From positions 1,217,766-1,281,765 of the forward strand of contig NZ_LHCI01000106.1 of NCBI RefSeq assembly GCF_001280255.1: a stretch of 64,000 nt of DNA, in the 5' to 3' direction. Every line of letters starts with the position of its first letter. Positions within the stretch are counted from its first letter, which is position 1. A program made the position numbers and the translations under genes. Of the stretch, positions 1 through 64,000 are shown in pieces. Source of the DNA: Thermus aquaticus (GTDB taxonomy: Bacteria; Deinococcota; Deinococci; Deinococcales; Thermaceae). Below the pieces are notes generated by a model, which searched no databases, was not told the origin of the DNA, and saw only the letters and a list, made by a program, of their open reading frames with translations.

Positions 1-459
1 CCAGTACTGGGGAGGGTAGCGCCCGGGCACGGGGTAGCCCTCGGCCTTAAGGCCCAGAAGGCGGGCCAGAAAGAGGGCCCGGGGGAGGTGGGGGGCGTCG
101 GTGACCAGAAGGACCCTGCCCTCGAGGTGGGGCCTCAAGAAGAGGAGGTTTTGGTAGGTGCTCTGGCTTCGGGTCTCGCAAAGGAGGGCCTCTTGGGGCA
201 CGCCCCGGGCCATGAGGTAGCGGCAGCCGGCCTCGCCCTCGCTCAAGGTATCCCCGGCGGCCTTGCCCCCGGCCACGGCGATGCGGGGGGCGAGGCCCTT
301 TTGGTAGAGGGCGAGCGCGGCAAGAAGCCGCCTTTCCAAGGCGGGGGAGGGCCTTCCCCCGTACTGGGCCGCCCCCAGGACCACGATCCAGGCGTACTCC
401 GCGGCCAGGACCGGGGAGAGGAGGAAGAGGAGGGCCACAAAGCCCCGCACGCCCTCCAT
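1..459 (-). CDS. YdcF/DUF218-family protein, 3' part cut by window edge
   Basis: This minus-strand frame starts at an ATG (459) and stays open to the window edge, giving 153 codons. The N-terminus (MEGVRGFVALLFLLSPVLA) looks like a signal peptide or membrane anchor. It is followed by YAWIVVLGAAQYGG and later GDTLSEGEAGCRYL and VTDAPHLPRA, the pattern of DUF218/YdcF proteins, which are envelope proteins of poorly defined function. The gene is divergent from hflX with a 17-bp gap. The C-terminus is missing. The fold assignment is fairly safe; a precise role cannot be given. Confidence 0.75.
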   Translation of the reverse strand, partial: MEGVRGFVALLFLLSPVLAAEYAWIVVLGAAQYGGRPSPALERRLLAALALYQKGLAPRIAVAGGKAAGDTLSEGEAGCRYLMARGVPQEALLCETRSQSTYQNLLFLRPHLEGRVLLVTDAPHLPRALFLARLLGLKAEGYPVPGRYPPQYW

Positions 460-461
460 GC

Positions 462-467
462 TATACT
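462..467 (+). promoter_or_regulatory. Candidate -10 box of hflX
   Basis: TATACT lies 9 nt before the TTG start of hflX. The gap holds GAGGGGG, which could serve as a weak ribosome-binding site. No convincing -35 hexamer is visible 16-18 bp upstream. Confidence 0.4.
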
Positions 468-476
468 GAGGGGGCA

Positions 477-2123
477 TTGGAGAAGGTCTTCGGGAAGACG
501 GAGGGGCTCAAGAAGAGCGAGCTCAAGCGGCTTTCCAACCTTTACCGGCGGCGGGTTCCCAAGGAGCGGGTCCTGACCCCCGAGCTGGCCCAGGCCCTGG
601 CCGCCCTGAGCCAGGAGGTGGGGCGGCCTTTGGCCCTTCTTTTGGACCGGGAGGGCCGGGTGGTGCGGGTGGGGGTGGGGGACGCCAAGGACCTGCCCAT
701 CCCCGAGGGGGCGAGGGGGGAGAGGCGGCTTTCCGGCTTCCGCCTCCTCCACACCCACCTCGCTCCCGGGGGGCTTTCCCGGCCCGACCTTTCCGTCCTC
801 TTCCTGAACCGCCTGGACAGCCTGGCGGCCCTCGAGGTGGAGGCGGGCCGGCCCACCACCCTGCACCTGGCCCTTCTCGCTCCGCCCAAGACCGGGGAGG
901 ACTGGCGGATCCTGCCCCCCAGGCCCTACTTCCAGTACCTGGACCTAAACCTCCTGGCGGAGGTGGAGGCCTTGGAGGAGGAGATGGCCCGCCAGGCCCG
1001 GGTGCGGGAGGTTTTGGACGGGAGCGGGGAGCGGGCCATTCTGGTGGGGGTGGACCTGGGGGAGGGCCCCGAGGCCGAAGCGGGGTTGGAGGAGCTCTCC
1101 GAGCTCACCCGCACCGCCGGGGGCGTCCCCGTTAAAAAGGTCCTGGTCTTCCGCCAGCACCTGGACCCCAGGTACCTGGTGGGCCTGGGGAAGCTGGAGG
1201 AGCTCAAGAGCCTGGCCTACCACGAGAACGCCTCCACCCTTATCTTCGGCCTGGAGCTCACCCCGACCCAGGCCCGGGAGATTGAGCGGGCCACGGGGCT
1301 CAAGGTCCTGGACCGCACCCAGCTGATCCTGGACATCTTCGCCCTCCACGCCAAGACCCCCGAGGCCCAGGCCCAGGTGGAGCTGGCCCAGCTCAAATAC
1401 CTCATGCCCAGGCTGGTGGGCCGGGGGAAGGAGATGAGCCGCCTTGGGGGCGGGATCGGGACCCGGGGGCCGGGGGAGACCAAGCTGGAGGTGGACCGGA
1501 GGCGGCTTCTGGAGAGGATCACCCACCTCTCCCGCAAGCTTTCCGAGTACGCCCAGCGCCGGGAGGAGGCCAGGCGGCAGCGCAAGAGGAAGGGCGTGCC
1601 CCTGATCGCCATAGTGGGGTACACCAACGCCGGCAAGACCACCCTCCTCTCGGCCTTGGCCAAGGGCGGGGAGCCGGGGGAGGACAAGCTCTTCGCCACC
1701 CTGCGCCCCCTGACCCGCCGGGGCTTCCTGCCCGGGGTGGGGGAGGTCCTCTTCACGGACACCGTGGGCTTCATCCGCAGGATGCCCGAGGAGCTCCTCA
1801 CCGCCTTCCGGGCCACCCTCGAGGAGGTGCGGGAGGCGGACCTCCTCCTCCACGTCCTGGACGCTTCCCAGGAGGGGGGGCTGGAGCGGTACCGGGTGGT
1901 GGAGGAGCTTCTTAAGGGGCTTGGGGTGGAGGCCCCCAGGGTCCTCGCCCTCTCCAAGGCGGACCGGGCCGCCCCCTACGACCTCCTCTACCTGCGGGAG
2001 CGGCTTGGGGGGGTGGCGGTCTCCGCCCTCAAGGGCACCGGGCTCAAAGAGCTAAGGGAGGCCCTGGCGGAGGGCCTCCTGAAGGCCGGGGTCCGGCCCC
2101 AGGCCTGGGCTCAGTACACGTAA
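477..2123 (+). CDS. hflX: GTPase HflX (long form)
   Basis: HflX is a ribosome-associated GTPase that splits stalled or heat-damaged ribosomes. The protein has 548 residues. From about residue 185 it shows the HflX domain ([28 protein letters not shown]), then a G domain with P-loop [10 protein letters not shown] near residue 381 and [10 protein letters not shown] as G3. The G4 motif reads SKAD instead of the usual NKxD. About 180 extra N-terminal residues make it longer than the E. coli protein; other long HflX proteins also have such an extension. The start is TTG, preceded by GAGGGGG. The 3' end overlaps the acylphosphatase gene tail to tail by 13 nt. Confidence 0.95.
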
Positions 2124-2377
2124 AAGCCCTTGAGGCCCGTCTCCTCGGCCCAGTGGACCTCCACCTCGTCCACCCGGGCCAGGCGGGGGCCCTGCTTGAG
2201 GTGGTGGAGGAAGGCCTTCAGGTCCTCCTCGGGGCCTTCGGCCACCACCTCCACCCGGCCATCGGGGAGGTTTTCCGCATAGCCGGAAAGGCCCAGCTCT
2301 AGGGCCTTCTTCTGGGCGAAGGCCCGGTAGCCCACCCCCTGTACCCTTCCCTTCACCAAGGCCACAAGGCGCGGCAT
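2111..2377 (-). CDS. acyP: Acylphosphatase
   Basis: The protein has 88 residues, the normal family length. Acylphosphatases hydrolyse carboxyl-phosphate bonds such as acetyl phosphate or 1,3-bisphosphoglycerate. The signature [13 protein letters not shown] carries the substrate-binding Arg, and [12 protein letters not shown] carries the catalytic Asn. A TAAAAT box sits exactly 6 nt before the ATG, so the mRNA is probably leaderless. The gene is convergent with hflX and overlaps its 3' end by 13 nt. Confidence 0.95.
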
Positions 2378-2383
2378 GGGGCC

Positions 2384-2389
2384 ATTTTA
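2384..2389 (-). promoter_or_regulatory. -10 box for leaderless acyP mRNA
   Basis: On the minus strand TAAAAT is followed by GGCCCC and then the ATG, so transcription would start at or next to the start codon. No Shine-Dalgarno sequence fits in the gap. Confidence 0.55.
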
Positions 2390-2423
2390 GCCCTCGTGCC
2401 ATGCGGTTTTCATCTCCCCTCCC

Positions 2424-2429
2424 TATGCT
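2424..2429 (+). promoter_or_regulatory. Candidate -10 box for tamB-like gene
   Basis: TATGCT is followed by AAGGGGG and then ATG at 2437. This favours 2437 over the upstream in-frame ATGs at 2401 and 2425, since the box would otherwise lie inside the coding region. Confidence 0.45.
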
Positions 2430-2436
2430 AAGGGGG

Positions 2437-5400
2437 ATGCGGCGGGGCCTCCTTCTCCTCCTCCTGGGGCTTTTCCTCCTCCTCCCCGCCTGGCCTCCCC
2501 TCCTGAAGGGAGCGGTGGACCGGGCCTTGCCCCTTTTGGGCTTTCGGGGAAGCGTGGGGGAGGTTTCCGGGCACCTCCTCCTGGGCCTCCGGCTCAGGTG
2601 GGTGGAGCTGGAGGGGGAGGGGATTCGGCTTCAGGCCGAGGAGGTGGACCTCTTCTACGACCTCTTGGGCCTTTTGCGGCGGGAGCTTCCCCTGGCCCTC
2701 ACCCTGAGGAAGGCCCGGCTCCGGCTCACCTGGGAGGCCCTGATTCCGGAAAAGCCGGGGCCGCCCCCCGCCGTCCGCGTGGTCTTCCGCTCCTTGCGCT
2801 TGGAGGAGGTGGAGGCGGAGTTTCCCCGGGGAAGGCGGCTTTTCCTGCCTTCCATGCGCCTTAGCCTGGTGGGGGAAAACCCCTACCGCTTCCTGGCCCG
2901 GCTCCCCGGGGGGAGTTTCCAGGGGGAGGCCAAGGCCCTTTCCCCAGATCTCTCCGCCTGGGAGGTGGCCTACGCGGGGGAGGTGCGGGGGCTGGCCTTC
3001 TTCTACGAGGGGCTGAAGGGGGGCAGGCTCTTTGGGGTCTTCCAGGTGGGGCCTTCGGGGATGGAGGGCAGGGGCCGGGTGGAAGGGGGGGTGGTGGAGC
3101 TGGTGGGCTTCCCCCTCACCGGGGTGGAGGGGGAGGTCCTCTTTAGGGACGAGCGGGTAGAGGCGGTCCTGAAGGGGGTGGGCCTCGAGGGGCCCCTTCG
3201 GGCGAAGGCCCTGGTGGACCTGAAGGGCCACCGCTACCGCTTCCAGATGGAAGGCTTGCCTAAGCTGCCCGCCCTGGCCCGGCACTACGGCCTCACCCTG
3301 CCCCTGGAGGGTGAGGGGCGGCTTTCCCTCGAGGGGGAGGGGTGGGAGGCCGTCCGGGTCCGGGGGCGGTTTGTGGGGGAGGGGCGGCTTCTGGGAGAGC
3401 CTTTCCGCCACCGGGGCACGCTGGCCTTTGACCGGGTCTTCATCCTGGAGGCCAAGGCGGAGGGCAGGCTTTTTGACCGGGACTACGCCCTGAGCTTCGC
3501 CCTGAGGGGGGGGCGCTATGGGGGAAGCCTGGAGGACACCTTAGGAAGCCGCCTGGCTTTGGAGGGGGAGGGAAGCCGCCTAAGGGTGCGGGGCAGGGCC
3601 GCCTGGCCCAGGCCTTTAGAGGGCTTGGCGGCGGTGGACTTCCGGCAAGAGGGGAAGAGGTGGCGGCTTGGGTTGGAAAGCCCCGGCGTGCGGCTTCCCC
3701 TCTTCGCCCCCCTGGACCTCTCCGGCGAGGTGCGGGGGGAAGGGGAGAAGGTGGCGGGACGGCTTGGGCCCCTAGGGCTTTCCGGCACCTGGGGTAGCCT
3801 CGCCCTGACCCTGGCCCCCACCCCCATGGTGGTGGGAAGCCTGGAGGGGGAGGGAAGGCTCCTTGGGGGGAGGCTTAGCGCCGAGCTCCGCTACGACGCT
3901 CCCTACGCCCGATTTCCCTTGGGCGTGCGCCAGGAGGCTTGGGGCTTCCGCTTCCAGAGCCCCTACGGGGAGGGGAGCTACCGGGGCGGGGCTCTGGCCC
4001 TCACCTTAAGGGGGCTTCCCATCCGCGCCCTGGACGAGATGCGGCTTTACGGAAAGGCCCTCTACCGGGAGGGGGGGCTTTCCGGGAGGCTTTTCCTGAA
4101 GGGGCGCTACCTGGAGCTGGAGGCCGGGCTGAGGCGTTTGGGGGCGGATTTGGCCGGGAGGCTTCTAACCCCCCTAGGGGAGGTGCCCCTTAAGGGGCGG
4201 TATGACCCGGGGCCCGGCCTCCTCCTGGAAGGCCTCGGCCTTCGCCTCACCTACAAGGAGGGCCTCCGCCTCCAGGGCCAGGGGGAACTTGGGGGGGTGG
4301 GCCTGAGGGCTGACCTGGCCTACCGGGAAGGGTTTTCCGGCTTCTTGGACTTCGCCACGCCCTATGGGGTCTCGGGGCGGGTGCTTGGGCAGGGGAAGCG
4401 GCTTGCCCTAAAGGTCTTTGGCCTTCTGGAGGGGGAAGGGGAGGTCTACCCCGAGGTGCGCCTTGTGGGGAGGCTTCTGCCCCCCCTGCCCGAAGGGTTT
4501 TCCCTCCCTCCCCTCACCTTCCGCCTCACCCGGGAGGGGGCCGAGGTCCTGGGGGTGGGGCGGGTGGCCTTTGCGGAGGGCTTTCCCTTCCGCCTGGACC
4601 TCCCCTTCCGCTACCGGGGGGCGGAGGGGAGGCTTCTCGCCCAGGGGGGCCTCGAGGGCGGCCGGTTCACCCTTTCCACCCCCTACGGGGAGGTGAAGGG
4701 AGAAGGCCCCTGGCGGCGGCTTGGGCTCGTAGGCGGGGGCGAGGTGCCGGTCCTCGGGGCCTGGAGCCTGAAGGGGTCTATGGACCTCCCCACCCTGGCC
4801 TACCGGGGGGAGGTGGGGCTTCCCAAGGGGGGCTTGCGCCTGGCCCTCTCGGGGAAGGGGGCCAGTTTGCGCTTCCTGGGCCAGGCCCCGGGCCTCCGGG
4901 TCCTGGGGGGGTACGAGGGGGGGCTTTCCCTCCTCCTCCAGGCCGAGGGGTACGACCTCACCCCCTTTGGCCTCCCGGCCCGGGCCTTTGGCACCTGGGG
5001 GCACCGGGGCGAGCGGATGCGGCTGGCGGCCTCCTTTGGCGAGGCCCTCTTCCAGGGGGAGGAGCTTCTATCGGCCCGGATACGCCTTTCCGGGCCCTAT
5101 CTGGAGGGCGAGGGGAGGGTTAGCCCGGAAGGGGCCTCCCTCACCTTCCTGGGGGCGTATAGGGCGGGCGGCCTGGAGGTCCTGGCCCGGGGGGAGGGGG
5201 GTGGGCCCTGGGGGGACCTGCGCTTCCAGGTTTTGGGGGAGGCCCAGGTGCCCCACCTGGACCCCATGGCCTTCCAGGGAGAGGTGCGCACGGCCGGGGG
5301 GATTCGCTACCGCCTCCTGGGCCCCGTCTCCCTGGAGGGGGAGGGGGTGCGCTACCGGGGCCATTTGGACCTTCCCCTGGCCCTCCTGGGGAAGGCGGGG

Positions 5401-8400
5401 CGCCTTTCGGGAAGCTTCCAGGGGGAGGGTCTAAAGGTGGCGGGGGAAGGGGAAGGAAGCTGGGCGGGCCTAGCCTTCTCCTGGCGGGGGGCGTACGGAG
5501 ACGGGCCTTCCCTGAACCTCCGCCTCCCCGGCGGGGAGGCCCACCTGGAGGGGCGGGAGGTGGTCCTGGCCTTGGAGGAGGTGGCCCCGCTGGCGGAGGC
5601 CTTTGGGGTCTCGCTCACCGGGAAGGCCTGGGCCCGCCTGGCCCTTTCCGGCGAAGGGGAAGGGGAGGCCGCCTTGCGCCTGGGCCAAGAGGCCCTGGCC
5701 GCCACCTACCGGGGTACCCTGCTGAGCCTCCTTCTCCCGGAGCGGGGCCTGGGCCTCTCCTGGGACTGGCGGGAGGGGAAGCTGAAGGGCCTGGGGGCGC
5801 TGGAGGGGGAGGGGGCCTTCCGCCTGGGGGAGGAGGCCTCCGGGGCCTTCCGCTACCGGGGGGTAGAGGTGGGCTTTGCGGGGCCTCTTTCCGCCCTGAA
5901 GGTCCAGGCCCGCTACCGGGAGGAGGCCCTGGGGGAGGCCTGGCTTAGGGGGGTGGTGGACCTCCTGGCCGTGAAGGGGGAGGGGGAGGTGGGCTACGCC
6001 TCGGCCTACGCCGAAGGCGAGGGGCGTTTCGCCTTCTCGGGAAGCCGCTATGAGGGGGAGGGGAGGCTAAGGAGCCTCCGCTACCTGGTCCAGGAGGGGC
6101 CTTTCAGGTTTTCGGGGGAAGGCCTCGAGGCCGAGGCCCTCTGGGAGGCGCCCATGGCCTTTTCTGCCCGCTACGAAGATGGGCTTTCCCTCTGGGCCCG
6201 GGGACGGGCGGAGGTGGAGGGCTTCCAGGTGGAGGCGGACCTGGGATATGGGCCAGAGGGGTACCGGGGGAGCCTGAAGGCGGTGGGGCGGGGCCTCGAG
6301 GTGCGGGCCCTGGGGGAGGGTCCCCTGCGCTTCCAGGTCCTGGGGGAGGGCCTGAAGGCGGAGGGGGAGGCCTCGGGCCTGGAGGTCTTTGGGACCCTGG
6401 GCTTTAGCCGGGCCTGGGGCAAGGCCCGTCTGGAGGCCGGGGGGCGGTTTTCCGGCAGGCTTCCAGAGCTTTCCCTGGAGGGGGAGGGGGCTTTGGTGGG
6501 GGAGGGGAAGAGGCTTCCCTTCGCCTTCCGCTACCGGGGCGCGGGCCTGGACCCCAAGGCCCTCTCCCTCTTCGGCGAGGGGGAGGGCTACCGCCTGGCC
6601 CTGGCGGAGGGGCGGCTTTCTCTGGAGCTGGACCAGGACCTCACCCCCTTCGGCCTCCCGGCGCGGCTTCGGGCCTCGGCGGATGGTCCTTTTGCAGACC
6701 CTGTGGCCGTGGTCCTGGAGCGCCCCGAGGGGAGGCTTTCCGGGAAGGTCTGGCCCTGGCCCCTCAGGGCGGAGCTTAAGGGCGAGGTCCTGGGAGAGGG
6801 GGTGGAGGCCCGCTACGAGGGCTCCCTCGCCCTCCGCTTTCTGGGCCCCCATCTCCGAGGGGAGGCCCGCTACGGGGAGGGGCTTCTGGGGGCCCTCGCC
6901 TTCCGCTACCCCCTGCTTGAGGGGGAGGTGGACCTGGGGGAGGGGCGGTTCACCCTCCGGGGGGAGGGAGACTTGGGGGGGAGGGTGGAAGGGGCTTTCT
7001 GCCTGCCCCCTCCTCTGGGGGAGTGCCCGGGCCTGAGGGCGGACCTCGAGGGGGGCCTCACCTACGGGGCCTCCGCCTTTTCCGGCCGGTACGCCTACCG
7101 GGCCCAGGAGGGCTTTCTTGGGGAGCTCACCGGGGAGGGGCGGCTTGCCACCCCTTACGGGGCGGTGCGCCTCTTGGGCCGGGGGGCGGGGCTGGACCTC
7201 GAGGGGGAGGGGCTTCCCCTGGAGGGGCGGCTTGAGCTTTTCCCCCTCGCCCTCACCTACCGCTACGGGGGCCCCCTTCCCCAGGGACTTGGGGCGCTAT
7301 GGGCGGAGGGCACCTACCCCGGCCCCTGGCTTTTGGGCACCTACCGCTACGGAGACCTGGCCCTGGAGCTTAAGGGCCTTCCCGGCTTCCGGGTGGCCCT
7401 GGCCGGGGAGGGGGTTTCCGGGGAGGTGGGGCTCGAGGGGGTGCGCCTGGTCCTGGAAGGTTTCCGCCTGGGGCCTTTGGCCCTTTCGGGCCGGGCGGAG
7501 GGGCCTTTTTCTGGGGCCCATGTGGACCTCTCCCTTTCCGCCTTTGGGCGGGAGGCCAGGGCGGTGGGGCGGGTGGGGACGGAGGGGCTTGCCCTGGCCT
7601 TCTCGGGGGACCTGGAGGGCCAGGTGTCCTGGAAGGAGGCTTGGGGGGGCCGCTTGGCCTTCCGGGAGGGGTGGCTGGACTTCGCGGGGAAGGGCTTGCC
7701 GGAGGTTAAGGGGGAGGTTCTGGGGGTGGGGGTGGCCCTCCTCTGGCCCAGGCTGGAGGTTTCGGGGCTGGAGGTGGACCTCCTGGCCCGGGAGGCGAGA
7801 GGGGAGACGGCCCTTTTTGGCCTCGCCGCCCGCGGGGAGGGGAAGGAGGTGCTTTTGGGCTACCGGGTCCCCGGCCTGGACCTTCCCCTTGAGGGCAGGC
7901 TGGACCTCTCGGCGCTGGCCTTGGAGCTCACGAGCCCCAAAGGGGAGGGCGCCTTGCGCTACGGGGAGGGGCGGGTTTCGGGGAGGCTTGCCCTGGAGCT
8001 TGGGGGCTTCCTCCTGGACCTCGAGGGGGCGGGGGACCGGGTGCGCCTGGTGGGCCGGCATCCTGCCTCCCCCTGGTGGGCGGCGGGGGCGGGGAGTCTG
8101 TTGGGGGAGGTGGACCTGCAAGGGGCCTACCGGCTGGACTACCGGGCCGGCCCCCAGGCCCTCACCCTGACCGGAAGGCTTCTTGAGGCCAGGCTGGTGG
8201 CGGAGGGGCCCTACCTCTCGGGAGGCCTCACCTACCCGGCGGGGGGGGAGCTTAAGGTGGACCTCCCCCTTGCCCCCCTTGGGAGCCGCTTTGGGGGCCG
8301 GGTCCACGGGGAGGGCTACCGGGTGGAGGGGGTTTTGGCGGGCGGGGTGGGGCGGATTGGGGTGAAGGGGCGGCTTCTTCCCCTGGAGGGGGAGCTAACC

Positions 8401-10419
8401 TTGGAGGAGACGGCGCTGGAGGACTTCCTGGCCCGCTACGCTCCCTACCTGAAGGGGCGGGTTTCCGGGAGGCTGCGTGTGGCGGCCCGGGAGGCCCAGG
8501 GGGAGGTGGCGGGCTTTGTGGAGGTAGCGGAGAGGCGGCTTCCCCTGAGCCTGAAAGTTAGCCTGGCCCCGGGGAGGGGGGAGGGGGAGGGCCGGATTGG
8601 GGAAAGCCCCTTCCGCCTGGGCCTGGAGGGGGACCGGGTGGACCTCTCGGCCTCCCCCCGGGCCTTCCCCCTTCACCTTCTCCTGGCCGCCGTGGCGGGG
8701 CCTCTGGAGGGGGAGGCCTACTGGACGGGGGCGGCGCGCCTCCGCTTCCCCCTCTCCGACCCCAGGCGGGGGGAGGGGGTTCTGGTGGGGGAGAGCCTGG
8801 TCTTTAGGGGCGGCGGGGACGAGCTTCGGGGCCGGGCCGCCTTCCGCTATGGGGGGGAGACCCTCTATGTGGACCACCTGCGCCTCTCGGGCAAGGGCCT
8901 CTGGGAGGGCGGGGGGTACTGGAGCCCTAGGGGAAGCGACCTCTACCTGAACCTCAAGGACACCGCCTTCACCCCCGTCCTCCAGGTGATCCCTGCCCTC
9001 AAGCCCTACCGCCCCGAGGCCTCGGGCACCCTGGCCCTCCGGCTCACCCAGGAGGGCTTCCAGGTCCAGATGGAGGCCTTCCGCTTCCGCCTGGGGCCGG
9101 TGGCCGGGTACCTGCCCAAGGGCCTTCTGGCCCTGAACGGGGGGGCGAGGGCGGAAGGGGAGATCACCCTCACCGCGCCCTTCCCCGGGCGGGGGCGCCT
9201 GGGGCTCGAGGGCACACTGGATTCTTTCCAGGTGAGTGCCAAGGGCGCCGTCTCCCTCCCCGGCCTCAAGGAGGACACCCCGGCGGAGGTGAGCTTCCGC
9301 TACCCCACCTACGGGGTGGCCCTGCGCCTGGGGCAGGCGGAGGCGGAGGGCACCCTCTTCCCCCTGCGCCTGGCGGGCTACGGACGGCTTCCCCTCTCCT
9401 ACCCCCAGTACTACCTGCAGGATGGCCTCCTGGACGTGAAGAGCTTCTTCCTCTACGAGGAGAAGGGCACCTACCACCTGACCGGCAACGCCGAGGTCCT
9501 CAGGGCTCGCCTGGCCATCCCCGAGGCCAGCGCCAGGAACCTTTCCAGCGAAGGGGTAAAGGTGGCGGAGAAGCCCGCCCCCGTCCCCCTGGTCTTTGAG
9601 GGGGTGCGGCTTTTCGCCGAGCGGGGCGTCCTGGTCCAGGAGCGCCTGGCCCAAGGGGAGCTGAAGGGAGAGGTCTACCTGGGGGGCACGTACCAGGACC
9701 CCTTCCTCACCGGGGAGGTCCAGGCCCTCTGGGGGAGCTTCCGCCTATGGGATTCCCTCTTCACCCTGGACCCAGCTTCAAGCCGCCTCCAGTTCTCCCC
9801 CGACCGGGGCCTTCTCCCCCGGTTCACCCTCAAGGCCAAGGCGGAGACCCGGGGCTACCAGGTCTTCCTCTCGGCCGAAGGGGAGTTGGTGCGGGAAAAC
9901 GGGCGGGTCAAGGTGCGCCTCACGCCCCGCTTCACCTCCGAGCCTCCCCTCTCCGAGCCCGAGATCTACGCCCTCCTCGCCCTGGGCACCCCCGATGTGG
10001 CCCGCCTCACGGAGACCCTGCCCCAGGCCGCCTTGGGGGCCGCCTTGGAGAACCTGGTCCTGGGCCAGCTGGAGCGGGAGCTGGCCAAGGCCCTCGGTCT
10101 GGACCGCTTCCAGGTGGAGGTGCCCCTCTTCCAGGGCGGGGGGCTCGGGGAAACCCGCTTCTCCATCGGCAAGTACCTGAGCCCGGAGCTCTTCTTGGGC
10201 TACCAGGTGGACCTGAGGGGCCAGCAGACCTTCTCCGCCCAGTACCGCCGGGACGGCCTCACCTTCACCCTGGGCACCACCTTCCAGTTCGGGGACGGGA
10301 GGCTTTCCCGCCTGGACTTCGCCCTGGGCTACGACCTCACCTCGAGCCTGGCGGTTTCTTTGGGCCTCGAGGCCTCCGACACCGTCCGCTTCAGCGTGGG
10401 GGCCCTCTACCGGTGGTAG
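2437..10419 (+). CDS. tamB: TamB-like translocation/assembly protein, 2660 aa
   Basis: TamB/AsmA-like proteins span the space between inner and outer membrane and help outer-membrane assembly or lipid transport. The N-terminus MRRGLLLLLLGLFLLLPAW is a single membrane anchor. The bulk is a very long series of short beta-strand repeats rich in Gly, Glu, Leu and Arg, often LEGEG or YRG, which would form an extended beta-helical groove. The last roughly 400 residues read like a DUF490/TamB C-terminal domain: SARNLSSEGVKV, QGELKGEVYLGGTYQDPFLTGE, SEPEIYALLALG, and a final beta-rich tail FSVGALYRW. It is much longer than E. coli TamB (about 1260 aa). I chose ATG 2437; in-frame ATGs at 2401 and 2425 would add 12 or 4 residues. 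No TamA/BamA partner is nearby. Confidence 0.85.
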   Translation: MRRGLLLLLLGLFLLLPAWPPLLKGAVDRALPLLGFRGSVGEVSGHLLLGLRLRWVELEGEGIRLQAEEVDLFYDLLGLLRRELPLALTLRKARLRLTWEALIPEKPGPPPAVRVVFRSLRLEEVEAEFPRGRRLFLPSMRLSLVGENPYRFLARLPGGSFQGEAKALSPDLSAWEVAYAGEVRGLAFFYEGLKGGRLFGVFQVGPSGMEGRGRVEGGVVELVGFPLTGVEGEVLFRDERVEAVLKGVGLEGPLRAKALVDLKGHRYRFQMEGLPKLPALARHYGLTLPLEGEGRLSLEGEGWEAVRVRGRFVGEGRLLGEPFRHRGTLAFDRVFILEAKAEGRLFDRDYALSFALRGGRYGGSLEDTLGSRLALEGEGSRLRVRGRAAWPRPLEGLAAVDFRQEGKRWRLGLESPGVRLPLFAPLDLSGEVRGEGEKVAGRLGPLGLSGTWGSLALTLAPTPMVVGSLEGEGRLLGGRLSAELRYDAPYARFPLGVRQEAWGFRFQSPYGEGSYRGGALALTLRGLPIRALDEMRLYGKALYREGGLSGRLFLKGRYLELEAGLRRLGADLAGRLLTPLGEVPLKGRYDPGPGLLLEGLGLRLTYKEGLRLQGQGELGGVGLRADLAYREGFSGFLDFATPYGVSGRVLGQGKRLALKVFGLLEGEGEVYPEVRLVGRLLPPLPEGFSLPPLTFRLTREGAEVLGVGRVAFAEGFPFRLDLPFRYRGAEGRLLAQGGLEGGRFTLSTPYGEVKGEGPWRRLGLVGGGEVPVLGAWSLKGSMDLPTLAYRGEVGLPKGGLRLALSGKGASLRFLGQAPGLRVLGGYEGGLSLLLQAEGYDLTPFGLPARAFGTWGHRGERMRLAASFGEALFQGEELLSARIRLSGPYLEGEGRVSPEGASLTFLGAYRAGGLEVLARGEGGGPWGDLRFQVLGEAQVPHLDPMAFQGEVRTAGGIRYRLLGPVSLEGEGVRYRGHLDLPLALLGKAGRLSGSFQGEGLKVAGEGEGSWAGLAFSWRGAYGDGPSLNLRLPGGEAHLEGREVVLALEEVAPLAEAFGVSLTGKAWARLALSGEGEGEAALRLGQEALAATYRGTLLSLLLPERGLGLSWDWREGKLKGLGALEGEGAFRLGEEASGAFRYRGVEVGFAGPLSALKVQARYREEALGEAWLRGVVDLLAVKGEGEVGYASAYAEGEGRFAFSGSRYEGEGRLRSLRYLVQEGPFRFSGEGLEAEALWEAPMAFSARYEDGLSLWARGRAEVEGFQVEADLGYGPEGYRGSLKAVGRGLEVRALGEGPLRFQVLGEGLKAEGEASGLEVFGTLGFSRAWGKARLEAGGRFSGRLPELSLEGEGALVGEGKRLPFAFRYRGAGLDPKALSLFGEGEGYRLALAEGRLSLELDQDLTPFGLPARLRASADGPFADPVAVVLERPEGRLSGKVWPWPLRAELKGEVLGEGVEARYEGSLALRFLGPHLRGEARYGEGLLGALAFRYPLLEGEVDLGEGRFTLRGEGDLGGRVEGAFCLPPPLGECPGLRADLEGGLTYGASAFSGRYAYRAQEGFLGELTGEGRLATPYGAVRLLGRGAGLDLEGEGLPLEGRLELFPLALTYRYGGPLPQGLGALWAEGTYPGPWLLGTYRYGDLALELKGLPGFRVALAGEGVSGEVGLEGVRLVLEGFRLGPLALSGRAEGPFSGAHVDLSLSAFGREARAVGRVGTEGLALAFSGDLEGQVSWKEAWGGRLAFREGWLDFAGKGLPEVKGEVLGVGVALLWPRLEVSGLEVDLLAREARGETALFGLAARGEGKEVLLGYRVPGLDLPLEGRLDLSALALELTSPKGEGALRYGEGRVSGRLALELGGFLLDLEGAGDRVRLVGRHPASPWWAAGAGSLLGEVDLQGAYRLDYRAGPQALTLTGRLLEARLVAEGPYLSGGLTYPAGGELKVDLPLAPLGSRFGGRVHGEGYRVEGVLAGGVGRIGVKGRLLPLEGELTLEETALEDFLARYAPYLKGRVSGRLRVAAREAQGEVAGFVEVAERRLPLSLKVSLAPGRGEGEGRIGESPFRLGLEGDRVDLSASPRAFPLHLLLAAVAGPLEGEAYWTGAARLRFPLSDPRRGEGVLVGESLVFRGGGDELRGRAAFRYGGETLYVDHLRLSGKGLWEGGGYWSPRGSDLYLNLKDTAFTPVLQVIPALKPYRPEASGTLALRLTQEGFQVQMEAFRFRLGPVAGYLPKGLLALNGGARAEGEITLTAPFPGRGRLGLEGTLDSFQVSAKGAVSLPGLKEDTPAEVSFRYPTYGVALRLGQAEAEGTLFPLRLAGYGRLPLSYPQYYLQDGLLDVKSFFLYEEKGTYHLTGNAEVLRARLAIPEASARNLSSEGVKVAEKPAPVPLVFEGVRLFAERGVLVQERLAQGELKGEVYLGGTYQDPFLTGEVQALWGSFRLWDSLFTLDPASSRLQFSPDRGLLPRFTLKAKAETRGYQVFLSAEGELVRENGRVKVRLTPRFTSEPPLSEPEIYALLALGTPDVARLTETLPQAALGAALENLVLGQLERELAKALGLDRFQVEVPLFQGGGLGETRFSIGKYLSPELFLGYQVDLRGQQTFSAQYRRDGLTFTLGTTFQFGDGRLSRLDFALGYDLTSSLAVSLGLEASDTVRFSVGALYRW

Positions 10420-10431
10420 GATGCCTCCGGT

Positions 10432-11463
10432 ATGCGGGCTTTGGCCAAACTGGCCCCTGAGGAGGGCCTAACCCTGGTGGAGCGCCCGGTGCCCGAGCCT
10501 GGCCCCGGGGAGATCCTGGTGCGGGTGGAGGCTGCCAGCATCTGCGGCACCGACCTCCACATCTGGCGGTGGGACGCCTGGGCCAGGGGGCGGATCCGCC
10601 CCCCCCTCGTCACCGGGCACGAGTTCAGCGGGGTGGTGGAGGCCGTGGGCCCCGGGGTGAAGCGGCCCCAGGTGGGGGACCACGTGAGCCTGGAAAGCCA
10701 CATCGTCTGCCACGCCTGCCCCGCCTGCCGCACGGGCAACTACCACGTCTGCCTGAACACGGAGATCCTGGGGGTGGACCGGGACGGGGGCTTCGCCGAA
10801 TACGTGGTGGTGCCGGCGGAAAACGCTTGGGTGAACCCCAAGGACCTCCCCTTTGAGGTGGCGGCCATCCTGGAGCCCTTCGGCAACGCCGTGCACACCG
10901 TTTACGCGGGGAGCGGGGTCTCGGGGAAGAGCGTCCTCATCACGGGGGCGGGGCCCATCGGCCTTATGGCGGCCATGGTGGCCCGGGCCAGCGGGGCGGG
11001 GCCCATTCTGGTCTCCGACCCTAACCCCTACCGCCTGGCCTTCGCCAAGGCCTACGCCGACCGCCTTATCAACCCCTTGGAGGAGGACCTCCTAAAGGTG
11101 GTGCGGGAGGTGACGGGAAACGGGGTGGAGGTGCTTTTGGAGTTTTCCGGGAATGAAGCCGCCATCCACCAGGGCCTCAAGGCCCTCATCCCCGGGGGGG
11201 AGGCCAGGATCCTCGGCATCCCCTCGGACCCCATCCGCTTTGACCTGGCGGGGGAGCTGGTCATGCGGGGGATCACCGCCTTTGGCATCGCCGGGCGGCG
11301 GCTTTGGCAGACCTGGATGCAGGGCACGGCCCTGGTCTACTCGGGGCGGGTGGACCTTACGCCCCTCCTCACCCACCGCCTGCCCATGAGCCAGTACCGG
11401 GAGGCCTTCGGCCTCTTGGCCTCGGGCCAGGCGGTGAAGGTGATCCTGGACCCCAGGGCCTGA
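10432..11463 (+). CDS. tdh: L-threonine 3-dehydrogenase
   Basis: This zinc-dependent medium-chain dehydrogenase oxidises L-threonine to 2-amino-3-ketobutyrate with NAD. Catalytic zinc ligands are Cys38 (SICGTDLH) and His63-Glu64 (TGHEFSG). The four structural-zinc cysteines have the spacing [15 protein letters not shown]. The NAD-binding loop is [12 protein letters not shown]. Its 343 residues and sequence match what I recall of the T. thermophilus enzyme almost throughout. A TAGGAT box lies 9 nt before the ATG, inside the end of the tamB-like gene. A GC hairpin follows the stop codon. Confidence 0.95.
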
Positions 11464-11480
11464 GGCCGCCTTTTTCGGGT

Positions 11481-11510
11481 GGGGGGAGAGGGGGCGGGGC
11501 CCCCCTCCCC
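11481..11510 (+). terminator. GC hairpin after tdh
   Basis: GGGGAG pairs with CTCCCC around a GGGG/CCCC inner stem, 20 nt past the tdh stop. No T-tract directly follows, so termination is plausible but not certain. Confidence 0.4.
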
Positions 11511-11512
11511 GT

Positions 11513-11580
11513 TTAAGGTTTTTGTAAGCCCCCTTGAGGAGGATGGAGGTAGGGACCCCAGGGTCCCGGGAAGGAGGCAG
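11513..11580 (+). repeat. Repeated 5' leader, copy 1 (long form)
   Basis: This 68-bp leader precedes the lipoprotein gene at 11583. It begins TTAAGGTTTTTGTAAG and ends with a hairpin (GGGACC, CCAG, GGTCCC) followed by the ribosome-binding sequence AAGGAGG. The same sequence occurs at 14646-14713 with only a few substitutions, and its last 39 bp recur at 13282-13320. The conserved TAAGGT could be part of a promoter. Confidence 0.8.
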
Positions 11581-11582
11581 GT

Positions 11583-13262
11583 ATGCGTAAAGGCGTGTGG
11601 CACGGACTCTTGACCGGTTTAGCCCTGCTCTTGGCGGCCTGCGGGGGCGGGGGCCAGCCCCAGCCAGACCTCACCCTGGCGGGGATTTCGCCCCAGAATC
11701 CCACCGTGGTCCAGGGGGAGACCGTGACCCTGACCCTCACCTTCGCCTCGCAGAACGGCTTCCAGGGGCCGGTCTCTCTGATCGTCTTAGAGGGGGGGCA
11801 GCCCGTCTCCTGGCTGAGCCCCAACGCCGTCCAGCGCAACCTGAACGTGCCCAGAGGCCAGCAGGTGCCGGAGACCCTGCAGGTGCAGGTGGCTCCGAAC
11901 GCCCCCACAGGGAGCCGGAACCTCACCGTGCGGGCGGCCTACGGGAACCAGGTGACCGAGCGGGCTCTTACCCTCACCGTGAACGCGCCCCCTGACTTCG
12001 TCATCTCCCTCAACCCCACGAGCCTCTCGGTCCAGCAGGGGGGTAGCAACTCCACCCAACTGACCATCACCCCCCAAAACGGCTTCACCGGGACGGTGAG
12101 CCTCTCCCTAGTGGCGGGGCAGGACCAGGTGCCCCAGGGCCTCACGCTTTCTCCCGATACGGTCCAGGTTGGTACGAGCTCCCTGACCCTCTCCGCCCAG
12201 CCCACCACGCCCACGGGCACCTACCGCCTCAAGGTGCGGGGGACCTCGGGGAGCCTCATCCGGGAGGCGGACCTGACGGTGACAGTCTTGACGCCCTACA
12301 CCAACGCTTACGTCTACCAGGTCTCCGGTGACGGAAGCGTTCTTGTTGGGGGCGCCCTCGTGTCGGGTGCCCGTAGGCCCATGGTCTGGCGGATCAACGC
12401 CGCTTCCCTCTCCCCGGGCTTCTACTGGCTGAGCGCCATCGCCCAACAGGCCACCGTCCTGGACACGGGCGTTCCCAGTACTCCTTACGGGATTGTTCTG
12501 GGGGTTACTGCCGACGGCCAGGTGGGTTGCGGCTACGGTAGCGCGTCTACCAGCGCGTCTTCGGGGGACAGGGCCCTGGCCTGGGACCTGACCACCCTCC
12601 AGCCCATCCCCCTTCCCGATCACCCCGCTGGCGGCAACGTGGCCTACGCTTGCGCTAAGAGTGGAGGCGACGTCTACATCGTGGGACGGGTATACCCGGA
12701 CTTTCCTACACCTACCATCTGGAAAAACTACACCATCTGGCATCAGAACACCAGAGTTAATTACGGCATCTTCCACGACATCACCCCGGACGCCAGCAAG
12801 GCCTCGGCTCAGTTGGTATACCAAGGATGGGTCTACGACCTGAACGGCAATCAGTACACCCAGCTGGTCTCCCGCATTGGCGGGGCCTACTGGAGCCGGA
12901 TCTCCCCCGACGGGCAGGCCGTGGCCTTCTCGGACAGCAACTCTTCCGCAAGAGCCAAGGTGTGGTACGGAGGCAACGTCTACAGCGTCAACATGAGTTT
13001 TGGCGCCGTGCGCGTTAGGGACGGCGTGGCCTACGTCTTCGGAAGCTCAGATGGGCTTGCCGTTCGCTGGCGGAGCGACACCCAGGCGGTGGAGAACCTG
13101 AACACCGTCTTCGCCGATGTGTTGCCGCCGGGGGTCACCCTTAAGGGTATCTCTGCGGTAAGCCTTGACAACCGCGTCATCGTGGGCATCGCCTTTAACT
13201 CTACCACTTCTCAGGACGAGCCCTTTGTCCTTGTGGGGGATCCGTTCCAGGGCGCTCCGTGA
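11583..13262 (+). CDS. Secreted lipoprotein with Ig-like repeats and beta-propeller-like C-terminus, unknown function
   Basis: I do not recognise this as a named family. The N-terminus is a lipoprotein signal peptide with the lipobox LLAAC (Cys20). Two similar modules follow, at roughly residues 28-135 and 136-235, each with DFVISLNPTSLSVQQGG-like starts and TGTYRLKVRGTSG-like ends. They resemble bacterial Ig-like or COG1470-type envelope domains. The remaining roughly 320 residues contain short blocks such as SGDGSVLVGG, SRISPDGQAVAFSD and DVLPPGVTLKGIS, similar to WD40-like or extracellular repeat propellers. Base composition is slightly less GC-extreme in this half. It is the first of three genes sharing one leader. 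Confidence 0.7.
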   Translation: MRKGVWHGLLTGLALLLAACGGGGQPQPDLTLAGISPQNPTVVQGETVTLTLTFASQNGFQGPVSLIVLEGGQPVSWLSPNAVQRNLNVPRGQQVPETLQVQVAPNAPTGSRNLTVRAAYGNQVTERALTLTVNAPPDFVISLNPTSLSVQQGGSNSTQLTITPQNGFTGTVSLSLVAGQDQVPQGLTLSPDTVQVGTSSLTLSAQPTTPTGTYRLKVRGTSGSLIREADLTVTVLTPYTNAYVYQVSGDGSVLVGGALVSGARRPMVWRINAASLSPGFYWLSAIAQQATVLDTGVPSTPYGIVLGVTADGQVGCGYGSASTSASSGDRALAWDLTTLQPIPLPDHPAGGNVAYACAKSGGDVYIVGRVYPDFPTPTIWKNYTIWHQNTRVNYGIFHDITPDASKASAQLVYQGWVYDLNGNQYTQLVSRIGGAYWSRISPDGQAVAFSDSNSSARAKVWYGGNVYSVNMSFGAVRVRDGVAYVFGSSDGLAVRWRSDTQAVENLNTVFADVLPPGVTLKGISAVSLDNRVIVGIAFNSTTSQDEPFVLVGDPFQGAP

Positions 13263-13281
13263 GCCCACACGGTTGCCGGGA

Positions 13282-13320
13282 TATGGAGGTAGGGACCCCG
13301 GGGTCCCGGGAAGGAGGCAG
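13282..13320 (+). repeat. Repeated 5' leader, copy 2 (short form)
   Basis: This holds the 39-bp 3' part of the leader: ATGGAGGTAGGGACC, hairpin, AAGGAGGCAG. The hairpin loop differs (CCGG instead of CCAG), making it a perfect palindrome while the stem is unchanged. The upstream A/T-rich part is absent, so this gene is probably co-transcribed with the one before it. Confidence 0.8.
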
Positions 13321-13322
13321 AG

Positions 13323-14630
13323 ATGCGCAGGACCAAACGGATGGTTGCCACCTGGTGGTCTGCCTGCGCTAGCCTGGCCCTGGCGCAGGACCTCCTCCAG
13401 GAGCCGGCTTCTCCCGGAAGGGCCCCGGGGCTTCCCCTTTGCCTCCTGGCCCTGGTCTACCTCCTCCTCTTCCTCATCGCCCGCACGTACCTCATCGCCT
13501 GCCCCTCCCGGGCCCTGGCCCGGGCCCAGTTGGAGGGGCTTTGGGCCGAACACGTGCAGGGGTGGGAAGAGGGTCAGAAGCAGGAGGACGACCAGAAGAA
13601 GCGGGACGCCCGGGAGGACACCGAGGAGTGCCTGCGAAAGGCTCGGGATCTTTTGGAAGGGCGGGGCTTCTGGGGCCAGATTTGGACACGTCTCTCCCTC
13701 CTCCTCTGGAACGGCGAGCGGGAGATGGCGGCCTGGGCCCTAATGCACCGGGCCGAGCGGCGGGCGGTGGAGCTAATGAAGGATGAGGAGGTGAGGGCCC
13801 GCCTGGTGCGGGGCCTGGGGGAGCTCGGGGTGTTCTCGGAGGAGGAAAAGGCGCTTTGGCGGAAACAGCTAAAGCGTGCCCTAGGCCTGGAGGGCCAGGA
13901 CCCCCAACAGGGGTCCCCATCCCAGGGTGGAGGCTCCGGCAATGAGATCGTGCCTAGTGCGCTTTCACCTTCCACCGACCCTCAGGAGCCTGGCCAGGGT
14001 TCGGGTCAAGCAGAATCCAACGCCCGGTGTTGCCAAAAGCCAGACTCCAGGGTGCAAAGGGCCCTCCTGGAGGAGTTTTTGGCCGCCCTCTACGACGCCC
14101 GGGACACGAGGTACGCCCGGCTCCTCACCCTGCACAACAAAGCGGCTTGGCTTCTCCTGGTGGGGCTTGGCCTGGCGTGGGCCCTGGGGTCCTTCGCTCC
14201 CGGGCTTCCCAACGGGCTAGACCTGGGGACGGGGCTTCTTCTGGGCTTCCTCGGGGGAGTCCTTTCCCGGCTCCTGCGGGTGGTGGCCACGAAAGAGCTT
14301 CCCACGGACTACGGGGCCTACTGGGTCCCCCTCTTCCTGGCCCCGGTGCTGGGGGCCCTGGGGGCGGTGGGGGGGTACTTGGTCTTCTGGGCCTTGGTGG
14401 AGGTCCGGGCCTTGGGAGAGGGGCTAAAGCCCCTCCTCAGCCCGCCCGCCGCCTACGGGCTCTTGGTGGTCCTGGGGTTCTCGGAGCGCCTGCTAAAGGG
14501 ACTCACGGAGAGGTTGGAGGACCAAGCTCTGAAGCAGGAGGACCAGGGCAAGGAGAAGCCCAAGGGGGACGGAGAAGAAGACCATGGGAAACCGAAAGAC
14601 CAGCCCGCCCGGCGCTGGGGTAGGGGGTAG
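13323..14630 (+). CDS. Membrane protein of unknown function
   Basis: The protein has 435 residues and no family that I recognise. A signal-like N-terminus is followed by a hydrophobic segment near residues 37-60 (LPLCLLALVYLLLFLIARTYL). Next comes a charged, helical, probably cytoplasmic region (residues 65-190), a Gly/Ser/Gln-rich linker, and a C-terminal block with about four membrane segments (AAWLLLVGLGLAWALG, GLLLGFLGGVLS, APVLGALGAVGGYLVFWAL, AYGLLVVLGFSERLL). The last 35 residues are highly charged (KQEDQGKEKPKGDGEED). It is the second gene of the repeated-leader cassette; its neighbours are two lipoproteins, which suggests an envelope role. Confidence 0.7.
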   Translation: MRRTKRMVATWWSACASLALAQDLLQEPASPGRAPGLPLCLLALVYLLLFLIARTYLIACPSRALARAQLEGLWAEHVQGWEEGQKQEDDQKKRDAREDTEECLRKARDLLEGRGFWGQIWTRLSLLLWNGEREMAAWALMHRAERRAVELMKDEEVRARLVRGLGELGVFSEEEKALWRKQLKRALGLEGQDPQQGSPSQGGGSGNEIVPSALSPSTDPQEPGQGSGQAESNARCCQKPDSRVQRALLEEFLAALYDARDTRYARLLTLHNKAAWLLLVGLGLAWALGSFAPGLPNGLDLGTGLLLGFLGGVLSRLLRVVATKELPTDYGAYWVPLFLAPVLGALGAVGGYLVFWALVEVRALGEGLKPLLSPPAAYGLLVVLGFSERLLKGLTERLEDQALKQEDQGKEKPKGDGEEDHGKPKDQPARRWGRG

Positions 14631-14645
14631 TGAGGTGGGGGGTGG

Positions 14646-14713
14646 TTAAGGTTTTTGTAAGCCCCCCTGAGGAAGATGGAGGTAGGGACCCCAGGGTCCC
14701 GGAAAGGAGGCAG
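14646..14713 (+). repeat. Repeated 5' leader, copy 3 (long form)
   Basis: This is nearly identical to the leader at 11513-11580, including TTAAGGTTTTTGTAAG, the GGGACC/GGTCCC hairpin and the AAGGAGG site just before the start codon. The similarity stops at the start codon, because the proteins are unrelated beyond their signal-like ends. Confidence 0.8.
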
Positions 14714-14715
14714 GG

Positions 14716-15288
14716 ATGCGTAACGGCAAAGGGTACGGCTTTCCGGCAAAGGGCTGGCTCTGGGTAGGGCTCCTTTTGGGGGTTTCCGCCTGTAGCGTCC
14801 CTTTCAGCTACGAGGTCAACGTCCTGAACTACGCCGACCTCTCGGGCACCTTCACGGTGGGGCAGGGGGGGATCAATCCCAACCCCCAGACGGTGGGCCC
14901 CGTGGAGATCCAGTACACCCCCGACCCCCGGGTGAACCTCACGGGGGCCGTCCTGGACTATAAGGTTTGCTTCGCTTCGGAGACCCCGGGAGCGAGCTTC
15001 CGGGGGAGCGTGGCCTACACCGCCTACCTGGGCGGGGATGCGGGGACGCTCTTCCTGGAGGCCAACAAGCTGGCCGAGGGTACAAAGGATGTCTCGGGCC
15101 TCTCCACGGGGGAGGTGTGCGTGGAGGGGCAGGCCCAGGCCACGGCGGCCCAGGTCCAGGCTTTGCAGAGCGGCACCTTCTACGTGGGGGCCAGGATCTC
15201 CGGGGATGCCACCAGCGACCAGGAGGCCACGGTGCGCTACCGCACGGAGCGGTTCCTCCTCAGGCTATCCGGGTCGGTGCGGCCCTAG
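14716..15288 (+). CDS. Putative lipoprotein, unknown function
   Basis: The protein has 190 residues with a lipoprotein signal (WLWVGLLLGVSAC, Cys26). The mature part is beta-rich and polar (FTVGQGGINPNPQTVGPVE, TGAVLDYKVCF, SGDATSDQEATVRYRTERF) with two cysteines that could form a disulfide. I do not recognise a family. It is the third member of the repeated-leader cassette, and a GC-rich hairpin follows the stop. Confidence 0.7.
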   Translation: MRNGKGYGFPAKGWLWVGLLLGVSACSVPFSYEVNVLNYADLSGTFTVGQGGINPNPQTVGPVEIQYTPDPRVNLTGAVLDYKVCFASETPGASFRGSVAYTAYLGGDAGTLFLEANKLAEGTKDVSGLSTGEVCVEGQAQATAAQVQALQSGTFYVGARISGDATSDQEATVRYRTERFLLRLSGSVRP

Positions 15289-15308
15289 GAGCCTTCCTTT
15301 GGTAACGT

Positions 15309-15332
15309 GGCCCCCGCCCTTGGGGCGGGGCC
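15309..15332 (+). terminator. GC hairpin after the lipoprotein gene
   Basis: GGCCCCCGCC and GGCGGGGCC can form a long stem with one bulge about 20 nt past the stop. No T-tract follows. Confidence 0.35.
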
Positions 15333-15366
15333 TGGCCTTAGGGTAGTCTTTCCCAGAGGAGGCACC

Positions 15367-16428
15367 ATGCTGAGCCGCAGGCGGCTTCTTGCGGGGCTTT
15401 TGGGCCTAGGGCTTTCCCGGGCCCAGGGGCTCAGGGCCGAGGAGGTGGTGGGGGCCCTCGAGGTCCCCTGGGCCCTAGTCTTTTTGCCCGATGGGGGGAT
15501 GCTGATCTCGGAAAGGCCGGGGAGGATCCGGCTCTTCCGGAGCGGGCGGCTTTCCACCTACGCCGAGCTTCCCGTCTACGCCCGGGGGGAGTCGGGGCTT
15601 TTGGGCCTGGCCCTCCACCCTCGGTTTCCCGAGGCGCCCTATGTCTACGCCTACCGCACGGTGGAGGCGGGGGGCCTGAGGAACCAGGTGGTGCGCCTCC
15701 GCCACCTGGGGGAGAGGGGGGTCTTGGAGCGGGTCATTCTGGACGGGATCCCCGCCCGGCCCCACGGCCTCCACTCGGGAGGCCGGATCGCCTTCGGACC
15801 GGATGGGATGCTCTACGTGACCACGGGGGAGGTCTACGAGCGGGAGCTGGCCCAGGACCTGGCCTCCTTGGGGGGGAAGGTCCTCCGCCTCACCCCGGAA
15901 GGGGAGCCCGCCCCGGGGAACCCCTTCCTGGGCCAGAAGGGAGCCAGGCCCGAGATTTACAGCCTGGGCCACCGGAACCCCCAGGGCCTGGCCTGGCACC
16001 CCGTGACGGGGGAGCTCTTCCTGAGCGAGCACGGGCCCAGCGGGGAGCAAGGCTATGGCCACGACGAGGTGAACGTGGTCGTCCCTGGGGGGAACTACGG
16101 CTGGCCGAGGGTGGTGGGGAGGGGGAACGACCCCCGGTACCGGGACCCCCTCTACCTCTGGCCCCAGGGCTTTCCCCCGGGGAACCTGGCCTTCTTCCGG
16201 GGCGGGCTTTACGTGGCCGGGCTTAGAGGAGAGGCCCTTTTGCGCCTGGACCTCGAGGGGGAAAGGGGGCGCTGGCGAGTGGCGGGGGGGGAGACGGCGC
16301 TATCCGGTTTTGGCCGCCTGCGGGAGGTCCAGGTGGGGCCGGACGGGGCCCTCTACGTCACCACCTCCAACCGGGACGGGCGGGGAAGGCCAAGGCCCGG
16401 GGACGACAAGGTGCTTCGCCTGGCTTAA
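15367..16428 (+). CDS. Secreted sugar dehydrogenase of the GDH/sorbosone dehydrogenase family
   Basis: Family members are six-bladed beta-propellers that oxidise aldoses with PQQ in the periplasm. The N-terminus SRRRLLAGLLGLGLSRAQG is a signal with a possible twin-arginine motif. Family blocks are visible: DGGMLISERPGRIRLF, ESGLLGLALHPRF, GGRIAFGPDGMLYVTTGE, LGHRNPQGLAWHP, EHGPSGEQGYGHDEVN (calcium/PQQ region) and VPGGNYGWP. I chose ATG 15367 because AGAGGAGG lies just upstream; this gives 353 residues. An upstream in-frame start at 15307 would precede the signal peptide. The actual substrate cannot be read from sequence. Confidence 0.88.
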   Translation: MLSRRRLLAGLLGLGLSRAQGLRAEEVVGALEVPWALVFLPDGGMLISERPGRIRLFRSGRLSTYAELPVYARGESGLLGLALHPRFPEAPYVYAYRTVEAGGLRNQVVRLRHLGERGVLERVILDGIPARPHGLHSGGRIAFGPDGMLYVTTGEVYERELAQDLASLGGKVLRLTPEGEPAPGNPFLGQKGARPEIYSLGHRNPQGLAWHPVTGELFLSEHGPSGEQGYGHDEVNVVVPGGNYGWPRVVGRGNDPRYRDPLYLWPQGFPPGNLAFFRGGLYVAGLRGEALLRLDLEGERGRWRVAGGETALSGFGRLREVQVGPDGALYVTTSNRDGRGRPRPGDDKVLRLA

Positions 16429-16431
16429 GCT
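16426..16431 (+). promoter_or_regulatory. -10 box for leaderless mtnA mRNA
   Basis: TAAGCT, then TGGGGC, then the GTG start of mtnA: the same 6-nt spacing seen at several other genes here. The box overlaps the stop codon of the preceding gene. Confidence 0.4.
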
Positions 16432-16437
16432 TGGGGC

Positions 16438-17430
16438 GTGGAGCGCCTTCTGCCGTTCCGTTTTGACGAGGAGGAAGGGGTCTTCTGGCTTCTGGACCAG
16501 AGGCGCCTTCCCCAGGAGGAGGTCTGGGTGCCCGTGCGCACCGCCCGGGAGATGGCCCAGGCCATCCGGGACATGGTGGTGCGGGGGGCCCCGGCCATCG
16601 GGGTTTCCGCCGCCTTCGGCATGGTCCTGGCCCACATGGCGGGGGAGGACCTCGAGGAGGCGGACCGCCTCTTGCGGCAAAGCCGCCCCACGGCGGTGAA
16701 CCTCTTCCACGCCCTGGACCGGATGCGGCCCCACTTCGGGGACCTAAAGGGAAGCCTGAAGGAGGCCAAGGCCCTCTGGCGGGAGGTGGAGGAGACGGAA
16801 AGGGCCATCAGCCAGCACGGGGCCAAGGTCTTGAGGGGCCAGGTTCTCACCCACTGCAACACCGGGCCCCTGGCCACGGGGGGGTGGGGGACGGCTCTGG
16901 GGGCCATCCTCGAGGCCCACCGCCAAGGCCGGGTCCGCCACGTCTGGGTGGACGAGACCAGGCCCTACCTCCAGGGAGCCCGCCTCACCGCCTTTGAGCT
17001 CATGAAGGCCGGGGTCCCCGCCACCCTCATCGCCGACAACATGGCAGGCTTCCTCATGCAGAGGGGCCAGGTGGACGCCGTCATCGTGGGGGTGGACCGC
17101 ATGGCCCTGAACGGGGACTTCGCCAACAAGATCGGCACCTACGCCCTGGCGGTCCTGGCCCACCACCACGGCATTCCCTTCTACGCCGCGTTGCCGCTAT
17201 CCTCCGTGGACCCCTGGCTGGAGACGGGCCAGGGCATCCCCATTGAGGAGCGCCCGCCGGAGGAGGTCACCCACATCCGGGGCCTGCCCATCGCCCCTCC
17301 CGGCTTTCCCGCCTACCACCCCGCCTTTGACGTGACCCCCCACCGCTTTCTGACCGGCATCGTGACGGAGAAGGGGATCCTTTACCCGCCCTTTGACGAG
17401 GCCTTGAGGGATGCTCTGGGGCTTCATTGA
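16438..17430 (+). CDS. mtnA: S-methyl-5-thioribose-1-phosphate isomerase
   Basis: MtnA converts methylthioribose-1-phosphate to methylthioribulose-1-phosphate in methionine salvage. The protein has 330 residues and is related to eIF2B subunits. Family motifs include VVRGAPAIGVSAAFG, the catalytic Cys in LTHCNTG (near residue 140) and the catalytic Asp in VGVDRMALNGDFANKIGTY (near 220). The start is GTG without a clear ribosome-binding site. The 3' end overlaps comF by 20 nt. No other methionine-salvage gene is in the window. Confidence 0.93.
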   Translation: MERLLPFRFDEEEGVFWLLDQRRLPQEEVWVPVRTAREMAQAIRDMVVRGAPAIGVSAAFGMVLAHMAGEDLEEADRLLRQSRPTAVNLFHALDRMRPHFGDLKGSLKEAKALWREVEETERAISQHGAKVLRGQVLTHCNTGPLATGGWGTALGAILEAHRQGRVRHVWVDETRPYLQGARLTAFELMKAGVPATLIADNMAGFLMQRGQVDAVIVGVDRMALNGDFANKIGTYALAVLAHHHGIPFYAALPLSSVDPWLETGQGIPIEERPPEEVTHIRGLPIAPPGFPAYHPAFDVTPHRFLTGIVTEKGILYPPFDEALRDALGLH

Positions 17431-18025
17431 GGGCCTTCTCGGCCATGCCTGCCCCGGGTGCGGCGGCCCTTTGGACGCCCCTTCCCTCTGCCGGGCTTGC
17501 CGGGCGGAGCTATGGCCTAAGGTCCAGGGGGAGATGGTCTACCTGGGGGCCTACGGCCGGTGGGGCCGGGTGGTGCGGGCCCTGAAGTACGGGAGGCGCT
17601 TTGGCCTCGCCCCCCTCCTGGCCCGCCCCCTGGCGGAGGGCGTTTTGCAGGCGGGGTGGGCCCTAAAGGGGGTGGCGGCGGTCCCCACCCTCCTCCCCCG
17701 CCTCCTCCAGAGGGGCTACAACCCCCCGGAGCTTCTGGCCCGTGAGGTGGCCCGCCTCCTCGGCCTCCCTTACCGAAGGGTCCTCAGGCGGCGGCGCTAC
17801 GCCCCGAGCCAGCCCACCCGGGGCCGGGCCCGAAGGGCGCTTCCCCAGGACCTCTTCGCCCCGGTGGAGCGGGTGGAGGGGGCCTGGCTCCTCCTGGACG
17901 ACGTCCTCACCAGCGGGGCCACCTTTTTAAGGGCCCGGGAGGCCCTCCTGATGGCCGGGGCCTCCCGGGTCTACGGGGCCTTCATCGCCGTGCGGGACCC
18001 AGGGGCCCTGGGACCTTACCGCTAA
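17411..18025 (+). CDS. comF: ComF-family phosphoribosyltransferase-like protein
   Basis: ComF proteins are needed for DNA uptake in naturally competent bacteria, which Thermus is. The protein has 204 residues. An N-terminal four-Cys zinc finger (CPGCGG, CRAC; residues 14-32) is followed by a type I phosphoribosyltransferase fold with the PRPP loop LLLDDVLTSGAT (residues 161-172). The ATG overlaps the end of mtnA, suggesting translational coupling. A hairpin shared with the convergent regulator gene lies right after the stop. Confidence 0.88.
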   Translation: MLWGFIEGLLGHACPGCGGPLDAPSLCRACRAELWPKVQGEMVYLGAYGRWGRVVRALKYGRRFGLAPLLARPLAEGVLQAGWALKGVAAVPTLLPRLLQRGYNPPELLAREVARLLGLPYRRVLRRRRYAPSQPTRGRARRALPQDLFAPVERVEGAWLLLDDVLTSGATFLRAREALLMAGASRVYGAFIAVRDPGALGPYR

Positions 18026-18027
18026 GG

Positions 18028-18061
18028 CCACCCCATGCTGGCGCAAGCCAGCCTGGGGTGG
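18028..18061. terminator. Hairpin between convergent genes; member of a dispersed inverted-repeat family
   Basis: Two 15-bp arms (CCACCCCATGCTGGC and GCCAGCCTGGGGTGG) pair with one mismatch around GCAA. It fills the 38-bp gap between the stops of comF and the SARP regulator, so it can act as a bidirectional terminator. Similar hairpins occur at 21644-21675 and, as a half copy, at 56276. Confidence 0.7.
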
Positions 18062-18063
18062 TA

Positions 18064-20718
18064 TTAAGCCTGAAGGCGGCGCAGAAGGGCGGCAATCTCC
18101 CCGGAAGGCCTCTCTCTAAGCTCCTCCCAAAGCCGCTTCTCGTAGGCCTGGAGAAGCCTTAGGGCCCGGGCCCGCTGGCCCCGGGAGAGGCACCCTTCCG
18201 CCAGGGGAAGGAGGGCCTCCTCATCCAGGGGGTCCAGCTCCAAAAGGCGCTCCAGATACCTGGGCTCGCCCGCTTTTAGGAAGAGGGCCCGCACCCGGTG
18301 GTAGAGCTCCTCCCGCTTCCGGTCCAGAAGGGGGTGGTCCAGGCCGGGGAAGAGGGGCTCCTGGTAGAGGGCCAGGACCTTCTCGGCCTCTTTGCGGGCG
18401 AGGGCCTCCTCCAAGGCCATGAGGTCGCTTTCAGTTCGGACCAGGCCCTCCTCCTTCAAATAGGTGGGAACCCCCCAGGGCTCCAGGGCCTTGCGCAGGC
18501 GGGAAAGCCAGGCGGAGAGGTTGTTGAGGGCGTCGGCCTCCGGCGTGTCGGGCCAGAGGATGAAGGCCATCTCCTCCCGGGGGACCCGGAGGAGGAGGAG
18601 GGCCAGAACCTCCCGCGCCTTGCCCTTGAGCTCCACCTCGCCCAAGGGGTTCCTCACCCGGAAGGCCCCTAGGACCTCCACCTGGAGGGGAGGGATCTCG
18701 GCGAGCCTCAGGGCCACGGCCTCCTTCCAGCCGCTCTGCAGCACCTCCGTCAGGGGGTAGGGCCGGGCCAGCTCCGGGCGGTCTTTGGGGAGGAGGTCCA
18801 GGGGGATGAGCCCGGGAAGGAGGCGGGGACCTTCCTGGGTGAGGCCCAAAAGGGCCTTTAAGTCCCCTTCCTCCCGGAGGAGGCGGTAGCGGGCGGCGTG
18901 CCAGTAAAGCCGCTCCTCCCGCTCCGCCGGGTAGGGGGGGAGGAGGGCCGGGTCTTTGAGGAGCTCCGCCCTGGCCAGGGCGGGCAGAAAGCCCTCCACC
19001 CCTTGCAAAAGGCCGGGGTCTTTCCGCAGAAGGGCCAGGAGGGCCAGGCCCCGGCCCACCAGGTAGGGGTTTTCCCAGAGCTCCGCCCGGGCCACCAGGG
19101 CCTTCAGCTCCGCCTCGTCCCCCTGGAGGTAGGCCAGGAGCATGGCCGCCTCGAGGCTGGCCAGGGGGTGGCCCGGGGCCTCCCGGGCCTCCTTCAGGTA
19201 GGCCATGGCCCGCGCCTTGTCCCCCAGGAGGAGGTATAGCCGCCCCAGGTCCCTCAGGTGGCCTGGGTAGTTCACGGGAGAGTAGCGAAGGCCAAGAGGG
19301 GCCCCCTCCTCCAGGGCCCGGATGCGGCCCTCGAGGTCCCCCTTCAGCTCAAAGCGGAGGAAGGCCAGGTTGGTGAGGGGGGCCACCCGATAGGGACTGC
19401 CTTCCGGCAGGCGCTTTAGGGCCTCCTCCAGAAGCCTAAAGGCCTCCTCGGGCCGCCCCTCTTCCCACGGGACCCGGGCGGCGTCGTTGAGGAAGCGGCC
19501 CGCAAGCTCGGGGGGAACCCCTTCCAGCAGCCTCAGGCCCCTTTCCAGGTAGGCCCGGGCCTGGGGGAGGTCCTGGCCCAGGAGGGGGTCGGCCAGGTAG
19601 TAGGCCAGGTGGCCGCAGGCGGTGAGGGCCACCCTGGGGTCTTGGGCCTCGGCCAGGGGCTTGAGGAGGGCGAAGCCTTCCCTTTGGCCGCTTTGCAGAA
19701 GGGCCTCCCCCAGCCGGAGCCGGGCCCGCTCGCCCCCCTTTTCCAGGAGGGCCCGCCAGGAGAGGAGGACCTCGGGGGCCAGGTTGATCTGGATGGGCCT
19801 TTCTAAAAGCTCAAGAAGCTCCTCGTGAAGCCCGGCGGCGTGGTAGGCCTGGGCCAGAAGCTCCGGGGGAAGCCTCTTCCCCAGGGCCCGCACCGCCTCC
19901 TGCACCTCGGGCTTCAGGCTTTCCAAGGCCATCTCCTTGAGGAGGGCGTGGAGGGTGTAGCCCTGGGGTAATAGGCGCAGGAGGCCCCTGGCGTAAAGCT
20001 CCTCCGTGGCGGGGGTGGCGGCCTCCTTGGGCAGGTAGGGGAGGGCGGCCAGGAGGAAGCCTTCCTGAAAGGCCTCCGGGCTCAGGCTTTCCTTTAGGCC
20101 CTGGAGGAGGGCCCGCCTCTCGGGGGGCTTCCCGGTGAGGGCGGAGAGAAAGAGGGGGAGGGGCCAGCCCCCCGTGGCCCGGTGGGCCTCCTCGGCCCCG
20201 GGCCTGTTCCCGAAGAGGGCCCTGGCCTCTTCCACGGTGAAGGCCAGCTCCTCCGCCCCCAGGCGCACCAGCCGGCCCTCGGCCAGGAGCTTGGGGAGCT
20301 CGGGGTAGGGGAGGGGCGTGCGGCTTGCCAGGACCAGGAGGCAAGGCAGGGTCCTTAGGAGGGGGGTGAGGTCCTCCCTCCCCTCCAGGTCCTCGAGGAC
20401 CACCAGGGTGGGGGCCTCCTTGAGGGCCGCCACCACCGCCCCCCAGGGGGCCTCCTCGGGGAGGTCCAGGGTCCTGGCCAGGAGAGCCCTGGGCTCGCCC
20501 AGTCTGGCGCTGGCCCAGAGGGTCCTAAGCCCCAGCCTGGCGGCAAGCTGGCCCGCCAGGACGCTCTTGCCGAAGCCTGCCGGGGCCTCGAGGAGGACCA
20601 CAAACCCAGGTTCTTCGGGTAAGAGGGAAAGAAGCCTCTCCCGCTCCAGATAGACCGGGCTCTGCCAGCGTAGGGCCACCCTGGACCCCATCTTAGGCGT
20701 GGTGGGCATCCTGGGCAA
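18064..20718 (-). CDS. Large ATPase-type transcriptional regulator with C-terminal SARP/BTAD module
   Basis: This is a signal-transduction regulator of 884 residues. The N-terminal STAND-type ATPase has Walker A EAPAGFGKSVLA (residues 44-55) and a Walker B-like TLVVLEDLEG. A helical TPR-like region spans about 300-650. The C-terminus has a winged-helix segment (LQVEVLGAFRVRNPLGEVELKG) and a bacterial transcriptional activation domain (NNLSAWLSRLRKALEPWG, LPLAEGCLSRGQRARALRLL). This is the architecture of AfsR/SARP or MalT-like regulators; its ligand and targets are unknown. The start may be TTG 20718 (GGGGAAAGAG upstream) or ATG 20709. It is divergent from the DUF4258 gene with 65 bp between. 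Confidence 0.82.
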   Translation of the reverse strand: MPRMPTTPKMGSRVALRWQSPVYLERERLLSLLPEEPGFVVLLEAPAGFGKSVLAGQLAARLGLRTLWASARLGEPRALLARTLDLPEEAPWGAVVAALKEAPTLVVLEDLEGREDLTPLLRTLPCLLVLASRTPLPYPELPKLLAEGRLVRLGAEELAFTVEEARALFGNRPGAEEAHRATGGWPLPLFLSALTGKPPERRALLQGLKESLSPEAFQEGFLLAALPYLPKEAATPATEELYARGLLRLLPQGYTLHALLKEMALESLKPEVQEAVRALGKRLPPELLAQAYHAAGLHEELLELLERPIQINLAPEVLLSWRALLEKGGERARLRLGEALLQSGQREGFALLKPLAEAQDPRVALTACGHLAYYLADPLLGQDLPQARAYLERGLRLLEGVPPELAGRFLNDAARVPWEEGRPEEAFRLLEEALKRLPEGSPYRVAPLTNLAFLRFELKGDLEGRIRALEEGAPLGLRYSPVNYPGHLRDLGRLYLLLGDKARAMAYLKEAREAPGHPLASLEAAMLLAYLQGDEAELKALVARAELWENPYLVGRGLALLALLRKDPGLLQGVEGFLPALARAELLKDPALLPPYPAEREERLYWHAARYRLLREEGDLKALLGLTQEGPRLLPGLIPLDLLPKDRPELARPYPLTEVLQSGWKEAVALRLAEIPPLQVEVLGAFRVRNPLGEVELKGKAREVLALLLLRVPREEMAFILWPDTPEADALNNLSAWLSRLRKALEPWGVPTYLKEEGLVRTESDLMALEEALARKEAEKVLALYQEPLFPGLDHPLLDRKREELYHRVRALFLKAGEPRYLERLLELDPLDEEALLPLAEGCLSRGQRARALRLLQAYEKRLWEELRERPSGEIAALLRRLQA

Positions 20719-20783
20719 GCTCTTTCCCCGGCCACATTCCCTGGACCGGGAGGAGGCGTAAACTGGCCCTCCAAGGAGGGGCC

Positions 20784-21182
20784 ATGCGCAAACTCCGCCG
20801 CCTTAGCGACCTCCTACCCCTCATCAGGGAAGGCCGCTACCGCCTGGGGCCCCACGTGGCCAAGCACATGCTCCAGGAGGGCTTCACCGAGCTGGACATC
20901 CTGAGGGCCCTGGAGTGGGGGCGGGAGCTTTGCATCTACCCCGAGGAGGGGCGGATGCTGGTCCTGGGGTACATGGTCTTTCCCCCCAGGCTCAAGCTTC
21001 CCCTCCACGTGGTCCTGGACTACACCCCCCCAAGGCAGGTGGACATCGTCACCGCCTTCATCCCCAAGGAGCCCTACCGGGTCTACTCCCGGGCCCGCCT
21101 GGCCGCTCTCCTCCGCCACGACCGGGCCCTCGAGGAGGTGCGCTGGACGGGGCCCATTCGCCTCTACCCCGCTTGGGAGTAG
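20784..21182 (+). CDS. DUF4258-like hypothetical protein
   Basis: The protein has 132 residues. The segment YRLGPHVAKHMLQEGFTELDILRALEWGRELCIYPEEGRMLVLGYM resembles DUF4258, a small RelE-like fold of unknown function. A good ribosome-binding site (AAGGAGGGG) precedes the ATG. No antitoxin-like partner gene is adjacent, so a toxin role is not supported. The 3' end overlaps the fur-family gene tail to tail by 19 nt. Confidence 0.7.
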   Translation: MRKLRRLSDLLPLIREGRYRLGPHVAKHMLQEGFTELDILRALEWGRELCIYPEEGRMLVLGYMVFPPRLKLPLHVVLDYTPPRQVDIVTAFIPKEPYRVYSRARLAALLRHDRALEEVRWTGPIRLYPAWE

Positions 21183-21541
21183 CACTCCGGGCACCGGCCG
21201 TAGACCGTGACCTCGTGGCCCTCGGCCTGAAAGCCCGGGGGGAGGGCGCTTTCCAGGAGGTCGCAGCCGAAGAGCTCGTACACCCGGCCGCAGCGGCGGC
21301 AAAGGAAGTGGTGGTGGTGCCCCCGGCCCGCCCGCTCGTACCGGGGGGGCTCGCCGGGGAGGGCCACCGGGGTGAGGAACCCCTCCTCCACCAGGCCCTT
21401 CAGGGTGCGGTAGACCGTGGCCAGGCCCAAAGAGGGCACCCGCTTCCTCGCCAGCTCCAGGACCTCCTGGGGGGAGAGGGGGCGGTCCGTTTCCAGGAAG
21501 ACCTCCCGGATGGCCCGCCTCTGCCTCGTGGAGCGCTCCAT
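21164..21541 (-). CDS. Fur-family metal-responsive regulator (Fur/Zur/PerR)
   Basis: The protein has 125 residues. The winged-helix part includes TRQRRAIREVFLE and the recognition region SLGLATVYRTLKGLVEEGFL. The metal-binding half has GHHHHFLCRRCGRVYE and a second CxxC (GRCPEC), so the structural Zn(Cys4) site is complete. Sequence alone does not separate Fur, Zur and PerR. I chose ATG 21541 because a TATCCT box is 6 nt upstream and the extra N-terminal stretch of the longer frame is not family-like. A 16-bp palindrome lies just upstream of the -10 box and suggests autoregulation. Confidence 0.88.
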   Translation of the reverse strand: MERSTRQRRAIREVFLETDRPLSPQEVLELARKRVPSLGLATVYRTLKGLVEEGFLTPVALPGEPPRYERAGRGHHHHFLCRRCGRVYELFGCDLLESALPPGFQAEGHEVTVYGRCPECYSQAG

Positions 21542-21547
21542 GCCCCA

Positions 21548-21576
21548 AGGATAGCAAACTTGAGAAGCGCTTTTCA
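21548..21576 (-). promoter_or_regulatory. Promoter/operator of the fur-family gene
   Basis: On the minus strand TATCCT (21553-21548) is followed by TGGGGC and the ATG. Just upstream, at 21561-21576, is the near-perfect palindrome TGAGAAGCGCTTTTCA (one mismatched pair). It sits where a repressor would block polymerase. Autoregulation is inferred, not shown. Confidence 0.5.
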
Positions 21577-21643
21577 TACCCTTGCTTTCTGTTTTCTTCG
21601 GTCCGCCATGCCCGGCGGCTTCCCTAGGAACCTTTTGCCGGGG

Positions 21644-21675
21644 CCCCCATGCTGGCTTGGGCCAGCGTGGGGTGG
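21644..21675. repeat. Dispersed hairpin element, second full copy
   Basis: CCCCCATGCTGGC, TTGG, GCCAGCGTGGGGTGG: same arms as at 18028-18061. Here it lies between two divergent starts, so it cannot be the terminator of either flanking gene. This argues for a mobile or REP-like element. Confidence 0.65.
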
Positions 21676-21686
21676 CATCGGTGGGG

Positions 21687-21692
21687 TAGAGT
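21687..21692 (+). promoter_or_regulatory. -10 box for leaderless yibE/F mRNA
   Basis: TAGAGT, then GGCCCC, then the ATG at 21699. No ribosome-binding site is possible in the gap. Confidence 0.5.
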
Positions 21693-21698
21693 GGCCCC

Positions 21699-22709
21699 AT
21701 GCGGGCTTTGGTTCTCTTGCTCCTCTTTTGCCTTCCCGCCCTAGCCCAGGAGCCGGGGGGCTACCTCCTGGGGCGCATCCTGGCCCTGGACCCGGAGGGC
21801 GTGGCCCGGGTGGAGGTCCAGGGCAAGGTCAAGGAGGCCCTCCTCCCCGCCGACGGCGGGGGCTTTCGGCCGGGGATGCGGGTGGTCCTCTACCAGGAGG
21901 GGGGGCGGCTTTACGTGGCCGAACCCGACCGAATGCCCTGGCTTGTGGGCCTCCTCTTCCTCTTCGCCCTTCTCGCCGCCCTCCTGGGCCGGGGCAAGGG
22001 GCTTAGGGGGCTTCTCGGCACCCTGCTAAGCCTCCTGGTGGTGGTCTACTTCATCGTGCCCCGGGTGGCCTCGGGGGGAAACCCCCTCCTTTACGCCCTT
22101 TTGGGAAGCCTGGGGGTGCTTCTCTTCACCATCTATTTGGTCCACGGGGTGAACCGGAAGACCACGGCGGCCCTTTTGGGAACCCTGGCTTCCGTCCTCT
22201 TCGTCCTCCTCCTAAGCCTCTACTTCGTGGGGGCCATTGGCTTCACCGGCCTGGCCTCGGAGGAGGCCCTGCTCCTCAAGCAGTGGGGCGGGGTGGACCT
22301 CCTTTCCCTCTACCTGGCGGGGGTGGTGGTGGGGGCCTTGGGGGCCCTTACCGATGTGACCGTGACCCAGGCCGCCGTGGTCCAGGCCCTGGCCCACGCC
22401 AACCCCCGCTTTGGCCTGGGCGAGCTTTACCGGAGGGGGATGGAGGTGGGCTACGACCACATCGGGAGCCTGGTCAACACCCTGGTCCTGGCCTACGCCG
22501 CGGGCTCTTTGCCCCTTTTCCTCCTCCTCACCAAGGACCCCACCCCCTTGCGCTTCCTCCTCAACACCGAGCCCTTCGCCGCCGAGATCGCCGCCATGGT
22601 CCTGGGCTCCTTGGGCCTTCTCCTGGCCGTGCCCCTCACCACCTTGGTGGCGGCCTTCCTCTTCCAGGGAGGGAAGGCGGGGCCCGGGGAGCATCCCCAC
22701 GTCCACTAG
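21699..22709 (+). CDS. YibE/F-like multi-pass membrane protein
   Basis: The protein has 336 residues. A signal-like N-terminus (ALVLLLLFCLPALAQ) is followed by a small beta-rich extracytoplasmic domain with GRILALDPEGVARVEVQGKVKEALL. Then come about eight membrane segments with the YibE/F blocks FIVPRVASGGNPLLYALLG and GALGALTDVTVTQAAVVQAL. The family is conserved but its function is not established. The stop codon is part of the -10 box of sbcD, which starts 9 nt later. Confidence 0.8.
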   Translation: MRALVLLLLFCLPALAQEPGGYLLGRILALDPEGVARVEVQGKVKEALLPADGGGFRPGMRVVLYQEGGRLYVAEPDRMPWLVGLLFLFALLAALLGRGKGLRGLLGTLLSLLVVVYFIVPRVASGGNPLLYALLGSLGVLLFTIYLVHGVNRKTTAALLGTLASVLFVLLLSLYFVGAIGFTGLASEEALLLKQWGGVDLLSLYLAGVVVGALGALTDVTVTQAAVVQALAHANPRFGLGELYRRGMEVGYDHIGSLVNTLVLAYAAGSLPLFLLLTKDPTPLRFLLNTEPFAAEIAAMVLGSLGLLLAVPLTTLVAAFLFQGGKAGPGEHPHVH

Positions 22710-22712
22710 AAT
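22707..22712 (+). promoter_or_regulatory. -10 box for leaderless sbcD mRNA
   Basis: TAGAAT, then GGAAAG, then the GTG start. The first three bases are the stop codon of the preceding gene. GGAAAG could also act as a weak ribosome-binding site, so co-transcription is an alternative. Confidence 0.4.
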
Positions 22713-22718
22713 GGAAAG

Positions 22719-23834
22719 GTGCGCCTATTACACACCGCCGACTGGCATTTGGGAAAGATTTTAAGAGGCGTGGACCGGACGCCGGAGATCGGAGAGGCCC
22801 TGAAGGCCCTCCTGGGGATCGTGAAGGAGGAGCGGGTGGACCTGGTGGTGGTCTCGGGGGACCTCTTTGACCGCCCCCAGGTCTCCGCCGAGGCCGAGGG
22901 CCACGCCGTGGAGTTCTTCATGGGGCTCAAGGCCCTGGGGGTGCCCGCTTTGGTCATCGCCGGCAACCACGACCCCAAGGAGCGCCTCTCCGCCCTCTCC
23001 CCCCTCTTCGCCCTGGCGGGGGCCAGGGTGCGGGGCCACCCCCTCTTCAAGGAGGAAGGGGGGGTGGTGCGGGTGGCGGACCTCGAGGCCGCCCTCCTCC
23101 CCTTCGTGTCCGAGAGGGTTCTGGTGAAGCGGGTCCTGCAGGAGGCCGAGGAGCGCCACCGCACCTACGCCGAGGCCATGCGCCGGGTCCTGGCCAACCT
23201 GGCGAGCCCCCTGATGCTGGCCCACTTCGCCCTGGAGGGGGTCCGGCCCGGGGGCGGGGAGTTCTTCTTCCACCTGGCCGGGTCCTACGCCGTGCCCCAC
23301 TCGGCCCTGCCCCTTTCCGCCCGCTACCTGGCCCTGGGACACATCCACCGCCAGCAGCAGGTTTCCGAGGCCCCCCTGGCCTGGTACTCGGGGAGCCTCG
23401 TCCAGCTGGACTTCGGCGAGGGGGAGGACGCCGAGAGGGGGGCCCTTTTGGTGGAGCTTCCCCCCTCGGGGCCCGCTAGGGTCCACCCCATCCGGGAGCG
23501 CTGGGGCAAGCCCCTCAAGACCTTCCGCCTGAAGCGGGAGGAGCTGGACGGGCGGCTTTTGGAGATGGAGCGCTTTCCCGGCTACCTGCGCCTGGTGGTG
23601 GAGGGGAGGCTTTCCGCCGCCGAGAAGGAGCGCCTTTACCGGGCCCTGCCCCACCTTCTCGCCATAGAGGGGGCGGGCGACCTGCCCCCACTCCCTCCCG
23701 GGGGCGCCCATTTGGGCCTTAAGGAGGCCTACGCCCGCTACCTGGGGGAGCGGGAGGAGAAGGAGGCCCTTTTGGAGCGGTTTGAAGAGGCCCTGAAGGA
23801 GGTGGAGAGTGAGACCCTTGCGGCTGGAGCTTGA
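22719..23834 (+). CDS. sbcD: Nuclease SbcCD subunit D
   Basis: SbcD is the Mre11-type nuclease that cuts hairpins and protein-blocked DNA ends together with SbcC. Its 371 residues contain the calcineurin-type metal motifs LLHTADWHLGK, VVSGDLFDRP, VIAGNHD and ALGHIHRQQ in the right order. The start is GTG. The last 26 bp overlap sbcC, consistent with equimolar production. Confidence 0.95.
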   Translation: MRLLHTADWHLGKILRGVDRTPEIGEALKALLGIVKEERVDLVVVSGDLFDRPQVSAEAEGHAVEFFMGLKALGVPALVIAGNHDPKERLSALSPLFALAGARVRGHPLFKEEGGVVRVADLEAALLPFVSERVLVKRVLQEAEERHRTYAEAMRRVLANLASPLMLAHFALEGVRPGGGEFFFHLAGSYAVPHSALPLSARYLALGHIHRQQQVSEAPLAWYSGSLVQLDFGEGEDAERGALLVELPPSGPARVHPIRERWGKPLKTFRLKREELDGRLLEMERFPGYLRLVVEGRLSAAEKERLYRALPHLLAIEGAGDLPPLPPGGAHLGLKEAYARYLGEREEKEALLERFEEALKEVESETLAAGA

Positions 23835-26697
23835 GGGGTTCGGCCCCTACCGGGAGAAGCAGGGGGTGGACTTCTCCGATGTGGAGCTCTTCGCCATCAC
23901 CGGCCCCACGGGAAGCGGCAAGAGCACCCTCCTGGACGCCATGGCCTTCGCCCTCTACGGCCTCGTGCCCCGGGTGGGGAAGGGCGTCAAGGAGCTGGTC
24001 CACCCCGGGGTGGGGGAGGCCAGGGTCCGCCTCACCTTCCAGGTGGGGGCGCGCACCTACCGGGTGGAGCGGGTGCGGGGCAAGAGGAGCGAGGGGCGGC
24101 TTTTTGACCTGACGGATGGGGAAAGGCTCGTCCCCCTGGAAACCCTGGACCGCCTGAACGAGGCCATTGAGGACCTCCTGGGCCTCTCCTACGAGGCCTT
24201 CACCCGGGCCTTGCTCCTGCCCCAGGGGGAGTTTGACCGCTTTTTAAAGGGGGAGCCCAGGGAGCGGCGGAGGCTCCTCATGGACCTCTTCGGCCTCTCC
24301 CGCTTGGAGCGGGTGCGGGAGAAAGCGGCGGAAAAGAAGGCGCGCTACGCCGAGGAGAAAAGCCGCCTGGAAGGGGAGCTTATGGGCCTAGCCGGGGCCA
24401 CGCCGGAGGCGTTGGCGGAGCTGGACCAGGCCCTGGAGGCCCTAGTGGCGGAGCGCCGCCGGTTAGAAGGGGAAAAGCCCACCCTCGAGGCCCGCGCCAA
24501 AGAGGCCGAGGCCCTCCTGGAGCTCCTTAGGCGGATGGCCCTGCTGGAGGCCAAGCGGGAGAGGCTTGCCAAGGAGGCTTCCGAGATGGAAAACCTCCGG
24601 GCCCGCCTGGCCCTGAGCGAGGAGGCGGCCAGGGCCCTCCCCCTCTGGGAGGACCTTAGGCGGAAGGAAGGGGCTCTCGCCGCCACCCGCGCCCGCCTCA
24701 AGGAGGCCGAGGGGGCCGTGAGGGGGCTTGAGGAGGCCCTGAAGGCCCTGGCCTTTGACGAGAGCGCTTTGCAGGAGGCCCGGGACGCCCTTCTAAAGGC
24801 CCAGGGGCTCAGGGCCCTCGAGGCCCTCCTCCGCCGGGTGGGCCCCCTGGACCACCCCGCCCCCCGCCTGGACCCCGAGCGCCTGGAGGCGGCCCTGGAG
24901 GAGGAGGCGAAGCTGGAGCGCCTCCTAAGCGGGCTTTCCCAGCTGGAAGAGGCCAGAAGGCGCCTCAAGGCCAAGGAGGACCAGCTGGAGGAGGCGCAGC
25001 AAAGGCTGGCGAAGACCGAGGAGGCGGGCCGGGAGAAGCGGAAGGAGGTGGAAGACCTCAAGGCCCGCCTTCAGGGAGCCGAGGCCCACCGCCTCCGGGA
25101 GCGCCTCAAGGCTTTGGAGGAAGAGCTTCTTTCCCTGGAAAAGGAGGAGGCGGGGCTTAAGGAGGCCCTCGAGGCCCTGAGGCGGGAGGAGAGGCGGCGG
25201 GGCCTCCTGGCCTTCCACGACCTCCTGGAGGTGGGCAAGCCCTGCCCCCTCTGCGGCGGGCCCGTCCACGAGCTTCCCCCGCGCCCCGAGCTACCCGACC
25301 TGGAGGCCAGGCGGCGGGAGCTGGAGGAGGCCCTGCGCCGGGTGCAGGGGAGGCGGGGGGAGGTCCTGGGGGAGGCCCGGGGCCTGAAGGAAAAGCTGGA
25401 CGCCCTGGCCGCCGAGCCCATCCCCGGGGACCCGGAGGCCCTGAAAAAGGCCCTGGAGGAGGCCGAGGAGGCCCTGCAGGCCCTTCGGGACACCTACAAG
25501 GAGATTGGGGGAGAGGTCAAGGGCCTGGTGGAGGAGGTCAACCGGCTTCGGCAGGAAGAGGAAAAGCTCCGGGCCCAGGCGGGGGAGGCCTCCTTGGGGG
25601 AGGTGGAGGAAGGCCTCAGGCGCCTCCGGGAGGAGAAGGCCGCCCTGGGCGCCGGGCTTCGCCAGCACATCCAGGAGAGGACGGAAGGCCTGGGGGTGGC
25701 CGCCTACCTCAAGCGCCTGGAGGCGAGGGTGCGGGCCCTCGAGGCCCAGGAAAGGGAGTACCGAAGGCTTCGGGACGGGATGGCGGACCTTGCCCAAAAG
25801 GTCTCCGCCCTGAAGGCCCAGGAGGCGGAGCAGGCCAAGGCCCTGGCCGAGGCCGAGGAGCGGGTGAAGGGCCTCATGCCCGAGGCCGAGGCCCGGGCCC
25901 ACGCCCTAAGCCCCGAGGAGAGGGAGGCCCTTGAGACCCGCATCCGCCGCCACGAGAACGAACTTAAGGAGGTGGAGGCCCTTCTCAAGGAGGCGAAGGC
26001 GCAACTGAAGGCCCTTCTCCAGGACGCCCCACCCCCCGGGCTTCCCGAGGCCGAGGCCCGGGCCAAAGAGGCCGCGGGCGCCCTGAAGAGCCTTCTGGAG
26101 CGCCTGGAGAAGCTGGGCCAGGAGGTGGCCATTCTGGAGGAGAGGCGAAAGGACCTGCGGGAGGCCCTGAGGCGCCGCCAGGAGGCGGAGAAGAGGCTGG
26201 CCGAGGTGGCGCGGGAGATGGCCCTATGGGAGAAGCTGGCCCAGGACCTGAGGGGCGACAACTTCCCCGAGTACGCCCTAGGCCTAAGGCAGGGGAGCCT
26301 GGTGGAGCGGGCCGACGAGCTCCTTTACACCCTCTCCGGGGGGCGGTACCGCTTCCGGGCCAAAGAGGGGGAGTACTGGGTTTTAGACCTCTGGACCGAG
26401 GCCGAGCGGCCGGTCAAGACCCTTTCTGGCGGGGAGAGCTTTCTCGCCAGCCTCTCCCTGGCTTTGGCCCTTTCCGAGGAGCTTTCCAAGGGCCGGCTTG
26501 GGGCCCTATTCCTGGACGAGGGCTTCGGCACCCTGGACCCGGAGGCCCTCGATGTGGTGGCGGGGGTCTTGGAGTCCCTCCCCACCCAGGGGCGGCTGGT
26601 GGGCATCGTGACCCATGTGGAGGCCCTGGCGGAGCGGCTTCCCGCCCGCCTGCGGGTGCGCAAGCACCCCTCGGGGAGCCGGGTGGAGTGGGCCTGA
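23809..26697 (+). CDS. sbcC: Nuclease SbcCD subunit C
   Basis: SbcC is the Rad50-type SMC ATPase of the complex, with 962 residues. Walker A is GPTGSGKSTLLDA near residue 32. Two long Glu/Arg/Leu-rich coiled coils flank the zinc hook KPCPLCGG near the middle. The C-terminal head has the signature TLSGGESFLASLSLALAL and Walker B ALFLDEGFGTLD. The start GTG lies within sbcD. It is convergent with the CRISPR operon, with 47 bp between the stops of sbcC and cas6. Confidence 0.95.
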   Translation: MRPLRLELEGFGPYREKQGVDFSDVELFAITGPTGSGKSTLLDAMAFALYGLVPRVGKGVKELVHPGVGEARVRLTFQVGARTYRVERVRGKRSEGRLFDLTDGERLVPLETLDRLNEAIEDLLGLSYEAFTRALLLPQGEFDRFLKGEPRERRRLLMDLFGLSRLERVREKAAEKKARYAEEKSRLEGELMGLAGATPEALAELDQALEALVAERRRLEGEKPTLEARAKEAEALLELLRRMALLEAKRERLAKEASEMENLRARLALSEEAARALPLWEDLRRKEGALAATRARLKEAEGAVRGLEEALKALAFDESALQEARDALLKAQGLRALEALLRRVGPLDHPAPRLDPERLEAALEEEAKLERLLSGLSQLEEARRRLKAKEDQLEEAQQRLAKTEEAGREKRKEVEDLKARLQGAEAHRLRERLKALEEELLSLEKEEAGLKEALEALRREERRRGLLAFHDLLEVGKPCPLCGGPVHELPPRPELPDLEARRRELEEALRRVQGRRGEVLGEARGLKEKLDALAAEPIPGDPEALKKALEEAEEALQALRDTYKEIGGEVKGLVEEVNRLRQEEEKLRAQAGEASLGEVEEGLRRLREEKAALGAGLRQHIQERTEGLGVAAYLKRLEARVRALEAQEREYRRLRDGMADLAQKVSALKAQEAEQAKALAEAEERVKGLMPEAEARAHALSPEEREALETRIRRHENELKEVEALLKEAKAQLKALLQDAPPPGLPEAEARAKEAAGALKSLLERLEKLGQEVAILEERRKDLREALRRRQEAEKRLAEVAREMALWEKLAQDLRGDNFPEYALGLRQGSLVERADELLYTLSGGRYRFRAKEGEYWVLDLWTEAERPVKTLSGGESFLASLSLALALSEELSKGRLGALFLDEGFGTLDPEALDVVAGVLESLPTQGRLVGIVTHVEALAERLPARLRVRKHPSGSRVEWA

Positions 26698-26701
26698 TAC
26701 C

Positions 26702-26731
26702 ACCCCGGCATGGGGGTCTCGGGCCCTTTTT
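26702..26731 (+). terminator. Possible terminator after sbcC
   Basis: ACCCC pairs with GGGGT around a 6-nt loop just after the stop, and a run of six T follows at 26726-26731. The upstream CCACCCC resembles the dispersed hairpin family. Confidence 0.4.
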
Positions 26732-26744
26732 TCTGGCGCTAAGC

Positions 26745-27482
26745 CTAGGCGTCCTGAGGGCCCACCTGAGTGAAGGCCCGGGCTAGGCCGTAGCCCAGGC
26801 TGGTCTTGGCCCCCACGCCGCTAAAAAAGGCGTAGCGGCCCGGGGCGGAAAGCCAAAGGGCCTCCTCCTCCGTGGCCTTGGGCAGGTGGTAGACCACCTT
26901 GCCCACAAAGCCCACGGTGTCCACCTCCGTCCTGGCCATCTGGGTCCTCCCCTCCAGGAAGCGGACCGTGGTCCTCTCCAGAAGGGCCTCCCGGACCTGT
27001 TGGGGCGCCTTCAAAGGGCCAAAGGCCTCGAGCCTCCTCAGGAGGCTCTCCAAGACCAAGCGGGGCTCGGGCAGGGGATACTGCACCCCCTTGCGGCGGA
27101 AGAAGGTGGGGCTATAAAACCTTAGGGGCAGATTGGGGCTATGGGGCCCCTGGAAGAGGCGGGCGTAGGTGGTGAGGCCCGCCCAGGGGTGGCCCTCCTG
27201 CAACACGGCCCGGACCCGGAAGGGCCTGCCCAGGCGCACCTCCCGGCCCTCGAGGCCAAACAGCGCCGGGGAAAGCCGGCCGTAGAGGTCCTCCCTGAGG
27301 AGGCTCACCCGGGCCCAGGGCTCACCTCCCCTGAGGCCAAAGCCCAGGGCAAAGGGGTTTTCCCCCTGGTCGTGGAGCTCGGGGAAGGCCTCCTTAAGGA
27401 GGGTGTAGAAGAACCCCCTCAGGCCCAGGGGCTCCGGGGGGCCCTCCCCTTCCAGGACCAGGACCAAGGCGACCAGGACCAT
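26745..27482 (-). CDS. cas6: CRISPR RNA endoribonuclease Cas6
   Basis: Cas6 cuts the CRISPR precursor transcript within each repeat. The protein has 245 residues with two ferredoxin-like RAMP halves and the C-terminal glycine-rich loop SGVGAKTSLGYGLAR. His37 (FPELHDQGE) is the best candidate for the catalytic histidine, by position in T. thermophilus Cas6 proteins. It is the last gene of the type III-A operon; its ATG overlaps the csm6 stop by 1 nt. The array repeats here have the CCCCGTAAGGGG stem-loop and would give an 8-nt ATTGCGAC 5' handle, as expected for this family. Confidence 0.9.
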   Translation of the reverse strand: MVLVALVLVLEGEGPPEPLGLRGFFYTLLKEAFPELHDQGENPFALGFGLRGGEPWARVSLLREDLYGRLSPALFGLEGREVRLGRPFRVRAVLQEGHPWAGLTTYARLFQGPHSPNLPLRFYSPTFFRRKGVQYPLPEPRLVLESLLRRLEAFGPLKAPQQVREALLERTTVRFLEGRTQMARTEVDTVGFVGKVVYHLPKATEEEALWLSAPGRYAFFSGVGAKTSLGYGLARAFTQVGPQDA

Positions 27483-28870
27483 CAGAAACCCAAAGGCAGG
27501 GGCTCGAGGCTTACCGCCGGGCCCAGCTCCTTGTCCAAGTCGGCCAGGAGGTCCTTGGCGAGGCCTTTCAAGGCCCCGACCTGCCTGCCGGTGGGTACCT
27601 CAAACCCGTGGATGAGGAGGCTGGTGTTGCGGGCCTGGAGGACCCCCCCAAGGCCCCGGAGTTCGCCCGCGGGCTTGCCGGCCAGCAGGGGGTCTCCCAG
27701 GAGCCGAAGCAGGCCGATGAGGTGCAACAGGCCCAGCTTCTTGGGGACCTCCACCGCCGAAGGCGGCTCGCCCAAAATCTCAGACAGCGCGTTCCGCAAA
27801 GCGGCTTCTTCCTCAGGGGTCAGGTTGGGTTGGTCCGCCAGGCGGCCATACCGGTAAAGCCTTTCCTGCAGCAGGAGTTCGAGGGCCCGGTAGGCGTAAA
27901 GGGCGGCGAGGAGCGGCCGATGTTCCTTTTCGCCTAAGTGGAGGAGGGTGCGGGCCACCGCCCCCACCCCCCTCCGGTGACCCAGGTCCTTCCCCTCGAG
28001 GAACGCCTTGCCCGCCTCCAGAAGGGACACCTGCTTTTCCAAGAGGTCCCGGCTCCGGTTCAGGGGGTGGTTGAGCCAGGCGTTCTGGGCCAGCCTCTCC
28101 AGGAGGCCCGAGCCCTTTTTATGGGCCTCGGGGAGGTTCAAGGCGTGCCAGGCCTCGTACATCTCCGCCAGGCTCTGGTAGAGGGTCCAGCGCCCATCCC
28201 CGGTGGCGCCCACCATCTTCTGGAAGTATTTGGCCGCCTGCGCGAACTCCCCTCTTCCGTAAAGCTCCTTGGCGAAAAGGGCGTCCACCTCGCCCAGGAC
28301 CTCGTGGGGGTCCTGCAGGATGATGAGCCTTTCCGTGCCCGCCCGGGGGCGGCGGAGTTCGGAGTCGTAGTCCTCGTTGTCCACGTAGACCACGCGGGCC
28401 TTGGGGTAGAAGCGGCGGAAGAAAAACCCGGCCACCGCTAGGCCGGCGCTCATGGCCTTGGTGCCGCTGGTCAGGTCCAGGGCCACGGGGACATCGCCAT
28501 GCTGGTCCAGAATCCGCTTCACCTCCCGGTAGATGGCGGCCACGTCGCTTTTGCCGACCTCTAGGGGGTAGATGGGCTTACCCGTTTCCTTCTGCAGGCG
28601 CTCCAAATAGGAAGCGCTTTCCCTGGTGTGCAGGACGTAGACCCGTTCGGCCCCTGTGCCGAGAATGGCCAAGATGGTGGCCTCGGGGCTGGTGCCCAGG
28701 GTGTGCACGGAAACGGCGAAGGCCTCCCGGCGGGGGTGGACGTTGGGGGCTTCCTTCCACCTGGCCACCAGCGCGGGCCAGACCATCTCCTGGTACAGGG
28801 CCTGCGGGTTGCCGCCGGAACGGACGGCTTGCTTGTAGGCCTCCCAGAGGGTTTGCAGGTCCTCAGGCAT
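27482..28870 (-). CDS. csm6: Csm6-type CARF-HEPN ribonuclease (TIGR02710-like)
   Basis: Csm6 is a stand-alone RNase switched on by the cyclic oligoadenylate that Cas10 makes. The 462-residue protein has an N-terminal CARF domain with VSVHTLGTSPEATILAIL (near 53-70) and VALDLTSGTKAMSAGLAVAG (near 147-166). A helical linker follows, and then a C-terminal HEPN domain with the catalytic pattern R-x6-H in ARNTSLLIHGFE (near 411-420). Length and motifs match the T. thermophilus TTHB152 type as I recall it. It overlaps csm5 by 8 nt and cas6 by 1 nt. Confidence 0.9.
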   Translation of the reverse strand: MPEDLQTLWEAYKQAVRSGGNPQALYQEMVWPALVARWKEAPNVHPRREAFAVSVHTLGTSPEATILAILGTGAERVYVLHTRESASYLERLQKETGKPIYPLEVGKSDVAAIYREVKRILDQHGDVPVALDLTSGTKAMSAGLAVAGFFFRRFYPKARVVYVDNEDYDSELRRPRAGTERLIILQDPHEVLGEVDALFAKELYGRGEFAQAAKYFQKMVGATGDGRWTLYQSLAEMYEAWHALNLPEAHKKGSGLLERLAQNAWLNHPLNRSRDLLEKQVSLLEAGKAFLEGKDLGHRRGVGAVARTLLHLGEKEHRPLLAALYAYRALELLLQERLYRYGRLADQPNLTPEEEAALRNALSEILGEPPSAVEVPKKLGLLHLIGLLRLLGDPLLAGKPAGELRGLGGVLQARNTSLLIHGFEVPTGRQVGALKGLAKDLLADLDKELGPAVSLEPLPLGF

Positions 28871-29990
28871 GGAACCTCCCCACCATCCAGCCTAAAGGAA
28901 GGCCATCCTGAGGTTTCACGCTCCCGGCGGTTTTGCGCGTTTTGGGCTCCTGGGCCTCCGGGTGGTCCTCGGGCAGAAGGAGCGCCAGCCTGAGGGCAAG
29001 GCGCCCTGAGCCAAAGCCCATGCGAATGGGGAAGACCTCGGGGTCCTTTAGGCGCTGGAAAAGATCCTCATAGACACCAAGGGCATTTTTGAGCCCATGT
29101 TCTTCAGCAAAGCTGCGCTCCCACTCCGCCACCTTGGTGTAGTACTCCCTTAAAGCCCGCTGGAGGTCCTTCGGGGGGATGGGCATGGAAACGCCCCGGT
29201 GCCGGCTTAAGCTTCCGTGGTAGCGGAAGCCCAGGGTGAAGCGGCTTCCCTTGCGGAAGGTTTCCGCCAGGAGCGTCAGGCCCGAGGTGTCCTTCTTTGG
29301 ATGGAATACCCCGATGCGGTTCAAGAAGGTCTCCTGGGGAGCGGAATCCGAAAGGCGCACCGCCCGGAAGGGGTCCTGGTACAGATCAAGGGTCATCCCC
29401 CGACGCCCCTCCCGGATGTAGCCCAGGACCACCCCCTCAAAGGCCTGGTTCTCCCAGAGGCTAGGGTTCCAGGAAGGGCGGACGTGGACGTCCCCGCTCC
29501 CTTTCTTCAGCCGCCACACCCCCTCCCTCTCGTCAAAGGTCGCCGCCTGGTCCCTTTCCACCAGCGTCCAGAAAAGCCAGGCGGTGCGCAGGGCGCCCTT
29601 GACGCTGGAGCCGGGTAGGTAGGCCCCCAGGGGGGAGCGGGGCAGGGGCCGCCACTCCAAAAGGGCCTCCTGCGTGGCTTCCTGGATGGTCTTCAGGAAG
29701 GCTACGCTGGCGGGAAGCGTGCGAAGGATGGCCTCTTGGGGAAGCTGGCCCTCCTTGTGGAGGTAGGCCAGGATGTCCTGGGCGGCCTTGGGGCCCTGGG
29801 CTACCTTCTCCAGGTACTGGCGGCGCCTGGCCTCGGGCAAGGCCAGGAGAAGGACGCCGGGGTCCAGGAGGTGGACCTCCTTCTTCTCAAAATCGGGCAC
29901 GTAGGCGTAGGCGGGATAGGTCTCCCCGGTACCCACGTGGACCGGGCTGATGGCCTCCAGCTCCAAGCGGAAGGTCTCCAGGAAGCTCAT
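28863..29990 (-). CDS. csm5: Type III-A effector subunit Csm5
   Basis: Csm5 is the RAMP protein that caps the head end of the Csm complex. The protein has 375 residues. The start FRLELEAISPVHVGTGETY and the motif PGSSVKGALRTAWLF are typical of Csm5. The C-terminal part has a glycine-rich IRMGFGSGRLALRLAL loop. It overlaps csm4 by 4 nt and csm6 by 8 nt. Confidence 0.9.
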   Translation of the reverse strand: MSFLETFRLELEAISPVHVGTGETYPAYAYVPDFEKKEVHLLDPGVLLLALPEARRRQYLEKVAQGPKAAQDILAYLHKEGQLPQEAILRTLPASVAFLKTIQEATQEALLEWRPLPRSPLGAYLPGSSVKGALRTAWLFWTLVERDQAATFDEREGVWRLKKGSGDVHVRPSWNPSLWENQAFEGVVLGYIREGRRGMTLDLYQDPFRAVRLSDSAPQETFLNRIGVFHPKKDTSGLTLLAETFRKGSRFTLGFRYHGSLSRHRGVSMPIPPKDLQRALREYYTKVAEWERSFAEEHGLKNALGVYEDLFQRLKDPEVFPIRMGFGSGRLALRLALLLPEDHPEAQEPKTRKTAGSVKPQDGLPLGWMVGRFHA

Positions 29991-30853
29991 AGCCTCACCC
30001 CCAGCGGGAAAACCCCCAGGAACTCCCGCACCCTGACGCCCTCCTCCGGGGGGTCTTGCGGGGTGGTGTCCAGGTAAAGGGCGGTGGGCTCTTGGTAGAC
30101 GCTCCCCTCCCGGGTCCTGAGGTAAGGGCCCTTGAAGGGCTTGCTACCCACATAGCCCCCGCCCAGCCGGCCCCAGTAGGGCTCTAGATCGTAGTAAAGG
30201 GCGCCTTCCAGTGGCCCCGGGGCCAGGGTGGCGTAGGCGTTGGCCTCCTTGGCTTCGGGAAGCTCCACCGTCCGGGGCCCCTCTACCCGGAAGCGGCCAA
30301 GCCCCACGCTGGCCCCTCCGCCAAAGCCCATCTCTCCCACAAAGGCCAGGGCGTCCCGCAGGTCAAAGGGGGCTTCTCCCATCACGTAAAGGGCGTAGGC
30401 CGTCCTGGGGTCGGGGAAGAGGAGCTCCTGGGTGAAGAGGATGCCCCGCCTGGCCGCCCCCGTACCCCGGTCTATGCCCACCCGGCTCCGGCGGAGCCTC
30501 CGGGGTTCGGGAGGCCTGGCCCTGCCCAGAACCTCCGGAGCCTCCAGCAGAACCTCCTCTCCCTTCTCCGCCAAGGCCTGGAAGGTCTCCAGGCTCACCA
30601 GGGTGAGGTTCTTTATGGCCTTCCTCCGCTCGGTTTCCTCCACCTGGACGGGGGGTAGCTTGGGCCGGGGAAGCCAGCCCTCGGGAAAGACGCTGGAGAG
30701 GCGGAAGGGCAGGGGCTTTTCCAGGAGACCCTCGAGGGCCTCCCGCCCGTGGGTGTAGCGGTACCACCAGAGCACGTGGCCCAGGAGGGCGGGCGCCCGG
30801 GGAAGCTCCTTAAGGGGCCCCTCGAAGTAGAGCCGGAACAGGGTGGCCCGCAT
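29987..30853 (-). CDS. csm4: Type III-A effector subunit Csm4
   Basis: Csm4 is the Cas5-like subunit that binds the crRNA 5' handle and contacts Cas10. The protein has 288 residues. Recognisable parts are the N-terminal RLYFEGPLKELP strand, SRVGIDRGTGAARRGILFTQE and the glycine-rich loop GEMGFGGGASVGLGRFRVEG. It starts 1 nt after the csm3 stop and overlaps csm5 by 4 nt. Confidence 0.9.
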   Translation of the reverse strand: MRATLFRLYFEGPLKELPRAPALLGHVLWWYRYTHGREALEGLLEKPLPFRLSSVFPEGWLPRPKLPPVQVEETERRKAIKNLTLVSLETFQALAEKGEEVLLEAPEVLGRARPPEPRRLRRSRVGIDRGTGAARRGILFTQELLFPDPRTAYALYVMGEAPFDLRDALAFVGEMGFGGGASVGLGRFRVEGPRTVELPEAKEANAYATLAPGPLEGALYYDLEPYWGRLGGGYVGSKPFKGPYLRTREGSVYQEPTALYLDTTPQDPPEEGVRVREFLGVFPLGVRL

Positions 30854-30854
30854 G

Positions 30855-31586
30855 CTAGGCCCCTAGGGCGATCTCCTCCACCAAAAGCCGCTCTTTCAGG
30901 GGAAGCCCCTCCTGGGCGTCCCAAGGCTTCTTGGGGTGGAGGAAGTACACCTGGCCGTACCCCCGGCTGATGTGCCCGCCCAGGCCGTCCACCTCCAAAA
31001 GCTCCAGCGCCCTAAGGAGGTAGTTCTGGAAGTACTCCTCATCCAGATCGTCCAGGACGCGGTAGGCCATCTCCACGCCGAAGCGGGCCCCGGCGGGCAC
31101 CCTCTCCGTGGTGCGGGGGTTGGCGTTGCCGCCAAGCCTGGGGATGAAGACTTCCTGCTTGATCTCGGTGTAAAGCCCGCCCCTGGCCGCGGTGCGCTCC
31201 AGCTCCCGCTTGGAGTCCTCCAAGAGGTAGGCGTCCCGCACCAACAGCCGGGTAGGGCCCCGCTCCCGGGCCACCTTCAGGGAGGCCTCGTCGTTCTCCG
31301 GGGCCAGCCCGAAGATGCGGGCCACGGGGTCTTTGGGGTCGGGGGAGGCGTAGACGTGCCGCTCCTTGGCCTCCAGGATGTAAGGGCCGCCCAGGCTCCA
31401 CTCCAGGAGGTAGCGGAGCTTTCCCTTGAGGCTGGAGCCCGGGATGTAGGGCTCGTCGGTGAGGGGGTTGCGGATCACGGGGTTGTCCAGGTCGCCGATG
31501 GCCATCTGGTCCCGGCTCATGCCGATCCTGAGGCCCGTCTTGGCCAGTAGGACCGAGCGGATACGAAGCACCTTTTTGAGCTGCAT
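30855..31586 (-). CDS. csm3: Type III-A effector backbone subunit Csm3 (target RNase)
   Basis: Csm3 subunits form the filament on the crRNA and cut the target RNA every 6 nt. The protein has 243 residues. The catalytic Asp is most likely Asp34 in GDLDNPVIRNP. Other Csm3 motifs are PYIPGSSLKGKLRYLLEW, GGNANPRTTERVPAGARF and GGHISRGYGQVYF. It lies 11 nt after csm2 in the same operon. No catalytic residue appears lost. Confidence 0.95.
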   Translation of the reverse strand: MQLKKVLRIRSVLLAKTGLRIGMSRDQMAIGDLDNPVIRNPLTDEPYIPGSSLKGKLRYLLEWSLGGPYILEAKERHVYASPDPKDPVARIFGLAPENDEASLKVARERGPTRLLVRDAYLLEDSKRELERTAARGGLYTEIKQEVFIPRLGGNANPRTTERVPAGARFGVEMAYRVLDDLDEEYFQNYLLRALELLEVDGLGGHISRGYGQVYFLHPKKPWDAQEGLPLKERLLVEEIALGA

Positions 31587-31597
31587 CCTAACCTCCC

Positions 31598-32050
31598 CTA
31601 TTTCAAAAGGCGACCGAAGAAGAGCTCGGCTTCCTTACGGAAATCTCGGGGATTATGCCGATTTTTCCTATTGTGGTTCTCAATGTCATCTTTGAGATCG
31701 CGCAAGGGGTAGAAAAGGGCCAAAATTGCTTCTACCTGCCGCATAGCGCTTTCCAAGAGAGTTGGGCCCTTTTCTGCATCGGCTTCAACAGTACCCTTTA
31801 ACATCTCGGCCAAAACCTCAAAGAGCTCTCTGGGAACACCCCCCTTCTTTCGGGTACCATAAGCCAACCGTGCCAGCAATAGCTCCAGGCGCAGGCGGGT
31901 TTCATCCCATGAAACCCTCCTTTCTGTAAAATCATTGTAAATGATCCGAAGCTCCCCAAAGTAGTTGCGGAACTGGCTGGATGTGAGCGCCGTCTTATCT
32001 ACCAACTCAAATGCCAACTTGTAGGCCCTGGATATAAGGCTTCCACTCAT
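31598..32050 (-). CDS. csm2: Type III-A small subunit Csm2
   Basis: Csm2 is the helical small subunit lining the target strand. Its 150 residues are mostly helical ([62 protein letters not shown]). The gene is visibly richer in A and T than its neighbours, with codons such as AAA, ATT, TTT and AAT that are rare elsewhere in the window. Its start overlaps the csm1 stop by 4 nt (ATGA). Confidence 0.9.
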
Positions 32051-34491
32051 GCTTTCACCTCCAAAGGCTCCTCCCTAGTCTTCCGAGAAAGATATAAGCC
32101 CCACTGGACCCAGACCGGCAGGTACCGCCAGGCCGGGCCCTGATGGTCCAAAAGCCCCATGTACCTCTTCCACGCCCCTTTGTCCCGCTCCCGGACCCGC
32201 CTCAGGGCGTAGGCCAGGAGGGGCTTGTAACGCATCCTCTCACCCTCGTTCATGTCCTGCCCCCAGAACCGCCGCCACAGGGAAAGCCACCGGTAGACCT
32301 GGGCCCGGGAGACCCGTTCCGCCCTTAGGTCGCTCCGCAGGGCCTCCACCTCCTGGCGGAGATTTCGGAGATGGGCCCAGGGCACCGCCTGCCCGAAGAG
32401 GAAAAGCCGCCCCCGCCCAGCCTCCTTGGCCGCCTTCTCCGCCCGGGTGAGGAGGCGGGCCAGCTCGGGGATGGGCAGGCTGGGCCCCGCCAACACAAAC
32501 CCCCCGGAGAGGGTCAGGGCCTCGTGCCCGGTGAAGAGGGCGTAGAGCCTCTCCAGGTCCAGGGCGAAGTCCAGGAGGACGTCCCACGGGCCCAGGAGGA
32601 AGAGGTCGTCGCCGCCCGAGTAGACGCTGTAGATGAGGGGGTAGCGCTCGCCCTTCCGCCTGGCCTTGAGGGCATCCCACCCCAGGCGCCCGGCGTAGAG
32701 GGCCGGGTTCCGGATGAGCTCCAGGACCTCGGTGGCGAAGAAGACCTCGAGGGTCCGCGAGAGGGCCGCCAGACGGCTTGGGGTGGCCAGGTCCCGCTCC
32801 TCCCGCTTGAAGCCCGTGGCGAAGGCCTCCCCCATCCGGTCGGCGTCCAGCATGAGGGCCCCCAGGTAGGGCGCGCCCTCCGAAAGGGCCGCCAGTTCCC
32901 CGAAGGTCAGGACCCGGTCCTCCCCACCTTCCTCCTCCTCCAAAAGCCCCTCCTCCCGGGCCCAGGCGGTGTAGTCCGCCAGGGAGACCCCCTGGGCCTT
33001 CAGGGCGTGGGCCACCCGGGGCAGGTGGCCAAGAAGGGGCTTGGCCTCGGTGGGCACGGCCGAGGGGCGGAAGTCCAGCTCCGCCCGGAAGACGTGGACC
33101 GCCCCAGGCCCGTCCTCCAGGGCCACCTTGAGGCTTGGGAAGGCGAAAAAGGGCCTGGGGGCCCCATCGGGGAAGAAGCCCACCCGGTCGCGCTTGGGAA
33201 GAAGCCCCCCCACCTCCCGCTCCCGCTCGCAGTCCGGGCAAAGGCTTCCGGGCTCGTCCTTTAGGGCGGGCCTCAGGCCGCAGGCGGCGCAGGGCCTTAA
33301 GGCCTCGCCCCGGGTCTCCTCGGTCTTCTTCAGGAAGGGAAAGGGCTTGAGCTTGGCCTGGGCCAGCTCCTTGTGAAGCGCCTTCAGGACCCCGGCGAAG
33401 TCGCGGAACTCTTTACCCTCAAAGGCCAGAGAGGCCAGGTTGGGTATAAGGCTTCCCCCCCGCCTGAGGGCCCAGCGCCCCCAGGCCTCCCGGGCCTCCT
33501 CCAGGGCTTCTTGGGCCTCCTTGGTGTTGGGCAGGAGGAGGTAGAACTTCCCCCCGGCCCCCAGGATGCGGTTCAGGGGCGTGAGGCCCAGGCTTCGCAG
33601 AATGCCCAGGGCCATGGTCTCGGCCGCCAGGCTGACCTCCAGGCTCCTGGCCCTCAGGCGCTTGGCGATGCCCCCCACCCCCGTCTCCGCCCCGGAGATG
33701 CGGTAGATGTGCCCCTGGATGCCCCCCAGGTCCCCCACCACCAGGAGGAACTTCTCCCCGTCCCGCCGCAGCTCTTCCACCGAGGGCTGGCCACCGTGGT
33801 AGAGCCAGAGGGCGTGGGCGATGGCCGCCGTGAGGCGGAGGTGGTCGTAGAGGCTCACATCGGGCTCGGACTGGGTGTCGGCGGGCACCAGGGAAAGCGC
33901 CTCCTGGAAGGCGAGGGCGAGGTTCAGGAGGAGGGCCTCCTTGGTGAGGGAAAGGCGGGCCATCTCGGAAAGCCGGGCCTCGAGGCGCTCCACCAGGCGG
34001 CCGTAGGTGGCCTTGCCCATGGGGACGCTGGCCTCCGGGTAGAGGGCCCCCGGGGCCAGGCCCACCCGGCCCCCTCCCCCCACGGGGAGGTAGCCGCCAT
34101 CCCTGCCCTCCTTGCCCTGGAGGCGGAGCTGGCTAAAGGGAGGCTGCAGGGGCACCTCGGGCGGGCTTCCCCCCTGGCCGCCCTCCTCCCGCTCCTGGGA
34201 GGCGTAGGTGTCGGCCAGGGCCACGCACCACTCCTCTGGGCTTTGGGGCTGGTACTGGGGCCGGTCCCGCCAGCCCTCGTGGTGGCGGCTGGCGGTCTTG
34301 GCGAGCCAGTCCGGGTCCAAGCCCGCCTTTCGGAAGAGCTCGGCCTCCTTCTGGACGAAATGGGCGGTGTAGGCCGTGTGGGTGCGGTCGGGAAGCCGCT
34401 CGTCCCGCTCCCCCCAGAGGGCCCGGCCGTAAAGTTTGCCCACGTCGTGGAGAAGCCCCGCCAGGGCCAGGTCCAGCCCATCCCGAACCAT
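32047..34491 (-). CDS. cas10: Cas10/Csm1, large subunit of the type III-A complex
   Basis: Cas10 cuts single-stranded DNA with its HD domain and makes cyclic oligoadenylate with its Palm domain when target RNA is bound. The 814-residue protein begins [20 protein letters not shown] with the HD pair at His15-Asp16. A zinc-finger pair (PCAACG, LCPDC) lies in the middle, and the Palm GGDD motif is [10 protein letters not shown] near residue 625. I chose ATG 34491: an upstream GTG (34539) stays in frame, but the operon's TATACT box and CRP site lie inside that extension. It is the first gene of the operon. Confidence 0.95.
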
Positions 34492-34500
34492 GTTCCCAAG

Positions 34501-34542
34501 AGTATACCCACCCTGAACCGGGCCGTGTGATGTTTGCACACG
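34501..34542 (-). promoter_or_regulatory. CRP-cAMP-dependent promoter of the csm operon
   Basis: Read on the minus strand, 34542-34523 fits every defined position of the T. thermophilus CRP consensus as I recall it from published work: C at the start, then GTGC, A-rich centre, TCACA, and GG at the end. The -10 box TATACT is at 34506-34501, 19 bp after TCACA, which agrees with the published 18-19 bp spacing. There is no good -35 hexamer, as expected for an activator-dependent promoter. The ATG of csm1 follows 9 nt after the -10 box. Confidence 0.75.
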
Positions 34543-35002
34543 CCGTGGTCCTCGCCGCCTTCCGAAGGGGGCACCTCACCCCGGCCCACGCCGAAGCCAG
34601 GGCAAAGAAGCGTGCACGCCGCAATACTTACGCATCCACTAGTTACTTCCACCATCTGCCTTGTTACGGGGCGAAGCCATCTCTTCACGCTTCCGTAGCG
34701 TATAGTAACCTTCTTTACGCCTCTCCCGACAAACTTTTGTACTTGGTACACCGTTGCCCGAAAGTGCTATAATGTCCATGTCCCGGGCATCCGGGAGGGG
34801 ACCTTGAAAACCAGTTTCTTCCCACGGGGACGGCGATATTCGCCTATGCATTCTCCCTTGACCCCTCTTCCGAAGTCTTCCCATCGGCCTAAACCCCGCA
34901 AAACGCCCACCCTTTGGCCGATGTATATTCCAAGGTTCATCTTTCTCACAAACACCCCCTCCGGCGGTGCCGTCTAGAAGGGCATTCTTAGGGGGGTAGA
35001 GT
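34543..35002 (+). other. A/T-richer intergenic region / CRISPR leader
   Basis: This 460-bp stretch separates the divergent csm operon from the CRISPR array. It is clearly richer in A and T than the rest of the window, especially after 34600. I see no convincing gene: open frames here use atypical codons and have no ribosome-binding site. It holds a promoter facing the array (34743-34773). The part next to the first repeat is the likely leader. Confidence 0.7.
34743..34773 (+). promoter_or_regulatory. Candidate promoter for the CRISPR array
   Basis: TATAAT (34768-34773) is preceded by TGC, an extended -10 element, and by TTGGTA at 34743 with a 19-bp spacer. It points toward the array. The transcript would start near 34780 and run about 220 nt before the first repeat, which is long for a leader, so a second promoter closer to the array is possible. 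Confidence 0.5.
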
Positions 35003-35335
35003 GTTGCAAGCCACTTAGCCCCGTAAGGGGATTGCGACGTTACGAGTGAGGATGTATACCCGCACGTCCCCGGTCTCTACGTGTTGCAAGCCACTTAGCC
35101 CCGTAAGGGGATTGCGACAGCTCTTGGACGGCCCACTTGATGGCCCCGACAAAAGGTTGCAAGCCACTTAGCCCCGTAAGGGGATTGCGACCCGGTGATG
35201 GTCCCGGACCCATTCGGCCACGCGTTGCAAGCCACTTAGCCCCGTAAGGGGATTGCGACATTGTGATGTTCCACGCTGGGCTAAACCCCAACGCTTGCAG
35301 TTGCAAGCCACTTAGCCCCGTAAGGGGATTGCGAC
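35003..35335 (+). CRISPR. CRISPR array, 5 identical 36-bp repeats and 4 spacers
   Basis: Repeats lie at 35003-35038, 35083-35118, 35156-35191, 35224-35259 and 35300-35335. They are identical, beginning GTTGCAAGCCACTTAG, with the stem-loop CCCCGTAAGGGG and ending ATTGCGAC. Spacers are 44, 37, 32 and 40 bp. The 3' ATTGCGAC matches the crRNA 5' handle known for Thermus Cas6/Csm systems, which sets transcription to the + direction, away from the csm operon. No cas1 or cas2 is nearby. Confidence 0.98.
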
Positions 35336-35376
35336 CCCTCTCCTGCCCGGTGGGGCGGGGGAGGGGTTTCGCTTTT
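35335..35376 (+). terminator. Terminator of the CRISPR transcript
   Basis: CCCCTC (35335-35340) pairs with GAGGGG (35361-35366), with further GC pairs inside, followed by TTTCGCTTTT. It starts at the last base of the final repeat. Confidence 0.6.
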
Positions 35377-35392
35377 GGGGTGGGCTGGTTTC

Positions 35393-35421
35393 TTGACCGG
35401 GTACAGGAAGGCGGGTAGAAT
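35393..35421 (+). promoter_or_regulatory. Promoter of the pectin-acetylesterase-like gene
   Basis: TTGACC and TAGAAT are separated by 17 bp, the best sigma-A type promoter seen in the window. The predicted start is near 35428, leaving a short leader with GGAGG before the ATG at 35441. Confidence 0.75.
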
Positions 35422-35440
35422 GCCCTCCGGAGGTAGAAGA

Positions 35441-36430
35441 ATGAAGCGGCTTATCGCTTTGGTGGTGGTGCTGGCCCTGGCGTTGGCCCAGGGGTTGGAG
35501 GCCTTCTGGAAGGCGGTGGAGGTGCCGGGTGGGGTGTGCTCGGACGGCTCCCCCTACCGCTTCTACGTGAGCCCCGGGGACCCCAAGAAGGTGGTCCTGG
35601 ACTTCCAGGGTGGCGGGGCCTGCTGGGACGCCGCCACCTGCGGCCCGCAAAGCCAGACCTACCGCAAGCGGGTGGACGCGCAGGAGCTCCTCCTGGCCCA
35701 GGGCATTTACAACCGCATGAGCGTGGCCAACCCCTTCTTCGGCTGGACCCACGTCTTCGTGCCCTACTGCACGGGGGACCTGCACGTGGGCCGGGCCACG
35801 GTGGACTACGGCGGCTTCAAGGTCCACCACCAGGGGGCCAGGAACGCCCAGGCGGCCCTGGAGTACGTCTTCAGGAACCACGCCCAGGCGGAGCGGGTCT
35901 TCGTCACCGGGTGCAGCGCCGGGGCCTACGGGGCCATCTTCTGGGCGGATAAAGTCCTTTCCACCTACAAAAACGCCCAGATCGCCGTCTGCGGGGACGC
36001 CGGGATGGGGGTGGCCACGCCGGACTTCCCCGGCTACGCCCGCTGGAACCCCCGCTTCCCCGAGCTTCCCGGGCTTTCGGCCAGGCCCAGCGTCTCCGAG
36101 ATCTACCTGGCCCTGAGCAGGGCCTACCCCAAGGCGGTCCTGGCCCAGTACACCACCGTTTTGGACGGCACCCAGATCTACTTCTACGCCCTCATGAAGG
36201 GGGAGAGGACCCCTTCCGAGGCCACGGCCCGGGAGTGGGCCACCGAGGCCCAGAAGGCCGTCCTCACCCCGGCCCAGGCGGAGAACTACACCTTCTACCT
36301 GGCCCCGGGGAGCCAGCACTGCATCCTGCCCCGGCCCGAGCTCTACACCCTGAAGGTGGGGGAGGTGAGCTTCCTGGACTGGCTGAAGGCCCTGGCCGAG
36401 GGGAAGGTGGCCCCTAGGGTGCGCCCCTGA
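35441..36430 (+). CDS. Secreted pectin-acetylesterase/Notum-family hydrolase
   Basis: The protein has 329 residues. A signal peptide (LIALVVVLALALAQG) is followed by DPKKVVLDFQGGGACWD (oxyanion region), then the nucleophile motif TGCSAGAYGAIFW with Ser near residue 164, and a C-terminal GSQHC with the catalytic His near 291. Eight or so cysteines could form disulfides, as in this family. Family members remove acyl groups from polysaccharides or proteins; the substrate here is unknown. ATG 35441 is chosen for its GGAGG site and signal peptide. It has its own promoter and no clear link to the CRISPR locus. Confidence 0.85.
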   Translation: MKRLIALVVVLALALAQGLEAFWKAVEVPGGVCSDGSPYRFYVSPGDPKKVVLDFQGGGACWDAATCGPQSQTYRKRVDAQELLLAQGIYNRMSVANPFFGWTHVFVPYCTGDLHVGRATVDYGGFKVHHQGARNAQAALEYVFRNHAQAERVFVTGCSAGAYGAIFWADKVLSTYKNAQIAVCGDAGMGVATPDFPGYARWNPRFPELPGLSARPSVSEIYLALSRAYPKAVLAQYTTVLDGTQIYFYALMKGERTPSEATAREWATEAQKAVLTPAQAENYTFYLAPGSQHCILPRPELYTLKVGEVSFLDWLKALAEGKVAPRVRP

Positions 36431-37166
36431 GGCCGAAGGCGGCGAACCAGGCCTTCAGGTCCGGGTAGAGGGCGAGAAGGAGGCGGTGGCCCTTCCTGCG
36501 GTCCAGGGGGGCCTCCGCCAAAAAGCTTTTTAAGAGGCGGTCCCCGTCCTTTTCCAGGATCTCCCAGGCCTTTAGGGTGAAGTGGGCCTGGAACCAGAGG
36601 GCGCTTTCCAGGTTGCCCCTCCTTCGTTCGTAGAGGGAGAGGCTCTTCTTCTGGGGGTTCAGGCGGGCCAGGTATGCGCCAAAGAGGAGGAGTTCCTGGG
36701 CCAGCTCGGGGCGCTTTTCCTTTAGCCCCAGGAGGAAGAGGTAGTTGGCCAAAAACTCGTCCAGCCACCTGGCCCCGGTGCGGAGCCTCCAGGCCACCTG
36801 GAGGGCGTGGGCGTACTCGTGCCCCAGGTTCAGGTCCAAAAAGGCCGGGATCTCCCCGGGGGGCGGGCCCAGGGGCAGGAGGACCTCCCGGAGGCGGTGG
36901 AGGAGCCTCTCCGGGTAGGTGAGGGGGGCGTAGAGGATGAGGCCCTCCAGCCCCGTGTGCTGGAAGGGGAGGCCGTAAGGGTAGGGGAGCCTCGCCCGCC
37001 AGTCCTTTTCCGAGAGGACGAAAAGCCGCACCACGGGAAGGGGGGCGTAGGGGGCGTAGGCGGGGGTGAGGGAGAGGAGGTAGGCCTGGAGGGCGTTGGC
37101 CCGCAAAGCCCCGCCCGGGGAGAAGAAGGCGGGGAGGAGGGGGTGGGGGAGGGCCTCGAGGGCCAT
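36414..37166 (-). CDS. Hypothetical zincin-like protein with HExxH
   Basis: The protein has 250 residues and no family name that I recognise. The segment LDLNLGHEYAHALQVAWRLRTGARWLDEFLANYLF contains HEYAH near residue 116 and a downstream WLDEF Glu, the layout of gluzincin-type metallopeptidases. No signal peptide is seen, so it should be cytoplasmic. It starts 5 nt after recG ends on the same strand, so recG and this gene probably share an mRNA. Its 3' end overlaps the esterase gene by 17 nt. Confidence 0.7.
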   Translation of the reverse strand: MALEALPHPLLPAFFSPGGALRANALQAYLLSLTPAYAPYAPLPVVRLFVLSEKDWRARLPYPYGLPFQHTGLEGLILYAPLTYPERLLHRLREVLLPLGPPPGEIPAFLDLNLGHEYAHALQVAWRLRTGARWLDEFLANYLFLLGLKEKRPELAQELLLFGAYLARLNPQKKSLSLYERRRGNLESALWFQAHFTLKAWEILEKDGDRLLKSFLAEAPLDRRKGHRLLLALYPDLKAWFAAFGLRGAP

Positions 37167-37171
37167 GGGGG

Positions 37172-39475
37172 CTAGATGACCTCCCGGAAGCCGATCCGCT
37201 CCGCCTGGGCCCTCAGCTCCTCCTTGAGGGCCTGGTGCTTGGGGAGGGAGAGGTCCGGGTCCTCCTCCACGATGGCCTTGGCCAGGGCCCGCGCCCGCTC
37301 TATGACCTCGGTGTCCTCCGCCAGGTCGCCAAGCTTAAGCTCCGGGTAGCCCGACTGCCGGGTGCCCCTGAGCTCCCCGGGGCCCCGGAGCTTCAGGTCC
37401 ATCTCGGCGATGTAAAAGCCGTCGGTGGAGGCCTCGAGGACCTTTAGCCTTTTCATGGTCTTCTGGCCCGCCTCCCCCGCCAGGAAGATGGCGTAGCCCT
37501 CTAGCCCTCCCCGCCCCACCCGGCCCCTTAGCTGGTGAAGCTGGGCCAGGCCGAAGCGCTCGGCGTTTTCCACGATGATCAGGGTGGCCCGGGGGATGTC
37601 CACCCCCACCTCAATGACCGTGGTGGAGACCAAAAGGTCGTAGGCCCCCTGGCGGAAGGCCTCCATGACCGCCTCCTTCTCCCGGGCGGGCATCTTCCCG
37701 TGGAGGAGGGCGATCCTGGCCTCGGGGAGGAGGCCTTGGAGCTCCTCGTAGAGGAGGGTGGCCGCCTTCAGGTCCAGCTCGGACTCCTCAATGGCCGGGG
37801 CCACCACGAAGACCTGGTGCCCCTTTTTGATCTCCTCCCGGGCGAAGGCGTAGGCCTGGAGGCGGAGGCGGTGGGGGAGGACCTTGGTCTTTACCGGGGT
37901 GCGGTCCGGGGGCATCTCGTCCAGGACGCTCACCTCCAGGTCCCCGTAGAGGGTGAGGGCCAGGGAGCGGGGGATGGGCGTGGCCGACATGACCAGGACG
38001 TCGGGCGGGGTCTTGGCCATCTTGAGGAGGGCCCGCCGCTGCAAAACCCCAAAGCGGTGCTCCTCGTCCACCACGGCCAGGCCCAGGTCTTGGAACTCCA
38101 CCCCCTCCTGGATGAGGGCGTGGGTGCCCACGGCCACCTGGGCCTCGCCGGAGCGGAGCCGGGCCAGGGCGGCCTCCTTTTCCCGGGAGGACATGGAGCC
38201 CAAAAGGAGCTCCACCCTCACCCCCAGGGGAAAGAGGTAGCGGGTGAGGTTCTGGAAGTGTTGCCGGGCCAGGATCTCCGTGGGGGCCATGAGGGCGCCC
38301 TGGGCCCCGTTCATAGCGGCGAGGTAGAGGGCGAAGGCCGCCACCACCGTCTTCCCCGAGCCCACGTCCCCCTGGAGGAGGCGGGCCATCTGGCGGGGGC
38401 TTTGCATGTCCTTTGCGATCTCGGCCATGACCCGCTCCTGCGCCCGGGTGAGGGGGAAGGGGAGGGCCTTTTTAAAGGCCTCCACCCAGGCCTCCTCCAC
38501 CCGGAAGGCCCGCCCCAGGACCACCCCCCCGGCGTCCAGGAGGGCCTTGAGCTCCAGGAGGAGGTACTCGTCAAACTTCAGGCGGAGAAGGGCCTTCTTG
38601 AGGGCCTCCTCGTCCTCGGGGAAGTGGATGGCCCTGAGGGCCTCCGAATAGGGCATGAGGGCCAGGCCCTCCCGGTAGGGCTCCACGGGGTCGGGGAGGG
38701 GCAGGGCCATCTCCAGGGCCCGGTGGACGGTGCGGCGCAAAAAGGCCTGCCCCACCCCCTCCTTGGCGGGGTAGATGGGGACGATGCGCCCGGTGGAGAG
38801 GGACTCCGTGCCCTCGTCCTCAAAGTGCTCCACCAGAAGCTGGACCCCGTTCCTACGCTGCACCCGGCCGGTGACGATCAGCGTGGCCCCCTCCTCTATC
38901 TGGGAGAGGACCCAGGGCTGGTTGAACCAGACCAGGGTAAGCCGCCACCCCCAGGCGTCCATGGCCTTGACCTGGACCAGCTGCATCCCCTTCTTGGGGG
39001 TCCTCACCAGCTCCTTGGCCAGGACCTTGACCGAGAGGGTGGCCTTCTGGCCGTCCTCCAGGTAGCGCACGCCGGGGAGGGCCCGGCGGTCCTCGTAGCG
39101 GCGGGGGTAGTGGTGGAGGACGTCCCGCACGGTGTGAAGGCCCAGCTCGGAGAGCTTTTTCCGGCTTTGGGGCGGGGCCAGGAGGTGGGCGGGGTCCTGG
39201 GGCTTCAGCCGGGGCTTTGGCCCGGGAGGTGGGGCCTTCTCCTGGCCGTCCTGAAGGATGCGGAGGGCCTCCTCCAGGACCTTCTTCCGCGCCTCGGGGT
39301 CCTTCTCCCCGTAGCCCTGGAACAGGTCCAGGAGCTTGGGAAAGGGGCGGGCCAGGTTGCGGACCAAGCCCTCGAGGCCCCCCACCACCACCCGGTCCCT
39401 GGCCCCGTCCTGGAGCTCCCGGAGGATGGGCCTCAGGAGCCTTTCCCGGACCTCCCCCTCCTTCACGCTCCCCAT
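37172..39475 (-). CDS. recG: ATP-dependent DNA helicase RecG
   Basis: RecG remodels stalled replication forks and Holliday junctions. The protein has about 767 residues. An N-terminal extension precedes the wedge/OB domain (ELGLHTVRDVLHHYPRRYEDRR). The helicase core has Walker A LLQGDVGSGKTVVAAFA, motif II VVDEEHRFGV (DEEH instead of the usual DEQH), motif III SATPIPRSLA, and motif VI HQLRGRVGRGG. A longer open frame continues upstream to 39940 but runs antisense through the divergent M16 gene and is rejected. GTG 39466 is an alternative start, 7 nt after a TATCAT box. Confidence 0.93.
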   Translation of the reverse strand: MGSVKEGEVRERLLRPILRELQDGARDRVVVGGLEGLVRNLARPFPKLLDLFQGYGEKDPEARKKVLEEALRILQDGQEKAPPPGPKPRLKPQDPAHLLAPPQSRKKLSELGLHTVRDVLHHYPRRYEDRRALPGVRYLEDGQKATLSVKVLAKELVRTPKKGMQLVQVKAMDAWGWRLTLVWFNQPWVLSQIEEGATLIVTGRVQRRNGVQLLVEHFEDEGTESLSTGRIVPIYPAKEGVGQAFLRRTVHRALEMALPLPDPVEPYREGLALMPYSEALRAIHFPEDEEALKKALLRLKFDEYLLLELKALLDAGGVVLGRAFRVEEAWVEAFKKALPFPLTRAQERVMAEIAKDMQSPRQMARLLQGDVGSGKTVVAAFALYLAAMNGAQGALMAPTEILARQHFQNLTRYLFPLGVRVELLLGSMSSREKEAALARLRSGEAQVAVGTHALIQEGVEFQDLGLAVVDEEHRFGVLQRRALLKMAKTPPDVLVMSATPIPRSLALTLYGDLEVSVLDEMPPDRTPVKTKVLPHRLRLQAYAFAREEIKKGHQVFVVAPAIEESELDLKAATLLYEELQGLLPEARIALLHGKMPAREKEAVMEAFRQGAYDLLVSTTVIEVGVDIPRATLIIVENAERFGLAQLHQLRGRVGRGGLEGYAIFLAGEAGQKTMKRLKVLEASTDGFYIAEMDLKLRGPGELRGTRQSGYPELKLGDLAEDTEVIERARALAKAIVEEDPDLSLPKHQALKEELRAQAERIGFREVI

Positions 39476-39483
39476 GATACCCT
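39474..39483. promoter_or_regulatory. Overlapping divergent -10 boxes of recG and the M16 gene pair
   Basis: Forward, TACCCT (39478-39483) is followed by 7 nt and GTG 39491. Reverse, TATCAT (39479-39474) is followed by 7 nt and GTG 39466. The two boxes share two bases, so the two promoters cannot both be occupied at once. Confidence 0.4.
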
Positions 39484-39490
39484 TAGGCCT

Positions 39491-40702
39491 GTGAGCCGCG
39501 TGGAGCGATGGCCCAATGGCCTTACCGTGGCCCTGGAGGAGCGGGACTTTCCCGGCGTGGCCTTCCAGCTTTTGGTCCCCGCCGGGGCCGTGAGCGACCC
39601 CGAGGGCCTGGAAGGGGCCAGCACCCTCTTGGAGGGCTGGCTTTGGAAGGGGGCGGGGGAGCTGGACGCCAGGGGCCTGGCCCAGGCCCTGGACGCCTTG
39701 GGGGTGCGGCGGAGTAGCGGGGCCGGCCTGGAGTACACCGCCTTCGCCGCCAGCTTCCTGCCCGAGGTCCTGGAGGAGGTCTTCCGCCTCTACGCCCTCC
39801 TCCTCACCCGGCCCAGGCTTCCCGAGGAGGGGTTTGAGGCGGTGCGCTCCGTGGCCCTGCAAAGCCTCCTCTCCCAGGAGGACCAGCCCGCCAGGAAGCT
39901 TTTCTCTGAACTCAGGCGGCGGGTTTTTCTTTCCCCCCACGGCCGCGACCCCTTGGGCCGGGAGGAGGACCTGAAGCGGGCCACGCCCAAAGCCCTCAGG
40001 GAGGACTTCGGGAGGCGCTACACCCCCAGGGGGGCCATCCTGGCCGTGGCCGGGGGGGTTTCCTGGGAGAGGCTCCTTGGGGCGCTGGAGCCCCTGGCCC
40101 TTTGGGAAGGGGAGGAGGTCCTTTATCCCCCGCCCATCCTCGCCTCGCCGGAGCGCTTCGCCCTGAGGCGGCCCACGGCCCAGGTCCAGATCGGCCTGGC
40201 CTATCCCGATGTGGGCCCCGAGGACCCGGGCTTCTACGCGGCCAGGCTGGCCCTCGAGGTCCTATCCGGCGGGATGAGCAGCCGCCTCTTCACCGAGGTG
40301 CGGGAGAAAAGGGGCCTGGTCTACGCCGTCTCCGCCTTCCCGGCGGGGGTGAAGGGGCAGGGCCTCCTCATGGCCTACGCCGGCACCACCAGGGATAGGG
40401 CCAAGGAGACTTTGGCCGTCATGCTTCAGGAGATGGAAAGGCTCGCCGAAGGGGTCACGGAGGAGGAGCTTGCCCGGGCCAAGGTGGGCCTCAGGACCGC
40501 CTTGGTCATGGGGGACGAGTCCATCAGGACCAGGGCCTCCTCCATGGCCCGGGACCTCTACATGCTGGGCCGGGTGCGCCCCCTGGCCGAGATTGAGGCG
40601 AGGGTGGAGGGCACCACCTTGGAGGAGGTCAACGCCTTCCTAAGGGCCCACCCCTACCGGGACCCCTGGGTGGGGCTTTTGGGGGAGGTGGAGGATGTTT
40701 AG
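39491..40702 (+). CDS. M16-family peptidase-like subunit lacking the zinc motif
   Basis: The protein has 403 residues. It has the M16 fold features GLTVALEERDFPGVAFQLLVPAG and the C-terminal SGGMSSRLFTEVREKRGLVYAVSAF region. Where active members have HxxEH, it reads ASTLLEGWL, so it cannot bind zinc. This is the pattern of the non-catalytic partner of heterodimeric M16B peptidases. It overlaps the active partner by 8 nt. GTG 39491 lies 7 nt after TACCCT; the nearby GTG 39500 is an alternative. Confidence 0.85.
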   Translation: MSRVERWPNGLTVALEERDFPGVAFQLLVPAGAVSDPEGLEGASTLLEGWLWKGAGELDARGLAQALDALGVRRSSGAGLEYTAFAASFLPEVLEEVFRLYALLLTRPRLPEEGFEAVRSVALQSLLSQEDQPARKLFSELRRRVFLSPHGRDPLGREEDLKRATPKALREDFGRRYTPRGAILAVAGGVSWERLLGALEPLALWEGEEVLYPPPILASPERFALRRPTAQVQIGLAYPDVGPEDPGFYAARLALEVLSGGMSSRLFTEVREKRGLVYAVSAFPAGVKGQGLLMAYAGTTRDRAKETLAVMLQEMERLAEGVTEEELARAKVGLRTALVMGDESIRTRASSMARDLYMLGRVRPLAEIEARVEGTTLEEVNAFLRAHPYRDPWVGLLGEVEDV

Positions 40703-41915
40703 GGAAGCGGTCTTGAAAAACGGCCTCAGGGTCATCGCCGAGGTCCTCCCCGAGGCCAGGAGCGTGGCCCTGGGCTACTTCGTGAAGACCGGGGCCCGGG
40801 ACGAGGCCCCCCAGGAGAGCGGGGTGAGCCACTTCCTGGAGCACATGGTCTTCAAGGGCCCCGAGGGGATGGACGCCCTTTCCGTCAACCTGGCCTTTGA
40901 CCGCATGGGGGCCCAGTACAACGCCTTCACCTCGGAGGAGGCCACGGTCTACTACGGGGCGGTCCTGCCCGAGTTCGCCCCGCCCCTTCTTGCGCTCTTC
41001 TCCCGGCTCATGCTCCCCGCTTTGCGGGAGGAGGACTTCGCCACCGAGAAGCAGGTGATCCTCGAGGAGATCGCCCGCTACCAGGACCGCCCGGGCTTCA
41101 TGGCCTACGACTGGGCCAGGAGGGCCTTCTTCCGGGACCATCCCCTGGGCAACAGCGTCCTGGGCACGGAGGAGAGCATAAGGGCCCTCACCCGGGAGGG
41201 GATGGCCGCCTACCATAGGCGGCGCTACCTGGCGGGCAACATGGTCCTGGCGGCCACGGGGAAGGTGGACTTCGGCTGGCTTCTGGAGGAGGCGGAGCGC
41301 CTCACCGAGGGCTTCTACCGGGGGGAGGCGGGCCGGGCCTATCCCCCTTTGGCGCCCGCCACCGGCCTTCTGGAACGCCCCTACGACAAGGCCAAGGCCC
41401 TCTACCTGGTGGGCCTTTTCCCCGGCTTCGCCTACGGGGAGGAGGCCCGCTTTCCCGCCCAGGTCCTGGCCCACCTCCTGGGGGAGGAGGGCTCGGGCAG
41501 GCTCCACTTCGCCCTGGTGGACACCGGCCTCGCCGAGGCGGCCTCCTTCGGCCACGAGGAGGCGGACCGGGCGGGCTTCTTCCACGCCTACGTCCAGGCG
41601 GACCCCGCCCACAAGGGGGAGGTCCTCTCGGCCCTCCAGGAGGAGCTGGCCCGCCTGGCCAGGGAAGGGGTTGGGGAGGAGGAGGTGGAGAAGGCCAAGA
41701 CCCCCCTGGCCACGGGCCTGGTCTTCGCCGGGGAGACCCCCATGGGGCGGCTTTTCCACCTGGGGCTGGAGTACCTCTACACCGGCCGCTACCTGGCCCT
41801 CGAGGAGGTCAAGGCCCGGGTCCTCCGGGTCACGGCCCGGGAGGTGAACGCCCTCCTGGAGAGGGGCTTTTTAGATCGGGGCCTCTACTACCTGGTCCTG
41901 CCCCATGGAGCCTAG
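40695..41915 (+). CDS. M16-family zinc peptidase, catalytic subunit
   Basis: The 406-residue protein has the inverted zinc motif HFLEH (His46, Glu49, His50) in [14 protein letters not shown], followed by [15 protein letters not shown]16B peptidases degrade or process small unfolded peptides. The ATG lies within the end of the inactive partner gene, which indicates translational coupling and a heterodimer. The last 11 nt overlap the EamA transporter gene. Confidence 0.92.
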
Positions 41916-42762
41916 AGCCCTCCTGGCCGCTTTGGTCACCATCCTCTTTTGGGCCAGCGCCTTCGCCGCCATCAGGGCGGGGCTCAAGGGGCTTTCCCCG
42001 GGGCATCTGGTCCTCCTCCGCTTTTTGGTGGCGGGAAGCCTCCTCCTCCTCTACGCTCGGGCCCGGGGCCTCAGGCCTCCCAGGCGGGAGGACCTGCCCC
42101 GGCTTTTCCTCCTGGGCTTTTTGGGCATCACCGTCTACCACGTGGCCTTGGTCTTTGGGCAGCTCACCGTGAGCGCCGGGGCGGCGAGCCTCCTCATCGC
42201 CACCGGGCCCGTCTTCACCGCGGTGCTCTCCTACTTCTTTCTGAAGGAGAGGCTTCGCCCCCTGGGGGTCCTGGGCTTCGCCCTGGCCCTCCTGGGCTCC
42301 CTCCTAATCGCCTTCGGGGAGGGCGGGGGGCTCGCCTTCAGCCCGGGGGCCTTCCTCATCCTCCTCTCGGCCCTCGCCACCTCCATTTACTTCGTCCTGC
42401 AAAAGCCCCTCTTCGCCCGCTACGGGAGCGAGGCGATCGCGGTCTACACCCTGGTCCTGGGCACCCTGCCCCTCCTCCTCTTCCTCCCCGGGCTTCCCGA
42501 GGCCCTGCTAAAGGCCCCACGGCCCGCCCTCCTTTCCGCCCTTTACCTGGGGGTCTTCCCCGGGGCCCTGGCCTACCTCACCTGGACCTACGCCCTCTCC
42601 AGGACGCCCGCCTCCAGGCTCTCCTCCTTCCTCTACCTCTCCCCGGTCCTGGCCATCCTCATCGCCTACCTGTGGCTTGGCGAGGTGCCTTCCCCCCTTT
42701 CCCTCCTGGGGGGCGCCCTGGCCCTTGTGGGCGTGGTTCTGGTGAACCTGCGGGTAAAATAG
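41905..42762 (+). CDS. EamA/DMT-family transporter
   Basis: The protein has 285 residues with about ten membrane segments in two EamA repeats, for example [21 protein letters not shown] and [20 protein letters not shown]. Such proteins export amino acids or metabolites; the substrate cannot be predicted. It is translationally coupled to the M16 gene by an 11-nt overlap. Confidence 0.88.
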
Positions 42763-42777
42763 CCGCCGAGGTGGCCT

Positions 42778-43650
42778 ATGGAGGTCAAGACCATCGGCGT
42801 GGTGGGCGCGGGGCAGATGGGTTCTGGCATCGCCCAGGTGGCGGCCCAGGCGGGCTACGAGGTGGTGCTCCTGGACGTCTCCCAGGAGGCCCTGGAGCGG
42901 GGCCTAGGGGCCATCCGGCGCTCCTTGGCCAAGTTTCTGGAGAAAGGGCGCATCACGGAGGAGGCCCTCGAGGCCGCTTTGGGGCGGATCCGCACCACCT
43001 TGGACCTGGAGGCCCTGGGAGAGGCCGACCTGATCGTGGAGGCCATCGTGGAGGACGAGGGGGCCAAGCGGGCCCTCTTGGAGAGGCTTGGGGCCCTGGC
43101 CAAGCCCGAGGCCATCCTGGCCTCCAACACCAGCTCCATCCCCATCACCGCTTTGGGGCGGTACTCGGGGCGGCCCGAGCGCTTCATCGGAATGCACTTC
43201 TTCAACCCCGTGCCCCTGATGGGGCTGGTGGAGGTGATCCGGGGAGAGCTCACCTCGGCGGCCACCCGGGACGTGGTGGTGGAGGTGGCCAGGCGGATGG
43301 GGAAGACCCCCCTCGAGGTCCAGGACTACCCGGGCTTCGTGTCCAACCGCCTCCTCATGCCCATGATCAACGAGGCCGTGGAGGCCCTGAGGGAGGGGGT
43401 GGCCACCAAGGAGGCCATAGATGGCATCATGCGCCTGGGGATGAATCACCCCATGGGGCCTCTGGAGCTCGCCGACTTCATCGGCCTGGACACCTGCTTG
43501 GCCATCATGGAGGTCCTCCACCGGGGCTTCGGCGACGACAAGTACCGGCCCTCCCCCCTGCTTCGCCGCATGGTCCAGGCGGGGCTGTTGGGGCGCAAAG
43601 TGGGCCGGGGGTTTTACGTGTACGACGAGAAGGGGAACAGGGTAGGGTAG
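42778..43650 (+). CDS. 3-hydroxyacyl-CoA (3-hydroxybutyryl-CoA) dehydrogenase
   Basis: The protein has 290 residues. It oxidises 3-hydroxyacyl-CoA with NAD in beta-oxidation or butanoyl-CoA metabolism. The Rossmann motif is [15 protein letters not shown], the catalytic His is in [13 protein letters not shown], and the C-terminal domain has [19 protein letters not shown] and [25 protein letters not shown] box lies 20 nt upstream and GAGG precedes the ATG. No other beta-oxidation gene is adjacent. Confidence 0.92.
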
Positions 43651-43688
43651 GGGGGCGGGTGTCCCTGGAAGCTTTTCCAGCCCCAGGG

Positions 43689-43694
43689 TATACT
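43689..43694 (+). promoter_or_regulatory. -10 box for leaderless malQ mRNA
   Basis: TATACT, then TTGGGGC, then ATG 43702. A small hairpin CTGGAA/TTCCAG at 43665-43680 lies just upstream and could end the preceding transcript. Confidence 0.55.
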
Positions 43695-43701
43695 TTGGGG
43701 C

Positions 43702-45204
43702 ATGGAGCTTCCTAGGGCCTTTGGCCTCCTCCTCCATCCCACGAGCCTCCCCGGGCCTTACGGCGTGGGCGTCCTGGGCCTCGAGGCCCGGGACTTCCTC
43801 CGCTTCCTAAAAGGGGCCGGGGGGCGCTTCTGGCAGGTCCTCCCCCTGGGCCCCACGGGCTACGGGGACTCCCCCTACCAGGCCCTCAGCGCCTTCGCCG
43901 GCAACCCCTACCTCATAGACCTGAGGCCGTTGGCGGAGAAGGGCTACCTGGTCCTAAAGGACCCCGGCTTCCCCCAGGGGCGGGTGGACTACGGCTGGCT
44001 CTACGCCTGGAAATGGCCCGCCCTTAAGGCCGCCTACCAGGGTTTTCTGGAAAAGGCTCCCAGGAAGGAACGGGAGGACTTCCTCGCCTTCCAGGAGAAG
44101 GAGGCCTCCTGGCTCAAGGACTACGCCCTCTTCATGGCCCTCAAGGCCCAGCACGGGGGGCTTCCCTGGAACCGGTGGCCCCTTCCCCTGAGGCGGCGGG
44201 AGGAGAAGGCCATGAAGGAGGCGGAAGCGGCCCTGGCGGAGGAGGTGGCCTTCCACGCCTGGACCCAGTGGCTCTTCTTTGAGGCCTGGAAGGCCCTCAA
44301 GGAGGAGGCCGAGGCCCTGGGGATCCAGATCATCGGGGACATGCCCATCTTCGTGGCCGAGGACTCGGCCGAGGTCTGGGCCCACCCCGAGTGGTTCCAC
44401 CTGGACGAGGAGGGAAGGCCCCTGGTGGTGGCGGGGGTGCCCCCCGACTACTTCTCGGAGACCGGCCAGCGCTGGGGCAACCCCCTCTACCGCTGGGACG
44501 TCCTGGAGAGAGAGGGGTTCTCCTTTTGGATAGCCCGGCTCGCCAAGGCCCTGGAGCTATTCCACCTGGTGCGCGTGGACCACTTCCGGGGCTTTGAGGC
44601 CTACTGGGAGATCCCGGCCTCCTGCCCCACGGCGGTGGAGGGGCGCTGGGTGAAGGCTCCGGGGGAGAAGCTCTTTGACCGCATCCAGGAGGTTTTCGGC
44701 CAGGTGCCCATCCTGGCCGAGGACCTGGGGGTCATCACCCCCGAGGTGGAGGCCCTGCGGGACCGCTACGGGCTTCCGGGGATGAAGGTCCTGCAGTTCG
44801 CCTTTGACGACGGCATGGAAAACCCCTTCCTCCCCCACAACTACCCCGCCCATGGCCGGGTGGTGGTTTACACCGGCACCCACGACAACGACACCACCCT
44901 GGGCTGGTACCGCACGGCCTCCCCCCACGAGCGGGCCTTCCTGGAGCGGTACCTGGCGGACTGGGGGATCAGCTTCCGCCAGGAGGAAGAGGTGCCCTGG
45001 GCCCTCATGGGCCTTTGCATGAAGTCCGTGGCCAGGCTGGCCATTTACCCCGTGCAGGACGTTCTGGCCCTGGGCTCCGAAGCCCGCATGAACTACCCGG
45101 GGCGCCCTTCGGGCAACTGGGCCTGGCGGCTCCTTCCGGGGCAGCTCACCCAGGAGCACGCCGCCCGTCTCCTGGCCATGGCGGAGGCCACGGGGAGGAC
45201 GTAA
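43702..45204 (+). CDS. malQ: 4-alpha-glucanotransferase (amylomaltase)
   Basis: The GH77 enzyme moves alpha-1,4-glucan segments between chains and can form large cyclodextrins in Thermus. The protein has 500 residues, the normal length. The catalytic nucleophile Asp is in VRVDHFRGFEAYWEIP, the acid/base Glu in ILAEDLGVITPEV, and the third Asp in GTHDNDTTLGW. It also has the family start LLLHPTSLPGPYGVGVLG. The ATG is 7 nt after TATACT. A strong hairpin shared with sucD follows the stop. Confidence 0.96.
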   Translation: MELPRAFGLLLHPTSLPGPYGVGVLGLEARDFLRFLKGAGGRFWQVLPLGPTGYGDSPYQALSAFAGNPYLIDLRPLAEKGYLVLKDPGFPQGRVDYGWLYAWKWPALKAAYQGFLEKAPRKEREDFLAFQEKEASWLKDYALFMALKAQHGGLPWNRWPLPLRRREEKAMKEAEAALAEEVAFHAWTQWLFFEAWKALKEEAEALGIQIIGDMPIFVAEDSAEVWAHPEWFHLDEEGRPLVVAGVPPDYFSETGQRWGNPLYRWDVLEREGFSFWIARLAKALELFHLVRVDHFRGFEAYWEIPASCPTAVEGRWVKAPGEKLFDRIQEVFGQVPILAEDLGVITPEVEALRDRYGLPGMKVLQFAFDDGMENPFLPHNYPAHGRVVVYTGTHDNDTTLGWYRTASPHERAFLERYLADWGISFRQEEEVPWALMGLCMKSVARLAIYPVQDVLALGSEARMNYPGRPSGNWAWRLLPGQLTQEHAARLLAMAEATGRT

Positions 45205-45207
45205 GTG

Positions 45208-45235
45208 CCCCGGCGTGGCCTTCGCCACGCCGGGG
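45208..45235. terminator. Bidirectional terminator between malQ and sucD
   Basis: A perfect 12-bp stem, CCCCGGCGTGGC with GCCACGCCGGGG around CTTC, lies in the 43-bp gap between the convergent stops. Confidence 0.75.
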
Positions 45236-45247
45236 TCTTAAAGGGCT

Positions 45248-46114
45248 TTAGCTCAAGGCCTTCTTCACCAGCTCCACGATCTCGTCAATGGTGTCGGCCA
45301 CGGGGATGCCGGCCTCGGCGAAGGCCTTCAGCTTGGACTCCGGGGTGCCCACGTTGCCCATGATGATGGCCCCGGCGTGGCCCATGCGCTTCCCCTTGGG
45401 GGCAGAGCGGCCCCCGATGAAGCCCACCACCGGCTTCTTCATGTGGGCCTTCACCCAGGCCGCGGCCTCCTCCTCGTCCGAGCCCCCGATCTCGCCGATC
45501 AGGACCACGGCCTCGGTCTCGGGGTCGTCGTTGAAGAGGGGGAGGAGGTCCTTGAAGGTGGTGCCGATCACCGGGTCCCCGCCGATGCCCACGGTGGTGG
45601 TGGTGCCGAGGCCGGCCTGGGAGAGGGCGGCGGCCGCCTCGTAGGTGAGGGTCCCCGAGCGGCTGATGAGGCCCACCCTGCCCCTTTTGAAGACGTGGCC
45701 CGGCATGATGCCCAGCTTGGTCTCCTCGGCGCTGATGATCCCGGGGCAGTTCCCCCCGATGAGGCGCACCCCCAGGGTCCGGATCTCCTCCACCGCCTTC
45801 ACCATGTCCAGGGTGGGGATGCCCTCGGTGATGAGGACGATGAGGGGAATGCCGGCGTGGGCCGCCTCCAAAGCGGCGTCGGCTGCGCCGGGGGCGGGCA
45901 CGAAGATGACCGAGGCGTCAATGGCGTGGTTCTTCACGGCCTCCTTCACCGTGTCGTAGACGGGGACGCCCAAGACCTCGGTCCCCCCCTTGCCCGGGGT
46001 TACCCCGGCCACGATCTTGGTGCCGTAGGCCAGCATCTGCTGGGTGTGGAACTGCCCCTCCCGGCCGGTGATGCCCTGGACCAGGACGCGGGTTTCCCTA
46101 TTGACCAGGATCAC
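45248..46114 (-). CDS. sucD: Succinyl-CoA synthetase alpha subunit
   Basis: SucD carries the phospho-histidine of this citric-acid-cycle enzyme. The protein has 288 residues with the CoA-binding start [50 protein letters not shown] and [17 protein letters not shown], which holds the active His. It overlaps sucC by 4 nt and is second in the sucCD operon. Confidence 0.96.
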
Positions 46115-47247
46115 GCCGCACCTCCCACCATGGCCACGATGGCCTTGGCCGCCTCTATGGACGTGGGGTACATGTAGATGGGCTTCCCTTCCAGAAGCTT
46201 CTTGGCCTCCTCCTCGGCGGTGCCCGCCACCCTCATGACCACCGGCTTGGTGAGGAGGCCCTCCTCGAGGGCCCGGATGACCCCCTTGGCCACCTCGTCC
46301 GCCCGGGTGATGCCGCCGAAGATGTTGATGAAGACGCCCTTGACGTCGGGGTCCTTGAGGACCAGCTTGAGGGCGTTGTAGACCACGTCCGCCTTGGCCC
46401 CGCCCCCGATGTCCAGGAAGTTGGCGGGCCTGCCCCCCACCCGGTTCACCAGGTCCAAGGTGTACATCACAAGCCCCGCCCCGTTGCCGATGACGCCGAT
46501 GTTGCCGTCAAGCTTCACGTAGGCGAAGCCGTAGTTGCTAGCCTCCACCTCCAGGGGGTGCTCGGCCTCCACCTCCCTGAGCTCGGCCAGATCGGGGTGG
46601 CGGAAGAGGGCGTTGTCGTCCAGGACGATCTTGGCGTCGGCGGCCACGATGGCGCCCTCGGTGGTGACCACTAAGGGGTTGATCTCGGCGATGGAGGCGT
46701 CCACCCCCTCGTAGGCCCGGTAGAGGGCCACCAGCACCTGGGCCAGCTTGTTGAGGTTGCCCTCGAGGCCCGCCCGCCGGACCATCTCCCGGGCCTCAAA
46801 GGGCCTCAGGCCCTTGTGAGGGTCAATCCAGAACTTGTGGATGGCCTCGGGGCGCTGTGCGGCCACCTCCTCAATGTCCACGCCCCCCTCCTTGGAGAGC
46901 ATGAGGACCACCCGCTTCTTTGAGCGGTCCAGGATGAGGCCGGCGTAATACTCCTTGGCGATGTCCACCGCCTCGGCCACCAGGACCTTCTTGACGGTGA
47001 GGCCCTTGATGTTCATGCCCAGGATGGCCTGGGCCTTCTCGTAGGCCTCGGCTGGGGTGTCGGCCAGCTTCACGCCCCCGGCCTTGCCTCTCCCTCCCAC
47101 GTGGACCTGGGCCTTGATGACCACCCGCTTGCCGAACTCCTCGGCGATCCTCTTGGCCTCCTCGGGGGTGTAGGCCACCCTGCCGGGTGGCACCGGCACC
47201 CCGTAGCGGGCGAGGATCTCCTTGGCTTGATACTCGTGCAGGTTCAA
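46111..47247 (-). CDS. sucC: Succinyl-CoA synthetase beta subunit
   Basis: The 378-residue protein has an N-terminal ATP-grasp domain ([39 protein letters not shown]) and a C-terminal ligase domain ([29 protein letters not shown]). The start is TTG, supported by GGGAGGTGG upstream and by the conserved MNLHEYQ N-terminus. A TATAAT box 33 nt upstream gives sucCD its own promoter. Confidence 0.95.
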
Positions 47248-47279
47248 GCTCCACCTCCCGGCCTTAGAAGGCCAGGGGC

Positions 47280-47285
47280 ATTATA
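47280..47285 (-). promoter_or_regulatory. -10 box of the sucCD operon
   Basis: A perfect TATAAT on the minus strand lies in the 50-bp gap after yacL. No clear -35 hexamer is visible. The leader is about 25 nt and contains GGGAGGTGG. Confidence 0.6.
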
Positions 47286-47297
47286 CCTTCTGGGCGC

Positions 47298-48302
47298 TTA
47301 GCTTTGGCCGGCGGGACGGGCGAAGAAGAGGCGGCCCACCTGGGTCTGGATGGCCTGGGTGATGACCACCTCTATTTCCTGGCCCTTGTAGCGGATCCCC
47401 TCGTCCACCACCACCATGGAGCCGTCCTCCAGGTAGCCCACCCCCTGGTGGGGCTCCTTCCCCTCCTTAAAGATGAGGAGCTTGAGGGTGTCCCCCACCT
47501 GGAGCTGGGGCCTCAGGGCCTGGGCCAGGGCCTGGACGGAGAGGGCCTTCACCCCGTAGATGCGGGCCATCTGCAGGAGGGCCAGGTCGTTGGTGACCAG
47601 GGCCGCCCCTAGGTCCCGGGCCAGGAAGAGGAGCTTCTCGTCCACGCTTTCCCCTTTGGGGGCTTCCTCCACCATCTCTAGCGGGAGGAGCTCCTTGAGC
47701 TTTTCCAGGGCCTCGAGGCCCCGCCGCCCCTTGGCCCGCCTCAGGGGGTCAGGGCTGTCGGCGAAGTGCTGGAGCTCCTTTAAGACGAAGTGGGGCACGT
47801 AGAGGGGGCCTTCCAGAAAACCCGTGGCCGCCACCTCGGGGAGCCGGCCGTCCACCAGGACGCTGGTGTCCAGGACCTTTCCCCCCTCTTCCCTCTCCCT
47901 CCTCTTGGCGGGCGGGCGCAGGTAGTCCTTGTACCCCAGGGCCAAGTAGGCGAAGAGGCCCACCAGGACCACGGCCAGAAAGAGGCTGTGGTAGGGGGAG
48001 AAGCCGGGGACCTGGGAGAGGAGGGTGGTGAGGAGGGTGGCGAGGAGGAGGCCCAAGGTGGCCCCCAGGGTAAGGGCCACCGGGATCTCCGGCGGTAGCT
48101 CCTTGAGCTTCCTGAGCCGCTTTTCCAGTAAGATCTCCAGTCTGGGGGCCAGGAGGACCCCGGTCAGGAGCCCCGCCAAGGTTAGATAGAGCCGGTTCAG
48201 GGAGAGAAGGCCCAGGGCCTTGGGCAGGATGGCCAGGCCCTCGAGGGCCACCGCCAGCTGGTAGCCCAAAAGGGCGAACAGGAGGTAAAAGAGGAGCCTC
48301 AT
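47298..48302 (-). CDS. yacL: YacL-like PIN-TRAM membrane protein
   Basis: The protein has 334 residues. Four N-terminal membrane segments (residues 1-120) are followed by a PIN nuclease-like domain starting [17 protein letters not shown] and a C-terminal TRAM RNA-binding domain ([32 protein letters not shown]). YacL follows radA in Firmicutes too; its exact role is unknown. It overlaps radA by 4 nt. Confidence 0.9.
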
Positions 48303-49570
48303 CCCAGATAGGCCTCCACCGCCTGGGCCAGGCCCCGGGTGTTGCCGGGGTGCAGAAAGCGCCCGAACCCGGCCCGCTCGCCTTCCTTCAGCCTTCTTTC
48401 CAGGCTCACCACGCTCCGGACCTCGCCGAGAAGGCCCACCTCACCCACCACCGCCAGGTCCTGGGGGAGGGGGCGGCCCACCACCGCAGAATACACCGCC
48501 AGGGCCACGGCCAGGTCCAGCCCCGGGTCCAGGACCCTTAGCCCCCCCGCCAGGTTCACGTAGACGTCCAGGTTGGCGAGGGGAAGGCCGAGCCGCCTCT
48601 CCAGGACCGCCAGGACCATGTCCACCCGCCTCCCGTCCAGTCCCTGGACCACCCGGCGGGGGGCGGGGAAGGGCGTCTTGGCGGCCAGGGCCTGGACCTC
48701 GAGGGCCAGGGCCCTCTCCCCGGCCAGGGCCAGGGCGACGGCGCTCCCCGGCACCCCCAGGGGCCTTTCCTGGAGAAAGGCCTCCGAGGGGTTTCCCACC
48801 TCCAGAAGCCCCTCCTCCTCCATACGGAAGACCCCGAGCTCCCCCACCGGGCCGAAGCGGTTCTTGGCGCTCCTTAGGACCCGGTAGACCCCGGCGGTCT
48901 CCAGGTAAAGGGTGGCGTCCACGGCGTGCTCCACGCTCTTGGGGCCCGCCACCACCCCCTCCTTGGTCACGTGGCCCACCAGGACCACCGCCGTCCCGCT
49001 CTCCTTGGCGAAGCGCACCAGGGCCGAGGTGGCCTCCCGCACCGCCACCAGGCTTCCCGGGCTCCCGTTGGCCTCAATGGTCTGGATGGAGTCCACAAAG
49101 AGGGCCTCGGGGGGCTCCCGCTCCAGGAGGGCCAGAAGGGGCTCCAGGCGGGTCTCCCGCACCAGCAGAAGCTCCTCCCCCCCAAGCCGCCTCGCCCGGA
49201 GCTTGATCTGGGCGGGGGACTCCTCCCCCGCCACGTAGTAGACCCGCCTGGGCATGCGCCGGGCCATCTCCAGAAGCAGGGTGCTCTTGCCCACCCCCGG
49301 CTCCCCGCCCAGAAGAACCACCTCCCCGGGCACAAACCCCCCGCCCAGGACCCGGTCCACTTCGGAGAGCCCCGAGGAGAAGCGCCTCTCCTCCGCCTCG
49401 TCTACCTGGGAAAGGGGCAGGAGTTCGGGGATCCTCGGGCTGGGGCTCGCCCTGGGCGGCTCCTGGACCGATTCCTTGAAGCTTCCCCAGGCCCCACACC
49501 CAGGGCAGCGCCCCAGAGGCTTGGGGGTGCGGTAGCCGCACTCCACGCAGACGTAGCTGGCCTTGGCCAT
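48299..49570 (-). CDS. radA: DNA repair protein RadA
   Basis: RadA (Sms) is a RecA-like helicase that promotes branch migration in recombination. The 423-residue protein has a four-Cys zinc finger (Cys8, 11, 22, 25), Walker [16 protein letters not shown], the RadA-specific KNRFGP motif and a C-terminal Lon-like domain ([18 protein letters not shown]). It starts 6 nt after the clpC stop and overlaps yacL, so the three form one operon. Confidence 0.96.
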
Positions 49571-49576
49571 GAAGCC

Positions 49577-51781
49577 CTAGACCAGGAACTCCTCCACCTC
49601 GTGGAAGGCCAGGCCCCCGTCCTCCACGGTCACGTAAAGGCGGCCCGTGGGCTTCTTCAGGAGGGCCAGGGAGAGGGGGTCTTCTATGCGCTCCCGGATG
49701 ACCCCACGGATGGCCCGGGCGCTCCCCGTCTTGGGGGCCTGGTCCACCACGAAGCGGGCCACCTCGGGGGCGAAGGTGACCTCTACGTCCCGGGCCTTGA
49801 GCTCCTTCTGGATCTCCTCCAGCATGAGCTCGGCCACCCGCACCAGCTCCTCCTCGGTGAGGGGACGGAAGCGGATGACCTCGTCCAGGCGGTCCAGGAA
49901 CTCGGGGGTGAAGAGGGCCTTCAAGGGGGACTCGGTGTCCACCTCCCTGGAGGTGAAACCGATGGCCGGGCCCACGTTGTAGCCGGTGTTGGAGGTCATG
50001 ATGAGGATGACCCGGCGGAAGTCCACGGTCCGCCCCATGCCGTCGGTCAGGCGGCCCTCGTCCAGGACCTGGAGGAAGGTGTTGTAGATGTCGGGGTGGG
50101 CCTTCTCAATCTCGTCCAGGAGGACCACGCTGAAGGGCTGGCGGCGGACGGCCTCGGTGAGGCGGCCCCCCTGCTCGTAGCCCACGTAGCCGGGAGGGGC
50201 CCCGATCAGCTTGGAGATGGAGTGGGGCTCCTGGAACTCGGACATGTCAAAGCGGATGAGGGCCCGCTCCGAGCCGAAGAGGACCTCGGCCAAGGCCTTG
50301 GCCAGCTGGGTCTTGCCCACGCCGCTTTGGCCCACGAAGAGGAAGCTGGCCGCCACCCTGGTCCTCCCCCCAAGGCCCACCCGGGCCCGGCGAAGGGCGT
50401 TGGCCAGGGCCTTGATGGCCTCCTCCTGGCCCACCACCCGCTTTCTGAGCTCCTCCTCCAGGTGCATGAGCTTCTCGTCGTCCTTGTCGTCCACGTAGAC
50501 CCCGCCCCAGGAGTCCACCACGGCCTCAATGTCCTCCCGGGTGACCACCGGGGTGCCGTCCTCCTCCTCGGCCACGGGGAGGCCCAGGGAGGCGTTGAGG
50601 CGGACCCGGCTGGCGGCCTCGTCAATGAGGTCAATGGCTTTGTCGGGGAAGTTGCGCCCCGGGAGGGAACGGATGCCGATCTTGACGGAAAGCTCCAGGA
50701 TCTCGTCGGGGATGATGACCCCGTGGTGGGCCTCGTAGCGGGGCCGGAGGCCTTTTAGGATCTCCAGGGTCTCCTCTGGGGAGGGCTCCAGGACGATGAC
50801 GGGCTGGAAGCGCCGTTCCAGGGCGGCGTCTTTCTCTATGTAGCGGTGGTACTCCCCGGTGGTGGTGGCCCCGATGACCTGGATCTCGCCCCGGGCCAGG
50901 GCGGGCTTGAGGATGTTGGCGGCGTCCAGGGTGCCCTCGGCCCCCCCGGCGCCGATCAGGGTGTGGAGCTCGTCAATGAAGGCGATGACCTTGGCGTTTT
51001 TGAGCTCCTCAATGATCTGGCGCAGGCGCTCCTCAAACTCGCCCCGGTACTTGGTGCCCGCCACCACCCCGGCCAGGTCAATGGCCACCACCCGGGCCCC
51101 CTTGAGGATGGGGGGGACCCGGCCCTCCACGATGGCCTGGGCCAGCCCTTCCACGATGGCGGTCTTGCCCACCCCGGGGTCCCCGATGAGCACCGGGTTG
51201 TTCTTGGTGCGGCGGGCCAGGATCTGGATCACCCGGTTGATCTCCTCCTGGCGGCCGATCACCGGGTCCAGCTTCCCTTCCCGGGCCTCCTTGGTGAGGT
51301 CGCGGCCGTACTCGTCCAGGAAAGGCGTGTTCACGGGCTTTTCCCGCTCGCGGTTATCCGCCATGGCCAGGATGCGCCAGCGGATGGCGTCCACGTCCTT
51401 GGCGAAGTGGGAGAGGATGCGGTAGGCGATCCCGTCCCCTTCGCGGATGATGCCCAGGAGGATGTGCTCGGTGCCGATCACCTGGGCCCCCATGTTGCGG
51501 GCCTCGGCGCTGGCCAACTCCATGACCCGCCTCGCCCTGGGCGTGATGGCGGGGGGTTCCCCGGTGCGGCTCCCCTCGCCGCGGCCCACCAGCTCCTCCA
51601 CCATGCGGCGCATGGCCTCGAGGCTCGCCCCGTACTCCTGGAGGATGCGGGCCGCCGTGCCCCCCTCGCGCATCAGGCCCAGGAGGAGGTGCTCCGGGCC
51701 GATCATGGAGTGGCCTAAGCGGCTCCCCTCCTCCCTCGCGTAGTGGAAGACCAGCCTGGCGCGATCGTCGTACCTGTTCAT
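49577..51781 (-). CDS. clpC: ClpC-type AAA+ unfoldase without the middle-domain insertion
   Basis: This is a ClpP partner of 734 residues. Two Clp_N repeats (residues 1-145) precede AAA-1 ([15 protein letters not shown]) and AAA-2 ([15 protein letters not shown]). The ClpP-binding loop is [10 protein letters not shown] (IGF). Between [16 protein letters not shown] and [12 protein letters not shown] there are only about 25 residues, so the coiled middle domain/UVR segment of typical ClpC (about 810 aa) is missing. ATG 51781 has AGAGGGGAG upstream; a longer frame to 52204 runs antisense to glyS and is rejected. It leads the clpC-radA-yacL operon. Confidence 0.93.
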
Positions 51782-51797
51782 GCTCCCCTCTACCCAC

Positions 51798-51803
51798 ATT
51801 CTA
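51798..51803 (-). promoter_or_regulatory. -10 box of the clpC operon
   Basis: TAGAAT on the minus strand lies 16 nt before the clpC ATG, with AGAGGGGAG in between as ribosome-binding site. No clear heat-shock element such as a CIRCE or CtsR box was seen. Confidence 0.45.
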
Positions 51804-51828
51804 GCGTAAGGCCGGCCTGGGGAAGCGT

Positions 51829-51858
51829 TTGCACCTTCGCTCACCTTGGCCTTAAGAT
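51829..51858 (+). promoter_or_regulatory. Promoter of glyS
   Basis: TTGCAC and TAAGAT with an 18-bp spacer, facing glyS. It is back to back with the clpC promoter. Confidence 0.5.
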
Positions 51859-51898
51859 GCCAGCTATCGGGCCCTTGGGCCCTTTGGGAGGAGATGGC

Positions 51899-53419
51899 AT
51901 GCCGGCCAGCACCCTGGACGAACTGGTGGCCCTTTGCAAAAGGCGGGGCTTCATCTTTCAAAGCGCGGAGATTTACGGCGGCCTGCAGGGCGTCTACGAC
52001 TACGGGCCTTTGGGGGTGGAGCTCAAGAACAACCTGAAGCAGGCCTGGTGGCGCAGAAACGTCTACGAGCGGGACGACATGGAGGGGCTGGACGCCAGCG
52101 TCCTCACCCACCGCCTGGTCCTCCACTACTCCGGGCACGAGGCCACCTTCGCCGACCCCATGGTGGACAACCGCATCACCAAGAAGCGCTACCGCCTGGA
52201 TCACCTCCTCAAAGAGCAGCCCGAGGAGGTCTTAAGACGCCTCTTTCGGGCCATGGAGGTGGAGGAGGGGAACCTCCACGCCCTGGTCCAGGCCATGATG
52301 ACCTTCCCCGAGCGGGCCGGGGGGGCCATGACGGCGGCCATGGTGGTGGACCCGGCCACCGGGGAGCCAGGGGACTGGACCCCGCCCCGGTACTTCAACA
52401 TGATGTTCAAGACCTACGTGGGGCCGGTGGAGGACGAGGCGGGCCTGGCCTACCTGCGTCCCGAGACCGCCCAGGGGATCTTCATCAACTTCAAAAACGT
52501 CCTGGACACCACCAGCCGCAAGCTCCCCTTCGGCATCGCCCAGATCGGCAAGGCCTTCCGCAACGAGATCACCCCCAGGAACTTCATCTTCCGGGTGCGG
52601 GAGTTTGAGCAGATGGAGATTGAGTACTTCGTGCGCCCGGGGGAGGACGAGCGCTGGCACCGCTACTGGGTGGAGGAACGCCTCAAGTGGTGGCAGGAGA
52701 TGGGCTTGAGCCGGGAGAACCTGGTGGCCTACCAGCAACCCCCCGAGGAGCTGGCCCACTACGCCAAGGCCACCGTGGACCTCCTCTACCGCTTCCCCCA
52801 CGGCCTGGAGGAGCTGGAGGGCATCGCCAACCGCACCGACTTTGACCTGGGGAGCCACACCAAGGACCAGGAGGAGCTTGGCATCACCGCCAGGGTCCTC
52901 AAGAACGAGCACGCCACCCAGCGCCTGGCCTACCGGGATCCCGAGACGGGCAGGTGGTTCGTGCCCTACGTCATTGAGCCCTCCGCCGGGGTGGACCGGG
53001 GGGTCTTGGCCCTCCTCGCCGAGGCCTTCACCCGGGAGGAGCTTCCCAGTGGGGAAGAGCGCATCGTCCTGAAGCTCAAGCCCCAGCTCGCCCCCATCAA
53101 GGTGGCGGTGATCCCCCTGGTGAAGAACCGCCCCGAGATCACCGAGTACGCCAAAAGGCTTAAGGCCAGGCTGCAGGCCCTGGGCCTCGGGCGGGTGCTC
53201 TACGAGGACACGGGCAACATTGGCAAGGCCTACCGCCGCCATGACGAGGTGGGCACCCCCTTTGCCGTCACCGTGGACTACGACACCCTGGGCCAGGGCA
53301 AGGACGGCACCAGCAAGCTCAAGGACACGGTCACGGTGCGGGACCGGGACACCATGGAGCAGATCCGCCTCCACGTGGACGAGCTGGAGGGGTTTTTGAA
53401 GGAGAAGCTTCGGTGGTAG
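51899..53419 (+). CDS. glyS: Glycyl-tRNA synthetase (class II, homodimeric type)
   Basis: The protein has 506 residues, the same length as the T. thermophilus enzyme of known structure, to which it is almost identical ([20 protein letters not shown]). Class II motifs: motif 2 around [25 protein letters not shown] and motif 3 around [15 protein letters not shown]. The anticodon-binding domain starts near [16 protein letters not shown] 51899 has GGGAGGAG upstream; longer frames into the leader are not homologous. Confidence 0.97.
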
Positions 53420-53445
53420 ACTAGGGGTAGCTTTGCGGGAGCGCC

Positions 53446-53637
53446 TTGGGCAAAAACAAGCACCTTCGCAAGCGCTTGGCGGGTCTAGAGCACCAGATTC
53501 TCCGGCATCATCAGAAGATCCAGGCGGAGCTGGAGAAGGCCAGTCCGGACTGGGGGCTGATCGGGAAGTGGGAAAAGGAGATTCGGGCATGGGAAGGGGA
53601 GCGAAGGCGGATCCTGCGCAGGTTGAGGGGCTGGTAG
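53446..53637 (+). CDS. Small conserved-looking coiled-coil protein
   Basis: The predicted 63-residue protein is highly charged and helical ([38 protein letters not shown]). The start is TTG with GCGGGAG upstream, 26 nt after glyS. The 3' end overlaps the next small gene. I do not recognise a family. It is supported only by its coding-like composition and tight spacing, and it could be a chance frame. Confidence 0.5.
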   Translation: MGKNKHLRKRLAGLEHQILRHHQKIQAELEKASPDWGLIGKWEKEIRAWEGERRRILRRLRGW

Positions 53638-53837
53638 GCCTGCCCGAGCCCATCTGGCAGGAGCTCTTTGAGGAGGTGGACCACCTTAAGATGGTGTACC
53701 AAAAGCTGAAGGAGGCCTCTCCGGAGGAGCGAAGCGCCTTAGAGGAGGAGGCCCTTCGCAGCCTCACCCACCTTTGGGCCCACACCCGGGTCATGTGGGA
53801 GGAGCTTGCGCTTTCGGACGTGGAGGAGGAGGCATGA
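53589..53837 (+). CDS. Small hypothetical protein upstream of asd
   Basis: The predicted 82-residue protein is acidic and helical ([40 protein letters not shown]). ATG 53589 has AAGGAG upstream, and the stop overlaps the asd start (ATGA), indicating translational coupling. The function is unknown. Confidence 0.6.
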
Positions 53838-54829
53838 GGGTGGCGGTGGTGGGGGCCACGGGGGCCGTGGGGCGGGAGATCCTCAAGGTCCTCGAGGCCC
53901 GGGACTTCCCCCTCTCCGAGCTCCGGCTCTACGCCTCCCCCCGCTCCGCTGGGGCGCGCCTCCCCTTCCGTGGGGAGGAGATCCCCGTGGAGCCCCTTCC
54001 CGAGGGGCCTCTGCCCGTGGACCTGGTCCTGGCCAGCGCCGGGGGGGCCCTCTCCAAAGCCCTGGCCCCCGTCTGGGTCCAGGGCGGGGCCCTGGTCATA
54101 GACAACTCCAGCGCCTTCCGCTACGAGCCCTGGGTGCCTTTGGTGGTCCCCGAGGTCAATCGGGAAAAGATCTTCACCCACCAGGGCATCATCGCCAACC
54201 CCAACTGCACCACGGCCATCCTGGCCATGGCCCTCTGGCCCCTCCACCGGGCCTTCCGGGCCAGGCGGGTGGTCGTGGCCACCTACCAGGCGGCCTCGGG
54301 GGCGGGGGCCAAGGGCATGGAGGAGCTCCTCAGCGAAACCCACCGCTTCCTGCACGGGGAGACCCCCAGGGCCGAGGTCTTCGCCCACCCCCTGCCCTTC
54401 AACGTCATCCCCCACATTGACGCCTTCCAGGAAAACGGCTACACCCGCGAGGAGATGAAGGTGGTGTGGGAGACCCACAAGATCTTTGGCGATGACTCCA
54501 TAAAGATCAGCGCCACGGCGGTCCGGGTCCCCACCCTTCGCGCCCACGCCGAGGCGGCCAGCGTGGAGTTCGCTGAGCCCGTCACCCCCGAGGCCGCCCG
54601 GGAGGTTCTGAGGGGCGCCCCGGGCGTGGAGCTGGTGGACGAGCCCGAGAAGCGGCGCTACCCCATGCCCCTCACCGCGAGCGGCAAGTGGGACGTGGAG
54701 GTGGGCCGGATCCGGAAGAGCCTGGCCTTTGAGAACGGCCTGGACTTCTTCGTGGTGGGGGACCAGCTCCTGAAGGGGGCCGCCCTCAACGCCGTCCAGA
54801 TCGCCGAGGAGTGGCTCAAGGGGCCCTGA
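53834..54829 (+). CDS. asd: Aspartate-semialdehyde dehydrogenase
   Basis: Asd makes aspartate semialdehyde for lysine, threonine and methionine synthesis. The 331-residue protein has the NADP motif [15 protein letters not shown], the catalytic Cys in [12 protein letters not shown] (near residue 125) and the catalytic His in [16 protein letters not shown]. The ATG overlaps the upstream stop by 4 nt. The 3' end overlaps tlyA tail to tail by 14 nt. Confidence 0.96.
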
Positions 54830-55523
54830 GCCAGAGCCAGTACTCCAGGTTCCCCTCCTTGCCCGGGAGGGGGCTTTCCTTCTCCCCCAAGACCCTGAAG
54901 CCCAGGGCCTCCGCCCGTTCCCTGACCCGCCTCAGGGCCTCCCGCCTTAAAGCCTCCTCCCGCACCACCCCTTGGTGGGCCCCGGGCCAGAGCTCGTACT
55001 GGGGCTTGACCAGGACCAGGGCCTCGCCCCCCTCCCTCAGAAGCTCCAGCGCCTTGGGGAGGACCTGGGTGGCGGAGATGAAGGCCAGGTCCATGAGGAT
55101 AAGGTCCACGGGCTCCGGGAGGCTCACGGCGCGGGCGTCCACGCCCTCGAGGACCACCACCCTGGGGTCCTGGCGGAGGCTTGGGTGGAGCTGGCCCCTG
55201 CCCACGTCCACGGCGTAGACCCGGCTGGCCCCCCTTTCCAGAAGGACCTGGGTGAAGCCCCCGGTGCTGGCCCCCAGGTCGGCGGCCACCTTCCCCGCTA
55301 CGGCTATGGGGAAGGCCTCGAGGGCCCCGAGGAGCTTGTAGGCCCCCCGGCCCACGTAGCGCTCCTCCTCTAGAAGCTCCACGGCGGCGCCTTCGGGCAC
55401 GGGGTGGGCGGGCTTGGTGACCACCCTTCCCCCCACCCGCACCTTCCCCTCGGCGATGAGGCGCTTGGCCTTTTCCCGACTCTCCACCAGGCCCTTTTCC
55501 ACCAGGTACCGGTCCAGGCGCAC
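54816..55523 (-). CDS. tlyA: TlyA-family rRNA 2'-O-methyltransferase
   Basis: The protein has 235 residues. An N-terminal S4 RNA-binding domain ([20 protein letters not shown]) is followed by an FtsJ-like methyltransferase domain with [30 protein letters not shown] and the catalytic-region [13 protein letters not shown]. TlyA methylates 16S and/or 23S rRNA in other bacteria. The start is GTG 55523, 6 nt after CATAAT. Confidence 0.92.
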
Positions 55524-55540
55524 GAGGGTATTATGGACCG
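55524..55540. promoter_or_regulatory. 17-bp divergent promoter core for tlyA and the 55541 gene
   Basis: Forward: TATTAT (55529-55534), GGACCG, GTG 55541. Reverse: CATAAT (55535-55530), ACCCTC, GTG 55523. The two -10 boxes overlap almost entirely, and both imply leaderless mRNAs. Confidence 0.5.
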
Positions 55541-55852
55541 GTGGAGCCGGAGCTTTCCGGTACCTGGTACGTCCTGGAGGGGGAGCCCGGGGAGCACCTG
55601 GTGGTGGAGGCCCTGGGGCGGAGGCTTTCCGGGGTGTGGACCACGAGGGCCGGGGCCGAGCGCTTCCTGGCCTTCCACCCGGAGCTTGGGATGCGGGTGA
55701 GTCCCTTGGAGAGCCGGGCCCTCAAGGAGGCCTTCCTCAGGGCCCTGGGTATGCTGAAGGTGGAGGCGGTTCTGGTGGACTACCAGCCTGGGGCACACCA
55801 GGCCCGCCTGGCGCAGGTGGAAGACCTTTTGCGGGAGGTGCGGCGTGCGTAG
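55541..55852 (+). CDS. Hypothetical protein
   Basis: The protein has 103 residues and no family that I recognise. The sequence is mixed alpha/beta and soluble (LSGTWYVLEGEPGEHLVVEA, LKEAFLRALGMLKVEAVLVDY). The start is GTG, 6 nt after TATTAT. The last 8 nt overlap the next gene, suggesting a two-gene operon. An overlapping frame beginning at 55414 is inconsistent with this promoter and start. Confidence 0.6.
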   Translation: MEPELSGTWYVLEGEPGEHLVVEALGRRLSGVWTTRAGAERFLAFHPELGMRVSPLESRALKEAFLRALGMLKVEAVLVDYQPGAHQARLAQVEDLLREVRRA

Positions 55853-56273
55853 GTTCTTGGTTCTGGCCCTTGTGCTGCTCGGTGTGGCCCTGGCCCAGCG
55901 GGCCGAGGTGAGCTTGGGTAGCCCCTTTGGCCTCCAGGGGGGCCTTCGCTTTCCCCTAGTGCCCCTTCTCTTAGACGGGCGGGTCTACAGTGGGGTGGGC
56001 CTCGAGGTCCTGGGGGGAGGGGTGGACCTCCTCTTCAAGGTCCCCCTCACCGACCTCTACCTGGGCTTGGGGGGCTTCTACGGCACGGGGAGGGCCCTCT
56101 CCCTGCCCCAGGACGGGGCGGGGCAGGGGGGCTTGCGGGGGGTCTTGGGCACCTGGCTCAACCTACCCCTGCCCCTCGTGGGGGCCTACTTGGAGCTTCA
56201 CCCCATTTACTACCTGACCCCCAACCAGAGCTTCGGCCTGGGGGCGGCTTTGGGGGTGAGCCTGGGGCTTTGA
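55845..56273 (+). CDS. Small exported beta-rich protein of unknown function
   Basis: The protein has 142 residues. A signal peptide (FLVLALVLLGVALAQ) is followed by alternating Gly-rich, amphipathic strands (GVGLEVLGGGVDLLFKV, LTDLYLGLGGFYG, LVGAYLELHPIYYL, LGAALGVSLGL). This looks like a small outer-membrane barrel or surface protein. It is coupled to the upstream gene by an 8-nt overlap. Confidence 0.65.
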   Translation: MRRFLVLALVLLGVALAQRAEVSLGSPFGLQGGLRFPLVPLLLDGRVYSGVGLEVLGGGVDLLFKVPLTDLYLGLGGFYGTGRALSLPQDGAGQGGLRGVLGTWLNLPLPLVGAYLELHPIYYLTPNQSFGLGAALGVSLGL

Positions 56274-56275
56274 GG

Positions 56276-56294
56276 CCACCCCACGCTGGCTTGG
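56276..56294. repeat. Half copy of the dispersed hairpin element
   Basis: CCACCCCACGCTGGC followed by TTGG matches the left arm and loop of the copy at 21644; the right arm is missing. It sits between convergent stops and is probably a degenerate element. Confidence 0.5.
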
Positions 56295-56317
56295 CCCCAA
56301 AAAGTACCCCAGGAGGC

Positions 56318-57967
56318 TTAGCCCGCCTTGAAGCCCTCCTTGAGGGGGACGATGCGGTTTAGGACCAGGGCTTCGGGCCTGGAGTCCACGGGGTCCTGCC
56401 AGAAGTAGCCCAGGCGTTCCAGCTGGTAGCGGGTCTCCCGGGGGTCTTTGGCCACGCTGGGCTCAATGAAGCCCCGGCGGACCTCGAGGGCCTTGGGGTT
56501 CAGGTTCTTGAGAAAGTCCCCGCCCTCCTCGGGGTCGGCCGTCAGGAAGAGGCGGCCGTAGAGGCGGAACTCCACCGGCAGGGCGTGGGCCGCCGAGACC
56601 CAGTGGATCACCCCCTTGGGCTTAACCCCGTCCTCGGGGTTGGCCCCCAGGGTCCCGGGGACCACCCGGGCCTTGAGGCGCCGTACCTCCCCGCCTTCCT
56701 CCACCACGTCCTCCAGCTCTATGACGTAGGCGTGCCGGAGGCGCACCCTCTGCCCCGGGGCGAAGCGTTTCCAACCTTTGGGGGGGTTCAGGCTGAAGTC
56801 CGAGCGCTCTATATAGATTCTTCCCGAGAAGGGGAGAGGGCGGCTCCCCTCCTTGGGGATGTCCCGGGGCCAGTAGGGGGCCTCTATCCACTCCTCCCCC
56901 TGGTAGTTGGTGAGGACCACTTCCAAGGGGTCTATGACCCCCAAGACCCTGGGGGCCACGGGGTTCAGGTCGTCCCGGACCACCTCCTCAAAGAGGTCCA
57001 TGGGGATCAGGGCCTCGTTGCGGGAGATGCCCGTCCTGCGCACGAACTCTATGATGGCCTCGGGCCTCACCCCCCGCCGCCTCAGGGCCCTCAGGGTGGG
57101 GAGGCGGGGGTCGTCCCAGCCGGAGACGTACCCTCCCTCCACCAGCTTGATGAGCTTCCTCTTGGAGAGGACGGTGTGGCTTAAGTCCAGGCGGGCGAAC
57201 TCGTACTGGTGGGGCCTGGGGGAGAGGGGAAAGCCGCACTTGCCCTTCACGTTTTCAATGACCCAGTCGTAGATCGCCCGGTTGTTCTCAAACTCCAGGG
57301 TGCAGAGGGAGTGGGTGATGCCCTCTATGAAGTCCTCCAAGGGGTGGGCGTAGTCGTAGAGGGGGTAGACCACCCACCGGTCCCCCGCGTGGTAATGGGG
57401 GGCGTGGACGATGCGGTAGAGGACCGGGTCCCTCAGCTTGAAGTTGGGGTGGGCGGGGTCAATCTTGGCCCTGAGGACCCGGCTTCCCGTGGGGAACTCT
57501 CCCCGGGCCATCCTCTGGAAGAGGTCCAGGTTCTCCTCCACGCTCCTTTCCCGGTAGGGGCTCGGCTTCCCCTCGGCCCTCAGGGCGCTCATCTCCTCCT
57601 CGGAGAGGTCGTCCACGTAGGCCTTCCCCTCCTGGATGAGGAGGAGGGCGCATTCGTACATCCTCTCAAAGTAGTCCGAGGCGTAAAAGATCCCGTCCGG
57701 CTCAAAGCCCAGCCAGCGCACGTCCTCCAGGATGGCCCTGGCGTACTCCTCCTTCTCGGTCTCGGGGTTGGTGTCGTCCATGCGCAGGTAGCACTTCCCA
57801 CCGTAGTCCCGGGCCAGGCCGAAGTTGAGGACGATGCTCCGGGCGTGGCCGATGTGGAGGTAGCCGTTGGGCTCGGGAGGGAAGCGGGTCTTGATGCGCT
57901 CGTACTTACCCTCCCGTAGGTCTTTTTCCACGATCTCGGTGATGAAGTTCGGGGGGACGAGGCCCAT
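56318..57967 (-). CDS. glnS: Glutaminyl-tRNA synthetase
   Basis: The protein has 549 residues. This class I enzyme charges tRNA-Gln directly. The HIGH motif is GYLHIGHARSIVLNFG near residue 40 and the KMSKS-type motif is TVLSKRKLIKLVEGG. GlnRS features include FPPEPNGYLH, LRMDDTNPETEKEEY and the C-terminal anticodon barrel with ERSDFSLNPPKGWKRF. No C-terminal YqeY-like extension is present. The ATG lies 6 nt after TAAACT. Confidence 0.95.
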   Translation of the reverse strand: MGLVPPNFITEIVEKDLREGKYERIKTRFPPEPNGYLHIGHARSIVLNFGLARDYGGKCYLRMDDTNPETEKEEYARAILEDVRWLGFEPDGIFYASDYFERMYECALLLIQEGKAYVDDLSEEEMSALRAEGKPSPYRERSVEENLDLFQRMARGEFPTGSRVLRAKIDPAHPNFKLRDPVLYRIVHAPHYHAGDRWVVYPLYDYAHPLEDFIEGITHSLCTLEFENNRAIYDWVIENVKGKCGFPLSPRPHQYEFARLDLSHTVLSKRKLIKLVEGGYVSGWDDPRLPTLRALRRRGVRPEAIIEFVRRTGISRNEALIPMDLFEEVVRDDLNPVAPRVLGVIDPLEVVLTNYQGEEWIEAPYWPRDIPKEGSRPLPFSGRIYIERSDFSLNPPKGWKRFAPGQRVRLRHAYVIELEDVVEEGGEVRRLKARVVPGTLGANPEDGVKPKGVIHWVSAAHALPVEFRLYGRLFLTADPEEGGDFLKNLNPKALEVRRGFIEPSVAKDPRETRYQLERLGYFWQDPVDSRPEALVLNRIVPLKEGFKAG

Positions 57968-57973
57968 AAGGCA

Positions 57974-57979
57974 AGTTTA
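57974..57979 (-). promoter_or_regulatory. -10 box for leaderless glnS mRNA
   Basis: TAAACT on the minus strand, then TGCCTT, then ATG 57967. Confidence 0.5.
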
Positions 57980-57984
57980 CCCAA

Positions 57985-58018
57985 GTGCCCGCGCTTTGCT
58001 TTCGCAACGTGGGGTGCC
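57985..58018. repeat. Diverged member of the dispersed hairpin family
   Basis: On the minus strand CACCCCACGTTGC, GAAA, GCAAAGCGCGGGCAC forms an imperfect hairpin resembling the 18028 and 21644 elements. It lies downstream of the crotonase gene and just upstream of the glnS promoter, so it may also terminate the former. Confidence 0.45.
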
Positions 58019-58049
58019 CAAGCCGGGGCTAGGGGTTTTTCTGGGGCGC

Positions 58050-58811
58050 TCAGAAGCGGGGCTTGCGCTTCTCAAAGAAGGCCCGGATGCCCTCCTTCAG
58101 GTCCCCGGTCTCCCGCACCCAGGCGTTGGCCAGGGCCGCCAGGCGGAAGCCCTCCTCGAGGCCCATCCCCGGCAGGGCGGCCAGGAGCTCCTTGGTGAGG
58201 CGCAAGGAGGTGGGGGCGTTCTCCGCAACTTCTTCCGCCAGGGCCTGGGCCACTTTGAGGGCCTCCCCCTTGGGGGCGGTGCGGTTCACGAGTCCCAGGG
58301 CCTTGGCCTCTTCCGCTCCCACGAGCCTTCCCGTGAGGAGGAGGTCCTTGGCCACCTTCTCCCCCACGGCCCGGGTGAGGAGGACGGAGACCAAGGCGGC
58401 CACGAAGCCGATCCTGACCTCGGTGAAGCCCATCCTCGCCTCCTCTTCCATGACCACCAGGTCGCAGGCCAGGGCGAGCCCCGCCCCTCCGGCCACCGCC
58501 GGGCCGTTCACCGCCGCCACCGTGGGCTTGGGATAGGTGTAGAGGCGGCGGAAGAGGGCCATGAGGGAAAGGGAGTGGCGGTAGTTCTCCTCGGCCCCCA
58601 TCTCCGTGACCCTTTCCAAAAAGGCCAGGTCGGCCCCGGCGCTGAAGGCCTGGCCCCTTCCCGTCAGGACCAGAGCCCGCACCCCCTGGTCGGCTTCCAG
58701 CTCCTCCAGGGCCGCGAGAAGGCCTTCCACCATCTTGGGCGAGAGGGGGTTTCGCCTCTCTGGGTCGTTCAGGAATAGCGTGGCCACGCGGCCTTTTTCC
58801 ACCTGGACCAT
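58050..58811 (-). CDS. Crotonase-superfamily protein (enoyl-CoA hydratase/isomerase)
   Basis: The protein has 253 residues with the crotonase oxyanion-hole segments LTGRGQAFSAGADLAFL and AVNGPAVAGGAGLALACD. The first catalytic Glu of hydratases (GGGCELAMMCD in rat enzyme) is Gly here (AGGAGLALACD), while the second, in ARMGFTEVRIGF, is kept. A single-Glu site is seen in isomerases such as PaaG, so isomerase activity is more likely than hydration. The ATG follows TACAAT by 6 nt. Confidence 0.85.
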   Translation of the reverse strand: MVQVEKGRVATLFLNDPERRNPLSPKMVEGLLAALEELEADQGVRALVLTGRGQAFSAGADLAFLERVTEMGAEENYRHSLSLMALFRRLYTYPKPTVAAVNGPAVAGGAGLALACDLVVMEEEARMGFTEVRIGFVAALVSVLLTRAVGEKVAKDLLLTGRLVGAEEAKALGLVNRTAPKGEALKVAQALAEEVAENAPTSLRLTKELLAALPGMGLEEGFRLAALANAWVRETGDLKEGIRAFFEKRKPRF

Positions 58812-58817
58812 GCCCCC

Positions 58818-58823
58818 ATTGTA
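58818..58823 (-). promoter_or_regulatory. -10 box for leaderless crotonase-gene mRNA
   Basis: TACAAT on the minus strand, then GGGGGC, then ATG 58811. Confidence 0.5.
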
Positions 58824-58842
58824 GACGAGGGGCCTTTCCTGC

Positions 58843-58896
58843 TACACTCCCCTTAGCCCGCGAACCTGAGTAAAGCTTTGCGGGCTAGGAGGTGAT
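58843..58896 (+). promoter_or_regulatory. infC promoter, leader hairpin and strong Shine-Dalgarno
   Basis: TGCTACACT is an extended -10 (TACACT 58843-58848). Transcription would start near 58855, exactly where the perfect stem AGCCCGC (58855-58861) / GCGGGCT (58880-58886) begins. Directly after it is AGGAGGTGAT (58887-58896), fully complementary to the 16S rRNA 3' end. A hairpin at the very 5' end next to the ribosome site suggests mRNA protection or autoregulation. Confidence 0.55.
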
Positions 58897-58900
58897 GTAG

Positions 58901-59416
58901 ATAAAGGAGTATCTGACCAACGAGCGCATCCGTGCCAAACAGGTGAGGGTGATCGGTGCCGACGGCCAGCAGCTGGGCATCATGGACACCCAGGAGGCTT
59001 TGCGCCTGGCCCGGGAGCAGGACCTGGACCTGGTCCTGGTGGGCCCCACCGCCGAACCACCGGTGGCCCGCATCATGAACTACTCCAAGTGGCGCTACGA
59101 GCAGCAGGTGGCGGAGAAGGAGGCCCGCAAAAAGGCCAAGCGCACCGAGGTCAAGTCCATCAAGTTCCGGGTCAAGATTGACGACCACGACTATCAGACC
59201 AAGCTGAACCATATCAAGCGCTTCCTGGAGGAGGGCCACAAGGTCAAGGTCACCATCATGTTCCGGGGGCGGGAGATGAGCTACCCCGAGCTGGGCCAGC
59301 GGCTTCTGGAGCGGGTGGCCAAGGACCTCGAGGGCCTGGCCGTGGTGGAGATGAAGCCCGAGCTTTTGGGCCGGGACATGAACATGCTCCTGGCCCCGGC
59401 CAAGGTGTCGGCCTAG
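58901..59416 (+). CDS. infC: Translation initiation factor IF-3, ATA start
   Basis: IF-3 checks start-codon and initiator-tRNA choice on the 30S subunit. The 171-residue protein starts (M)KEYLTNERIRAKQVRVIG. The first codon is ATA, placed 8 nt after GGAGG and directly after an in-frame TAG, so no upstream start exists. The next usable start (GTG 58943) would remove the conserved N-terminal segment. A non-canonical infC start is known in E. coli (AUU), where IF-3 uses it to repress its own synthesis. The N and C domains are complete (VLVGPTAEPPVARIMNYSKW, VTIMFRGREMSYPELG). Confidence 0.93.
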   Translation: MKEYLTNERIRAKQVRVIGADGQQLGIMDTQEALRLAREQDLDLVLVGPTAEPPVARIMNYSKWRYEQQVAEKEARKKAKRTEVKSIKFRVKIDDHDYQTKLNHIKRFLEEGHKVKVTIMFRGREMSYPELGQRLLERVAKDLEGLAVVEMKPELLGRDMNMLLAPAKVSA

Positions 59417-59436
59417 ACCTCCTTAGCGGTCTTTGC

Positions 59437-59500
59437 TATAGTGGGAAGGCTTTGGGGAGCACCCAAGTCCCCCGCCTGGGGGCGCTTCCCAGAGGAGGAG
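59437..59500 (+). promoter_or_regulatory. Promoter and structured leader of rpmI-rplT
   Basis: TGCTATAGT gives an extended -10 (59437-59442). The leader can fold into a three-way junction: outer stem GGGAAG (59443-59448) with CTTCCC (59485-59490), hairpin 1 CTTTGGG/CCCAAG (59450-59467), and hairpin 2 CCCCC/GGGGG (59469-59482). The ribosome site AGAGGAGGAG follows. In other bacteria L20 represses this operon through leader structures, so this is a candidate L20 site. If the -10 is used, the outer 5' arm would be cut off in that shorter mRNA but present in the infC read-through mRNA. Confidence 0.5.
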
Positions 59501-59504
59501 AAGC

Positions 59505-59699
59505 ATGGGCAAGATGAAGACCCACAAGGGCGCCAAGAAGCGGGTGAAGGTCACCGCTTCGGGCAAGGTGGTGGCCATGAAGACGGGCAAACGGCACCTG
59601 AACTGGCACAAGTCGGGGAAGACCATCCGCCAGAAGGGGCGGAAGTTCACCCTGGCCAAGCCGGAGGCGGAGCGCATCAAGCGCCTCCTGCCCTACTGA
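59505..59699 (+). CDS. rpmI: 50S ribosomal protein L35
   Basis: The protein has 64 residues, full length, with the conserved start [20 protein letters not shown] and [16 protein letters not shown]. It lies between infC and rplT, the usual order, with GAGGAGGAG before the ATG. Confidence 0.97.
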
Positions 59700-59710
59700 G
59701 GAGGTAGAGG

Positions 59711-60067
59711 ATGCCGCGCGCCAAGACCGGCGTCGTCCGTCGCCGCAGGCACAAGAAGATCCTCAAGCTGGCCAAGGGGTACTGGGGCCTCCGCTCCAAG
59801 AGCTTCCGCAAGGCCCGGGAGACCCTCTTTGCCGCCGGGAACTACGCCTACCGGGACCGCAAGGCCAGGAAGCGGGAGTTCCGCAAGCTCTGGATCGTGC
59901 GCATCAACGCCGCCTGCCGCCAGCACGGCCTCAACTACTCCAGCTTCATGAACGGGCTCAAGAAGGCGGGGATTGAGCTGGACCGCAAGGTCCTGGCCGA
60001 CCTGGCGGTGCGGGAGCCCCAGGCCTTCGCCGAGCTGGTGGAGAAGGCCAAAGCGGCCCGGGCCTGA
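59711..60067 (+). CDS. rplT: 50S ribosomal protein L20
   Basis: The protein has 118 residues with the basic N-terminal extension [24 protein letters not shown] and globular domain [21 protein letters not shown]20 is an early assembly protein of the 50S subunit and represses its own operon in several bacteria. It starts 11 nt after rpmI with GAGGAGG. A strong terminator follows. Confidence 0.97.
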
Positions 60068-60080
60068 GGCCAGGGGGCCT

Positions 60081-60111
60081 GGCGCCGGGCTAGGGTCCCG
60101 GCGCCTTCTTT
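60081..60111 (+). terminator. Rho-independent terminator of infC-rpmI-rplT
   Basis: A perfect 9-bp stem GGCGCCGGG/CCCGGCGCC with a 7-nt loop is followed by TTCTTT. The T-tract ends exactly at the next gene's ATG. Confidence 0.85.
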
Positions 60112-60582
60112 ATGAAGATGACGCCCGAGCTTTATGTTCTTCTGGTAGCGGCTTTGCCGGTGGTGGAGCTAAGGGGGGCCATCCCCCTGGGGGTGGTCTT
60201 GGGGCTTCCCCCCTGGGAAAGCTTCCTTCTTGCCCTTTTGGGGAACCTGCTGGTGGCCCCGGTGGCCCTTTTCCTTCTGCCCTGGGCCGTGGAGGCGGCC
60301 ACCCGGGTGCCCGTCCTCCGCCGGGCCTGGGAGGCCCTCGAGGCCCGGGTCCGCCTGAAGGGCGAGGAGCAGGTCCAGCGCCTGGGGGCCTTGGGCCTCT
60401 TCCTCTTCGTGGCCGTGCCCCTTCCCGGCACCGGGGCCTGGAGCGGGAGCGTGCTGGCCGTGGTCCTGGGCCTCAAAAGGCGGTACGCCCTTCTCGCCAT
60501 CTCCCTAGGCGTGGTGGCAGCGGGGCTTCTGACCCTTCTCCTCACGGGCGGGGCCGTGGCCGGGCTAAACTACCTGCGATGA
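60112..60582 (+). CDS. Small membrane protein of the putative small multidrug export family
   Basis: The protein has 156 residues with four membrane segments. The start TPELYVLLVAALPVVELRGAIPLGVVLG and the block FLFVAVPLPGTGAWSGSVLAVVLGL are typical of COG2426 (Sm_multidrug_ex). Real transport activity is not established for the family. The ATG touches the terminator T-tract, so either read-through or an internal promoter is needed; ATG 60118 is an alternative start. The stop overlaps the next ATG (ATGA). Confidence 0.82.
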   Translation: MKMTPELYVLLVAALPVVELRGAIPLGVVLGLPPWESFLLALLGNLLVAPVALFLLPWAVEAATRVPVLRRAWEALEARVRLKGEEQVQRLGALGLFLFVAVPLPGTGAWSGSVLAVVLGLKRRYALLAISLGVVAAGLLTLLLTGGAVAGLNYLR

Positions 60583-62237
60583 CCGCCCTTCTCCTCCTTC
60601 TCGCCTACCTGGTGGGGGCTTTGCCCCTGGGCCACCTTTTGGCCCAGAGGCGGGGCGTGGACCTGCGCACGGCGAGCCCCTACACCCTGGGCCTGGAAAG
60701 CGCCCTGAAGCGCCTAGGCCTTTGGACGCTCCTCCTTTCCTTCCTTCTAGACTTCCTCAAGGGCTACCTGCCCCTCCTCCTGGGGCGGGCCTTGGGCCTG
60801 GGGCTTGGGGAACTCTTGGCCCTGGGGGTGGCCGCCTATCTGGGCCACCTCTACCCCGTCTTCTTCCGGGACCCCTGGCCTTTACGGGCCAAGGGGGCGG
60901 GGGTGCTTTTGGGGGTGCTGGCGGCCCTTCCCCTGCCGCCCGCCTGGGGGATGGTCCCCGTGGCCCTGGCCCTTACCCTCTACGCCCTCACGGGCTACGC
61001 CTCCCTGGCGGCCTTGGCCCTGCCCCTGGGGCTTTTTCTGGTCCTGCTGGGGGGCTACGCCCCCAGGGAAAAGCTTCTCGGCCTCCTCCTTTTCCTCCTG
61101 GCCCTATGGCGCTACAAGGAGAACCTGGGGCGCATCCTGGAGGGCACCGAGCCCAAGCTGGGGGACCCTCTGCCGCTCCCTTCGGAAAGGCAGGTGGTCT
61201 GCGCTTTCCTCATCCACCCCCTCACCGTGGAGGACTTCTGGCAAAGCCCCCGCTTCCGCTGGATGAGGCCCCTGGTGCGTCTCCGCCTCCTCAAGCAGGC
61301 CTGGATGGAACGCCTGGCGGAGCTTTTCCGCCCCATGAAGGTGGGGGAGGTGCGGGGGGTGAGGACGGCCGACGGCCGGGAGGTCCTGTGCCACCTCATC
61401 TCCGCGCCTCTTTTGCCCCACCAGATCAAGGCCAAGCCCGATTTGGCGGTCAAGCGGGCCATCCAGGGGGCGAGGCTCGCCAAGGAGCTGGGGGCCACGG
61501 TGGTGGGCCTGGGGGCCTTCTGGAGCGTGGTGGGGGAGAAGGGCCTCAGGGTCCAGGAGGCCGTGCCCGGGATAGAGGTGACCAACGGCGGGGCCTACAC
61601 CGCCGGCACGGTAAAGGCGGCCATTCCCCAGATCCTGGCCCACTTCGCCCAAAGCGGCAAGGACCTGAAGCGCACTACGGCGGCCGTGGTGGGGGCGAAC
61701 GGGGTGGTGGCCTTCGGCATCGCCCGCCAGATCGCCCCCTATGTGGGGAAGCTGATCCTGGTGGGCCGGGACCCCGAGAGGCTTTCCCGGGCGGCGGAGA
61801 GCCTCAGGAGGAACTTGGAGCGGAAGGGGGAGGCCCCGGAGATTGCGGTCACCACCGACATAGGGGTCATCCGGGAGGCGGACCTGGTCTTCACCGCCAC
61901 CAGCGACCCCAACCCCGTCATCTACCCCGAGCACGTGAAGCCCGGGGCCTGGATCTACGACGAGGGCGTCCCCCCGGACGTCCATGAAAGCGTGCGGGAG
62001 GTACCGGGGGTAAGGGTGATCCCCGGGGGGGTGGTGCGGCTTCCCGGCCAGGCCCGGGCCACCCTGGACCTTCACTTCGGGGCCCCGGACCAGGTGCCCG
62101 CCTGCCTGGCGGAGACCATGATCCTGGCGGCGGAAGGGGCCTTTGAGCGCAAGAGCCTGGGGGGCGAGGTCAAGGGGGAGAACATTCAGTTCTTCGTGGA
62201 GCGGGCCGAGGCCCTGGGCTTCAAGGTGGTGGAGTAG
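60579..62237 (+). CDS. Fusion of degenerate PlsY-like acyltransferase and acyl-ACP-reductase-like domain
   Basis: The protein has 552 residues. Residues 1-195 are a PlsY-type membrane domain (LLLLLAYLVGALPLGHLLAQ, LGHLYPVFFRDPWPLRAKGAG, LALWRYKENLGRILEGTE). The PlsY motif GSGNxGATN is not conserved (TASPYTLGLESALKRLG), and GGKG is reduced to RAKGAG. Residues about 205-552 resemble cyanobacterial acyl-ACP reductase: AFLIHPLTVEDF, VVGLGAFWSVVG, VTNGGAYTAGT, the NADP loop VVGANGVVAFG, and Cys509 in PACLAETMILAAEGAF, aligned with the catalytic Cys of AAR. It may reduce an acyl donor to a fatty aldehyde. It is coupled to both neighbours by overlapping start/stop codons. Confidence 0.75.
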   Translation: MTALLLLLAYLVGALPLGHLLAQRRGVDLRTASPYTLGLESALKRLGLWTLLLSFLLDFLKGYLPLLLGRALGLGLGELLALGVAAYLGHLYPVFFRDPWPLRAKGAGVLLGVLAALPLPPAWGMVPVALALTLYALTGYASLAALALPLGLFLVLLGGYAPREKLLGLLLFLLALWRYKENLGRILEGTEPKLGDPLPLPSERQVVCAFLIHPLTVEDFWQSPRFRWMRPLVRLRLLKQAWMERLAELFRPMKVGEVRGVRTADGREVLCHLISAPLLPHQIKAKPDLAVKRAIQGARLAKELGATVVGLGAFWSVVGEKGLRVQEAVPGIEVTNGGAYTAGTVKAAIPQILAHFAQSGKDLKRTTAAVVGANGVVAFGIARQIAPYVGKLILVGRDPERLSRAAESLRRNLERKGEAPEIAVTTDIGVIREADLVFTATSDPNPVIYPEHVKPGAWIYDEGVPPDVHESVREVPGVRVIPGGVVRLPGQARATLDLHFGAPDQVPACLAETMILAAEGAFERKSLGGEVKGENIQFFVERAEALGFKVVE

Positions 62238-62886
62238 TGTGGCTCCTCCTTTCCCCGACCCGCCTCGAGGCCCCCTTCCTCCGGGGGGAGCCCTTCGCCT
62301 TCCTGGCCTGGAAGGGCCTGAAGGGTGAGGGCTTCGTCTACCTGGAGACCGGCGTGGGCAAGGTCAACGCCGCCATGGCCCTCGCCGCCTACGCCGCGAG
62401 CCACCCGGTGGAGAGGGCCCTTCTCTTCGGCATCGCCGGGGCCTACCCGGGCTCGGGGCTGGCCTTGGGCCAGGCGGTCCTCATCAAGGAGGAGGTGGAG
62501 GCGGACCTGGGCCTAAGGGAGGGCCTTAAGCCCCTGGGCTTTCCCGCTCTAAGGAAGGGGGGAGCGCGCTACTACAACCGCTTTCCCCTGGACCCCGGCC
62601 TCACCGCCTCCTTGAAAGAGGGCCTGGGCCTTGGGCTGGCCACCGGCCTCACCCGGGACCTGGTCTCGGAGAGCCTCGAGGAGGCCCAGGCCCTGGCCCA
62701 AAGATGGGGGGCAGAGGTGGAGAGCATGGAGGGGGCGGCCTTCGCCCGGGCCTGCCTGGCCCTGGGGGTCCGGGGGGCGGAGCTCAGGGCCATCTCCAAC
62801 CCCGCCGGGGTGCGGGACAGGGGGGCTTGGCGGCTAAAGGAAGCGCTGACGGCCCTGGAAAGAGCCGTCAGCGGCGTTCTCCGCCT

Positions 62887-62902
<16 letters not shown>
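62237..62902 (+). CDS. mqnB: Futalosine hydrolase
   Basis: MqnB cleaves futalosine to dehypoxanthine futalosine and hypoxanthine in the futalosine route to menaquinone, the Thermus quinone. The 221-residue protein has a nucleosidase fold with [48 protein letters not shown] and [12 protein letters not shown]. The GTG start overlaps the previous stop by 1 nt. The 3' end overlaps sodA tail to tail by 16 nt. Confidence 0.92.
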
Positions 62903-63501
<599 letters not shown>

Positions 63502-63519
63502 AACACACCTCCGCCTTCC

Positions 63520-63540
63520 ACTATAAGGGGCCAGGCCCCT
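63520..63540 (-). promoter_or_regulatory. sodA -10 box with adjacent palindrome
   Basis: TATAGT (63525-63520, minus) lies 18 nt before the sodA ATG. Directly upstream is the perfect palindrome AGGGGCCAGGCCCCT (63526-63540), which may be an operator for sodA or the end of a fumC terminator. Confidence 0.45.
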
Positions 63541-63590
63541 CAGGGCGTGGCCGTTCTCACGTTCCTTGCCATGGCCAGGCCCTCGAGGGG

Positions 63591-64000
63591 CTAAGCGTTT
63601 TCGTGGGGCTTGGCCAGGCGCATGGGCACCACGATCCGGTCAAACTCCTCCTCGGTGAGGTAACCCAGCTCCAGGGCCGCCTGCTTCAGGGACTTCTTCT
63701 CCTTGATGGCCTTCTTGACGATCTCCGCCGCCTTGTCGTAGCCGATGGCCTTGTTGAGGGCGGTGGCCAGCATGGGGTTCTTGTTGAGGTGCTCCTCTAT
63801 GCGCTCCAGGTTGGGCTCAATCCCCTGGGCCAGGTGCTGGTCAAAGGAGGCCACGGCGTCGCCCAGAAGCTTGATGGACTCCAAGGCGGCGTCCACCATG
63901 ACCGGCTTGTAGACGTTGAGCTGGAAGTTGCCCTGGCTCCCGGCGAAGGCCACGGCCTGGTCGTTGCCAAAGACCCGCACCACCACCATGGTCAGGGCCT
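63591..64000 (-). CDS. fumC: Class II fumarate hydratase, C-terminal part, cut by window edge
   Basis: About 136 codons are present; the start lies beyond the window. [34 protein letters not shown] and [18 protein letters not shown], ending with [13 protein letters not shown], match FumC closely, including the GSQGNFELN-like block near the active site. Aspartase is less likely because of the C-terminal sequence. The enzyme hydrates fumarate to malate in the citric acid cycle. Confidence 0.93.

Follow-up and report, generated by a model that had tools for sequence, protein, structure and literature searches.

A genus-wide family of predicted activator-box promoters with 5′ hairpins in front of Thermus lipoprotein genes

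Why do three consecutive envelope genes of Thermus aquaticus carry the same sequence directly in front of their start codons? In the 64,000-nucleotide stretch of DNA that we analysed (the window), window comparison places copies of one leader directly 5′ of the ATG codons at 11583, 13323 and 14716, all on the forward strand, as are the other features located below in window coordinates. Gene 1 (11583-13262) encodes a 559-residue lipoprotein with Ig-like (NEW3-type) domains, gene 2 (13323-14630) a 435-residue membrane protein with no confident family, and gene 3 (14716-15288) a 190-residue lipoprotein of a Thermus family, so the initial annotation was right to list the products as two lipoproteins and one membrane protein. 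The trio is flanked by genes for a zinc alcohol dehydrogenase (10432-11463) and a glucose/sorbosone dehydrogenase (GSDH; 15361-16428).

The repeat that the annotation described is real, with each copy ending at a start codon, and two copies are indeed longer and share an upstream block. Leaders 1 (11513-11582) and 3 (14646-14715) are full copies that match along all 70 nt, while leader 2 (13283-13322) is a partial copy comprising the last 40 nt. Leader 1 opens with the box TTAAGGTTTTTGTAAG (11513-11528; TTTAAGG-N4-TGTAAGC when read from the T at 11512), a predicted activator site at approximately -38 to -23 that is common to leaders 1 and 3 and absent from leader 2. It is followed 10 bp downstream by a predicted -10 element, GAGGAT (11539-11544), assigned from an alignment of 46 family sites, by the hairpin GGGACC-CCAG-GGTCCC (11552-11567), whose 5′ edge lies at the predicted +1, and by the Shine-Dalgarno sequence AAGGAGG (11571-11577). 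Leader 3 repeats this order with its box at 14646-14661, a predicted -10 element GAAGAT from the same alignment (14672-14677), the identical hairpin (14685-14700) and AAGGAGG (14704-14710); leader 2 holds a hairpin (13292-13307) and a Shine-Dalgarno sequence (13311-13317). The claim that similarity ends at the start codon fails for copies 1 and 3, in which a weaker likeness runs through roughly the first 20 nt of the signal-peptide codons. A varying loop on an intact stem had also been proposed; the stem is intact, and the loop differs by a single base (CCAG/CCGG) within the window.

A search with a 20-mer core of the leader, allowing up to 3 mismatches, returned 3 matches, all exact, against 0.22 expected. 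The 16-nt palindrome GGGACCNNNNGGTCCC, which forms the GGGACC-N4-GGTCCC stem, occurs only at the three leaders in the 2.25-Mb genome, with no occurrence outside a leader position, and a reversed control of the pattern occurs 15 times in the same genome. Our best explanation, which we consider probable rather than firm, combines a promoter with an OmpR/PhoB/WalR-type activator box, a protective 5′ hairpin, and recombination at the leader. A factor of this type would bind KTTAAGG-N4-TGTAAG, a direct repeat with 11-bp spacing that stands where a -35 element would be, and would bring RNA polymerase to the -10 element [T/G]ANNNT located 10 bp downstream of the box, and transcription would start about 7 nt past the -10 element, near 11550-11552 and 14683-14685.

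A box family across Thermus

To look for leader relatives upstream of other genes, as the annotation had proposed, we searched other Thermus genomes with a 75-nt leader query, and extracted and compared the matches, which proved to form a genus-wide family. The strictest common part of these relatives is TTAAGG-N4-TGTAAG rather than the hairpin; the most conserved element is thus the promoter box, which the initial annotation had left uninterpreted. The family core consists of the direct repeat KTTAAGG-N4-TGTAAG with 11-bp spacing, ten unspecified bases, and a -10-like [T/G]ANNNT. The pattern TTAAG-N5-TGTAAG is found at 56 places in 27 Thermus genomes and its reverse at none, and in the sites found KTTAAG and TGTAAG start 11 bp apart. 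When 46 distinct sites, many of them orthologous and hence not independent, were aligned on the box, [T/G]ANNNT fell ten bases 3′ of it, with A as the second hexamer base in 41/46 sites and T as the sixth in 40/46, and with little conservation upstream of CG[T/G]. The combination of box and -10 spacing was absent from all controls and, beyond Thermus, was found in 1 of 23 other genomes of the family, at two sites 1 kb apart. With 2 mismatches allowed, the box search gave 73 sites versus 2 in controls, several of these matches falling within reading frames. A stricter pattern, searched in named GTDB genomes, matched only Thermus altitudinis, T. arciformis and Thermus sp. 2.9. We rejected GGGACCNNNNGGTCCC as the family signature, as it occurs at 0-2 places per other Thermus genome and members there use other stems; judged from sequence, the signature of the family is the box. 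A near-match pair in contig C104 (TTAAGGTTTCTTTAAG) was dropped because it sits within an open reading frame, and covariance-model matches below approximately 25 bits, which mostly resembled coding sequence, were set aside.

Lipoprotein genes follow the box at 30 of the 46 distinct sites by a simple lipobox pattern and at 2 more by eye, giving at least 32/46. The box-led lipoproteins have unrelated folds, including RCC1 repeats, DUF6242/Ycf48-type propellers, Ig-like domains, the 190-residue family and proteins of no family, and the leader is therefore tied to an export class and not to one fold. Taken together, the family describes an apparently unreported Thermus regulon that has a very clean DNA motif and takes in many functionally uncharacterized surface lipoproteins; the motif makes the response regulator behind Thermus envelope control a testable question.

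Several further sites are of interest in their own right. The third box of this genome (G000:C106:1526999-1527031; L094) precedes a short open frame and has close by a divergent gene that encodes an ABC binding protein of zinc/manganese type; the box is kept in G013 and is also seen at L076. At L072, L077, L085, L183, L244 and L088, the box stands approximately 160-270 nt upstream of a secreted family with the motif QVYQNPALGM(A/S)FP(I/V)P, and a short open frame, often with a TTG start, lies between box and gene. The two boxes outside Thermus (L194, 1501 and 2547; G042, another genus of the family) precede a lipoprotein, with the motif LLAACGG, and a secreted protein, respectively.

The hairpin at the predicted 5′ end

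The initial annotation had proposed selection on RNA structure, and we asked what the hairpins of the family have in common. We folded 26 long leaders, picked by hand on the length of the leader and a start codon that could be recognized, irrespective of hairpin, and in 26/26 the stem starts within 0-4 nt of box+36, which is the predicted +1. The mean stem energy of these leaders is -13.0 kcal/mol versus -7.8 kcal/mol for shuffles, and 15/26 hairpins reach a p of 0.05 or less. The window hairpins taken singly give p values of about 0.04-0.12, and the GGGACC group contains no compensatory double changes in the genus alignment, so the covariance analysis that had been suggested for this stem gives no evidence of selection on it. 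Hairpins of at least 6 pairs (G-U allowed) upstream of a Shine-Dalgarno sequence are also common in this GC-rich window. Given the lack of covariation and this background, selection on RNA could not be established from the three window copies by themselves, and the claim of a preserved stem rests instead on the sequence-unrelated stems of other family promoters. Those of L024/L026, L062 (two), L071, L081, L087, L174 and L175 each have a p of 0.03 or less, and the unrelated stems include GAGCC/GGCTC, GGAGCGC/GCGCTCC, GGGGTA/TACCCC, CAGGGG/CCCCTG and GGAGTGCC/GGCACTCC, among others. Because unrelated stems recur at an equal distance from the box, the hairpin looks selected as a 5′-terminal structure, and the proposal of structural selection survives in this form, without covariation in the GGGACC stem.

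The same comparison bears on the idea that a dimeric repressor uses GGGACCNNNNGGTCCC as its DNA operator at +1, the RNA hairpin being incidental. Such an operator would fit the nearly perfect palindrome at the predicted start, the arms of which are conserved without covarying; we nevertheless regard it as unlikely, as unrelated stems occupy the same position in other box promoters, even within one genome (G006), the bulges or unequal arms of several stems suit RNA more than a dimer site, and the stem is kept in leader 2, which has no promoter box. The annotation's alternative of a protein-binding site finds its most likely place in the predicted promoter box TTAAGG-N4-TGTAAG and not in the hairpin.

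We give little credence to a translational control device that spread with the genes, whether a hairpin that masks and exposes the Shine-Dalgarno sequence or an RNA thermometer. The hairpin ends only 3-4 nt from the Shine-Dalgarno sequence in the window leaders, and leader 2 is reduced to these two elements, as such a device would predict, but the Shine-Dalgarno sequence lies outside the main stem when the leader is folded alone, in the window copies and in nearly all relatives, the predicted long-range pairing with coding sequence differs among copies, and an Rfam search gave no match above the gathering score at the leaders.

By analogy, a protective 5′-terminal hairpin is the most economical role and the most likely one. 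A long-leader mRNA would open with the hairpin, which would most likely shield the 5′ end from decay, with the Shine-Dalgarno sequence next. At 70 °C the hairpin has a modest calculated stability. It is missing from the short-leader part of the regulon and is therefore an add-on and not essential. Separately, a GGGGCCC-AAG-GGGCCCC hairpin stands directly before the Shine-Dalgarno sequence of a secreted protein gene with no box (L182, 1114-1153; G013), and such structures at the 5′ end may be more widespread in the genus.

Promoter reading and gene gain at the leader

Half-sites spaced by 11 bp are a signature of tandem-binding OmpR/PhoB-family regulators, and six OmpR-type C-terminal DNA-binding domains are encoded in this genome. 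A sigma-70 promoter scan of 11400-14800 found no -35/-10 pair, which is what dependence on an activator would predict; the -10 element stands at a fixed distance from the box and a good -35 element is absent. The -10 element of the window subfamily (GAGGAT) is weak, which counts against the promoter reading. A literature search, mostly of non-subscription journals, returned nothing relevant on a Thermus regulator with such a site. The box could instead be the promoter of an alternative sigma factor, with TTAAGG near the -35 position and a fixed spacing to the -10 element; this seems quite improbable, as two similar half-sites 11 bp apart, together with the 20 bp that separate TTAAGG from the -10 element, suit a tandem-binding activator better than they suit known sigma classes.

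On the number of copies and their arrangement, the relatives are informative. Empty sites in three of them (G026, G013 and G005) consist of genes for a TAM-like protein and the alcohol dehydrogenase, one leader, the 190-residue lipoprotein gene and GSDH, both window flanks being kept, and compared with these the window has two extra genes and two further leader copies in between. Since these relatives have only one leader between the alcohol dehydrogenase and 190-residue lipoprotein genes, two genes were gained here between leader copies. The flanks agree in placement: over 60 nt, the upstream flank of leader 1 is 80-88% identical to the empty sites and that of leader 3 58-62%, and the downstream flanks are 77-86% identical for leader 3 and 64-65% for leader 1. 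The nearest relative with gene 2 (G020) has the gain but no leader 2, and its gene 2 begins within the end of the gene before it. Leader 2 was therefore either lost from G020 or acquired together with, or later than, an exchange that replaced the 3′ part of gene 1. The suggestion of an element spreading together with the genes is thus borne out in part, by one leader at the empty sites and two flanking the extra genes here, and for copy 2 by its absence from G020. In a further genome (G018), two distant loci (L049, 4567-6083, and L050, 4714-6229), each with an Ig-like lipoprotein gene and its leader, are alike over approximately 1.5 kb at 98%, and the identity reaches no further than the 5′ edge of the box; on this similarity, the pair is a recent duplication or gene conversion.

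As the longest near-identical stretch among otherwise unrelated genes, the leader could supply the homology at which recombination takes place. An event that left one leader copy per end would have added genes 1 and 2 between the alcohol dehydrogenase gene and gene 3, and the partial leader 2 would have been copied in, probably later, as a hairpin plus ribosome site. Homologous recombination within the leader would account for the gain, for G020 and for G018 without any special mobile element. That the repeat is itself mobile or the target of a recombinase (a MITE, an IS end or an integron-like attachment site) and serves to move lipoprotein genes is very improbable, for although the two-gene gain is flanked by direct leader copies when compared with the empty sites and the box marks the exact end of the 1.5-kb duplication in G018, neither terminal inverted repeats nor target-site duplications were noticed around the leader copies, the constant distance to the -10 element and start codon reflects a promoter's needs, and ordinary homologous recombination ends where homology does.

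With recombination at a shared promoter-leader preferred, we tentatively raise the possibility that the leader is both a regulon switch and a standard joint at which naturally transformable Thermus swap and stack lipoprotein genes. If true, an incoming gene with the same leader would recombine there and would at once be under the right control. The locus is a concrete case in which a common promoter-leader appears to serve as homology for surface-gene gain.

Genes 2 and 3 differ in distribution. The family of gene 3 is present in 13/27 Thermus genomes, and its gene is apparently broken by a stop or frame break at G012:C61:35343-35906, G005:C42:12159-12728 and G001:C5:26659-27175, which suggests turnover. 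The gene 2 family is present in 4/27 genomes (window 13323-14630; L055, 1178-2251; G002:C2:51073-51828; L052, 2891-4170), and its members each have a box-led lipoprotein gene no more than a few kb away, which suggests a functional pair.

Comparison with known systems

The PHO box is composed of 7-nt repeats separated by 4 nt (PMC4415409), and the Thermus box is likewise two 7-nt direct repeats with a 4-nt gap, here placed 10 bp before the -10 element in place of a -35 element. The half-site differs, TNTAAGG here as compared with CTGTCAT or GTTCACC, and the targets are lipoproteins rather than known phosphate genes. The WalR consensus is TGTWAH-N5-TGTWAH (PMC4168254), and the half-site T[T/G]TAAG nearly fits the WalR/VicR box, with equal N5 spacing and envelope-protein targets. 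The strict consensus fails, however, since both half-sites end in G, a last base outside it, and the first half-site is KTTAAG; for this reason we do not assign the box to WalR.

Stabilization of mRNA by 5′ secondary structure is established in E. coli (PMC3997798). The Thermus hairpins are unrelated in sequence to the stabilizing stem-loops of E. coli ompA and papA, belong to a thermophile, and would have a stabilizing role by analogy, but like those stem-loops they stand at the (predicted) 5′ end of an exported-protein mRNA, ahead of the ribosome site.
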